Shown one piece after another: positions 1 through 64,000 of a DNA stretch of 64,000 nt. A model generated the notes under the pieces. That model did no database searches. It was not told the origin of the DNA and was given only the letters and a program-made list of their open reading frames with translations. The position numbers and the translations under genes were made by a program. This stretch comes from Cloeon dipterum (taxonomy: Eukaryota > Arthropoda > Insecta > Ephemeroptera > Baetidae). Positions within the stretch are counted from its first letter, which is position 1; each line of letters opens with the position of its first letter. The DNA is taken from positions 20,391,883 to 20,455,882 of the forward strand of contig NC_088789.1 in NCBI RefSeq assembly GCF_949628265.1. Direction: 5' to 3'.

Positions 1-2016
1 TGCAGTCTTCCGGCCTGTCCGACGTGGAAAACTCGTCGACGAACAGCTTCTGCAGCACCGGACACGCCTGCACAACCTTGTAGAGGTTGAGACGGTAGTG
101 CGTGGCTCCGTTCGGCAGGCCGTACTTGAGGCCCAGCTGCGTCAGGGTCGGGCCGAAAATGTGCAGAATTCGGTAGACATCCACGTCACGCACGCCGTGC
201 AGCTCCAATGCAACCAGTCTTTCCCTGGGAATCGTGGCCAGCTTGGCGATGGAGGAGGGTTGCAGATCCTGGCCGAAGATCTTCAATTTGCCCACGGTGA
301 GGCTCTTGGGCCACTCGCACTGCAGAGAATCCAGTTCCAGCTCGGTTAGGTGCACCACTCGCTCGGCTTCTTGCTGAATGCGGCTGAATTTCTCCACGAA
401 GCCTTTCCAGCTGTTGACCGGGAAGTTGTCCGACAGGTAGAAGTGGAAGTTGGTCAGACTGGGGGTCCGGGACGCCACGTTGGCCATTAGGGCCACTATG
501 GTCTTCGTGCGGAAGCGTGACTGCTCCACGAATGATGGGTTTGGTATTGTGATCTGTAGACTCAGGCTGCGCAGCTTCTTCATGTTGGTCAGGTACCCTA
601 CGCACTCGCTCGTTTCCTCCTCGCTCAGGAAAATCGTTATCTCGAGTTCTCTGGAAAGGAACAAAATTAATTGAATTTTCATGACATGTTATCTATTTTA
701 TTTGATGGATAGAATCTAAAATAATCTGATTTTTTGCGATTGTTGAGTGAAACCGCACAAAAGGCTATTTTTGGTTTTTGGATATTAATTTAAGGGGAAA
801 TAGATTTGATGGGAATTCTAACATGTAACGAAGGGCCTTAACGCAATTTTTAATCATGACTTTGAAAAGTTATATACCAAAATTGTTTAGATCTTGACTC
901 TTTTTTAATCAATTTTTTAGACAAAACTGACCAAATAGATTCATAAAATTACTCCAAAATTATCAATCAACGGGAAAAATAGTTAAATTTGAAGTTGCTG
1001 ACAATAGTAAGTAATGGTTTATTGAGTTAGGGAAACATTGCTCACCGCTTAATTAGAATATAAACTTTGAAAATGATTTTCTAGCAAATTTAAACGGCAA
1101 ATCTTTGAAAATTTTAATCCCCAAAATTTTTAAGAGGCAATAATAGTCAAGGTTAAAGGTAAAAATAAATTTCCATAGTTTCACAGTTCATATTATATTT
1201 TAAGGCCAAAATTTCTTTAAAAGCTGTAAATCATATGGTTTATTTTACCCTTGTAAAACAAGTTCGGTTATCATTCTTCCTCTTTAAAATTAAATTTGAA
1301 AACCCGAAATGAAAAGTACGATTCATTTATGACTTTACTCGAGGTTTTGGTGATTTTTCGAGAGCACCCGCAAAGTTTTTGGCTCGCAAATGAAGTCCTT
1401 AATGCTGAGGAACTTGAGGTGTGTCCACTGGCTAACACTTTGGCAAGGGAAAGCGAACTGCAGTTCGTTAGGCCAGCAGAGCCGCAGCCACTCGATGTGT
1501 AGACAGTGTCTTTGGATGTGGTGCAGCAGGACGCATATCGTTTGAATGTTTTCAAAGCGCTGCTCGGTCGCCGGCACCAATTGCTGCAAAGCCACGAAAT
1601 CGAATTCGAGGAACGAATCGTTGACGAGCTGCAGCAGAAAATCGATCCCGACGCCCGCCACCACTTTCTTTTTGGCTTCCAGTGCGTCGATTATGAATCG
1701 GAATAGCGTCTTTGCCAATGATTTAGCTGTTTAAAGCATTATTTGGCTGGATTGTTTATTTTTATTTTTTTAATCCTTACGCATATTTTGTGTTAGGTAG
1801 TGAGTTCTCTCAAAAAGAGACGATTTTCTTATGATTGCTGTTAAGCAGAGATCCAATAATGTCCCAACCCTCCTTCTCTTCCATCTCTCTCGGTTGACAG
1901 CTCTCATTATCAAATTGAAAAATGGCTCACTAAAAGAAGTTTACTCAGTTAAAATCATTCTCATATTATGCAAGGAAAAATATGAATTACCTCATGTACG
2001 CGATTTCGTCTGACAT
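1..2016 (-). CDS. Leucine-rich-repeat-like protein, tandem copy A (3' end off window)
   Basis: Four exons were joined by splice sites and phase: 1991-2016, 1781-1929, 1339-1726 and 650 down to 1, where the gene leaves the window. The start is the ATG at 2016. The 404 residues seen are open throughout. Exon 3 holds an LRLCWP-type block and the fourth exon has irregular leucine-rich strands (for example KLKIFG and LHGVRDV), as in F-box/LRR-type proteins, but I see no F-box. Exon order, all three intron phases and several motifs (LRLCWP, ELQF, TNFHFYLS-like) match the neighbouring gene at 2551-4314, so the two are tandem duplicates. A protein-binding role is only inferred. The 688-bp intron at 651-1338 is AT-rich and I see nothing in it. 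Confidence 0.75.
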
Positions 2017-2550
2017 TTTGGTGCTGTCCTTAAATCCAAATAAGATTATGTCATCTGATGCCCATTGTCAATTCTAAACTGTGTTTTATTGCAAAGGAAT
2101 GAGCGTATAAGCATGAGCACCAGAAGCAGCAGTGAACACCGTCTATATTCACATTGCGGCTCTCGCGACTCACTTGTTCTCCACTGAACTGGAGGGTGCG
2201 CGCAGCCACGGGTGTCACATATAAAGAAGGGTTTCACTTTATATAACATAATAATCTGCAATTAAAGAAAATTTGAAATTTTTAAGGATATCAATTTCAC
2301 GTGGTTGTCAATGAAGCGCTTTTACCATTTTTGTTATGTTTATTTTAAATAATTTTATTTTTCTACAGTTTTTCCATCATGTGAAACGTAAAAATGTTCC
2401 CTAGTTTGTCAGTAAAATTATATTTATTTTTAATTCTCTTAAAACTTTGAACATTAAATTTATGTATTAATTATAAATATAATCTTGACACAGAATATTT
2501 GTTACTTACAAAAATAGCCAAAATAACTATAATAACAAAAATACCAATTT
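2017..2550. other. Intergenic gap between the two LRR-like genes
   Basis: AT-rich sequence holding the promoter side of copy A and the 3' side of copy B. The small minus-strand open frame at 2046-2261 resembles nothing I know and lacks splice-compatible partners. No RNA gene or repeat was recognised. Confidence 0.5.
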
Positions 2551-4314
2551 TTACTTAGAGCAGTCGAATTGCAGACTGACACCGAGCTCAGATATCAGTC
2601 GGATGAAATTTCCATCTAAAAAGGATTTCATTCTCCTCTCACTGACCAGTCCCTGGCATCCGATTTTAATTTTTTGTAATCCCGGTGCACGCTGAATCAT
2701 AATCTTAGCAATTTGCGCCAAAGTGGGGATCTGGTCTGGAAATTGAACGTCCAATTCCAAATCTATAACATTTTTCAAACTCGTAGGGTCTCCCTCAAGT
2801 GCATTTAAAACGGTCTGCAGCAATTCGCCGACGAAAATGTGCAGTTTGGGACTTAAATTGTTTGAGCCGATTAGGAACGTTTTGAAAATTTCACAGTTGT
2901 GGTATCGATTGATTATTTCGCTTCTGCTCCTGTAGAAATTAAACTCTCTCATCTGGTGGAAAAACCGTGGACTCAATTCAAACCCCTCAATTTCTTCTGC
3001 AGTTGAAAACTCATCCAGAGATATGCTTAGCAAACGCGGGCACATTTGCAGAATCTTGTACAGATTCAAATCTACCGGCGGGTGAGACCAGTGCAGCACT
3101 AGATGTTGCACTTTGCTCCCCAAAAACTGCAATATTTGGTAGAGAAAATCCGCGTCCACCTCGTTCAGTACCAGCGTGTTCAAATTTTCGGTAGGAATTG
3201 TTCTCAAGTTATCCACAGTGTCGGGGTTTGAGTCTAGAAAATCGCCGTAAATCGTTAGCTTGCCCAAACTAAGGTCTCTAGCCGGCCACGGGATCATGAG
3301 ATTGAAAACTTTCAGCTCGATCAGATGCAGGGGTCCGGCAAACCGGTCAGAAGTGACCAATTCTTCGATGAATCCGTCCGATCCTCGCGAAGGACAGCGC
3401 TCGGACAGCTCGAAGTGGAAGTGCGATAGTTTTGGCACGGAAGCAGCAATCGCCGCAAACAGTTTGTTTACTGTCCTCTCGCGGAATTTCACCACCTTCT
3501 CGTCTTTCGGGATGGTACCTAAAATACTGAGCTTCCGCAGATTCTGAAATTCAGCGAAGGCAGACACTAAAACCCAGCTGCTTATAAAAACACTCATTTC
3601 CAGGGTCCTGTAAAAATGCAAAATTAATATTTAAATTTAATTTAATAAATTCATACTCTAGTTCGTTGTGGTTTTGTGCCAATAGCTGCAAGCAGTTTTG
3701 GTCAAAAATGAAATCACGGGCCGATAGGAATTTCAGATTTTTCCACTGGGTTAGATGATTCAAAGGAAAGTCGAACTGCAGCTCTCTTGGCCAGCATAAT
3801 CGCAGTGCGGCTATTTTTGAGCATTTTTGCCTCAGATGGTGCAGACATACACTAATGTTGGCAATAGCGTCGAATGTATTATTAGACTTTCCCTGCATGA
3901 TCCATTCAAAATCAAACTCGGTCAAATTTTCCGTGCACAGAAGCAAGATCTGGTCCAATTCAACGTTCATTGCTTTGCTGAGGGAATTTTTCAAGACAGC
4001 CTGGACCAAAGTAGCAGCTGTGTAAATAGAGACCAGCATAAGTGACCAATAATTAAGTGGATAAATTCAACATACGAACTCTACTCAAAGCAGACCGGAA
4101 ATTGGGATCGCGTGCCATCTCCAAATTTTGAGTTACCTCATTCATGCACAAATTGAACAACGACTGCAAACGCTTACTTCTCAATCTCTCAGTTTTCAAT
4201 CTTGACTCAAGGCTAGTGAACTCCAAATCGCTAGAAATGCAGCAATGGTACCGGAAGTAAATCAATAAAATAATTTGTAAGTTACCTCAATAAATCTAGA
4301 TTTGCCTCATTCAT
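2551..4314 (-). CDS. Leucine-rich-repeat-like protein, tandem copy B
   Basis: Exons 4286-4314, 4076-4230, 3657-4017 and 2551-3607 join to 1602 nt, a 533-residue protein ending in TAA at 2551. Intron phases are 2, 1, 2, as in copy A upstream. The N-terminal 60 residues are charged and helical, with no signal peptide or clear F-box. The middle has the LRLCWPRELQF block shared with copy A. The large last exon has repeated LxxLxL-type segments (for example LGKLTIYGD, LNTLVLNEVD, VQHLVLHW, LLSISLDEF) typical of irregular leucine-rich repeats. The family is not one I can name; substrate adaptor or scaffold roles would be guesses. No transmembrane segment is visible. Confidence 0.8.
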
Positions 4315-5253
4315 GACTTGATATTTTCAAATGCTGCTGACGTTCTAAAGACGCTTGTGAGGTGTTTCGTTTATACTTGTTAGCGGTTTCCGCTCCTCAA
4401 TTCACGAGAGTCTTGTCTAATTTTAGCAACATGACGATGTGGTTGGTACTTTTATTTGAAAACGTGACAACGCAACGTGCTAAATATTAACTTTCATTTA
4501 AGGGTACTTATGAAATTTAATGATCAGATTTTGGTGTGTAGGTCTTGTTTCGTTTATTTATACATTGTACACGTAATTTGTAATGGTTTCGTTTTATAGT
4601 ACGTTATAGATTCAGCTCTCTCTATACATCGAGTAATTTTGGCTAGTTCTCACAAAAAGATCGTGTTTTTTACCTTAATATTGACGAGTTTTTGGTCTAC
4701 GACACTGCTTATGGACAATCGACAGCTTCTCAGAACTAATTATTATTTATTGTTGAACCATTTTTTAAAGTAGAAAATAGATCAACTAATCTCGTGAAAC
4801 CTTTGTGAGAGAATAAAATTTTCCCGTAAATATAGGTGTAGCATATTAATTTTCCGAATTTCGCTGCAAGTGCAGGCAAACTGAATGCTGTAAAAAGCTA
4901 ATATAGAGCTCTCGCCTACTGACACAGGGTTCTTTTCGCTACAGAGGTTTCGAAAAACGCTAAATTAAAAATGCACAGTTATTTTGGACTCAATGGAACG
5001 ACTTAAGAGCTCCTCCAGCAAGCTGCCCCGAACGTTGACTATTTAACAATACCATTTTTACAATTCAACAACAACAACTTATTGCAGATGGGGGAATAGT
5101 GTGTCGCATGTCGCGTCGCCGGAGGAGGAATAATATCTCATTAAAGCCACACAGATATTGTCGCTAAAGCAGCCCACGAATGAACGAGGAGTTTTCGACT
5201 GCGAATATCAAGCGGCGGCGGCGGCGGATATGTGCGGATTTGTTTGGCGCAGT
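4315..5253. other. Intergenic region, LRR gene promoter and ORP1 3' UTR side
   Basis: AT-rich, mostly without long open frames. It must hold the start region of the LRR-like gene at 2551-4314 and the 3' untranslated region of the ORP1 gene, whose stop is at 5254. I see no RNA gene or clear mobile element. Confidence 0.5.
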
Positions 5254-8200
5254 TTAAAAAATGTCGGAAACTCCTTCGAAATTGCGGTCCCAGTAGCCGC
5301 CGCTGTAGAGCCAGTCCTCCTGCCGCGTGTAAGGATTTGTACCCTGGCAAAACCACCTAAAAAATTAATGAAAAGCGTTAATTACTTCTCTTTGTCAGAG
5401 GTTGTATAAGCACCAATTAAAAATGCTTTCTTTTTACGTGCGCAGTTTTTTTTAATTCAATTGAGGTTCCTCACGACGCTTCAATAGAAAAAATAAAAAA
5501 GGTGTACAGCACGGAGAAAACGTTTGGAACTTTTCTTTATAATGCATATGCATGTTGAATGAATGAAGTCCGAGTTTTTTTTGCATTAAATAAATTTAAT
5601 TGCTACCTTGGAGGCGGGTCTTCTTCTTTGGCAGCTTTGAGCGATTTTCTCGTGTCTCTCTGCTTTTCCTCGAGCCTAGTCTTTTCAGCTGCGGCACCAT
5701 CAATATCTCCCTCTTCCAATAGCCGAATGTCGGGCCTTAGTCTGCGGTCCAAAAAACGAATGAAATTTCTTCCAAAGTCAAAATTTGCAGAAATACCTGC
5801 AGTCGGTCAGGCACAACTTCTGCTTCATTGCTGGCTCCATTTCGTTCAGGGACATCGCGAAAAGCGTAAATTGGAAATACTGAAGCAAGATGCAGATATT
5901 GAAATGCAAAATGCAGAGGAGGATAAGAAATTGAACACGCTCAATACAAATTGTTAAAAATTTCACTCACATCACTGGTGTTTGGAGGCCGGGGTCGCAC
6001 CTCCCACAGACTGGTTGAGTTTGGAATGTCGATTGAGTAGGTTGAGTCTGATTTGGGAATCTCGCCCTCCGGGACTTCAGGGGGCGGTGGGGGGTCGTCG
6101 GGGTTGAAAGAGGCTCCGCCGCTGAGGCCCTCGTCGCGGCTGCTTTTGAAGGGGCTTTTTAGACTGTTGAGCTTTTTCAGCACGCGCGAGTGCGATGGGC
6201 TGCTCGTCCCGCCACTTTTCTTGTCGTCCTTCCTGGAAATCAATTCGAAAAACGTCACTTAATAAATTTCGAGAAAATCGTAAGAACATTCTCTTTAATC
6301 ACAAAGCAAAACGTTCGATTTTTCAAATTAAATACCTTTAACAAGTTTTTTACTCACCGATGAGATCGAATGATTGGATCTCATAGTAGGAATTATATTT
6401 ATTGAATAATTAATTCATTAACTTTGCTAAAACCTTATCAAAATAATTAGTTCCTGACCTAAATTTGTGCGTGTTCTCCTTGAAGTAGGCGTCGTACGAT
6501 TCTATGTCGGTGCACCGAATGAAATCCGTCCACCTTCCGTACAAGAAGAACAGCTTGTTTTTCCTGCAATATCCCATAAAATGAGTCATAGTAAGGTGCT
6601 CGCGTGCCACGCATACCTATTGTCGGTGATGTACCCCTCAACGCGGTGCAGCTCTTTCGAAAACCAGCCGGCCGGTTTGAAGGTGAGGGTGGCGCGATGT
6701 CCGGTACGGTGGTTCACGATCTCCATCGAGCCCGACTGCTCCATCCACAGCTTGCCAACGATAATGTTGTGCACGTAGCAATTAACGTTGCTCCACGTGT
6801 ACGCCTCTCCCCACCTGCATTCGTAATTGGACCAGGATTGAATTGCGAATCGATTCAGCCCGAGCGCACCCCTGTCACATGCAAATGCGATTTCCTCACC
6901 TCGGTAGCTCGACCGTGACAGTTCCTTTTGGCTGGATGGCGACATCCTTACCCCAGAACTTCAGCTTTGGGTAAATGGAGCCGTGGAAAATAAAGTGCGG
7001 ACTGTCTGCGTGGAAGGCTGACACGGGCGGATGGTGACTAACTTGCTCGCAAACCACCCTAATGAATTTAAATTAGCCTGCGTTGTAAATTCTCTACACG
7101 CTGGCGGGTTGTTACCTGAAATCGTCTCTTTCCAGTTCGTAGGTCTCGCCGAGCAAGGGGTTGAACGGCTTGCCCAGGCGTTCCCAGTTGGAAGACAAAG
7201 CACTCACAGCAAACGCCGCCACATACTGAAACATTCATTGTTTCAGCGAAAGGCTCAGGTGGTAGGTTGGACTTTGCTAGTGTAAAGCAAAGAAATCAAA
7301 GTTCACACCAGAAACTACGAAATTATTTATCAAGAAATTTTCCGTTATTTATTGGCGATTTGTGGACAATTTTTGATAACGTGATGTCTCATAATATCCT
7401 AGTGAAGCAATTTCAAAATTAAGGTGTGCCGTAGATCACGAGCTAATCAGACAGGAAGAAGGTTATGGAGGGCTATTGTATAAAATTGTTGGGTATATTT
7501 CCCTGACTTTTGAACCTATAACAATTTTTGTTTTAATCGGGGAGATTGTACAGCGAGTGGGTTTTGCATTTTTGACGGCAATAAAACTTAAAACTACAAT
7601 TATTTTTCCAGTGACATTTCACGAAAAAGAACTCTTAAATTGTCACATATAAGTTCATATACGTGCTTTGACACTTGTCTGGATTCAATAATTTTACTGA
7701 AGATGAATTTCCTGTCAAATGTATCAAACAACTATTTAAAAAATTCACCACTTTTTAAAATGTTTTCAATTTTTAAGGGTTGAAAATCCACGGAAAACAC
7801 AAAGAAAATGATCCGTGGTAACCTTTCACCTTTAGCCGTTAAATTCAGTGCTCATTCTAGCGGGTTTGGCGTGAGTAATTTAATTTTTTACATATTCCCG
7901 CTCTTGCAGATTATACTAGGCGTTTGCTAAAATTTCAGACAATTTCCCTTAAAGAATGAAAATTTGACGAATTATTTTTTTTGCAGATTTTCATAGTGTA
8001 GACGGATATTTGGTGTTGAGTTTCGTGGGTTTTGTAAAACAATTTCACTAATTAACCAGGTCTCTCTGATAGATGGTGAAGTATTACATAAAAACTCTTG
8101 GGAGCCAAATTAATAATCCGCAACATTTTGCAGTTGGACGCATCGATTTAATTTTTGCTTAAAGTGATTTGAGGCAATTAATCTCCTCCTAACTGTTGGT

Positions 8201-9619
8201 AATTTTTCTTATTTAAAATTACCTTCATGCGGTCGACTGGATCCTCTTGTTCGGAAGCTACCCTCAGGAGGTACGAGTATTCCATGTACTCGACCATTCG
8301 TTGCAGGAACGAGAGAGGTTCGTTGAATATGACGGGCATGGTGATTTTGCTCAGCTCCTTGCCGATGCAGTTTTTCAAAACGGACCACAGGTTGAAGTCA
8401 TTCTGACTGAACATCGGCACCGGCAGGGTCTGCCTGCACTCGCAAACAAACAGGAATTGTGGTCAAAAATCGAATGAAACGTGACAATTCTTTATTACTT
8501 TGTGTTGTGAGTGTTTCGTGTTTAGTCTAAAATCTGCAGTATGGAAACGGATAAATGTATGGGTTCTATTATGAATGACGGGCTTATATGTTAGCGAAAA
8601 GTATGTAATGCAGCAGGCAAGCCTATTAGAGAATGAAAGAGAATGCAGCAGACAAATAGAAGTAGAAAAATAAAAAAGGCAACATACCAGTTAGTTAGCG
8701 AGAAGCCCGGGGCTCAGCAGAGATTTTATGTTTCGCAAAGCAAAATTGCTGCTAGCGGGGAGAAAATGTTTAGGCAAAGGATTTTCCTGTGTAAATGTAA
8801 AAAAATTACCCTAAAAATCGGCTTAATGCCACGACTAATTTGCCCTTTTTGTCCGTTCGTGGGATAAAAAGCATTTCGCGTGATTTGGGAGGAAGGAAAC
8901 GTTTCGCACGCGATGTTGGTTGGCTTTTGTGTTTTGTATTTTGAGAGTTAGTAGGTTAGTTCACTGTGTATAGCGTTAATGTTCAGTTCATTAAAGGCGG
9001 AGGAAGTGTCCCACTCGCAATCGAAGCAAATGCATTACACACATAATTAGCCTCGGAACTCGCAACATTAATCAAAACAGAGCCTAACACTGACTGAAAA
9101 TAAAATGGATTCTGGCTCGTTAACTGCTTTTGAGTTTTGTGTTATTAATTTGCATTTACGAGTCAGAATTTCCTTATATAGTAATCGTGTTGACAAAATT
9201 GATTTTCAGTCAGTGTTGCTTGTGGTTAGTTATCCTTCAATCAGCTTAATTCACCTTCTTCTCAAGCTTGGACGAGAACAAGAAGAAAAATCGTGCGCAA
9301 TTTTCAAAGCGCGTGTTAGCAAAAGACTAGACTCGGAATTGGCTCTTTCTCCGGAGGCCACGTGCCGCCGGAAAACAAACAGCAGACGTTTAATGAGGTC
9401 GTTTCTTTTTCCAACGAGAGGCTCTTTTGCTCTTCCTCTGCCGCAGAGAGAACAAAAGAAAAAGAGCCGATCGCTCTTCTCACAGTGCATATTTAATCAC
9501 CCTCGTGCTTTTTTAATGCGCCCGGGGGCGCAATCGATTTGTGTCCGACACCGGCAAAAAGGGTCTACTGACCTGAGGTGCTTTTGCGTCGGCTGGTACT
9601 CAGGGTCTCGGCCGGCCAT
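5254..9619 (-). CDS. OSBPL1A: ORP1 short form (ORD only), alternative first exon 9573-9619
   Basis: A 47-bp exon at 9573-9619 begins with ATG ([10 protein letters not shown]...) and ends at a good GT donor in phase 2. That is the phase of the long-form exon ending at 14894. Both therefore splice to the acceptor at 8433 and read [13 protein letters not shown]. With the nine shared ORD exons the product is 1413 nt, 470 residues: a lipid-transfer domain without ankyrin repeats, PH domain or FFAT motif. Vertebrate OSBPL1A likewise makes an ORD-only short form of about 437 residues from an internal promoter. The first exon is inferred from ATG, phase and donor quality; no transcript was seen. Confidence 0.7.
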
Positions 9620-12600
9620 AGCTAAAACACACCATAGATGTCACGATCGCACCCAACACCGACGCCGACAATCGAGTCCGCCAACAATCAGGAAAGTTAA
9701 TTGTTCTGTGATGATCATGCAACGTAATTTAGGAACTTATTATTGTTTTTTTAACGCTTGCCGCAAAAGGGTACAGCTGTAATGACTGAAAATAGGCCAC
9801 ACCCTTCTGATTCTGATCTCTGTTGACCTTTAGGCAAACACTGTTTAATTCGGTTTGAAGCTTTTGTTTTTCGTCGTAGCATAGCGGCAAAATTGCGCAT
9901 AGCTCAACAAACACAAGTTATAAAACTGATGAATTGATTATTTCTCTTTTCTTGCAATAAGTACATAATTATCGTTTGGTTGTTGAGCTATGCGCATTAA
10001 AAAAAATAAATCAAAATTATCAGACGAAATTAAACTAAAATCTGGTTTTTCTTGTAGAAAACCATTGGGAGCGCTAAAATTTGCCGACATTTTTGTTAGA
10101 AATCGCAATTAAATATAAACATTCATCTCCCGTCCCAAAAATAATTATTATATATATTTTTGAATGATATATATTCTAAATTCAAATTTTTGAAGTATTT
10201 TGATTCTGCAAACCCTACAAAATACTGATTTCCAATTTCATGCATTTAACTAGTCAATATATTAAGGATTCACTTAAAGCCAAAATTTAATTAGAGCGCG
10301 CTGTAAATTTTTAAGAAAAGTAGTTGCAAAGTTTGCACAGTTTTTAAATGGTGATCGAGGACTGTCTCCACCCTGCTTGAAATTTTATTTTATTTAAAAT
10401 CAAAGAGTTTACACAGAAAGTTTCACACACTGTTGGATGGATCTCGACAATACGAATCGAAATCTGCCAAGAAAATATGGTCAAGTGCATAAATTTTGGA
10501 TAATATTGGCAAAACTAGGCTTTTAACTTCAGCCTCTTGATTATTGCACATTGTAGAACAAATATTTTTAACTCATAATTTGATCAACTGCTCATTGAAC
10601 ATTAAAGTTAATAATTATATAATAATTTTTCATTGTTGCTTTCTGTATATAATTATCCACCTTAAATATGTTATTTAAAATGCAAGAAAATATTTAAAAA
10701 TGAATTAAAAAGTACTCTTAATAGATTGAACCAATCTTAAAAGCCAATTTTGACCCAAAAATTTCGTTTTTCAAGAGTAAATAGCATAAGAATATCCAGG
10801 ACGTATAAATTTATCCTCAGAGTTTTGCCCTTGTGTTTGTAATAAATCCACATTTTCACTCTCATTTTGAGGCATATCAATTTTCTTATCTTGTTGTGGA
10901 AAGTGCAAAACTTAGATCAGGCCGTCTACTTGCGTAAACTAGTTTTACGGTGTTTGCGCCATACAAAAAGGCGACTGACTATATCTGCACCCGCCGAGAG
11001 TGATAAATGCACGTTTCGTTTTCTTTATCGCAAGTGCGAATGGCAGTAGGGCGGCTTCTTTTCGTTTGAAAAGGTCGGGGTGGCGGTGCCCAACCCAAAG
11101 CGAAATCGATATCGTCACGGTCCATCCAATGTGTGCTCTCACCAGTTGCTCAGCCAGCAGCGAGAGATGCATCCGTAATTGGCACCCACCCTCCGGTGTG
11201 CATTGATCTCGGCTCGGAGGCGGCGGGCAGGGTGCACATCACGTGTCCCTCACACAATGCATATTGATCAAGCAGCCGAACGAATAAAAAAAAATAATTA
11301 ATAACAGCCTCTTTGTGGTGGTGGGGGCTGGGTGAAATAAGTGCACAGTCAGCGATCGAACACTCCATCGAGCGTGACCGCAATTAAAAAATTTTAAGCC
11401 GCCCTCCGTGTTGACTTTTCAACCCGATTTTATCAAGATGTGGGGGAGGACTGTTGAAATATTTAGAAAGATATATCAATCTCGACATTCTGTCATAATA
11501 CAAGCTTATAGACGAGCCTTTGTAAGGCTTTCCTTGTTTCTCATGTTCGCGTGTGTCAGCAGCGGAGCGAAAACAAACCTCAAGCATGACAAGTGATGCC
11601 AAGTGGCCTGCTTTTTTCGCGGGCTGAAATTACATTTGAGCCGGCCAACTGAAATCTCATTCGCTTTGCTAAACGGCGCGCTGCTCTCTCAGTCTCTCTC
11701 TATGCAAAACAACGCTCCCCAGTGATCGTGGCACAAAAGGGCCTTACTTTATTGGATTTTGCCAGCGCGGCAGTGGAGTGCTTCGAATTCCCATAAACGC
11801 CAAGTTGGGCGTTTCGCCGCCTCCAGAAATTACCATAAATTGGTTTATTGTGTCGTGCCGGGAAATTGGTAAATTATAGCTACTTAAGGAAAACATTTTC
11901 CGGGCGCTTATGTGTATTTAAGTATCTTTTTTGCACTGATGCATTCAAAGTGAATTGATACCGAGCACAAAATTAAAGCGATATTTGCATTTTGGCTACA
12001 TGAAGAAGTTGTTCGAGATGATTATTTGTTATAATTAAACTCTTAAAATTTCAATAATCGAACAGGAACAGCAAATCCGAAAATTGAGCTAATTTTCTCG
12101 AAAATTTACCGTGCCTCGACTTGATAAATAAATGGTGATTGTCTCAATACGGTCGTTAGAATTAAAATGAAAATCCTTAGCAAAGAGACAAAGCTTGCCA
12201 TTTCAAGAGATCACAAACTTTGCAGATCCTTTTTTTTTTAAATAAAATCAGGTAATATACAGTTTTGTCATTTAAGGATTTTCCGCATCAACCCTCTTTT
12301 ATGATATTTCTTCCTAAAAAATAGCATCGATATGCCCAAAAATTATTTTAGCTTCAAACATTCTGTCATAATATGGAATGTAACGTTCTAGAATCTTAAT
12401 TCCGCGGTGCTTGACGCTCCTTGAAACGGATCGATCTAAAACTCTGATAAACGTGCTCCTTTGAAAGACGTCATCTTGCAAACAATATTAAAATTATAAA
12501 ACAGTCCATGAAATTTTACCGTTTCTCAGCTTGTTTCAACGCACAGTTAACCCACCCCTATATATACCCATTTAAAAGCGAATTTCGCGGCAGCGTAATT

Positions 12601-15600
12601 ATTTACGACAGAGTGAGCCTGCTCGGGAATGCGCTGTTTCGTTGCACACTCGCGAAAACGGCTCGACGCCCTAGATTGCAGCATACGTGACGGATTGTTG
12701 GCGGTGCTCGATTGGGGGTGGCTGGCGTTGCGGGGGCGGCCGGGGGATGCAGACATTCCGACAAGCCTCTCTTCCGACTTGCCTGCTCTGGCTCTGTGGG
12801 CCCGCGCGTTTTCACATCACGAGAGGCAACACACCAGCGTGTCGGGGTGCGGTGCTGCCTGCGGCCTCGATCGGGGCGGAACTGACTGGCCGAAGAGCGA
12901 AACTCGGCACTGATTATCCTCGAACACACTCGCACAGGCAGACCACCGACCCACGGAGCGGAGAATGCGCGGGCGCGCGCACCCAGCAGCGTCCCGTCGT
13001 CGCCGGGCGAAAATCGATGCGCGCTTCGACCGGCCCCTTATCTCCACACGCGCGGGGATGACACTGGTCGCCCGACCCACCGCTGTTCTCTTTTCATGCG
13101 TTTTCCGCCCCCGAAAGTGGGACCGACGCGCGTTATCTCATTGTCAAAGCTCCGTGAATGAGGTGCCGACGAGTGCGTGTGCGGTGTGATTGGCGCTCAT
13201 TTTCGCTGTCACCGCTTTTCCTCGATCAACCGCGTCTTTTTGTTCTATAATAAAAGGACAGCGGTTTGTGCCGCACCGCAGACGGGTCTGGCTCACTACC
13301 AACTATTTTCCAATAAAGAGAACATATAAAAGTTAATGAATCAGGCCTCCACCAAAGAATTTGATACAAAAATGTTTTTGGGAAATTGTAAAATTAATAT
13401 CCCAGGAGAATTTGGACTAGACAACAAACAAACAAAATAAACACAACAAATGGGACACAAATTTTTAGTGACACTTTGATTTTACTGAACGGACTTGCTA
13501 AGAGATGGGGAAATTCAAAGTTTGAAGCCTGTATAAGGGTTCCCTTCTTTTTGGTTATCTCAAAAACCCCCGAAAATGAAAGATGAACTGAAACTTTCGA
13601 TTGAATCGAGATATCATCTTAAAATTTTTGCCATCATTTGATCTAATTTTTTATCCTTACAAACTTTTCAGTTAACAAACAAGTCATCTGTTGCGATCAT
13701 ATTTCGAAATTTATACTTTTTAAGGTAATAATTTCCTCCTTCGATTTTTTAGGTTCAGGACCAAAATGTAGCCTGTGAAAAATTCACAAGTACTCAAAGT
13801 TAAATAGTGAAAATCTTATTTTAAAGTTAAAAAACCGTCTCGAATCCCGTTTGAACACTTGATGCATCACAAGATGTCAAGACGAGTCGATTTGTTTGCA
13901 GCTTTTGCAAATCTGATAGTTTGAACTCGAGATTAAGTGGTTTCTCGACTGGCGAGGCCACCAAAAATTTTAATGATGTTGACCTTTGACTGGCCTCTTT
14001 GTTATCTGCATTTATAAATATTTTTTTTATTTTGACATAATGAGTTTAACGATATCAGAGTTTTTAGTTGACGGCCAGCCGGTACCAATTTGGAGAAAAT
14101 GTGAGAATTTTCAAAAAAGTCATATACATTTAATTACACAGAATCTCCCAATAATCAATATCCTAAAATCCCTGCCACTGCAGAACTGAACCACTCTCAG
14201 ATTTTCGCTCAAATGAACAAAATGGCAATGGATCCCCTGGTGCGAATTATATCCGAAACCATTCCAGCATTGCAAAGCTTATATACACATTTTTCATTTT
14301 ATTAATATCCGCAAAGCAGTAATATTGTGACATTTCATGATATATATTTTCCCCAGAGTGGCAGCAAGCTTACTAAGTGTCCCTTTTTGTTGAACGAGGG
14401 TTTATTTCGGCCTGCCCACGTATAGAAGCTTCACGTTATATTATAGTGCAGGGTTTCCGCTGCGTACTCGTAAGAGGATTGCTTGCAAGCAGATAAGTGT
14501 TTTCTGTGAGAGCTGCGATTGTCAGCGGCGTGCGTGATTCCAGCTCGTAAAATTTGCGTTCGCCTTTGATATTTACAGCATGAGTGACGCGAGAGCCGCC
14601 GACCACAAGCTTGTTGTTATTATTGACCAGCAGCAGCACTCGCAAATTGTTTGCATATTCTAAGTGTAGAAGAACTAACAAAAGCGAAATCATAAATGCA
14701 CATTAAAGTTTATTTCAAGTTTGAGATTCACAGAAGTTAAATACACAAAAGATCATGCAAGTGAAACATTGATCAAAATAATACTGCAGCTTTTACAAAA
14801 TGAAAATGTAAAATTGTCTAGCATGTCTATTATCAATTAAGCATGCATGTCTGGTCGTCAGGGTCATCCTGAGCATCACATGCAGAGTCTGACCTGTGTC
14901 CCATGGGGGTAGAAGTGCGGCGGCTGTGAGGCCGGTCGAGGGCGCTGTGGAATGACATATTGGACACTGGACTGACGGCGCCTGACACGAGGGTGCAGCT
15001 GGACGCCGACTCCCTCAGGCCGCCGCCTCCAATGTTGAAACTGCGCAGGGTATCCGAGTCGGGACTGGCCGCTGTCACCAGGGTGTCGCTGTCTGAGTCT
15101 GAAATTTGGACAACTCCCTTGAAATGGTGTAGTTTTTTGGACATTGATAATTTTTAGAAATTTGGTTGTGGGAATCATCAGAACTACAAATTTTGTAGAA
15201 TGTTGTTCGTTGAATTCTGGTATTTTCAAAACCAAACGTGTTTGGATTCTATATTGGCCGGGGAAATCGAGAAAAACCAGTTCACCAATTTTGTAACTAA
15301 GTAAGAATTGGAGCTGCCAATTCTTCCAAATATCAGAAACGCAAGGTTTGAAGCTGAGCTCTGAGATCTCCCAGGCACTTGTAAAGACTCCTTGCTTGCA
15401 CCACTATCCTCTTAGGGCATGATGAAAATCTTTTGCACTCTCACCTGCTTCGAAGGCGTCATAGAATTCGTCGTCAGAGGGGTCGAAGAGGCGCGAACTG
15501 CGTTTGCTGTTAGGCGGCGATCCAGCCTGAGACATGGCCACTGACTGCTCGAGCTCATGGTGTTCCCGCGCGAGGACGTGCAGGGCTTCCTCTAGGACAC

Positions 15601-18119
15601 GCACTCGCTCTTGCTCCTGTCGCAGTTGCAACACACGAACCTAAATACGTGCAATCATTTATTTCAAGCTCGTTAAGCCAGGCTTTTGTGAGTGTGATCA
15701 GCTCTAACAATAAGAGAGTGAGGCAAACAAAAGTGCGAAAATTATGAAAGAAATTTTCGTTACCTCTTCCTGCTGCTGGAATAGTGTGAGACAGTGGCCC
15801 AGGGCGCCAAGCATGCTTGCCGCTGAGTCGGAAACCATTTGGAAATTCTGTAAAAGCATCGATCATGCGAGGTTTCTTTTACATTTCAACGAAACGTACC
15901 TTGTGGATCTCTGAGGTCATGTCTTGAAAGGAAGAACTGCTTTGAGCGGAATCAAGTAAGGCTGAACTGTCTGCAAGCTTCTGGGCCAAAACCTGGTGGT
16001 GGGCGGCTGCGGTTTGCAATGCGTCCTGCGAAATGCTCAATATTTAGTTTTAAAACGTATTTCAAGAATTTCAATCCCTAACCTGCATAGATCCTAGGGG
16101 TTTGACGGTGTTAGGCTCGTCGTCTTCTTCGTCTATGCTCGCCTGACCCTGGCTCAGGTAGTGGCTGCTGAATGCAGCGTGTTCTTGGAGAGCATTAAGC
16201 CATTTCTAATGAGTATGGAGAGTTAGAATTTAATTTGTTTTTTGTCTTGTGGAACTTGCCTGTCTGCTGATTTGCTGGGTATCGTCCCCGTCATTTACGA
16301 CGCTGAGACGGTGGACAGTGGAGTCTGAGAAATTGACCAAAAAAGAGCATTCGTCAGAGTCGATAGGCACCATTCGGGCATTGTCCAGGTACTTGAAATC
16401 CTTGCGTTTCACACCTGAGCAGGCGTCTGCTCTACACGCAAAGTACGCCATCACTCCCCTCTCCAGCACCACCTTGGGAGAAAAATATTAGAATTAAATT
16501 TGTTTCATTCCTCAAAGATTTAAATTTTACCCAAATGGGCTTCCAGCCTAAAAATCTGGATCTCTTGAGCAACATTCCTTCAAACCTGACAGCAGACCTG
16601 AGTAGTCTCCTGACTGGCTGCACACTCAGTACTTGATTCATTTGCTCATCCTTGGCAAGGTCTAAGGCAGTTTGTCCTTTGCGGGAAATAAATTTAAAAC
16701 AATGGAACTTTGATTGCGGATGTGGAGCTACCTCTATTATTTTTGATTTTGGTGTCGATGCCATTCTGCAAAAGCAACACAGCCACCTCTTTGTGGCCCC
16801 TGTAGGCAGCGCAGTGCAAGCAGGTGTTGCCTTGGTTGTCCACACAGTTTATGTTGGGTGCTGACTCAGAACGCAGCTGTTTTTTCCCCGAATGAATTTT
16901 TAAATTATTTAATAATTGTAAGCAAACGTACCATTTGATGGATGGCATCCAGTTTTCCGGCTCTGGCAGCAGCCAAGAGCCGTTCTTCGCGACGCCGAAT
17001 GTCCGTCTGCTCGGCGGCCAGGAGCAATTTGGCCACTTCGGGGCTGTCAGTGACGTGCCGTGGGGTTTGTCCTTCGCCATTTATCACGCCGACGGAGGCT
17101 CCGCGCTCAAGCAGCAACAGCACCAAGTCCTTCAAGTAAATTTTCAATTACTAACTATTTTTAAACGTCTAAAAATGTTAGAAGATTGAATAAGTTACGA
17201 TTTAAAAATGTACTGATTGAATTGCTGCTTCCGTTTTTTTAAATTTAAAACAATTTGGCACTGTCTGTGTAAAGTTAACACTAGACCATCTTACTGCGGG
17301 TTTAAATTTTAGTTTATTTTCCTTTGGAGGCTCTCATTTTATTAATATCTGGATTAAATGCGGCTCATTACGTTACACCACAGTCGTCTCTTCTTTTCTA
17401 TAGAATGAAAGTTGTGCAACGGCTTGGTTGATGCACTTCAATAATCCTTGTCGAGAGCGAAAGTCACGTGCCTGCGCAACAAATAATTGTTGCACAATAA
17501 GTAGGATATCCTCTTGTCTCGTCACCCACAACCGCGAGGCGCGTGACAATCAATGCGGGGCAGGTGTAAAAATCCCTTGCTGACTAAACCCAGGCGGAAT
17601 TAATTGATTGTTCGCACCTCCCTGCCGATGAAGGCCGCTTTGTGGAGTGGAGTGTCGCCCGCGTCGTTCAGGGCATCGATGTGCGCGCCGTTGTCCAGCA
17701 AGAGCTGCGCCATCCGCAGGTGCCCGAAGTAAGTAGACAGGTGAAGGGGCGTCCAACCCTGGTTGCTCTTCGCCTGTCCTGCGAGTGCAATTGAACAGTC
17801 AATTGTATAATTAAAATTCAGGCAGTTAAAATAAAAAATTATGCTTGCTAATTAAATTATCACGTACTGAATGAAAATATTGTGAGTAGCAATGAAACCA
17901 TGCAAGTTATTTAGGTGTACTACGGGTGTCACCATGCAAAGGATAATGCTATAATCCGAATATTAAATTCCAAGAAAATTCAATCCATCGCCGACCTTTA
18001 CAGCTGATATCGAAGTTGACCTTGCCGAGCTCCCTGGCGTCCAGCAGCTCCCTGACCATGGACAGGTCGCCGTGCCTGGCGCTGTAGAGCAGCATTTCCT
18101 CGATCTCCATGCCGCTCAT
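5254..18119 (-). CDS. OSBPL1A: Oxysterol-binding protein-related protein 1, long form (ANK-PH-FFAT-ORD)
   Basis: Twenty exons join to 3087 nt (1028 residues): 17996-18119, 17618-17778, 16932-17129, 16732-16876, 16531-16676, 16260-16472, 16083-16205, 15900-16025, 15764-15847, 15445-15640, 14894-15098, 8223-8433, 7116-7225, 6900-7058, 6617-6814, 6459-6563, 5971-6232, 5797-5879, 5607-5741, 5254-5356. Ankyrin repeats span about residues 45-225 ([27 protein letters not shown]). A PH domain lies near 230-345 ([18 protein letters not shown]). A coiled coil with an FFAT motif EFYDAFEA at 498-505 should bind VAP in the ER. The ORD carries the OSBP signature EQVSHHPP at 685-692. This is the plan of vertebrate ORP1L (950 residues), which links late endosomes to the ER and transfers sterol or PI4P. 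The intron after 16260 has a GC donor. Start: first ATG in frame with the ankyrin exon. Confidence 0.95.
7226..8222. other. ORP1 intron within the ORD
   Basis: A 997-bp AT-rich intron between the exon encoding VDRMK and the exon starting [12 protein letters not shown]. No coding sequence, inverted repeat or RNA gene was recognised. Confidence 0.6.
8434..9572. other. ORP1 intron between short-form first exon and ORD
   Basis: Intron of both ORP1 forms. Only chance open frames were found. The long plus-strand frame covering 9105-9782 overlaps the short-form first exon on the other strand and has no recognisable protein features. Confidence 0.55.
9885..10004. mobile_element. Short terminal-inverted-repeat element (MITE-like), copy 1
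   Basis: Arms at 9894-9910 and 9980-9996 are a 17-bp perfect inverted repeat with core TGCGCATAGCTCAACAA, and similarity continues a few bases on each side. The distance from the outer AATTGCGCAT to its mirrored partner is 108 bp. A second element with the same core and the same 108-bp length lies at 53997-54116. It has no coding capacity, so it would be a non-autonomous DNA element or a conserved hairpin. It lies about 270 bp upstream of the ORP1 short-form first exon. Confidence 0.55.
12610..13180. promoter_or_regulatory. GC- and CpG-rich block inside the ORP1 locus
   Basis: Base composition switches abruptly from AT-rich to GC-rich with many CG dinucleotides, then back. It overlaps several unrelated short open frames on both strands, none with protein-like features. 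A TATATATA run lies just outside at about 12559-12566. It could be an unmarked 5' exon or promoter used for an ORP1 transcript, or a separate noncoding transcript. The sequence alone does not decide between them. Confidence 0.35.
14709..14714 (-). terminator. Candidate AATAAA poly(A) signal after ORP1 read-through
   Basis: If the donor at 14894 is not used, the ORP1 frame continues for 20 residues (ending DDQTCMLN) to a TGA at 14833-14835. A minus-strand AATAAA follows about 120 nt later. Together these could make an ankyrin-PH-FFAT protein without the lipid-transfer domain. Such hexamers are common in AT-rich DNA. Confidence 0.35.
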
Positions 18120-18830
18120 GTCGGCGCCGCGCGGGGTCACGGCCGCTTGTCACCTACTTGGCCACATCGGCCCTACTCTTGCGCGGATTAATCAATTAGG
18201 CGGCCGAATACTGCCTTGACAGGTCGTACCGCACCTCGCTGCGGCTCTGTCGCTGCTGCAAACGAAAATCAAAACATTCGCCGCAATCACGTGACCCCGG
18301 TCAGCTGACGCAAACCACGCCCGAAGTGACGGCGCCCCTTCTTTGTCGGCGCCCACGACCTTGCTCTAGCCGCCGTGACTGGCACAATAATCCACTTACT
18401 TGCTTGTCGCTACTCTCATTTTCAAAAAGAGTGAGACACGTTAATAGCTAAGCGAGTTTCATTTAAAATGTATGGGGTTTTCATGTTTCTTTTTATTCCT
18501 GATAAAATTTAAATTTAAAGAAAATTTATTTTGATATTAAAATTTTGTGCTTTGGATAATTCCTGAATTTCTGCCCTAATAAAATATAAATATACGATTT
18601 AAATTTGTAGATTCAATTTTCGGAATGCACTGTTTAGGGGCATCATAAACATTTCTTTTTGGTAATTTGTATGCAAAGATTTAATAAAATTGTCCAGCGA
18701 ATGATATTTTCTGGGTCGATTTATAAATGCAAATATATTTTTATTACTCATTGGCTCTATTTTTTAAACGTGGAAAATTCAAGATATTTATAAGGATATA
18801 TTTATTAAAATTCATTTATTGATCTCTCGA

Positions 18831-21441
18831 TCATCCTCTCAAAATTGGAACGTCAGAAAACACGAGTTGCTCCGCGGCCAAGTAATGTTCAAAAATTACA
18901 ATCTGAAACATAAATTTATAATTTTTGAGGTGCGCGCCAATGAAAGTTTTTTCAAAACGTACCTCATTTAAACCCTGCTTTAACAAGGGTGCTGGAATAT
19001 AATTTGTGATCTGGGGGCCGACGTGGAAGAAGCGTCCCACGTGGAAGCCGTTGACGAACACGCTGCCCCGGCCCCATGCGCTCATGTCCAAGAACGTGTC
19101 CTGCGGAGGCTCGGCGAGGTCAAAGGTGGCCCTCAGCATCACGGGACCGGTCAAATTGCGCTCGGCCTCAAACGCCTGCCAGCCCGTCAATCTGAAAGAA
19201 TTTGCTTGAGAAACCAGCAGGAGCCAAAATTATGCATACCCTTGAATCCAGTTTGATTTGAGCTCAAGCGGTATGGCAGTCAAATCGGTGAGCTCAACGT
19301 CGTCCACTAAAATTGGGCCCTCAAACAGTCCTTTCTGCTGCTCGAAATACGCCGGTCCGCCAAAGTTGACTCGCCCCCAGTTTTCGACAACCACGTCCAG
19401 CGTGTTTAATCCAGCAGCTGCACCCTCAATAGTAAAAGTCGAGTTTCTAAAATTAATTTTAACAAATTGATCGCGTGTAAAATCCATTTTTGAGTTTTTC
19501 TGTAATTTAATTACGAGGTTGTCCAAAAGCCAAATCCTAAGAGTGCACCGCTACCTTGCGGCTTTTGCGTTTTCTGCTCGCCATCAACCAGGACCATGGC
19601 TACGTCCCGAATGTGTCCGACGATCTGCAACTCAGCCGTGGGGGCCAGGTCGAGTTGCTTGCGGTAAACGGTCAGTCCATAACTTTGACCGTTGCCGTTG
19701 TTGATGTCAAGGGCCTCCATGTTGGTCACTGTCTGAATTTCCGTCACCAAATCCAGTGGCTATATATAGGATTAAAAATTTATACATAAAAATTTAATTT
19801 TGTTTAATCTAGACTCACTATGTGATTGATCAATTGGTCGTAGGTCAAATATTCTTGAATTTGCACTGCAGGATAAGCAATTTTAGGATTTAGTGGGGGT
19901 TGCTCTGGTGTGAAAGTTTGCACTTTGTTGTCCAGAGCAATAAGCTCCTTTGTAACGTTGTATTTTTCTGTGTAGTCGCCTGCTTCACTCAAGGGTGCAC
20001 CGTAATCTTTAAGCAGAGCAAAAAATACTGTGTGTCGTTTAAATGCTTAAATTTAAATATACCATAGCTGGACACGTCTGAAAGGTAGCTAGGGAAAACC
20101 GGAATTTTATTCGCGCCGTTCATAAAGCCAAAAGTGCTTCCGCCGTGAAACATGTAGAAATTTACAGACGCGTTGTAACTGAAGATTGTGCTAAGGTGCT
20201 TAGAGAAATCTAATTTTTAATTAGCCTTCTATGTTACTATCCAGTTAGAAAATAATACTTTCAGGGTTGAGCCCTCCAGTGTGAGTGCCGAACCAATAAT
20301 CAAACCAGCCTGCCCAAAACTCCATAGCCATCAGCGGCTTATCAGGTTGCAGCTCCAGCAACCTGTCAAATTGCGCCTCAGGGTTGTTATCGAAATTCGC
20401 CGTCATGAGATCTGTGTGAGGAATGAAAACTCAAAACTTGAAAGTAAATAATTAAAACAAAATCTCGCACAGCCTGGAAGAGATCCAGTGTCGCCGACAA
20501 GGGCGGGTGAATCGCACGTTAGCAAGAGTTCCTCAATTCCATTTTCGACATAATTGTCCCTGATGAAGGCCAGGTATTCGCGGTCTTTGATTTCGTCGTA
20601 ATTCCCGAACGATCCGTACTCGTTTTCAATCTAAATTTCCCCATAAATAAAATTAAATGGGATAGAGAACGTTTTTAAATCACCTGGACCGCAATTATAG
20701 AGCCTCCCTTAGTAAATTGAAGGTCGACAACCTGTGCCAAAAGTTGGTCAAAGTAGGTTTTCACGTGGCCTGTGAACACAGGATCGGAGGTGCGGACTTT
20801 GATGTCAGGGTACCGCAAGAGCCAGCTGTTAAAATTTAATTTTTTTTATCTCAAAACAAATAAACATTTTTGCGTTAACCTTGGTAGGCCCCCGAATTCC
20901 CACTCTGAGCAGATATATGGGCCAGGTCTTAAAATCACCAACAAATCTTCTTCCTGAGCGATTTGTAGAAACTCCCTGAGATTGAGCACCTTGGAGAACT
21001 CATTGTTTCCAGCGCCGAAATCGAACTCGCCTTTGCGGGGCTCGTGCAGGTTCCACGGAACGTAACTTAAAAATTTTGAAATTGGAAAAGGCAATGAAAG
21101 GTTTTTTCACTGTCGCCTTACGTATCAATGGTGTTCAGCCCAGCAGCGCGCATTCTCCTCAGTCGGTCGCGCCAATACTCAGGAACCACTCGGAAGTAGT
21201 GTATTGACCCTGAGTACAGGGTAATGTCTTTTCCATTTAGCCTGAACTGACCTGGCAGGGCTTCCAGACCAGAATTGATGCCTCCTTCTGTGTAATACTG
21301 ATACACAGTTGGAGGAAGTTGACACTTAAATTAATATAAAAATAGGTTTTTATGCGATTTTTTAAGGAAAACAGTTAGTATTACCTTAGAATGTAAAAAT
21401 AAAAGGCCAAGAATGCCTAAAATAAAATTTACACCTGTCAT
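18831..21441 (-). CDS. GLB1: Beta-galactosidase (GH35), tandem copy 1
   Basis: Twelve exons join to 1989 nt (662 residues): 21385-21441, 21122-21324, 20880-21065, 20684-20825, 20471-20630, 20259-20411, 20063-20209, 19819-20006, 19515-19759, 19240-19446, 18963-19191, 18831-18902. The first exon encodes a signal peptide ([18 protein letters not shown]). The barrel domain has [33 protein letters not shown], acid/base Glu200 in IENEYG and nucleophile Glu280 in [11 protein letters not shown]. The C-terminal beta domains follow ([18 protein letters not shown]). The family removes terminal beta-galactose from glycans in the lysosome or outside the cell. Length is close to human GLB1 (677). All catalytic residues are present, so it should be active. 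Confidence 0.95.
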
Positions 21442-21700
21442 TTTCACCTTTTGCTTTCGGACTGACAGATTCGGAGATAAAAATCTTATATATTGATCTC
21501 TAGTGTCGCTATATCATTGATGTACCCTTGTCGTCTCGTGTGTTTTATAAACAGAAATAACAAAACATTCATGTAATTTAAGTGAAGATAACCTTTACTA
21601 ATCAGTGATTTGCATTTTGATTAAATTATAACACAAATTGAGGGATATTTTGTACTTTTTTATTGAAAACATAAAAAGACTTGCGTTTAATTGCACAATT

Positions 21701-24320
21701 TTAATTGGTGATTTTCTTCCTGCCCAAATTTGGCACTGCCGTGAATACAATTTGGGTGCTGGGGATGTAGTGCTCGAAAACTATGATCTGAAAGTTAAAT
21801 AATAATGTGGCGTTCATTTAAATTATCAGTGATTTTATATTTACCTCGTTTTCGCCCTGTTTGAGCAAGGGAGCGGGAATGTAGCTGGTAACTTGCGGTC
21901 CTTGGAGGAAGAAGCGTCCAATATTAAAGCCGTTAACGAAAATACAGCCCTTGCTCCAAGCACTCATGTCCAAGAATGTGTCGGTCGGTGTACCTTGAAT
22001 TTGGAATTTGGCTCGAACCATCAGAGGCCCTTGCAATTGTCCTGCACCTTCAACAGGTTGCCAACCTGTAAGACTGGAAAGCGGTCATGATTGCTAAAAG
22101 GCTCTGCTTTTATATAAGTGAGAATATACTTTTTAACCCATTTAGACTTAAATTCCAGTGGAATCGCCATAAGATTAGATAGCACTTGACCGTCCACGCT
22201 CACAGGACCTTCGAACAGGCCCTTTTTCTGTTCAAAATCTGAAGGAGAACCGAAATTCACTCGAGCCCAGTTTTCGACCACTATATCTAGGGTGTTTGTG
22301 CCAGCAGGCGGGTCGATTATCGTAAAGTTCGGGTTCCTATAAAAAAATCAGTCCCGTTTTATCTTATCAAACATAAATATTACTCTTGGGTCCAATATCC
22401 AAACGTCTCTGAGAGGATATCTCCCTCTGGGCGCTTGGTTTTCTGTACGCCGTCAACCAAGACCATGGCCACGTCCCTGATGCGTCCAGTAATTTGCAGT
22501 TCCGCGTTTGGTGGGATATCAATCTGTTTTCTGTACACGATCAGTCCGTAGCTTTGTCCGCTTCCACGATTAATTTCCAACGCTTCCATGTTAGTCACCG
22601 TCTCAATTTGTGTGATTAAATCGGCGGGCTTTGCAGGGAAGTATTAGGGTGGAAAATTTTCTCATGCCTTGTAGAAAACACTCACAATTTGCTGAATTAT
22701 TTGCTCAAAGGAGAGGTATTCAGTGATGGCGACAGTTGGGTAAGCGGTTTTTGCATTAATCGGAGGAGGATTGGGAATCAGGGTAGAAACCTGGTTGTCC
22801 TGAGCTACCATATCCTTAATAATGTCGAATTTTGTCGTGTAGTCACCTGCTTCGCTCAAAGGCGCATCATAGTCTACAGAATTAACATTTAAATATTAAA
22901 TGCCACTTTTAAAAGTGATCTATCTGGATTTCACCATAACTAGATGTGTCTGCTTCATAGAAAGGAAAACTTCCCTTGGAATTTGCGCCGTTCAAAAAGC
23001 CGAAAGTTGTGCCGCCATGGAACATGTAGAAATTAACCGAAGCGTTGTAGCTGAAGATAATACCCAAGTTTGTTGTAAGCCCTACAGAAAAAACTTTAAT
23101 GAATTGCATTAAAAAATATCGAAATACATACTGTCAGTGTTAAGTCCGGTATCGTGATTTGACCACCAGTGATCAAACCATCCAACCCAGAATTCCATCG
23201 ACATAAGTGGTTTGTCTGGCTGTAACTCCAGTAGTTTATCGAATTGTTCCGCAGGGTTATTGTTGAAGTTTGCCATCATCAGGTCTTAAAATTAAATGAA
23301 ACAGTTATCTTGCATTATTTAAATACGAAAAAAAATAATAATACAGCCTGGCAAAGCTCCTGTTGTTCCAGAGCTAACTGCGGAGTCGCAGGTGAAAAGT
23401 AACTCGCTGATTCCGTCTTCCACGTAGGTGTCCCTTATGAATTCGAGGTATGACGTTTGAACATTAGCAGCTCCAAACGAACCGTATTCGTTTTCAATCT
23501 AAACAAAATCAAAGCTTAATTTTTTTGAATAAAAACGTTTTTTTTCTAATTACCTGCACGGCGATGATTGAACCACCGCGAGTAAATTGGTAATCAACAA
23601 CCTGCGCCAAAAGCTGGTCAAAGAACTGCTTGACATGACCAGTGAAAATCGGGTCTGACGTGCGGACTTTAATTCCAGGATAGCGCAAAAGCCAGCTATG
23701 ATACAATTTTACTCTTATAATGATTTAAATTATAAATTTTTAATTTTGTAATTGCCTAGGGAGGCCGCCAAAGTCCCATTCCGTGCAAATGTACGGCCCC
23801 GGGCGCAAAATGACGAATAGGTCTTCTTCCTGAGCGATTTTTAAAAACTGCGTAATGTTCAGCAGCGGCGAAAAATCGTTTCCGCCATCTCCAAAATCAA
23901 ATGTGCCAATTTCCGGCTCGTGCAGATTCCAAGGAACATAACTGCAATAAAAGCTTTTTTATTTTTTATTGTAAAAATACTAAAATTATCACGTTTCTAT
24001 GGCGTTTAGTCCAGCAGATCGCATTCTCTTTAGTCTGTCCCGCCAATACTCAGGAACAACCCGGTAGTAGTGAATCGAGCCTGAATAAAGGGTTATCGGC
24101 TTCCCATTGAGAGTGAATTGTCTCGTCGTGAGGGTCTCCAGCCCTGAGGATATTCCTCCCTCTGTGTAATATTGATACAAAGTCGGCGGATCCTGGCCCA
24201 TCACGTTGATCTGAAATGTATGTGAAATAAAACAACGATCTCATCCGCTTCATGTGCAATATGTGCAATACGTACGGTCAGGAGAGCCGATAAAAATAAA
24301 AATGCTCTGATAGAGACCAT
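21701..24320 (-). CDS. GLB1: Beta-galactosidase (GH35), tandem copy 2
   Basis: Exons 24276-24320, 23993-24210, 23756-23941, 23554-23695, 23345-23498, 23132-23284, 22935-23081, 22686-22873, 22384-22628, 22130-22336, 21845-22073, 21701-21787 join to 2001 nt, 666 residues. The signal peptide is [15 protein letters not shown]. Acid/base Glu201 lies in IENEYGSF and nucleophile Glu279 in [12 protein letters not shown]. Most exon lengths equal those of copies 1 and 3 (186, 142, 147, 188, 245, 207, 229), which shows recent tandem duplication with the gene structure kept. The intron after 23756 has a GC donor (AG then GCAATT), where copies 1 and 3 have GT. The C-terminus ends in GRKKITN, longer and more basic than copy 3. 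Confidence 0.94.
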
Positions 24321-24604
24321 GCCGCTGCAGAGAGAATGGTCGATCGCAACTGAACCACTGCTGGAGCGAATCTGGAATTTTATTGTATGTGCTTCGTGAC
24401 CCCCTCTTAAATAAAAAACATGCTGTTGCTGTAATCTTATCTGTAGTGGAGTTAAAGGTCCCACTTTTTCACTTAATTAGTTATGCATTAGCTTTCATGC
24501 TGGCCGCTATCTAACCCCCGGCATTTAGGCTGATTGTCGCAATTCAAACTATCACTATTTAATTATCACTGAATTTTATTTCAATTTTTCTACATGTGGT
24601 GTTT

Positions 24605-27600
24605 TCACTCGAGGATAGGGGTGTCAGTGAACTGGAGCTGATCTGCTGGCAGGTAGTGCTCGAACACGATAATCTGGAAATATTCAAATTTGATTAGGCG
24701 CACGTGCGAAATATTGTAAATGCGGGCAGGAACCTCGTTGAGCCCTTCCTTGAGCAACGGTGCGGGAATGTAGTTGGTGCGCAGGGGCCCGAGGTGGAAG
24801 AACCGGCCCAGATGGAAGCCGTTCACGAAAATGCTGCCCTTGCTCCAGGCGCTCATGTCCAGGAACGTGTCTGTTGGCGCCCCTGTGATGCTGAAAGTTG
24901 TCCTGAGGAGCAGGGGACCCGAAAGGGCTTCCCCACCCACCAGGGTTTGCCAACCAGTCAGTCTGGGAAAATAGAGAATAATTTATTATTACAAATTAAA
25001 AGAGCAATTATTTTCGTATTTGTGAGTTAAACACTATACTGGTTTGAAATTTTCATTTATGGAGTGTGATAAATATCGCTTAGTAAGGTTAAAATTAACT
25101 CTCGCCGAGCCTGATCGATGAACACCAAATTTAAGGTCATCATGGTCAAGTCATTAAGGGTCATTCTAGATGCAATTTTTGTGACTTGAAAACATGTTTA
25201 AATTATATTATATATTTTTTTAAATTGTGAAAATACCCTCAAAGACGTGTTAATTTGTTTGAAAAAATTTTAATCGTGGATTATTTATATTTTTGTTGAT
25301 GTTGTGACCGCCAAGTCTTCTAGATAACATAATTACCTCATCTTGATTTTTTTGCCCCCTGCTAAAATTTAAATGCGAAAAACATCCCATTATTCTCATA
25401 ATTATTATTCAATGGAGCCATATTTATTATTATACTATCATTTTTTTAACAAAAATAATTTTTTCTCATTTAATATATTGATGATCGCGTTAGATCTTGT
25501 AAAAAAACGACATTTCTTACCCTTGGACCCAGGAGGACTTAAATTCAAGAGGAATAGCCGTAATGTCATTCAATGCAACTCCATCGACGGCGAGCTCTCC
25601 GTATAGTCCCTTTCGCTGGTCAAAATCACTCGGTTGGCCAAAGTTGTTTCTGCCCCAATTTTCTACGATCACGTCCAGCGTGTTCGTACCAGCAGCTGCA
25701 CCCTCCAATGAAAAGGTAGAGTTCCTAAAAACCCTCAGTGAGTGTTTTCAATATAAAACTGAATATTTCAAACGGTACTCCTGGGTCCAATAGCCGAATC
25801 CCAAAAGAGCCAGTTGGCTTGCCGGCCGCTTGGTTTTCTGCTCGCCGTCCACAACGACCATGGCAACGTCCCTGATTCGGCCGGTGATCTGCAGCTGGGC
25901 GGTTGTCGACAAGTCGATTTGCGACCTGTAGACGATGAGGCCGTAAGCCTGGCCGTTGCCGTCATTGATATCGAGGGCCTCCATGTTGGTCACTGAGCCG
26001 ATTTGGGTCACAAGTTCAGGTGGCTGAGGGAGTTTTTAAAATTTAAAAGTTAAGTGAATTATAAATATTACGCACGATTTGTTGAATAATCTGATCGTAG
26101 GTGATGAATTCTTGCATTGGAACCGCTGGATAGGCTGTTTTCGGGTTTTGCGCGGGTGGCGTGGGCGTCAGGGTTTGCACTTTATTGTCCAGCGCAATCA
26201 GCTCTTGGGCCCTGGTGTATTTTTCCGTGTAGTCTCCAGCCTCACTTAAAGGAGCCCCATAATCTAAATTTGTTTTGAATTTACACAAAAAATTTCATAA
26301 TTGGCTATGCATCCAGCGAGTTGAATGATTTCTGATTTAATAGGGATTTCACCCACCGTAACTGGAAACGTCGGCAGCGTAGTTGGGGAAAAAGTCAAAA
26401 ACGTTCGCGCCATTCATGAAGCCAAACGCCGATCCGCCGTGGAACATGTAGAAATTGACAGAGGCATTATAATTGAAGATGGTCTGCAAGTATCTTGCAA
26501 AATCTGAAAATTTTTAAATTTAAATTTGACGCAAAATCTTGGTTTCATATTGATTTTACTTTCTGGAGTGTTTCCAAAGTTGTGCTGCGATTCGAACCAA
26601 TGGTCAAACCAACCGGTCCAGTATTCCATGGACATAAGGGGCATGCCGGGCTGCAGTTCTTTCAGCAGCTCAAATTGGATTTCAGGGTCAGTGTTGAAAT
26701 TGGCCATTTGAAGGTCTAATCGAGAATATTGTATTACGAAAAGTCATTAATCACGAGCATGAAATTTCATACAGCCTGGCAGTGCGCCAGTGTCTGACGA
26801 ATTGGCGGGAGTGTCGCAGGTGAAAAGCAGTTCCCGAATGCCATTTTCGACGTATGCATCTCTGATAGCACCCAGGTAGACCCTGTCTTTGATTTCTGTA
26901 GGCTCGCCAAAAGCTCCGTATTCGTTTTCAATCTGCGGCACAATTAATTTACTTTGAAGTGTGATAATTAATTTATTTTTTATCGAAATAGCGGACAAGT
27001 TTATTGAGGTGATTGTTCTTTGCTGCTACCGGGTAGCAGGGCTGTAGCTCTGAATATAGACGATTTTTGCTTTTCAGAAAATATACTTTTTAAATAGGTG
27101 GTTTTTATTGGTTTGTAACCTAATTATCATGCTAAAATAAGTTACATTTTGTAAAATTTATTCTTTTAAAATGATAATTTTTCTGCAAGACCCCCAAGAA
27201 TTAATTTGGAGTTCTTTAAACTCTGTATAGGATTTATTTTCTCAACAGTTGCAACATTTTCATTGCTCGATATTTTTCCCAAGAAATAAAAATAGGATAA
27301 ATAATATGATAAATTGCGTTCAATAAATTATTTATCAATATTATGATAAAAACCACTTCCTCTCATCGTCAGTAAAAAAAGAATCTTTCTCGGATATTCA
27401 TGATTTGTGACGTATTTTTGATGTAAATATGAATTTATGTGCGTATGTCGTATGTGCTGGATGAAGAAGACGCAAAGGAGAAGTGTGAAAATGACAAACC
27501 TGAACAGCGATAATCGGTCCACCACTGGTAAACTGGAGGTCGACGACCTGTGCCATCAATTGGTCTAGATATTGGCGTACGTGGCCCACGAAAATCGGAT

Positions 27601-28449
27601 CAGATGATCGAACTTTAATGTCAGGATATCGAAGAAGCCAGCTGTGATTGTGAAAATTTGCAGATATTGGAAAACTTTTGGTCCAATTCTCAGTACCTTG
27701 GCAGTCCGCCGAATTCCCACTCGGCGCAAATGTACGGTCCAGGCCGCAAAATGACCAGGAGATCTTCTTCCTGTGCGATTTGCAGGAACTGGCGAATGTC
27801 AAGGAGGCGAGAAAAATCATTTCCACCCTGGCCGAAATCGAAAACTCCCATTTTTGGCTCGTGCAAATTCCAGGGCACGTATCTAATACAAATTAACCGT
27901 TCAATCCTTCATTTTTTTAACTCTTCAATTACGTTTCGATCGCATTGAGTCCGGCGGCGCGCATTCTCTTCAGCCGATCGCGCCAGTACTCAGGCACCAC
28001 CCTGTAGTAGTGGATCGAGCCTGAGTACAGGGTAATGTCCTTGCCATTGAGTCTGAATTGGTTTAACCCAGTTTCCAGGCCTGACGTAATTCCGCCCTCT
28101 GTGTAGTACTCGTAAACGGTTGGCAAATCTTGGCTGCTCGCTAGCTGTGAACACGCACGAATTTTTTTTTATCTCGACGTGATCACTCAAGTGTGCAGCT
28201 GTTGTTTTTCAATCAATCGAGAATAAAAAAGGTATAAAAAAATCTAGTCATCTATTAAATGCGTACTATTTGAATTTGCGGTCTGCTGAAGGCTTTCAAC
28301 GAAATCAAAATAGCTCCAGTGATGATTGTCAATGGCACCAGAATCTTTCTTTCAGGCAGTCACACAAATCATTTAGAACTAAAACATTGAAATTAACTCA
28401 CAGCCATAACCAAAAGGATCGATCCTAACGTCATTGACAATCTGCCCAT
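24605..28449 (-). CDS. GLB1: Beta-galactosidase (GH35), tandem copy 3
   Basis: Exons 28402-28449, 27933-28144, 27697-27882, 27500-27641, 26773-26932, 26560-26715, 26357-26503, 26076-26263, 25779-26023, 25521-25724, 24734-24962, 24605-24673 join to 1986 nt, 661 residues. The first exon encodes a hydrophobic leader ([16 protein letters not shown]). Acid/base Glu200 is in IENEYGAF and the nucleophile Glu280 in [12 protein letters not shown], where Tyr replaces the Phe after Glu. Two introns are much longer than in the other copies (26933-27499 and 24963-25520); both are AT-rich with nothing recognised. The enzyme should be secreted or lysosomal and active. Confidence 0.94.
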
Positions 28450-28725
28450 TTTGACGTTCTTCCACAGAGCAGGACAGCACTAAAATGGACTAGTTTCTTT
28501 CCTCTGTTGAAAAAGCCGATCACCTTGACAGCCAGATTAAATTTTGATTCTTATCAGAGTGTGAAGCTGATTGATATGCAGACGTAATAAAAAACCTGAT
28601 TATGTAAGTAGCTCGAGGGTTCAGTCAAATCAAAGTCATCCATTTTATTAGAGAAAGAATACAAGAGTTTATTCATCTTTATAATATAAATCTTGTTGGT
28701 ACAAAATCTGGTTTGCTCTATGAGG

Positions 28726-28811
28726 GGTGGCGCGCGAGGTGTGCGAACCGGCGACCGAAACGTGTTGCCCAGCATCTGTGAGGCCGCCGGTTGACGTTAC
28801 CTCTGGCCACC
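28726..28811 (-). repeat. tRNA-like segment, possible SINE head or tRNA pseudogene
   Basis: Read on the minus strand, the 86-nt segment begins GGTGGCCAGAGGTAACG, like an A box (TRGCNNAGYNGG). Downstream it holds CCGGTTCGCAC, like a B box (GGTTCRANNCC). Its first six bases GGTGGC pair with the last six GCCACC as an acceptor stem would. D, anticodon and T stems do not fold convincingly, so a working tRNA is unlikely. A tRNA-derived SINE fragment is the better reading. Confidence 0.35.
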
Positions 28812-31690
28812 CAACAAATCATATGATAAAATCACTGCAAAAATAATAAGCTAGTAAAAAAGGGCCTGCCTTGCTAAAATCTTGTGTAGTCCTCCGGTCT
28901 CAAGCACAGTGTAAAATGAATTAATTAAAGCTGCGATCATTAACCAAAATAGTCATCTCGAAGATTAGCGCAATTCTAATTTAGATTGAACAGAATTGAA
29001 AAACAGTTCCATCGGTTAAAAGTCGCAAAATTTGTTTATAAAAGAGATATTTTTTCCAGCTGTTTAATCAAAAACAAACGAATCCGCTAAAGTGTAACAA
29101 AAAATATGTCCAAAAACCGCGCATGCGATATTTTGTCAAGCCGAGAAACTTAAAGATAAAAGATCAGTTTACATTTATTTATAACATATAATATAAGTCG
29201 GGTAAGTGCTAATTCTGGCTATCCCAAATTTATTTTCTTTCAAATCGCTAGCTACGCACACCACTGCACAACACTTCAGATTATAACCATACCCAACAAG
29301 GGGCCCGCCTGGCAGACGTGCGTCCCCTCCTTCCGGCTTGAATACGCGTGGTCGGCCGGCAATTGCAAATGCACAGTCTCAAAAGGGAGCCTTGCGAGTC
29401 CAAAATTCAATTCATCAGTCGAAACACAAGCAACGGACCCCGCATGCCACCCCGGGATCTCACGCTCGGCGTGCTACGGCGCAGAAATGGTAACAAAAAT
29501 GCACCGCCCCAGCGAATCATGGCATTACTGAGGGAAGTAAAGACCAGGGAACGACATCCCTGTTTTTTTTTTAATTTTAGAAACATGGTAACATTAAAAT
29601 CTAAACGAAAATATTTATAGACGGTTATGATACGAAAATTAAAAATTATTTCTGCCTAGAAAAACATTTATGCTGTTTTTACTAAGTAAAAATTCAGGAT
29701 TTCCGGGTTAAAGAACGTTTCGACACCATCATCAGGTCGTGTTTTTGAATTAGTGAAAACCTGATGTTGGCACCATCATGGGGATTGCTCTTACAAGGGA
29801 ACCCCGGTATGTTTCACTCTAAACTGCAATTTTTTTGCCTCTAACGTGTAGATTTTTATTGAAATTAGAAGAAAATGACCAATAACAAATTTGATCAAGC
29901 ATCGTTAAATTTAAATTATTAAACTATAGAAAATAAAAGATAATTCTAATTCGAAAAATATGGCAAATTTTGTAAGCTTTTAAGAATATTTGTTATTTAA
30001 TATTAAATTAAAAATATATATAACAGAGGCGCCTCAAGTCACCTCTTTGGAAAAATCTGTGAGAATATTGGAAAGTAAAGAATGATTCGTCTCGTCAAAG
30101 GGAATCTATATATGTATACCAATAATCATCACAATTGAACAAAAACTTATATTTTTAAATCGATTTTTTTTATTTTTTTTTTAAATTGTCCTGTCTTTGA
30201 CTCGGAAACAATACCAGATAGAAAATTGTAGACTGGTAGCTCGTGTAAGCATCTCAAAAGTGAACACACTTGAGGAATAAATTTGCATGTCAGAGCGGAA
30301 TGAACCCAGGGTTTTCTTATTTACATTAGACCCAAACCGAGAATTCAGAATATGAAAATGATTTCGTTATCAAACCAAGTATTCTTCAATAAAGTTTGTA
30401 AATTATATACAAATTAGACAGTGCCTGCCACCTTCTGCACTGCTCGAAAGGGCAAGGTCTTAGAAAACACAACCATTCAAGTCTTTACTATCCTTTCGTA
30501 ATCCATATTAAATTGAAACATACTTCATCGTCATTGTTTAAAACAACGTAATACGCAACAACGATTGGGGGAAGCGCTTCCCTCATCAGGTTGAGGGGAC
30601 TGGGTGGTGGGGAAGCAGCCGAGTGCGGCATGGACCCCTTCAGGACGTGGCGGCGGGGGGCGAGAATATACGGGCTCGAAGGCGAAAAAGTGGGGCACTA
30701 AGTCTGCTTGCAAGGGTAGGCGGCGAAGGCTCTGCGGGCCCCTCAGTCCTATGCTATTCAGTGCATAAACCCTAGTCTACGATTTCGGCAGGAAACAGTG
30801 GTCTGCCTCAGTCAAATTCTCCAATGCACTGTCAAACGATGATCGAACAGTTAATTAATTGAGACACAAAGGAGAGATATATTCGCGATGAAATGGTAAT
30901 ATTTCAAATATTTTATCGTTTCGTGGGCCGAGCGGCTTCAGACAGCTGCGCATGCACTCGCTGCGTGCCACGCGAGGCCAGGCCACCTCGGAGGCACCCG
31001 CGCTCGCAACAAAACATGCAGCATTACAACAACCAGAAACAACAAACAAACAAACCACCATCAAGACAAGTTTGTAATTAATCTCCTTTCGTTAGCAATC
31101 ATTGAATCATTCCTTACTTTTAACGCCAAAACAGAATTATCGATTCAATTTTAGTCCAGTACAGAGATAGTTTATGATTTATTCTTAAAATTTACTTCGA
31201 ATAATTTTAAAGGACACACAAGTCTTGTTATAATTCTTCTCTTTGGGACTGGATTTTAACATTCAGTTTCTTCTTTCTCAGTCAATTGGTATAATTTTAA
31301 AAGTTCCGAGCAGCGCGACCCAAAGATAGCCCGCTTGAGTCATCGGTCCAGGCCCATTAACTTCAAACTTCTCCCCCGAATTCTATCGAGCAAGCAAGAT
31401 TGTATAAAACATTAAAAGAAAAGACACCACATGGGAAATGTAACGTTAAGATAGATATTACAATGGGTTTCGCCAAGAGTGAAATAATTGCAGAGAAAAT
31501 AAACCACTCGGTCTTGTACCGTACAAAAATAGAATACTACGTTGTCGAATTTAGCTTTGCAGGTACTGCCGATTGAGCCCGCGGGGCCGTAACAGCTGGC
31601 TGTACGGTATAAAAGCGAGTGACATTATTTTCTCTGAAATTATTTCTAGCAACTGAAAATCTATCTTCCAGATAAGCGGTTTTTCTATCG

Positions 31691-31824
31691 GTTTATCTCT
31701 TCTGAGATGGGCAACCCCCCTGATTGCAAGCAACTCGCGAAAACTCGCATCCCAATAATAACATCGCGAACGAATAACACGGGCGAACCAGCCTCAGTGG
31801 GCGAAGCCCAGTCCAGAAAAGGAC
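31691..31824 (+). repeat. Dispersed repeat, copy A
   Basis: This segment aligns with 33610-33728 in the same orientation over its whole length. Shared blocks include GTTTATCTC, ATGGGC, CAACTC, TCCCAAT, AGCCT and CCCAGTCC. Copy A has about 15 extra bases in the middle. The two copies are clearly related though diverged. Neither encodes a known protein, so the family is unidentified. Confidence 0.55.
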
Positions 31825-31967
31825 TTCCAAAAGGAATGGAGATACAAAAACGAACCGTCAATAATAAAAGAGGATCTCCCGTTAACTAGAAAAGCAAGCC
31901 AGCAGCTGCACAGCCAGGCTGTGTCATCCAAAATAATCGAGTTTGTGTTGTGTTTACGCTAGAATGT

Positions 31968-32022
31968 GTGTTATTTTATGTATGTATGTATGTGTGTGGG
32001 TGTATGTGTGTGTGTGTGTTTG
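31968..32022. repeat. TG/TATG microsatellite
   Basis: A run of TATG units followed by TG dinucleotides, just past the Smaug stop codon and probably inside its 3' untranslated region, where it reads as CA repeats. Confidence 0.8.
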
Positions 32023-32206
32023 TACTTGGGGCACACTGCCGAGTCTGCGAGAGGCCTCCCTCATAGCCAGATTACGTGATATAGCAGCTGCTCGGCAGGG
32101 CCGGAGCTCAGGGGACGAGGGGCGGCAACAAACACCCTGGGCCGGAGAAAATGGTGTTCAGTCTTGTAACGTCATCACAAGGTGGTGTGGCGCAAGAGGT
32201 CAGGGG

Positions 32207-35200
32207 TCAAATCTCGCCCATACCAGGGCCCCCGAGGGCGTGTTCAGTCACGCTGAGGCACAGCGACTCAAGTCGCGTGTTGATGTCAGCTGTTGTCTCA
32301 GTCTCGGTCGGGTGCAGCTTGCTGTAGGTGCTCGCCGCCAGTCCGCACAGCTGTGGAGATGTCGTCGCCTTGGTCTGAGCGTTCTTGTTCCGTTGCTGCA
32401 TGAATAGCGTTTGCAGGGGCTGAAAATTTAAAATTACACTTCAAAACTTTTCCGCCACTGGTTGACTGAATTGAATTTCTAAATTTTGTTATGCCAGCAT
32501 GACGAAATATTTGTTTTATTATTAATAATTATTTTTGCAGATGTTTACGAGACTTTAACTGGTTAATAGCTTTCAAAATCAGAAAAATGCAATTTTAAAT
32601 ACGACTTATGTATAAAGTTGGGTACATTTTTCCAAACTTGGTCAAAATTTTGTCTTTCTAACAACCTTAAAATAAGCGTTTCCCCATCGATTAACCGAAT
32701 GAATTTAAGACCATCTGAAGATCAAGTAGTAGGGCTGTAAATTTTAAACGATAGCCTACTTATTCCAAGCTCCCAATTGGCAAGGGGCCATCGAGAGCAT
32801 GAATCATGCAAAATTAAGCGGTAATGAATTGGGGAATTTGAATTTTTTTAATTATAAATCATCAACCAATATTTAAAAAGAATCACGGGACTTATAATGA
32901 ATGAAAATATGATTCTTTAAAAAAATTACCTCGCAGATTAAAAATAAAATTTGCTTAAATTTTCTAAAACAAAATTGCATTTGGGATGAATTTTGAAAAA
33001 TGTAGGGTTAAAAATCGTCACCTCAGTCAGTGGATCTTGGAGGCTAGGTCGCTTAGCAAAGAACGAATTGTCGGAGTAGCGATGCATGCTGATCAGCGAA
33101 TCGGTGCCCCCAGCCGGAAACGAACTAGCCAGCACTGGTGGCGAGGCGTGGCGTGCGGTGTTACCGCCAAAGCGGCTCGCCGGTGCCTGCAGCGGGCGTC
33201 CTCGGCCCACTCCGTCGCTGAAGGGGTGGCTATACCTACAAGAGGGCGATTGGTTAAGACCGCGTCTTAATTTTAACAAACATTCCCGTTTACTTTCTCT
33301 GGGGCACGTGCCGCTCGTGCGGTAAGAGCTGCATCAGCTGCTGGCGCCAGGCGGAAATGCGGGAGCGGCAGGAACTGTCAAACGCATCGTGAGCTACACA
33401 CCGATCCAGCACCGACTGGAAAGCGGCCAGAACGTCCTCCTCGGGTTGCTTCTTGCCCGTCAGTAGCTGTGAGGCCACTAAAAGCAGGCAAGGGGATTGA
33501 ATTAAATACACATGTGAGAATTAGTTTGCTTTGAGGTTTTCTCGGATTTTAAATTATATTTTTAATGCATTTTTTCAGAAATAATGTCAATTTCTCCGGA
33601 AAAAGATGAGTTTATCTCGTTTTATATGGGCGATCCCCCGATAGCAATCAACTCATGAATACTCAGTGTCCCAATGATTAACATGGGCTCACAAGCCTTA
33701 TTGGAGGAAACCCAGTCCTGAAATGGACCAGCTTGTGCTACTGCCCCCACACTGGGGTCTTTTATTGGCACGTTAGTCATTCGTCCCGCATGCTGGAAAG
33801 GTGTATACCAGCAAGTAGCGAGTCAGATTACCTTCCCAATCCTCCAATACCAGAATGGACTCATTGCAATGGAAGTGAGTCACATATCAGCCCGCACTCA
33901 ACCCCCCAAACATTGCTCGGATTCTCAACTGCATGGAAAGCATAATACTCCATAATACTATTACCCATTTTTAAAATTTCATGCATGAAAAAGCTTTGGT
34001 GGGACTGGTTTAAAAAAAATTGCAACAGATTAACTGGAGAACAAAACTTAAATTATTACACAGATCGAGTTTTTTTTTTAATAAATCATAATTTTCATGC
34101 TTACCATAATTTTAAGTGACAATTTGTCATATTTCGTAAGAAATTTTGAGACAAAATTGAGCAAATAAAATTAGCTGGATTTTATCGTAAAATTGTTTAA
34201 CCCTGAGAGTACAGTCAGAAAAAACTCACTCTTTCCAAGCACCCTGGTGTAGAGTATCGGCAAGTCGTCACGTTCAGTTGGGTTCGCGTCAAGCGGCTTG
34301 ATTGGTGTGTTCAGAATGTTCTTTAGCTCGTCGAGCGCTGTCCTCAGTCCACTTCCCTTCTCCACCTCCTGCTCCAATTGCAAAAGGGTTGACGGTCGAT
34401 CTTTCAGCTTCTTCACGCTGAGTACAATCTTGTGGCGAGCACCTTTGGTGACGCCTCGCGCCTCAAGGGCCTCCTCAGAAAGTGAAAGCATCTCGTCGTA
34501 GGTCAGAGAGGAAAACAACCACGCGTACTTGTGCAGGCGCAGAGTCTTGAGCCACATCGGCACCTGGAATTAAAAAGTTGAATAAAAAATCCTTTCTCAG
34601 GGAGGAAAACAAACATCTTTCATCCCAGGGTGCTCCATGACGGTGGAGGCTTGTGAGGCGGCGCGCAACTCGTCCAGGTGCGACTCGGAGCCGCTGCCAG
34701 AGGAGGCCAGTGAGCTCTGTGGGCTGAGGGGGGCGTGTTCCGAGGAGAGGGAGAAACTGCGTGGTTTCGGCCGTGTACAGAGATCGTCCTGAGAGCTGGT
34801 CAGGTCCGCTTGTGGAATGCACACTGGCGGAGTCAGGCTGTTGCTTCGGCGCACGCGTGGCTGGCACTCGGTGCCTGCGAAAGGCGATAAACGAGATAGA
34901 TAACTCAATATCTTTTCTTCGTGTGTAACTATTGTTGCGTAAGAAAGAGAAGCTCATATCTGGAGGAAAATATGTATGGAAACGCAATCATAACACGTGC
35001 TCTCCGCTGAAGCGGTCATAAACACACCGGCTAACTTACAGCATTCAATTGTTTTTTTATAAAAGCCTGTATTACAGCATTCTTTTAATATTTTTTATCT
35101 CTTAGATAGGACTTGCATTAAAAAATATTATTGGAAATAAAGTTATAGCAATTTTTAAGGGGTTTCAACTAATAACATTTCAAACTGGCTTGAAGTTTGT

Positions 35201-38142
35201 TCCTTTTAAATTCATTTAAGATTGTAACTTCAAAAGCTTATTCGATTAAAAGGGAAGAAACCAGTTTTTCCGCGATTAAAACCATCTCTGACTGATCAAG
35301 ATACTTTTAACTTCAAGTTTGAAATAATAAACATTGCCGACACCCTGTTGGCATGGGTCCTGAGATTTGGGCGAAATTTTCTTTAGTCCTCTGTTGCAAC
35401 TGGTCGCAACCTAAAATATTTGGCCAAAACTCTAAAAATTGCCTATTTTAAAGGGCTTTAAGTTTGTAGTTTTTTTCATAGGGCAATAAATTATGCTTGG
35501 ATTGAGGTAGATAAATAAAAGTTTCAATTTTTTCGAAGGTAAAGACATATTTTGGTCCACTATTTCAGGGTGCAACCCCTCCAGCAAATTTCGTCCAATC
35601 TGAAGACTCAAGCTAACGGGGTGTCAACAATGTTTATTTCAAACCTTCTACTAAAAAGCAAATAAATTTGAATCGATCTATGGACATTGAGTTGTATTTC
35701 AATTTATTAGTCTGTGATCTAAATTTTAACATCTCATTTATCAGAGGAGAGGGGAAGTAGACTTCCTATTAAGTGATTTCCTCCGGTGCTGCTTTTATTT
35801 TCACCATGAAAATCTATTTATTTTGTGGGGGTTTAAAAGTGACAAAGATTCAAATAAATTAATTCACCTAAAAATAATTTCAAAAAGCAATTTTCACCTT
35901 TTCCAGCATATCCATAATATCTAGCCGTCGTTTTCCTCAAAGCATTACCATTATTAGCGTGGCCGTTTGAGTTGGGTCCGCCGCCGTAGCCGTCCCACGT
36001 GTGCTCATGGTGCGCCACCGGTGCATTCGCGGGCACGGGTACCGACGGCTGATTTTTGATGCGCTCCTCCAAGTGAGAGAGCCATTGGGTTAGCAGTTTG
36101 CGGTCATCTGTGCCTATGGCCGGGTGAATGAGGCTGTACGAGAGCAGTTGGCGGGCCGCCTCGATGTTGGTGTTGGAGCTGATGGAGGCGCCGAGGACAC
36201 GTGGGATCTGCGATAGGTAGCATGCCTTGGCCTCATGGTTGCCCGGACGCAACAAGAGCAGGTGGTTCAGCAGAGGCGCCACCGGTAGCGCTCCCTCCCG
36301 TCCAGCACCCCCGCCGTTAGACGTATTTTCGCCCAGCAAACTGGACACATACGCTGCAACAAGATTTTTTGCTAATTAATTTCCAACGGATTTTTTCTAC
36401 AATTTTAATTTATTCTAATCTTTTCCTAAATGAGATCAAACAGAAAAAATATAGTGTTAATTACTCTCAATAACTGGGAAATGCATCCTCCAGCAACACA
36501 AACAAATTCCTTAATTTAAATACAATGTGGCTTATAAAATAAATATAAATAATTTTTTCAGTAATATTCAAGGTGCATATTATCGAATTGAATTGTCGAC
36601 CGAGTGGTTCGGTTGACAAAACAAATTCAACCCTCCGGAATCGATTGGAATTATCAAAAAAAGAAATTCTAGGAATACTTTAACTATTAAAGCAACAGAA
36701 TTTTCTGACGCGACGATAATATTTTTAATTTTTTGTTTAGTGGAAACAGTTAGACTGTAAGGTCCACGTTTTCCTAAAAATTGCGAGTAATATTCCTGCA
36801 AAAATCGTTTATATTGAAAAGAATAAAGAAACATCCTATTCGGATTTTTTCAAACGCAAGCTGCAGTGTCAGAGATAGACGTGTCAAAGGTGCATGTTCC
36901 TATTCAGTGAAGGAGTGCTTTACCATCTGCACCTAATTCGAGCTGAGGAAGGTTTAATGCCCGTAAAAGTGGCATTTCAAAATATGATGCATTCTTACAT
37001 TTTTGATTACCTTCGTACTGGCCGTATATATTCCGGAAATTATAAGTTAAATTTATTTTTTATTTCTTAAGTGAGAGGCTCTTAAGTTTATTTTTAATTA
37101 TTTTCTGGCTACCATAAAAAAGCATTTTCTTTAGCTCTTGCTAATTATAAGACTTAATTTCTTCATCAGGAAAAGCCTGTTAATGATCTTTGTAATAATT
37201 TTAATTCAATCTAATTAATGTTTTTAATAAAAATTATCTGAATTTTTAAAACCTAATAAAATTCAAACCTGTAATTATTGAACATTAACGAAAGAGAAAT
37301 TCTTAATCCTCATTGGAAAAGTAATAAATGGTTAGAATTTCACGAGATTGTGGAGGGAGGTGGAAATACACGTGCGGGCATTTAAATCTTTAAAAAACAA
37401 GCCAGGTTAACCACATTGTGCAAGGTTTGTAGTGAGTTTTATTCAACTTAGATTTAAAAACCTTACAAAATATTCTTAGAACGAATAAACGAAAGAGCTA
37501 GTCTATGGGCGGAATTTATTTCTGTTCTGCTTCTGGATGTGAATGGGGGAGGAAGGAGAGGAAAACGGGAATAGGCAGACGGGCGGTTCTTCTACGAACT
37601 AACTTGGTAAGATGCAGGCGTCTGCTGCATTGCCTGCATCAGAGCGACCAGACCCTCCTAATAAATTTTGGTCTGCGCCATTACGTGTGTGAAAGAGAAT
37701 TAGGGAGACTCGTGGCCGTGGGGGAAAAGATTGTGATCCTTCATCCTCGGCCGTTGCTAAGGTGGAATGCACGAACTGCAGCTGAATGCGCTTTGTTAAA
37801 TTTAAACAAACCATATTTTAAATTTAATATTTTTTCAGAACCCGATTAAAAGAAACAAAATAAACTTAAACCAGGGACGATGAAAAATTTCGTCGTGGAT
37901 TTTTTTTACAGGAATGAAAAATTCTGATTTTTTTCTGAGTGGAAATTACCAGGGTTATTGGCGCGTTGTTCCTGTTGCAGAAGTTCGTGGTTGTCCTGGA
38001 GGCACTGGTCGAGCACTAGCGAGCAGAAGCGGGCTTGATGCGGCGCCAATCGCTTGAGCAAAGAGTACAAAGCCACAGTTTGCTCGCACTCATTCCACTG
38101 CTCGAACCAAATAGCCAGCTTGTTCACTTGCTCGCGAAACAT
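32207..38142 (-). CDS. smg: Smaug (SAMD4) translational repressor
   Basis: Seven exons join to 1854 nt (617 residues): 37950-38142, 35898-36353, 34615-34874, 34230-34563, 33294-33477, 33022-33235, 32207-32419. The N-terminus MFREQVNKLAIWFEQWNECEQ is the conserved Smaug start. Exon 2 has the helical repeat region (RQLLSYSLIHPA). Exon 3 has the Ser/Pro-rich linker (RRSNSLTPPV, SSQDDLC). Exon 4 holds the RNA-binding SAM domain from residue 304 (MWLKTLRLHKYAWLF, GARHKIVLSVKKLK). The C-terminus DINTRLESLCLSVTEHALG matches vertebrate SAMD4. Smaug binds stem-loops in target mRNAs, recruits the CCR4-NOT deadenylase and represses translation. An acceptor just upstream of the start shows that the 5' untranslated region is split. 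Some introns hold repeats. Confidence 0.95.
33610..33728 (+). repeat. Dispersed repeat, copy B (Smaug intron)
   Basis: Partner of the segment at 31691-31824, inside the Smaug intron between exons 34230-34563 and 33294-33477. The sequence after it (to about 33950) may belong to the same element but has no match in copy A. Confidence 0.55.
35305..35660. mobile_element. Inverted-repeat element in a Smaug intron (MITE-like)
   Basis: A left arm at about 35315-35386 and a right arm at about 35585-35645 are inverted copies. Shared blocks read TTTGAAAT, AAACATTG, GACACCC and CGAAATTT, with roughly four in five bases matching. About 200 bp lie between the arms, with no open frame. The arms may extend outward to a shared CTTTTTA-like end. 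It has the build of an old non-autonomous DNA transposon. It sits in the intron 34875-35897. Confidence 0.5.
36354..37949. other. Smaug intron 1
   Basis: AT-rich 1.6-kb intron between the start exon and the exon beginning YVSSLLGEN. Open frames at 36580-36834 and 37505-37849 have no recognisable features. No RNA gene or repeat was recognised. Confidence 0.55.
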
Positions 38143-40707
38143 TGTAGTCCGTCCGTTCCTTTGAGCCACCGCAGCCGCTCCTTCACCGTTTGCTGCAAGT
38201 AGCCCAAAACTAAATCTTATGAAGGAGCCATGCCAGCTTGCTGTTGCTGGCTTGGCTCATGGCTGGCATCTGATCTGCTTGGTCTGCCTTAACCGGAAAT
38301 GCTGAGAGCTACGAAATCCCCGAAAAATCGATGGGACCCACGAAAAAGTGCCAAGATAAAGTGCATTTTCGGAGGTTAGCCTAGGACCTTCGGCCAAGGA
38401 TTTTTTTTCTCCCTCTGAGGAAGGTTTCGCTCGATTTTTTTAGACAAGTCCGGATCTCAATACCGGCAGTTTTTTGGGGAAAAAAATATTTTTTTGAATA
38501 AAAAAATGCATTTTTGGTGCAGCTCATAGTTGCAGTTGTGGCCAAAAGCGCGCCTGCGCGTTTCGTCCCGACAAAAATGCATCCACGATACGGCCGATGC
38601 ACAATGCACCTCTGCTTGATGCCTTTTCCCCTCCCCAAGAGCGGGCGGACATTTAAAACAAACGCCGAATTCCGAGGAAATGGCCCCGTAAGAAAAGTAT
38701 CCAGCCCGAGACGAAACTCTGAATTTAAAGCAGAGATAAAAAGCGAGGCGTACGTGCGAAAAAACTGCCGTTAACTACGTGCGACAAGCAGCAACACGAG
38801 TTTAGCGAGCGCACCATTCCGCTCTCGACACAGAGCAGTTGGCTCTTTTACATAAACAGAATTATTATACGCATACGCACTCAGAAAAGGAAAATGTAAA
38901 TTGCTGCGAGCGGAATCGCTGCCAATAAATGGCTATCAGTGAAAATCGGGGTGACTTTCATTTGCTAGCTCTTTACTTGGCGCGTTTGTCTTTCTCTATA
39001 AATAGTACCCTTGACCTTCACAACTGCATACAATATACTACTTCTTATTCCAAGTGTTGCAGCTCTGGCAAACAGACGCTCTCTTCGTAAATAGGCATTA
39101 TGCATTCAATTTCTAAAACGGAACAACCGCTCTCTAGCTTAAGAGCCAAACGAAACGCGCGCGCGAGACATTTTTTAAAGTGTAGCATTTAAGGCTCCAC
39201 GGCTGGAAAATTGTCGCTCCTTGGCCCGGGCAGGATTAACGCTCTATTGAAAATAATATAGAGCCGCGGTCGCCTAACAATAAGAGTGAATCTGTGACAC
39301 CGCTGAAAATGCACCTTCCTATATTCTGAGGTTTGACAGCCCCCGATGGCTCCTCCCCCCCGGTGTTATTTTCACTCTACACAACACAGGGTGAACTCCC
39401 TCGCCGCCCGACGGCACTGCTTTGCCTGCTTCTCCCGGCTCCCCCTTGTTTCGCCGCCCACCACCCGCGTAGTTCGGTCCCCCGGCGCCCTGCGCCCTCG
39501 GAGGTTGTTGCCCGGTATTTTACCCTGTCAGAGGAGAACTTACCTCGACCTCATTCGGACTATTTTGACGACGCACTCGCTCCCTTCCGAGTATGGGACC
39601 ACCTCGCTCAGTCAGACAGATATATACAGACACAGTAGACACGGTGCGGTGCACGCCTCGTGCAGGGCCGCAAACTTAAGCGCGCTCACGTACGCCACTT
39701 TTCGGACGCAGTGGAATACTGGGCTTCTTTTAAATTCGTTTATTACTCTCCCTCATTCGGATTAATTTGGGTGGGATTTTATAATTTTCGTAATTTCATT
39801 CACAATTTGTGAAATCCCAGGGTTTAATGAAAGTTAGTTGCGTTGGTGGCCCTCTGGTGGTTGAGCCTGGAAGCCGTTCACGGCGACTGCGTCCCTTATT
39901 CATTGAGGGTTGCGTTTCAGGGGGTGCGCTTTAACCCTTAGCCTTTAAACCGAAGTACCGGTCCAACGTATTTGCTGCATGATTTCGATGATTTCGGTTT
40001 CTGAAGAATAATCTTGTGGTGCGAGCAGCTATTAAACACAGGCTGAGAACCGGATTTGTGATAAATACAAGTGATAATAAACAGCTAGAGGGGACTACTT
40101 GATTATTTGTTCTGCGCTGCGCGGCCGGCTACGCACGAGAAGAGATAATAATTGAAAAAATCAATAATGGAGAGAGTGCGAGGGGGCGCTCGGACCAAAT
40201 TTCACACCTGACCTTTTGTTCTTCAGCTCAAGAATCACAACCGGTTTTCGTCAAAATTGAATTATGAAAATAAACTTTCAAAAAAATTTAATGTTTAAAA
40301 ATAAAAAAATATATATCTTGTCCGTGTTAAGAGTTTTTATAAGAATCTTTATCATAGAACGGATATATTTACAGGTTGGAATTTATAAACTTCGCTCGTT
40401 AAATCATGAACTGCTTTTTTGAGAAAAAGGAAGTGCGCACAATAATTTTCTCGGCACTTGCGAGCGGGTGCGAGTGCGAGCCAGTCGAAAGACCGGTTTC
40501 GGTTTCGCAGCGCGCGCGACGAGCGGTGGCAGCAGCACTGAAGCTGCTACTGCCAGTACTGCCTCACTCCTCACTCACTCACAATCAGAAACCCTGTGCG
40601 GTGCAGTGCGCGTCAGCTGTTGCGGAGACAGTGGACAGAGGCGAAGCCCAGGGAGAGCAGCACCTGGACCGGTGGCAAGTCGCGGCGCCAGCAGCCGCCC
40701 CAACCGC
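38143..40707. promoter_or_regulatory. Head-to-head intergenic region, Smaug and HEAT-protein genes
   Basis: About 2.6 kb separates the Smaug start (38142, minus) from the HEAT-protein start (40708, plus). It should hold both promoters and 5' exons. A likely 5' untranslated exon of Smaug ends at an acceptor near 38192. The C-rich open frames at 39333-39765 look like untranslated or promoter sequence, not protein. The stretch just before 40708 is GC-rich. Confidence 0.5.
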
Positions 40708-43700
40708 ATGGACCGATTGTTGAGCCGCCTGTTCGAGGGCAAAAAGCTGGAGAGGGAGGCAGCGCTGACCGAGCTGCAGCGGGCCGCCCCCAGCCTGCCT
40801 CCTGCCGAGAGGGACGTCCTGGTGCAACAGGTCATCGAGCCCCTGCTGCTCGAGGCCGCCGTGCCCAGGGACACCCTGTTCGGCAGCCTAGCCGGCGCCC
40901 GCGTCCTTGCACCCCACATGCCCACCCCCTCGGCGACCCTGCTCGTGCCGGCCCTCCGCCACCTCCGGGAGCACCCCACCGACATCACGTTACAGACTGC
41001 TGCAGGTACATCCGCGGCCGAGTGATTCGCCTGAAATTTAAATTCTAGAGAAATTATTTCGTTTATTACGTGCAAGTGTTTTTAATGAGCAGTATTTTTT
41101 TTATTGTTGTGGGTGGCTTTGAAATTTAAATTAGCATGCTAATTTGCTTTAGTGACAAATTTGGGTCAGCCACATCAAGACGGTGATGACAGCCTTTAAG
41201 AGGTTGCATCAGTTGCTTAACTTAATGAATTCAAGAAATTAAAACTAAAATTCACGCGCAGAAATAATTAATTAATTTTTATTTTATCTCCTCTTACTTC
41301 ATTGATTCAAAAGTCAATCTGTCGTGACAATCACTACAAACGATAATTGTTTTGTCAGGAATTTGGGTCGTAATTAGATAAAGATTGCAACTCTAAAAGA
41401 TCATGTGGTTCAAACATTTGAATTTTTAATCGCTGTGGGTCCCACGTATTTTTAAAAAAAAAACTTTCTAAATTATAAAAATTTTTACAGTCACAAAGAA
41501 CCAGAATCTTGTAATAAAATCGTTTCCATGAAGTTATTGATTTAGGTAGAGGTAATTTACGCAGCGGCTGGCTGACCCGGCTGCAGCCGAATTTTGGGCC
41601 GGGGCTGATGTGAGCATTTTTCTTGCGGCTGGCGCACCTGAAAATTTGTAAAAGCTGGGGGCTGCCCACTTGACCCAAAATTTATTGGCAGGCGCAGCGC
41701 AGCTGGCTGAGATCTCTGGATTTATGGGATTTATAATTTGCCATCTTGTCAAGCTAAAATAAATTATTGAACTTATAAATTTCCATCATCTAAAGATTGA
41801 AGCTTATTAAAAAAATTCAAGGTCCATGAAAGAGATTCCAAGTATTAGTGTTATGTGCAATTGCAATTTTCTTCTGATTTGCACCTTTTTAAGGCGTGAT
41901 TGAATTCCTACCAGTTCTTATAAATCGCTGCAGAGGCAAGGTTGCTCTGAGGTGGGCTTGGTTTTATCAATGTTTCCGCTGTTTTATTACCAATCAATTC
42001 TCAAACAAACAAGGAGGATAAACAATGAAAGATAAAATAGGACAAAAAAAGACTTCAATCATATTTTTTGTTCAATATAGCCTGAAAAATTGAAAATTAT
42101 TTAATTTTAACAACAATCTTAATCATTTCATGCCTGGTAAGAATTATCAAGGCTCGTTTTCCACGAAATTCCTCATTGACGTACGCAGGAATTCGAATTA
42201 AATATTATCTATCGTTAAGTAGAAATCCATCTTGTGAAAGGATTGTTTGTTACTACGTTTGATTTTTTTGTAATGGGAATTTGTGCATCAGGGAGGGTGT
42301 ATGACAGGATTTCACAAGATTCCGTCACGTGTTTTATTAGTTGTATGCGACACTGACAGAGTACAGTCGTTTGTTTATAATCCTCCACTGATAATGCTGA
42401 GATTTGGATTTTGTTTTACGAGTAAAGACCGTTGACTCGCATTGTTAAGGCTTTCTCAGGGGTGTAAAAGCAATAGGAGAAAGATATTTGAGCAGTTGTA
42501 ATATCCCTACGTTTTTTTTTAGCATATTTAAAAAAAATTCGCAGTTAGTAATCGGATGAATAGGTAAATAAGTTGGTAAGAAGGCAATAATTAGATACCA
42601 CACTCAATACTTGTGCAACGATAAAATAACACACCGTAGTAATTTATTTTGGAAATTTGAAAAACCGTGAGAAAAGGTCAAATGACAGTTTTCCAGCGAG
42701 CATCCTTTAAGAAAGGGCTATTATATTAAGAACAGCGTGGCTCGCCTTACTCATTTACATTGTTGGCGGGTATGTAAGGACATTGTCCGCATGTAAATTT
42801 CAAAAGAACCCAAATCCGACGCGCACATCTGGTTGTTTGTATAAGCAACAATAACACCAATATAGATTTATGACCATGAGAGGGTGAGTGACCCTTGTGA
42901 CAGGACGCTGTGCTTGGTGGTAGAGAGTAGGACGCTGAAAAAAATAGCGATCCGGCCCGGAGGACCAAATATGCTAAAATGGCATATAGAGATATTATAC
43001 AGTTTGAGGATTTAATACTGGCTGCCCATTGTCAGAGATGGCGAAAGTTGGTTAATTAAAAGTGACTCGAAATGCTCAAAGAGCTCAATGGGCTGGGAGG
43101 CGCACCGGCGCTGTCACGCCACTTGCTGGTTTTCGCTCCTTTCCAGCGGCTTTAGGGACAAATGTCAGGGGTTTATTCAATCAAAGACCTCGGTGCGAGG
43201 AGGCGAAAAGATGGCCACATTGGGCCCAAGCTCCTCTGCGGCTAGTCGGGCCCCATGTTATCCGCTCAGCGGTGAAATTGGGACCTGGTGAGCTCAAAGC
43301 CCATGGGATGTGCTGAGCAGTGGTTAAAAAACGTTCTGCTTATGAGACATAATAAGGGGCCGAAACAGCTGTTCTTCAGAGCAAGATTATTTTTTACCCT
43401 TCAATTATTCGCTTTTAGCCACTCATCCTGGTGAAAAACCCACACAGATTAGAGCCATTGAGTTTTATTTCTTAAGTTAAAGGACATGTACGACGAAAAA
43501 AAATTATATGAAGCTAAAAAACCGAAAATGAGTGCCATAACTCTGGACAAAGAGAGCGGTCATAAAATTGCGATGTCATCACTGTACATGGTGCCGAAGA
43601 TGAGGATGCGTCAATTTTTTAGTGATTGTTGGATTTTCCTTTATTCCCCGTGCTGTTCTAAGCAAACAATCGGCAAGGACCAACTGAAGTGGCGTGTCCT

Positions 43701-46700
43701 GAATATCAGCTGATGACGTCACAATGTACTGGCCGCTCACTTTGACCAGCGCTTGATGGTTAACGCGAAAGCCGATTCAAACGATACACTTCTGATTTCA
43801 GAATTTCAAGCTGAATAAACATGTAAATTATATTTTTTTACGTCCACATGTCCTTTAAAGTAAAATCCCTTTTGTGTCTTATTTTATTATGTTTCAATTT
43901 TTAGTAGTAGAACCACATTTTCCACTTTATTACAGGAGAACTGATTGGAGCTGTGGCACAGAAAGAAGGGCCTCAAGTTTACGAGGACAGTAAAAGTCAG
44001 CTGTTGAGCATGATCAAATCCGGACTCGAAATTAACGAGTCTGCTGATGAAAAAGACGGAAGCACTGCTGAGCAGGTTTTAAAGTCCTTCTAAAAATCGA
44101 AAAAAACCTGAATTCCGGCTTTTGCCAGATTTTGCGCGCCGATATGACGCCATCCATCAGTCTGGAGGTGGCCCTGCGGATCGTGCAATGGGTGTCGGAG
44201 GCGTGTCGAGGCCGCATGGCGCCGTTGATTAACGAGGAGTTAATTCTGCTGCTAGAAGGTGCGCTCGGCCACAGGAGTCACGCCTCCAGAGAGGCCGCCT
44301 TCTACTTGGCCGCCTCACTTGCAACTTCTTTGGCTGGTACGAGTCGAAATGGGCGAGAAACCAACTGGATCAATGAGAGAATTATAATTGCAGAGGCCGA
44401 GAAAAACAGCCACGACGGACTGGTTTGCTTTGGAGACATGCTGCTCGAAAGGCTGGCCGCCGGTCTGGCGGACGAGTGGAGTCCTGTTCGCTTGGCGGCC
44501 TCGGTGACTGTCCGCAAGTTCTTGTGCGCGTTGCCGGACAAGAGCCGCAAGCAGTTCTACCCAATACTTCTACCCAGAATGTGCCTTAATCGGTAATATT
44601 TACCTTTTCAACATTTATATATAATTTTCGCGGTTGAGCATTTATGTTGGTGGCTGGCGAGGTGTGACCGGAATTCTGCCGAATCCAGTCACGTGAAGGG
44701 TTTCCGCCGTGATGGACACTAACCCTTCACGTGACTGGACTCGGCAGAATTCCGGTCACACGAGGCTGCAAATTCTTAGAGTTAAGTTTGATTGTGCTTA
44801 AACTTAAACGTCCCGAATTGCTGGAGACCAATTTTTCCGGCAATGTTCGATATTTTTGACTTTTATACCAACGGCAGGTGCAGCTCAGCCAAAGTCACGG
44901 TGGCTGACCACGGGAATAAAAATTATTGGCTGGCTGACACCTCAATTGAAATCACCTCAAAAATTATTTCTTGGAAAATTTTGCGTTTTTATCATCCAGT
45001 CAGTAGTTAAGAGCATCAAACATTCCGTTTTCCCCATTTTTACGAAATAATTCCCTATTTTTTATATTTACCGGCTTAAAGTGGATATATACTGGACTAC
45101 AATTGAATTATATTTAAATTAATTTTAACAATTTTTAGCTCTCTTTGTTGTGTAGCAATATATTATTTCAAGTAGAGAGTCCGTTCTCACCATTCGAAAA
45201 TCATGCTAACTTTTCTCACAAAAATACCACGTCAATTTTTCCTTAGGGAATAGTTTTTGGATTAACAACAAGGATTTTCGGATTTTTGCGGTTCCCCGTT
45301 TGGAAAAATCCGATAGAAAACGAGTGAAAATTCATCCTTTTTTAGATACTACGAAGCAGAAGGAGTGCGCATCTACTCTCAAGAGACCTGGCGCCAGGTC
45401 ACTGGAGCTATGGGCAAAGACCTGGTCACTCAGAACATGACGCATGTCGTCGATTTTTACTGCAAGAGTGCTATAGCGGATTGCCACTCAATGCGGGAAG
45501 CAGCTTGCTCGTGCATCTCAGAGGTGGCCACGAAAATTCCTGCAGAGGCTGTCCGCCCGTTTGTACCCAGGCTCCTTGACGCACTTCTTGTCGGCTTCAA
45601 CGATGACAACTGGCTTGTCAGGGATGGTAGGTACAATTTTTCAACATTTAAAAATTATTAGTAGACTTTTTTGTCTGTATTGATAGATCATTTAAAATTC
45701 TTTACACTAATAATTGTAAAGCACTCTTTGAATGTTTTTCTGATAAAAATCCATTTTATTTGTCCTGATTTCAGTCCTTCTCTTGTCGTAATCTATATAA
45801 TTGTTTATGACCCGTTTGAACAAAAATCTAATCTTAAACGAAATTAATCGCGATTTTTATTGATCAGCTAGAGCTTTTCTTTTGAAAATCATAAAAATGC
45901 AAACCCAGATTTTCCCAAGAACTTGGGTAGATAATAACTTTGTCTTTTTTGCAGATTTTGATTGTTAGATCATATTATTTAAAAAAAAATCACAATGAAA
46001 TTTAAATTTCTCAACTAAAAATTTCAGAAATAGCTATCCATCTCAAATTAATTCACAGCCATTTGATAATTTTATTTTTTTTGAATAAAATCTATCTTGT
46101 CGTGACTGTAAATTTTTAATTTCAGCCGCATGCCTAGCTTGCGGAAACATGGCTGCGAGTTTTCCATCACTATGCAAATCCAGCCTGCCAACCCTGTTAC
46201 CACTGTTTTACCGTAACTTACAAGATGTGATACCAACCGTCCGAGCAGGGGCGGCGTCTGCTTTGGCCGGCGTGGCCAGGGCCCCAGACGTAAATGTGCT
46301 TAAGCAGATCTTGGATCACGCCTATCTAGGTCTGCGAGGCCTCGAGAAACAGCCTAAAGAAAAGCAAAATGAGAATAAGCAGGTGAGATAAAAAATTCGC
46401 TTATAATAGGTATGATATTAAAAATGGCCCCATTAATAGGGAGTAATGGGCTCCATGACACCAAGAATGAGCAGGACGGGCAGTATGGACCACAAAATTT
46501 GCAGGCCTTCTCAACCGTGGGAGTTAGCTGATGGGTAAAAATAATTATCTATGCTTAAAACTGCTCATCTAAAAATAAGCTAGTGGATATGAATGCTGAA
46601 AATTAATTTTATTTAGCTATAATTAAACTATGAGGATAACTTAAATATTTTTGCGAAATTGTTAACACATACAGTGGGGGGAGTTTCTTGATTTGATGAT

Positions 46701-47206
46701 TTTAGTGATTTAATCTTAAAAATTCACTTATTCAATCAAAATTAACTATTTGAAAAATTTAATTCCAGTTGTGTAATGCTGGTAATGGAGTTGTCACGCG
46801 TCCAGAAGGCCACGACTGCGGTCGCTGACATTCTGCCGACACTCGCAGAGGCGTGTCGCTTGCGTCATTTCTCAGCACATCTGAACTTTCTAGAAACAGT
46901 CTGTAGAAATCTTCCCAAAATCGCCAAAGGTTTGGGCAGGAAAATCTTCAAACACCACATGGACGCCTTCTTCGATCCAATTTTTTACTCACTGGTGTGT
47001 ACAAACAGCTCGTTTAGGATGACAGTGTTGTTAATCAGTTCAATTTTCAGGAAAGTGAGAACTCTTTTACCTCGAGCGCGGCGAGCCAGTGCCTGAACCA
47101 GCTGAGCAGCCTGATTGGACCTGACATCCTGCGAGGCCGCGTCGAGGCGAGCTGCCCGCAAAATCTGAAGCACTTGGACGCCAACCTCTTCATTGCTGCG
47201 TATTAG
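40708..47206 (+). CDS. HEAT/armadillo-like repeat protein, unnamed
   Basis: Eight exons join to 1917 nt (638 residues): 40708-41005, 43936-44075, 44129-44592, 45346-45626, 46126-46382, 46440-46534, 46769-46994, 47051-47206. The start is the ATG of MDRLLSRLFEGKK. The whole chain is helical, with paired-helix HEAT-type units (for example MREAACSCISEVATKI, DDNWLVRDAACLACGNMAASFP, VIPTVRAGAASALAGVAR). The linker RPSQPWELADG and the ending ANLFIAAY look like conserved family motifs. There is no signal peptide or membrane segment. I do not recognise a named orthologue; a scaffold or adaptor role is inference. Intron 1 is 2.9 kb. Confidence 0.8.
41006..43935. other. Large first intron of the HEAT-protein gene
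   Basis: Mostly AT-rich. Two GC-richer patches stand out: 41555-41720, which has imperfect inverted symmetry, and 43060-43320, with a short open frame on the plus strand but no known protein features. No tRNA or conserved coding sequence was recognised. Confidence 0.5.
44662..44761. repeat. 41-bp near-perfect inverted repeat (hairpin)
   Basis: Arms 44662-44702 and 44721-44761 are reverse complements with one mismatch, around an 18-base loop. The outer end reads GTGTGACCGGAATTCTGCC and the inner end CACGTGAAGGGTT. It lies in the HEAT-gene intron 44593-45345. RNA from either strand would fold into one long stem. It could be a young inverted-repeat element or a small-RNA precursor. Confidence 0.85.
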
Positions 47207-48398
47207 AACAACTATAAAATGCCAATTTTCTACTGCTCTGTGATAATCCTGTTGCTTATCTCTGAACATTCCTCACCTCGATCTTTTCCCAAAAACAGGA
47301 ATTATATATTGTTATCTTCTAAGTACTGACAAGGTGATTTCTAAGAGAGCCAATGGTGATTTCTGTACTTGAAGACTTAAATCGTAATCTGTCTGATCTA
47401 TCATCTCGGATTTGGTATTGAATTTGAGACTTGACACACAAAAAAGCTGAGCAAACCCCGCACTCCACGTTATTATCAAAAGTTTTCATCAAAATTCTAC
47501 CTCGGGTTTGCTGATTTATCACTTTTGCGATTTCCTGTCCGACACCTTTTGATCAAATTATGTGTGGCTTTTCAATTGAATTTAATCAAACTAAAATGTT
47601 AATTATTATGTGTATATAGTTCATAAGCGTCTAAATGAGAAAAGAATTAAATTTAACACTCGTAGGCAGCAGATTCTTTTAGAGTGTGTTTATAGATAAG
47701 ACACATAAGAAGCACAAATTTTGAAATAATATATATATACATATATCAATGGTAAAATAACAGTTTCTACCGATTCACACATTCAGCCATCGTCCGTAAG
47801 ATTAACAATCATTATGGAAAAGACGCCAAGGCGAAATGTGCAAATTTGGTGCGAGACGAGCAAGTTTTCCATCTTAATAAATGTAAATTTACCATAATTT
47901 TGGCTTTCGCGGAGACTTGTAGCGATACAATATTGCATTTTGGCGAGCTATCGCAACGATATATAGTCAGAGAAAAATATTCTTGTAGCACTTCCAGAGT
48001 AAAACAACGCAATTTTAGGAAAAACCATTTCCATTCATTCCTTATCTATACATACTAGAAGCAGACACGAGCAACATATTTATTGCCTTAATGAAATATT
48101 CTGTGTTAAAAGACAGGAGTTAGCTAGGAAGACACTAATAACTTTAATAAAGCATGCATCAACAAATACTAACACCAAAATCTTTGCAATTAACATCCTT
48201 TTGTGTGATTTTTGTATTTTAAGAACTCTATGAATTAACGTTTTAGTTTTTTTTTTTTGCGAAATTATTCAATTCGTGTAGTACCCAATGAGCTTAGATA
48301 ATTTTTTTGCAAATGTACGTAATTTACTCACATCATAGGAAAGGCTTCACGAATTCAATGGTTTCGCCAACTTGTAAGCACATGAAATTAAACGAAAA
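47207..48398. other. Convergent 3' region between HEAT-protein and NLR-like genes
   Basis: The two genes point at each other here, so this AT-rich 1.2 kb should be mostly 3' untranslated sequence. A short TA repeat lies near 47730-47745. No further gene was recognised. Confidence 0.55.
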
Positions 48399-51300
48399 TC
48401 ATGTCAAATGAGTTAAAACCTGCATGAAGAACGGGAACTGCTCCGGTTTTGGAATGGATTCGAAATAGTCGACAATATCTTGGTGCCCCCTTTCCACGGC
48501 TATTTCGAGGGCAGTCATTTTCCGCGAATTTTTCTTGTTCATTGAAAAATTTTTCGTGCTAATCAGCAGCTTGACATTTTCCAATTTGCCGCCCCTGCAG
48601 GCGCAGTGCAGACCGTTTTCGCCGTCCCGGTCCTTAGCCCTCATGTCAGCTCCGCGCTTGATGAGGAGGGCGAGCACTTCCGGCGTCGAGTGCTGCGCCG
48701 TCAGGGTGAGCGGGGTTGACCTGTAAATGTCCCTGGCGTTCAGGTTGGCCCCGTGTCGCAGCAGGGCTCTCGCCGTTTCCAAGTGCCCTTTCGCGCAGGC
48801 CATGTGCAGCGGCGTCCTCCCGGCCAAGTTCTTCTCGTTCACCCTGCTTTTATCTTTTTTCAAAATGGATTTTGTGATGTTCAGCAGGCCAAAGTGGGCC
48901 GCGTAATGCAGCGCCGTGTTTTCTTCGGCATTTTTTGAGTGCAAATCGCTGCCTTTGTCTCTGAGCAGTTTGAAAATTTTGACTGATGACTTTTCCGGTG
49001 CCGTGAATGTTTTGACGCTTCCCTCATTGAATAAGTTACACATTTTGAGCTGGAGATTATCAATCTTTTGGCACGAATAGTGAAGAGGTGTTGAAGAACT
49101 CGCATCGCACGCGTTTACATCGGCTCCTTTGTCAATTAAAAACTTAACAATCTCCAGTTTTTCGTGTGCCACGGCTTGGTGCAGGAGCGTTCTCCCCTCA
49201 TGACCTTTGCTGTCCTTGATTTTTGGGTCGATTTCCAGGAGGCTCTGTAGCACGTCCAGCTTGCCGCCTGCAACGGCGTAATGTGCTGCGTTATTTCCAA
49301 TACTGTCCACGGCATTAATTTCGGCTCCTTTCCCAACTAAAAATGAGCAGAATTCCGCGCCTGACGAATACGCCGCCAGCATCAACGGCGTCTGGCCCTC
49401 GTCCGTCTTCAGGTTGACGAATTTCATCAAAACTTCTCTTTCTGTGCCTTGGGAAGGGTCAAAATCAAAATTGGAGATCAACTTTTCCAGCACGTACTGC
49501 AAGTGCTGCAAATTACCAAAAGCACAAGCCCTGTGGAACACGTTCCAGTCGTTCTGGTCCACGGCGTTGAGCCACTCGGCGCCCTTCTTTTCGGTTTTTT
49601 CGACCAGGAAGCGGAACACCGCGACGTCCTCGTTGTGCACAGCGTAGTGCAGCACGGTGGAACCGTCTTGCAAAACGTCCCACAGCAGCTCTTGATTTTC
49701 ACGGAGCAAAATTTCCACCGTCTCCAATCGGCCTGCGTAGGCGGCGTAGAAGAGGCAACTGCGTCCATGTGCGTCCCTGGCGTTTAACTCCGCGTAGTTG
49801 TCCAGCAGGTGCTGCGTGACCTCGGATTTGCAGCCCCGGGCGGCCACGAGCAGCGCCGTCAGCCCGTTTTCGTCCCTGATTTCCGTGTCGATGCCGCTTT
49901 CCAGCAGCTGCAGCATAACCTCCACGTGGTTGTTCGTCACCGACTGGATCAGCGCTTGGATGGTTTTGCTTCTTTTCAGAATCACCTCCACTTCGTCGCA
50001 TTGCTGCTTGAGCTCCCTGTAAGCGTTGGTCAGGTTGTAAGACGCGATTTTCTCCGTCAGCCGGCAGATTGTTTCAGGTCGGAGTGCTCGATCCAAATGT
50101 TTCAAAACGCCGGTTTTCAAGATCTTGATCGCGATTTCCTCGCTTGACTCGCACGCGGTTTCCAGCAACTGGTAAATGTCGGATTCGAATTCTTTCGGCG
50201 GTGGACAGTTTCGGAACGGTATTATCACGCTTAAGGCAATCTTGAAAATGTGCACCAGACCTTCTTTCGCAGCAGTCTCCAAAATCGTTTTCACATTTTC
50301 TTTATTGCTTTTGAGGTAAAACACGAAGCTGTCCGAGTCTTCGTCGTGATCCTTGCTGCTTGTTTGAGAGAATAAGCTGTTGATGAAAACCCTGCATTGT
50401 TTCAAAAGCTCCGATTCAAACATTGGTATAATGGAGGCCTGCTTGATTTTTAAATCGTACAAGTAGGAGTCCGCTACTAAAAATTCAGCCACGGACTTGT
50501 GGAAACACTCCACATTTTCAGGGCCACTGATTGAAGCAATTCCTGTGCTGTTAATTACCGCGATTTTTTCCTCTGTGAATGAAAAAGTCGGCTCTTGGAG
50601 CAAAAGCTGTCGCGCCAGTTTGTGAGCAAGCGCCATTCCGATTTTAATGGAAGACAGGCATTTGCTATTGCCTTTGTCCTTGTTTTTCACTGCGTCGTGC
50701 AGCTTTTCGTCGACTATTACTCTGTAAACCTCGAAAAAGTCGATATCGTCCGCACATTCGACAAAATTCGAGATCAAAATCAGGTGTAGGGGATTTTGCA
50801 ACACATCAGAAAATCCAGACTTGTGGAATTTTTCGATGAGGAGCCGACATTTCCTTTCGCCCTTGGTGGAAATCTGCATCAGCAAACGAAGCTGCTTTTT
50901 GCTATCAAAAGGTAAAATTTTTACTTGAAATGATGGATTGGCGCTGATTGCACTCAAAACCGTCAGCAATTCATGCGGCCTGGTTGCAACCACCAACGGT
51001 ACTTGCATATCGGTCATGCTTTTGATCAGCATCAAACCCTTTTCTCTCAACTCGGGACAAATATCATCGAATCCATCCAGGAAAATTATGGGTTTTTCAT
51101 CCGGAAGGAGATGTTCGACACTCGTCAATATTGATTCAATTTTGACGGTCTCAGCAGTGGCCGACTTGATATATTGGTAATGATGGACTAAATTCACCAC
51201 GAACACTTTCTTCTGCTTGAAAGCGGCGTAACTTTCCAACTTTTTAAGTGTCAGCGTTTTCCCCGATCCCGGAGGCGAGGAAATGATCCAGACGCAGTAC

Positions 51301-53402
51301 GGGCGTGACGGTTTTTGTCGCAAAAACTGTTCTTCAAACTCATCTCTCAGTTGGAAGAACGTGAGGTCAGCGGAAGCAGCGGAGATAAATTTTCGGTTTC
51401 CATCCGCTTGTAAATTCAATTTGTCTTTTGTCAGGTGGGCTATGAGAGTTACGTTAAACGTGGGCGGAATGAAAGCCGAGGGCCAGATGGGGAAGTCGAG
51501 CAGAAAAGGCAGCGTGCCCAGCACTTTGGAACTAATTCTGCCCGTTTGTTCACCTTCCTGGCGCAAAAGGCCCAGCAGCAGCTCCTCGAGGTTCGAAGAT
51601 CCGTCTCTCAGTGCAGGAAGGCTCAGCAATTTCTCCAGCTGATGCACAGCGTCTGTTTATAATTTTTTTTTTAATAATTTAAAGAGCAAACTGGTTTCGA
51701 CATTTACCTTTTCCATTCAAAATGCAGAATAAAATCTGGACGTGGACTGTGGATTTAAAACAATAAGCTGATTCGCACTGGAAAATATAAAAAAATTTCG
51801 TCAAAAATTATTTTATTTAATGAAAAATTTTCTTACCAGTTTGCTATCAGTGCACTCATTGTTAATCGCTTGATTGACAAAGAAAAATATCATTGGCCTC
51901 CTCGCCCAGCTCGACTCTCTCAGCGTTGCGAAGTAGTTGGCCACATCCCACAGGGACACGCGCTGGTTTTTCAATCTCATGCAAATGCGTTTTTCCCGAT
52001 CCACAAAAAGCGGGGCTAGGAAGCAGGCTAAGAAACAGCCAACCGCGGCCTTCTCGTTGTGCACTAAAGAGAATTTATTAATTATATCTTACTCATTGTG
52101 TATCTTTTCCCAATTGTACCTTTATTTGTCATGCAGTCGGTCAATCTTGTGATTTTTCGCGTTTCAAAGGCCAAATCTTCTTGAAGCACTCTTTCGATCT
52201 TATTCACCGCAACTTGCTCCTCTCCGTAAACCAAAGCGACCTTGTTTCTCAAGGGTTCGCCTTTCGCGCTGGTCCAGGTGTAGAATAAATTCTCCTTTCT
52301 TAAAAGGCTGCTGGTTGCTCCCTCGTACACTCTCCTAATGACAATCGGCGACCTTTCCAAATAAAAAGAAACAGAGGTAAAATATATAATACTAAAGTAA
52401 AAACGCACTTGTAAAAAGTTAGGGGTTCGTGCGAAGTGTAAACAACTTCTGGCGACTGCTCCATTCGGCTTTGCAATGCTGTGAGTAAGTCGAGAAGGGA
52501 AAAATTCTCCGCTAATTCATTGAGCAGTTTGCAAAATGTTTGAACCAAGTTGGTGCACTGATTTAGATGATCCTCATCTTTTTCTAGGATCAAATTTAAT
52601 TTTTAATTTCAATTTTTAATTCAGATCTATAGGCGCTCACTTTCTTCAGTGGAAAATATAACGATGAGGTTTTTCACCCTGGGAAAATTCGAGTAGGCAG
52701 TGCCGTGGTCAACCAGCTGCGTTGGATACAGATGAGCTGTGGCAAACAGGCCGTGCTTGGAAAAGCTTATCTGAGCTTTAACCTCCTTTGGGTGGACCTA
52801 ACAATGAAAAAGGCATGAATTATACTCACAGATATTTCTTTAAACGCATGTGTGTACCACAAAGAAGATGATTTTTAGAACTCCTCCCCACCCTTGCAGT
52901 TTTTTCAGCGACTGTGTCACATCTCGCGTTGCAAAGGTTTCGTACTGCTGACTATTGCCTCCTTTGTGGTCGGTGAAAAGCAATCCTTCGCCGTTTCCAT
53001 AGGACAGAAAGAAGAGAATAAAAACAGACGGCGGTCCTGCGAAAATCGTGAGAAATAAATTATAAATCAATCGAAACAATATTTATTTTATTATATTACC
53101 TGATATTTCAAAAAAATGGGACAGCTTTTTCTCATCCGACAAAAATCCCATGAGGTAACTCTTGTAGGGCGACTCCAAAAGTCTGTAACCGCATCGGCGG
53201 TCAACGAATGTTTTTTCCAAGACATCCAGATCACTCTTGCATTCGCGTCGAATGAGTTTTGGATCATTTTTAAATGCAAAGTTGACAGCCAAGACGCACA
53301 CGCTGAAACCTCAAATCAGTTTTTGCACATTCAAACAAAACAAAATGTGAACCTGTCTGCGTTGCGGTTTTCCTCGAAATACCCCAACTGCGAGTGAAGC
53401 AT
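48399..53402 (-). CDS. NLR-like protein: tandem pseudo-caspase, NACHT, ankyrin repeats
   Basis: Nine exons join to 4548 nt (1515 residues): 53353-53402, 53100-53302, 52858-53036, 52641-52797, 52409-52583, 52120-52352, 51837-52063, 51708-51777, 48399-51652. Residues about 15-290 read like a whole caspase unit: VCVLAVNFAF, DVLEKTF, FILFFLSYGNGEG (His site), KIIFFV (Cys site), then a p10-like part (QTFCKLLNELAENFSLLDLLT, SSLLRKENLFY). Residues about 300-430 look like a second p20 (KVALVYGEEQ, VSLWDVANYFATL, RRPMIFFFVNQAIN). Both lack catalytic His and Cys. A NACHT NTPase follows: Walker A PPGSGKT ending at residue 564, Walker B FLDGFDD at 622-628. About twelve ankyrin repeats fill residues 1000-1490 (RTPLHMACAKGHLETARALL). 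The layout suggests a cytosolic sensor or scaffold. Caspase assignment is by pattern only; NACHT and ankyrin are firm. Confidence 0.85.
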
Positions 53403-55401
53403 TATTTTGTTACAAAGCGGAGATCACGTTGCTGGATTTTCCTTGCATGTTCGCTTGTTACAGTTGGTTTACATTCCCTGGAAATAAGAACTTATGCAAT
53501 CAAATAAAAATGAAGTATTTTGTTATTACAATTAATAGAGAAAAAATCAAAATGATAATTTTAAGAAAGTATTTTATTGGTAATTATTCTGGGCGAGCTG
53601 TGAATTTTGAACGATATGTTTTTGTATGAGCTTCAAATCGTTGCAGAAACCATCAAATGAGCCAAATCATGCAATTTTAAGCATCCTAAAAGCGCCTAAA
53701 TCGTCTACAACTCGTCTGCATATCAGCAAAGACCAAAGAGTCCGAGGCGTTTCGCGTCAGGAAATGTTTCTTATCTTAATATAATTTTCTGTGTAATTTC
53801 AAGCCCAATAATATTTTCAGTTTTCTTTGTATTTTAAATGCGAAAGTCAGTTTCGTTGATATTTCCAGACCGATTTTTTTGTGTGAAATCCAGCAAAAGA
53901 AATTGTTGTTACTCTCGAACATTTTAAACAATCCACGCTCTTTCTAACAAGGAAAAATGGCATGAATGGTGTTAAATAAAGCAAATCGTCTTATACCGGA
54001 AAAATTGCGCATTACTCAAGGACCAAACGCGAATTTCCTTTTGTTGCAAGAAAAGGGCAACAATAATTTCGAGAGTGGAAATTTGGGTGTTTGTTGAGCG
54101 ATGCGTAATTTTACCGCGACCAGGACGTTTAATATTCCAGGAAAATATACGATTTTTATAATTGCGAGATTATAATGGTGTTTTACATTCATATAAAAAT
54201 ATACAGTTTGTTTTGTTACAATTTTGTAGTTTAGAAGTAGATTTTTTTTGAAATATCGAAAAACGTGTTAATCGGGCTAAACTGATGGGTTTTAAACGTC
54301 TAAATTCATACAGCGTCTATTTTGCACCAAACAACAATCCAAAAATATACGACAGAATAGCAAAAAAAGCACTAAAAACTAAAAAAACACAGCTCCTAAA
54401 TATACCCGATTTTTTTATAATTTTCAAGAATACCTTTTAAATTAACCTTATTTTATAAGAAAAATCGAACTAATTAAAATACAAATTATAAGAAAAATGT
54501 GTTCTGTCAAAAGAACCGCAGAAGTGATGAAAAATGCAATTTAAAACCAAACATATAATGTTAGATTTTTTATCTTTATAAAGATATCAATTTGTTTAGT
54601 TGGAAAAATCAAGTAAAAGTGGCTTATTTATACTCACACTATCTTAAAAAAAGCAAAGACCCACAGAATACTCCTGCGCGATAGCTGCCACCTTTAAACC
54701 CACGCACAAGTTTGTAACTAAAGGACGCTGAGCACGAGAGGTGAGAGGATTTTGTGAATGTGAATTTCAGTTCTCTCGATCGTCGGGTTTTTATGCTCTT
54801 TATAGAACCAGCTGTGTATCATTTGACAACCTGTTTTGATTTTTTTGTTTGGTCACAAGTTTCGTCAATATCTCTCTGTATTCACCTTCTAATTTTTCTT
54901 AAAATCGCGGAAAATATTTAAATAATTTAAATGAAGTGAATTTTGCCGCGATTTCGCTTGATTTTTCATTTTTTCCATTTAGATTTTGAACGCCTGCAAG
55001 TTTCGATTTATGCAGCCTGCATGACTATAGTGAGAAGCGGATTGCATAATATGCACTAAATGAGTCGCAGTGTTTATTCGATGGAGCAGCCATGCCCCCT
55101 GGCGGCCTTGCGAGACAAAGTAAAGATCAGCTGTGTGTATGTGTCAAGTGCACACAGTGCACAGGAAAGAATGATTGTGAATATTTTTATTTGGAACTCA
55201 GCATTTGAGTGTAGCTGAAAATTCGATTTTCTGCTAATCTTTTCCAAGATCTATCCCAAAGCGGAGTGTTCAATGAAAAAAACAGCGTAGAGGTAATATA
55301 ATTTAACGTTATACACTTTTCCCTAAACATTGAGTCGATTGCATAATTTATCATAATAACAGGAAGATGATAATTTTCATCCAATTTTGCAGCTATTGAA
55401 C
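53403..55401. promoter_or_regulatory. Head-to-head region, NLR-like and F-box-like genes
   Basis: AT-rich 2 kb between two divergent starts. On the minus strand a good donor near 54640 (GTGAGTAT), and an acceptor shortly before 53402, suggest a noncoding first exon for the NLR-like gene. An inverted-repeat element lies at about 53997-54116. Confidence 0.45.
53997..54116. mobile_element. Short terminal-inverted-repeat element (MITE-like), copy 2
   Basis: Ends AATTGCGCAT at 54003-54012 and ATGCGTAATT at 54101-54110 are inverted, with arms continuing inward through CTCAA, CAAA and AATTTCC blocks. The end-to-end length is 108 bp, the same as the related element at 9885-10004. It lies about 600 bp upstream of the NLR-like start codon. 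Confidence 0.55.
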
Positions 55402-56019
55402 ATGGACAAGATGTACTTCTTATCCGAAAGCACTTCAGACAGTATCCCTGAACAACTGGCACTCATAGTGTCTCGTTTGCCAAATGGAGCAAACGTGGAG
55501 GATCTGTTTCTTGGACTCGTGTTCACCCTTGCTCTGGAGACCGGATTTCAAGTGCCTGAAAATGAGGATTCTGTTGATTGGTTTCTAAAACAGCTCTCAA
55601 GAAAGGCTTTCCACCGTTGGGTCTTTGCTCAACAATTAAACATTACCATTGAATTTTTCCAATCTCAGAATAATCTCATTGCAATTGTGACTGGTAATAT
55701 TAATTACCAAACAATTTGACCTTTTAAAATTGCCGTTTGATTCGCAGGCTTGGTCGAGACTTATAGTCAAAGCTGCTGTTTCGAGGTGGCAGAATTCGTG
55801 CCTCGACCAGAGGAAAAATGTGCTGCCTTGAAATTCTCTAACCTTCGAAGGCTGTCCATGAAGCTGCGTTCTCGGTTGTGGCTGTGTCGCATTGAAGCAA
55901 TGTGTGACGCCCCCTACCCAGATAAAACAGCCTTTGAAAATCTACCTGATCTCGTACTGAGAAAAATTGCATCTTATTTGCCACAAAAAGAGGTTAAAGA
56001 CTGTTCTGCTAAAAAATAA
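55402..56019 (+). CDS. FBXO7/nutcracker-like protein, ending within the F-box
   Basis: Two exons, 55402-55693 and 55748-56019, flank a 54-bp GT-AG intron and join to 564 nt, 187 residues. The N-terminal part (LVFTLALETGFQVPE) and the middle (FSNLRRLSMKLRSRLWL) resemble the FP (PI31-like) region of FBXO7/nutcracker, which binds the proteasome regulator PI31. The C-terminus ENLPDLVLRKIASYLPQKEVKD is the first half of an F-box, after which TAA ends the frame. FBXO7 proteins continue through the whole F-box. Either an unseen exon follows (a weak donor GTTAAAG lies inside KEV) or this is a shortened paralogue. The ubiquitin-like domain of vertebrate FBXO7 is absent. Confidence 0.6.
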
Positions 56020-56390
56020 TTGAAATACAAATTATTTTGTTTACAAAAATGGTTTTTATTAGTAACATCAATGAAAGCAAGTAGTAGTTTCACTGCGGAC
56101 TAGTTTTCTTTATTCGGTAGAAAATCCGTACAAAATTGAAGCTCACATTAGTGACAATCGATCAGATAAAATTTTGTACTTTCATCGAATTGGCACACTC
56201 GGATAATGATAAAAAATGCTATCTCTGGTGCACACTTTAAATGATAGGTTCAAATAAATAATATGTGTATTAAATAAATCCATTCTCTAACATATACTTT
56301 AAAAAGGTATCATCTTAAACAATAGCACCTGAATAAAACGACGAAAGTTACTGGCTACGTATAAAAGATTCAGGGAGATGGGAATGAAAT
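56020..56390. other. Convergent 3' gap, F-box-like gene and cyclin G
   Basis: AT-rich, 371 bp, probably overlapping 3' untranslated regions. I looked for the missing half of the F-box here and did not find it. Confidence 0.5.
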
Positions 56391-58383
56391 TCAATCAGGG
56401 AGTTGCTTGAGGTTCTCTTCCAGGATCGTCTCGAGTTCCTGATCAAATCGACTGGTCGGACGCAGCGTCCTGAAGGTGCGCTGTGACAGGCGCCACACTA
56501 GACGTTGTTTGTTGTGAGGACTCTTCGGCCGCTCCTCATACTGCTTCAGACTGGCCGATACTACTTCGTAGCAATACCAAAAACTATTTTCGTTTATCTG
56601 AAAATAGAAGTCATACAGAATTAAAATTGAGTCAAATCTGGAATATTTAAAACACAATTATGTAGGTTAGGAGTTGAAAGGGTCTGACTAGAGATCTTGA
56701 GATCACACATTTTTTTTCAATACAGGTCATAGGATCTGTTCCATTTAAACAAATTTCATAACGATTTCACAGGGGCTTGTTGTGATTTATATTCAATGAT
56801 TTAAGCAATTTACAGAGCTTTGAAAAAAGTGGTAAATGCTTCAAAATTACGACTGTTGTTTAACTAAATAGATTTTATTTTTCGAGCATTTAAGGAGACA
56901 AATTTATCAGTTCCAAAGAAATCAAAAAATGTTCTCCCATGGTTTATTTTGGGCTTTGAAACTTTCATAATAAAATAAATTAGGAGCGAGTAAATTTAAA
57001 TCTATGATTTCTCAAAATCGACTGAATATCCGAAGTTTAATTTCTTGTGTTTCCAAAATCGCTAGCAGTTTTTTAACCTCTTTGAACAAAATTAAGATTA
57101 ATTTTTTTTTTAATTTTTGCTTAGAAATTTTAGAATTTTGATTAGCTAAAAAACAATTAAATAATAAGGACCTGTCTAAAATCTAAAATTAGGAAATTCT
57201 CATTTATAGAAAAAATAACACATTAATCGATTTTTCTTGTCACCTGAAGGCTTCTTGCACAATTGTACAAAAAGCATGCTTTTAAATTCGATTTCAAAAG
57301 AATTATCACACGAGCCTCTACATTTTTTTTCTCATTTCGGATTAAATTTTGCAATTAAATTCAAAATGTTACAATGTGTAGCTACTTTACTGAGACGCCT
57401 ATTGGTTTGATTTGCAAAATCTGCAAACTGTTGGCAGCTTTCAAAAAATTATGCAATTTTACCCAGGGTGCTCAGGAAACGCCCTGATGTGCTCACAATC
57501 TCGTTCCTAAACACCCTTAAGACACACAGAGGGCACAATTGAGGTAATATATATGCTGTTACAAAATTGCAGGCTAATTCAAATCCCGTGGAATCACCCA
57601 AAAAATAACAAACTCCCAACCTTCACAATTTTTGCTTTAAACCATGAAAATTTATAATAAGAAATTTAACGCGTAATACCTTGCAGACATCGTAGATTTC
57701 CCCAATTGGCTTGGCCAGGGAATCCCTCACTTTCTCAGGACAGCCATCGATGTACAGAAACAAGAGCACCAGCGCCAGCTCACAGGGCCTGAAGTTGGAG
57801 CACGCAGAGTCGGCGGCCAGCACCTCGAGTCCGGACGAATCCGGCCCGGTCAGACCCAGGATGGAGCGGAACGCGTTCAAGAAGTCGAGCGCCGTGGCCG
57901 CGATGGTCGAGCCGAGCTTGAGCTGCATCAGACCGGACATCCTGGCCAGGTCGGCCGCCGTGCAGCCGCACTGCGACACGATGGCCAGCCGGGACAGCTC
58001 TGGACAGCCGCTGCTTGGACGAAGGGACTCGGCGGCCAGGTGGAGGGCGGCCACGCCGATGACGGCCAGGTGACGTCGCAGGGCACGCATTTTAGTCAGA
58101 AAGCGGTCCATGCTCAGGGTGGCGAGCAGCAGCACCTCGGCGGGCAGATCAAAGCACACCTTCAGGCACCGCAGCACCTGCACCGTCTCGTCTCTCATTC
58201 CGGACGTCACTTCGTTCTCATCCTGCACGAAATTGGTGATAAAAAATTATTTTAGTTTTTCCTTGAAGAAATTTCACTCACTCTTGCAAGCGACGGCAGC
58301 TGCAGCAAGGGCTGGAATTGCGGCTCCTGCGAAATGAGCGTTTCCAGCCTCAGCCACGCTTCCTCTTCGTTGTTGAGCACCAT
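56391..58383 (-). CDS. CycG: Cyclin G
   Basis: Exons 58282-58383, 57680-58222 and 56391-56597 join to 852 nt, 283 residues. The start ATG follows directly after an acceptor, so the 5' untranslated region is spliced (upstream donor near 58604). The cyclin box fills exon 2: GMRDETVQVLRCLKVCFDL, LLATLSMDRFLTKM, HLAVIGVAALHLAAES and ELALVLLFLYIDG. The C-terminus has LVWRLSQRTFRTLRPT, typical of G-type cyclins. Family members take part in growth, DNA-damage and cell-cycle control and bind PP2A subunits. Intron 2 (56598-57679) is AT-rich with nothing recognised. Confidence 0.9.
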
Positions 58384-59236
58384 TTTTTCCCCTGTTAAGA
58401 AATTAAAATACTTAATTAATGAGCGTGATTGGTTAAAATTAATGCAGGGATAAAAGATCGAGGCCTCGCCTTAATGCCAGCTATTTTTAGCACGGAACGT
58501 TTTTGCACACTTTACAGCGCTTATAGCGAATCGTGAATTAAAAATTGCGAAAATTTTGCACAGTCAGCAGAAAAATCTAGGACACAATTACGTACCCTGC
58601 TCGAGCAGGTGTCCCATCCGGACGTTCTGACCTGTTTTGCTTCGCCAAATTCACTCATCGGCCAATTCAGTTGTTGTGTTGCGTCATTTTCCCAGTGTGG
58701 AATATAACGGCGGTGTGTGTGCAGCGGAAGCGTGGAGACCGGATAAAAAAGTGCTCTACTACCACGGCTGAACTGAATTGCCGAGGTTCGCACCAACCGA
58801 TCCGCAGCTAACCCCTTCAGTTGGCCGAAAATAAGAAAACTACGCCTAAAAGTGACATTCAGCCTTGGTGTGTTTCAGAGTTACGGTTTGACATTAAACG
58901 ACCGGCCAATCAGAGAGCACTTATAAAAACCAGTGCTGCTCATTGGCTCCAGTTGGAACGGCGTACTTTGCAGTTTGTTTACCTTCGCGCCCTCAATTCA
59001 ATACATTCGATCTCGCGGCCGTTGCGTCTTGCGAGTGCGTCGTACGTGCGTATTTATATTCACATCTAATCGAGCTGACGCTCCACACGTCATTGGACAT
59101 ATTCACAGTCACATGACCTCTGCTAAAAATTAGCACTGGCCAACTGGCCATATCAAGTTCAGTTATTGGATAAGCGAGAAAAAATAAGTGGTCGACCTTC
59201 GGACCCGTCTCAAAAATATACGTAGACACCACTTCA
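58384..59236. promoter_or_regulatory. Divergent promoter region, cyclin G and glycerate kinase
   Basis: About 850 bp between two divergent genes. A cyclin G 5' noncoding exon probably ends at the GTACGT donor near 58604. The DNA is less AT-rich than the surrounding introns. No TATA box is obvious. Confidence 0.45.
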
Positions 59237-60780
59237 ATGATTATAAAAATAGCAATGGAAGCAGCAGCAGTCAAAGAAAATTTGAAACAAATATTTTTGC
59301 ACGCTGTCCAGGCTGTAAAACCGCAAAACCTAATTCTTCAAAATTTAGTCAGGCGTGAGGACGTTTTGGTTGTAAATGAAAGGAAATATTCTTTGAAGAG
59401 AAATGTTTTTATGGTGGGTAAGGGTCTAAATTATTTTTCAGTTCTGAAATTTCTGAAATAATTTTAAAGGTTTTGGCAAAGCCGTCCTGGGGATGGCCGC
59501 AGCTGCTGCACCCCTACTTGATAGTCATCTTCAGGGTGGCATCCTGAGCGTTCCGGTTGGAAGTGATTCGAATTTAATTCGGCAGTTGAAAAAAGCAAAT
59601 TTAGAAGTCCTCGAAGGCGCCAAAAATAATCTTCCTGACAACGATGCCCTTCTTGCCGCGAAGAAAATTAAAGACCTGGCCGTCAGTTTGCACCCTGAGG
59701 ATATATTAATCATCCTGATTTCAGGTTTACAAAAATATTAATAATATAAACAATAATAAAAACAAAGTTAAAAGGTGGAGGATCTGCTCTTCTGCCTTTG
59801 CCGAAAGAGGGCTTGACACTGGAAGACAAACTCGACGCCATCAAAAAGCTCACCAGAGCTGGTGCTACCATAAATGAGCTCAACCACGTGCGGATTGCCC
59901 TGTCCGACTTGAAGGGCGGCCAACTTGCGACCCTCTCAGGCACCAAGCAAGTTGTCACCCTTATTTTGTCGGACATCATAGGAGACCCTGTCCACCTCAT
60001 TGCAAGTGGCCCCACGGTTCAGCCTCTACCTGTCAACACGTGTGACATAATTGAAAAATACGACCTTACTGATAAACTTTCGACCAAAATCCTTCAATAC
60101 TTGATGGACAATATCAAGTGCCAATCACTTGACACCAGTCATGTAAGCAGTTTTTGAAGAACAAAGATATTTTCTAAACGATTATTTTTTTTGTTTAATT
60201 TCAGGTTCAAAATTTGGTTATTGGGAATAATACAAAAGCTCTTGAGGCAGCTGCAGAAAAGGCTAAGGAGCTGGGATATTTCCCTTGCATTCTTTCCAAC
60301 AGTGTTTCTGGAGAAGTGGTAGACGTTTCCAATTTTTACGGCACCCTGGCCCGAGTGTGGCGCAAAAAGGATCAATTGAACGAGCTAATTTCACAATCAA
60401 AATTTCCCATTACAAAGCCACCAGCAGCTGTCTGTGATATGCAATCAATTATTTTCATTTGCGGTGGTGAGCCAACGGTTGCATTGAAAGGGCAGGGCCA
60501 AGGAGGCAGAAATCAGGAACTTGCCCTGAGGGTGGCGAAGACCCTGCCCGAAGGATGCACGTTCCTTAGTGCTGGCACTGATGGAATAGACGGACCAACT
60601 CCGGCTGCGGGCGCAGTTTGTGACAGATCAAATTTGAGATCCGATTTAGACAAATTTCTAGCCAACAATGACTCGTATTCTTATTTGAGGGAAAGTGATG
60701 GGGATTTGATCCAAACTGGGCACACTGGCACTAATGTTATGGATATTCATTTGCTACATGTCTGTAAATTGGGTAAATAG
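59237..60780 (+). CDS. GLYCTK: Glycerate kinase (MOFRL family)
   Basis: Exons 59237-59417, 59470-59724, 59775-60142 and 60205-60780 join to 1380 nt, 459 residues. Introns are 50-62 bp. Motifs in order: GFGKAVLGMAAAAAPLL, GGILSVPVGS, ISGGGSALLPLP (phosphate-binding loop), LNHVRIALSDLKGGQLA, DIIGDPVHLIASGPT, then the MOFRL part GGEPTVALKGQGQGGRNQEL and SAGTDGIDGPTPAAGA. The enzyme phosphorylates D-glycerate to 2-phosphoglycerate in serine and fructose breakdown. Human GLYCTK is 523 residues; the difference is at the N-terminus, which here has no clear targeting signal. A second Met seven codons in (59255) is another possible start. Confidence 0.95.
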
Positions 60781-61555
60781 CAATTTAATTGTTTTTCATT
60801 AAAAGTAGATTGATACAGGGCAAAATATTGCAATAATTAATTTGTTTAATTTCATTAGATGACATAAAATTTGTATATTAATTAGTTATTAGTTTAAAAT
60901 CTACAAATTGCAATTATGAAAATAGGTCTGAGAATTTGAAATTCCAGAATTTGACAACTTTCTTGAAACAAATGAACGGGTTTGTCAATAATTATTTTAT
61001 CGCTTCATCGCGATCCTGTGACGAAATAAATCATGATTTTCACAAAGGAGACATATTACTCGCCGCTTGATAAGCAATTTAGTGGAAATTTAAGCTCTCC
61101 AAATTTAGAAAATATCTAGGCAAAATTAAAAACCTGTTTCAGAATTTTGCATTACATACATTATCCACTTTAAAGAATAACCGACAATCCTGGCGGGTAA
61201 TATCTGTGATAGAAAATAATGTGACTCATATAAAACCAACAATGCCTTTTTTAATTGATTATTATTTTGTATATTTTTCGGCACCTTTTGTTTGTCACAT
61301 ACCCATCATTTCAGGATACTCGTCGCAATGCTAGACGAATCAATGTGCCTTTTGCGCCAAAATTCGAGCAGAAATCTATAACAGCCAATTAAATCACAGG
61401 ATTCTGTCGGGCCAGCCAATCAGAACACTGCTTCCTGGGCAGGGCCGGTCGTGGGGTTGAACCAAGGTCAGCTGGTGGGTGAAACTTGATAGACGAGACT
61501 GAGACGCACGTCTCGCAGCGAGACTCTTGTTTTCGACGACAAAATCGACTGACCG
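60781..61555. other. Intergenic region, glycerate kinase to ADP-glucokinase
   Basis: Same-strand neighbours. AT-rich up to about 61300, then GC-richer close to the ADPGK start, where its promoter and 5' leader should lie. Nothing else was recognised. Confidence 0.5.

Positions 61556-64000
<2,445 letters not shown>

Follow-up and report, generated by a model that had tools for sequence, protein, structure and literature searches.

A mayfly gene family that places a caspase and a pseudocaspase on a NACHT-ankyrin receptor

Vertebrate NLR inflammasomes (NLRC4, NLRP3 with caspase-1) recruit their caspase through CARD or PYD domains. In the accessible part of PMC7586951, c-FLIP(L), a pseudocaspase, is described as pairing with caspase-8 and activating it. 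According to passages of PMC12881547, fungal NLRs can carry CHAT caspase-like domains, a caspase (CASc) domain occurs in an animal NACHT protein in the NLRX proteins of the sponge Dysidea avara (PMC12909245, in part), and an excerpt of PMC5062602 reports that phage WO carries NACHT followed by ankyrin repeats and that arthropods have NACHT homologues. The accessible sections of PMC8260672 and PMC11797021 list NACHT combinations of cnidarians and a ctenophore, none of them with a caspase domain, and those of PMC4833078 and PMC13389597 contain nothing on a caspase-NACHT-ankyrin family. Here we analyse a gene in a 64,000-nucleotide stretch of the Cloeon dipterum genome, hereafter the window, that carries two caspase-like domains, a NACHT domain and ankyrin repeats in one chain. 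An initial annotation knew of no well-described insect family with this order; no published description of such a mayfly caspase-pseudocaspase-NACHT-ankyrin family was found in the literature searched (without most subscription papers and without preprints), but the window gene turned out to be one member of a large family.

Gene structure and receptor domains

The coding sequence occupies positions 48399..53402 of the window on the reverse strand (20.44 Mb on contig C4). Its nine exons (53402-53353, 53302-53100, 53036-52858, 52797-52641, 52583-52409, 52352-52120, 52063-51837, 51777-51708 and 51652-48399) join into a single open frame of 1515 codons with zero stops, encoding 1515 aa, and all eight introns are GT-AG, so that the coordinates, strand, exon number and domain order first proposed are borne out by splice sites and reading frame. 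The sole protein returned for the locus, C. dipterum P0001, starts inside exon 7 and is 96.9% identical to the window gene over 521 aa. Neighbouring coding stretches encode a cyclin N-terminal domain (57623-58246, reverse strand) and MOFRL (60199-60780, forward strand), and a tRNA scan returned none.

Exon 9 contains, on the reverse strand, a NACHT NTPase (50847..51344, limits approximate) with Walker A SSPPGSGKT (51281-51255), Walker B IIFLDGFDD (51089-51063) and ATRPHE (50990-50970), followed by CFHKSVAEF (50481..50507; family form FxHxTFAEFL), which we take to be a winged-helix motif, and an ankyrin-repeat array (48430..49960, limits approximate and set by eye). The array is certain (PF12796, 1.7e-78), although Pfam models differ on its repeats, put at about twelve earlier, and report 6 to 11 stretches. 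The NACHT assignment likewise stands, with a qualification: all four motifs are kept, as are 13/15 near-invariant columns in NACHT and 11/13 in the part that follows, and AAA scores 22.5 bits (cut-off 21.2), but the domain is divergent, PF05729 reaching only 14.6 of the 26.7 bits that its cut-off requires, compared with 27.6 to 42.4 bits on four relatives. NCBIfam yields NACHT and ankyrin-type matches, all under cut-off. For the model of the relative P0050, the best Foldseek matches by E-value are NLRC4 chains (2.9e-11), at a TM-score of 0.25 and an rmsd of 9.5 over 374 columns.

As first proposed, caspase and receptor are fused directly in one chain with no adaptor domain. At E <= 1, Pfam returned no CARD, PYD, Death or BIR domain for aa 1-486 of the window gene, and these domains were absent among the families listed for the relatives P0003, P0002, P0005 and P0007; no death-effector domain was listed at E <= 1 for the window gene and four relatives, and no CHAT match at E <= 1 for P0003, P0002 (among the best 25 of 26 families), P0005 and P0007. 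The 13 Pfam families listed for exon 9 include none of the LRR kind.

A caspase followed by a pseudocaspase

Domain 1 (aa 1-255, 52409..53402, reverse strand) has a caspase fold comprising p20 and p10 in that order, as the initial annotation had it, but the FLSYGNGEG stretch that it listed as a caspase motif corresponds to LSHG, with Tyr in the position of the catalytic His (SYG for SHG, aa 96-98, 52996..53004). The active-site CRG is missing behind KIIFF as well: exon 4 opens with VHPKEV (52780..52797) in place of PCRGEL, and the catalytic Cys is absent. Because of both changes, the window copy of domain 1 is predicted to be catalytically dead. Intron 3 offers another in-frame donor, seen by eye, but the VHTC that its use would contribute does not align with CRG and does not restore it. 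Domain 2 (about aa 278-486, exons 6-9, 51489..52285, reverse strand) had been described as a lone p20; in a relative, the alignment of the domain 2 model covers most of the p10, which is therefore present too and straddles exons 8 and 9. Since domain 2 also has neither His nor Cys, the term death-effector part finds no support for the window copy.

The fold evidence comes from the relatives P0050 and P0005, both of which show caspase topology in both units, the window gene itself being known from sequence alone; a chain of PDB entry 3h11 was among the matches listed in the fold search of family relatives. Taken by itself, the window gene resembles caspases weakly, with 17.1 bits for Peptidase_C14 on aa 1-255, under the Pfam cut-off of 21.4, and no caspase among PDB sequences for aa 1-489, where the single match was unrelated (E 0.38). 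Against family profiles the similarity is real, with E-values of 7.7e-50 for domain 1 and 1.9e-41 for domain 2 when the row of the window gene was removed, the underlying alignment having been made with it. Chance motifs were rejected as an explanation, as 0/1000 shuffles of its first 500 residues were reported against these profiles at E <= 10. Comparison of domain 1 with domain 2 by hhalign found nothing (probability 0.7), and at least 2/30 column shuffles scored higher (25.8 and 3.5).

Catalytic residues were counted in an alignment of 50 rows, the window gene plus 49 relatives picked for coverage. Left out before counting were P0010, P0011, P0013, P0017, P0032, P0037-P0040, P0061, P0062, P0065, P0067, P0070-P0072, P0074, P0078, P0081, P0084-P0086, P0001, P0008 and P0009, many of which are partial or multi-module models. 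The catalytic His of domain 1 is present in all 49 aligned relatives and the Cys in 47, and each is found in 38/39 paralogous loci. The two relatives lacking the Cys, one per species, keep the His (P0055, with Ser instead, and P0002, with none). Domain 2 has no His in its loop in 50/50 rows and no Cys at the aligned position in 49/49 relatives; as judged from these residues, it is a pseudocaspase in all aligned members. Two positions, placed by alignment to caspase-3, presumably correspond to the Arg residues of the caspase P1-Asp pocket. The p20 Arg is kept in the window gene and in 46/49 relatives; the p10 Arg occurs in only 31/49, with Thr in 15 and His in the window gene, and substrate specificity may therefore differ from that of ordinary caspases.

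Genomic and phylogenetic extent of the family

In the C. dipterum genome (190 Mb, 10 contigs), 101 NACHT places were found. This is a lower bound, because PF05729 fails on the window gene, whose locus lies outside these places, and one place is not always one gene. A two-domain profile was applied to the 40 best places by score, a non-random sample (L013-L052), and located the caspase-pair module upstream of NACHT in 39 of them. At least 466/490 profile positions are covered in 38 loci, with breaks usually near positions 85, 144, 191, 259, 344, 419 and 445, where the window gene has them too; the match falls into 6 to 9 segments per locus because in some loci the frame reads across a small intron or an exon is divided. 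The remaining module, at L046 (G000:C4:8631444-8637830), covers 423 positions; it has SYG for SHG and no recognisable active-site exon. This second degenerate locus also shows weaker matches and wider gaps between exons. The fortieth locus, L013 (G000:C1:9154145-9160621), is a NACHT gene without a caspase module; it consists of at least two open stretches with an HPAFSEYLAA motif and probably belongs to another NACHT family.

Genome-wide, 19/49 Peptidase_C14 matches are followed on the same strand, at a distance of 1.1-3.0 kb, by a NACHT place, a pairing expected by chance for about 0.1% of matches if places were evenly spread. Together with the matching introns in 39/40 loci, this leads us to reject the reading that caspase and NACHT parts are separate genes. 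Stronger Peptidase_C14 matches without NACHT cluster at G000:C5:27.147-27.160 Mb and C4:1.033-1.039 Mb and are probably ordinary caspases. Most NACHT places (78/101) have another within 200 kb, mainly on C2 (0.8-4.7 Mb) and C4 (29-36 Mb), and two of the sampled loci, L035 and L044 (C4:35.81 and 35.77 Mb), are 99.3% identical over 3734 bases and are a recent duplication. The window gene is a singleton outside these clusters.

In protein searches, which needed shared exact words and scored about 8000 candidates each, full relatives were found in Cloeon dipterum and Neocloeon triangulifer only, so the earlier wording of an insect family applies narrowly, to two mayflies. The searches gave 9 matches (4 C. 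dipterum, 3 N. triangulifer, 2 others), 21 matches (4, 5 and 12 ankyrin proteins of other organisms) and 69 matches (56 C. dipterum, partial models included, 8 N. triangulifer and 5 distant). Where names were shown, relatives were called 'uncharacterized protein', 'hypothetical predicted protein' or by a domain name. The caspase module begins only at residue 214-228 in seven C. dipterum proteins (P0004, P0047, P0048, P0051, P0052, P0053 and P0055), which thus have an additional N-terminal segment. P0011 (C. dipterum, 2585 aa) has three successive modules (23-525, 856-1366 and 1715-2204) and may reflect tandem genes that were fused in the annotation, and P0008 and P0009 (source lgn) are NACHT-ankyrin proteins with the end of domain 2 near their start (LEYLLDFPDFARHFV), probably partial family members. 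A tree of 40 members, 27 from C. dipterum and 13 from N. triangulifer, places the window gene together with the N. triangulifer proteins P0002, P0003, P0010, P0012 and P0014 (support 99/97) and away from the 26 remaining members of its own species. Its branch is 1.9 changes per site long, which makes this placement uncertain.

Proposed mechanism and relation to known systems

In order to rationalise why a caspase and then a pseudocaspase share one chain with a NACHT switch, an order that suggests built-in pairing and NACHT clustering, we propose that this Cloeon-Neocloeon family, with its order of caspase, pseudocaspase, NACHT, winged helix and ankyrin repeats, is NLR-like and operates as a caspase-pair machine, a reading to which we assign a probability of roughly 55%. 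The ankyrin array would sense or guard something, and nucleotide-driven assembly of the NACHT domains would gather chains. Caspases require pairing; the partner that activates domain 1 would be the built-in pseudocaspase, the domain 1 of an adjacent chain, or both, the first of these having a precedent in caspase-8 with c-FLIP(L). A single polypeptide would in this way do the work of receptor, adaptor and protease in an inflammasome-like machine. The window gene itself most likely acts without proteolysis, judging from its residues, either as a regulatory subunit in assemblies of active paralogs or as bait.

An immune role of the family is suggested by architecture and clustering. The same layout of switch and protease could instead serve allorecognition or the control of developmental cell death, as no data link the family to infection and, in passages of PMC12881547, fungal NLRs with caspase-like domains appear under gasdermins in allorecognition. 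We consider such a non-defence role rather unlikely in view of the large clustered expansion and the near-identical L035/L044 pair. Large clustered expansions with recent duplicates are more typical of receptors facing changing targets. A second alternative, which we judge unlikely, is that the caspase-type domains of the window gene form an integrated decoy, a bait for caspase-blocking pathogen proteins whose tampering trips the NACHT switch with no need for protease activity. The retention of caspase folds with loss of catalytic residues in the window gene, and partly in L046, P0002 and P0055, fits this idea, as does the binding of caspases by bacterial effectors indicated by the titles of PDB entries 3v3k and 7wzs, yet nearly all examined relatives keep a catalytic dyad that a pure decoy could do without.

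That the window gene is a decaying pseudogene, open by chance, would agree with its lost catalytic residues, its long branch, its position outside the NACHT clusters and the similarly degenerate L046. The intact frame argues against simple decay, as do its eight GT-AG introns, the preservation of most NACHT and winged-helix columns and the 96.9% identity to P0001, and we regard this explanation as improbable. The reading that two neighbours were wrongly joined, one made of the caspase-like exons 1-8 and the other a NACHT-ankyrin gene confined to exon 9, has in its favour the start of P0001 inside exon 7 and can be dismissed as extremely improbable, given that the p10 of domain 2 is split between exons 8 and 9, that sampled paralogous loci have the same joints, and that predicted proteins of both mayflies run through them.

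Returning to the caspase-pair machine, a bolder version, which we hold only tentatively and at somewhat less than even odds, is that the Cloeon-Neocloeon group possesses a single-chain inflammasome: roughly a hundred receptors, most of them in clusters, would each bear a caspase and a c-FLIP-like activating pseudocaspase of their own on a NACHT-ankyrin switch, and some non-catalytic members, for example the window gene, would act on the others as dominant regulators or decoys. Given 101 or more NACHT places and the caspase pair in 39/40 of those sampled, the family would constitute a large insect NLR-like expansion. With the adaptor step removed, a single protein could be used to study how sensing leads to caspase activation, and natural members with a dead domain 1 (window gene, P0002 and P0055) are ready-made comparisons.

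Like vertebrate NLR inflammasomes, the family combines NACHT with a winged helix, NLRC4 chains being the best matches for P0050, and has a caspase as the likely output; unlike them, it carries the caspase in the same chain, has ankyrin repeats instead of LRRs and builds in an extra, dead caspase domain. The caspase-8/c-FLIP(L) heterodimer (PDB 3h11) likewise sets an active caspase beside a pseudocaspase of the same fold, whereas in the mayflies both lie in one chain without death-effector domains, their pairing is a proposal, and the window gene is dead in both. Passages of PMC12881547 present the fungal CHAT protease as an N-terminal module of an NLR-type switch and fungal protease domains as also fused to repeats such as ankyrin, similar to the mayfly order, but CHAT is described there as structurally close to separase and the mayfly domains match metazoan caspases. 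The Dysidea avara NLRX proteins are, from a figure legend in PMC12909245, of the NACHT-LRR type, with no tandem caspase-pseudocaspase described there, and the excerpt of PMC5062602 mentions no caspase domains in the phage WO and arthropod NACHT-ankyrin proteins. Protease-carrying NLR-like receptors are thus known elsewhere, and what is apparently new is the caspase-pseudocaspase pair on a NACHT-ankyrin receptor, and such an expansion in an insect.
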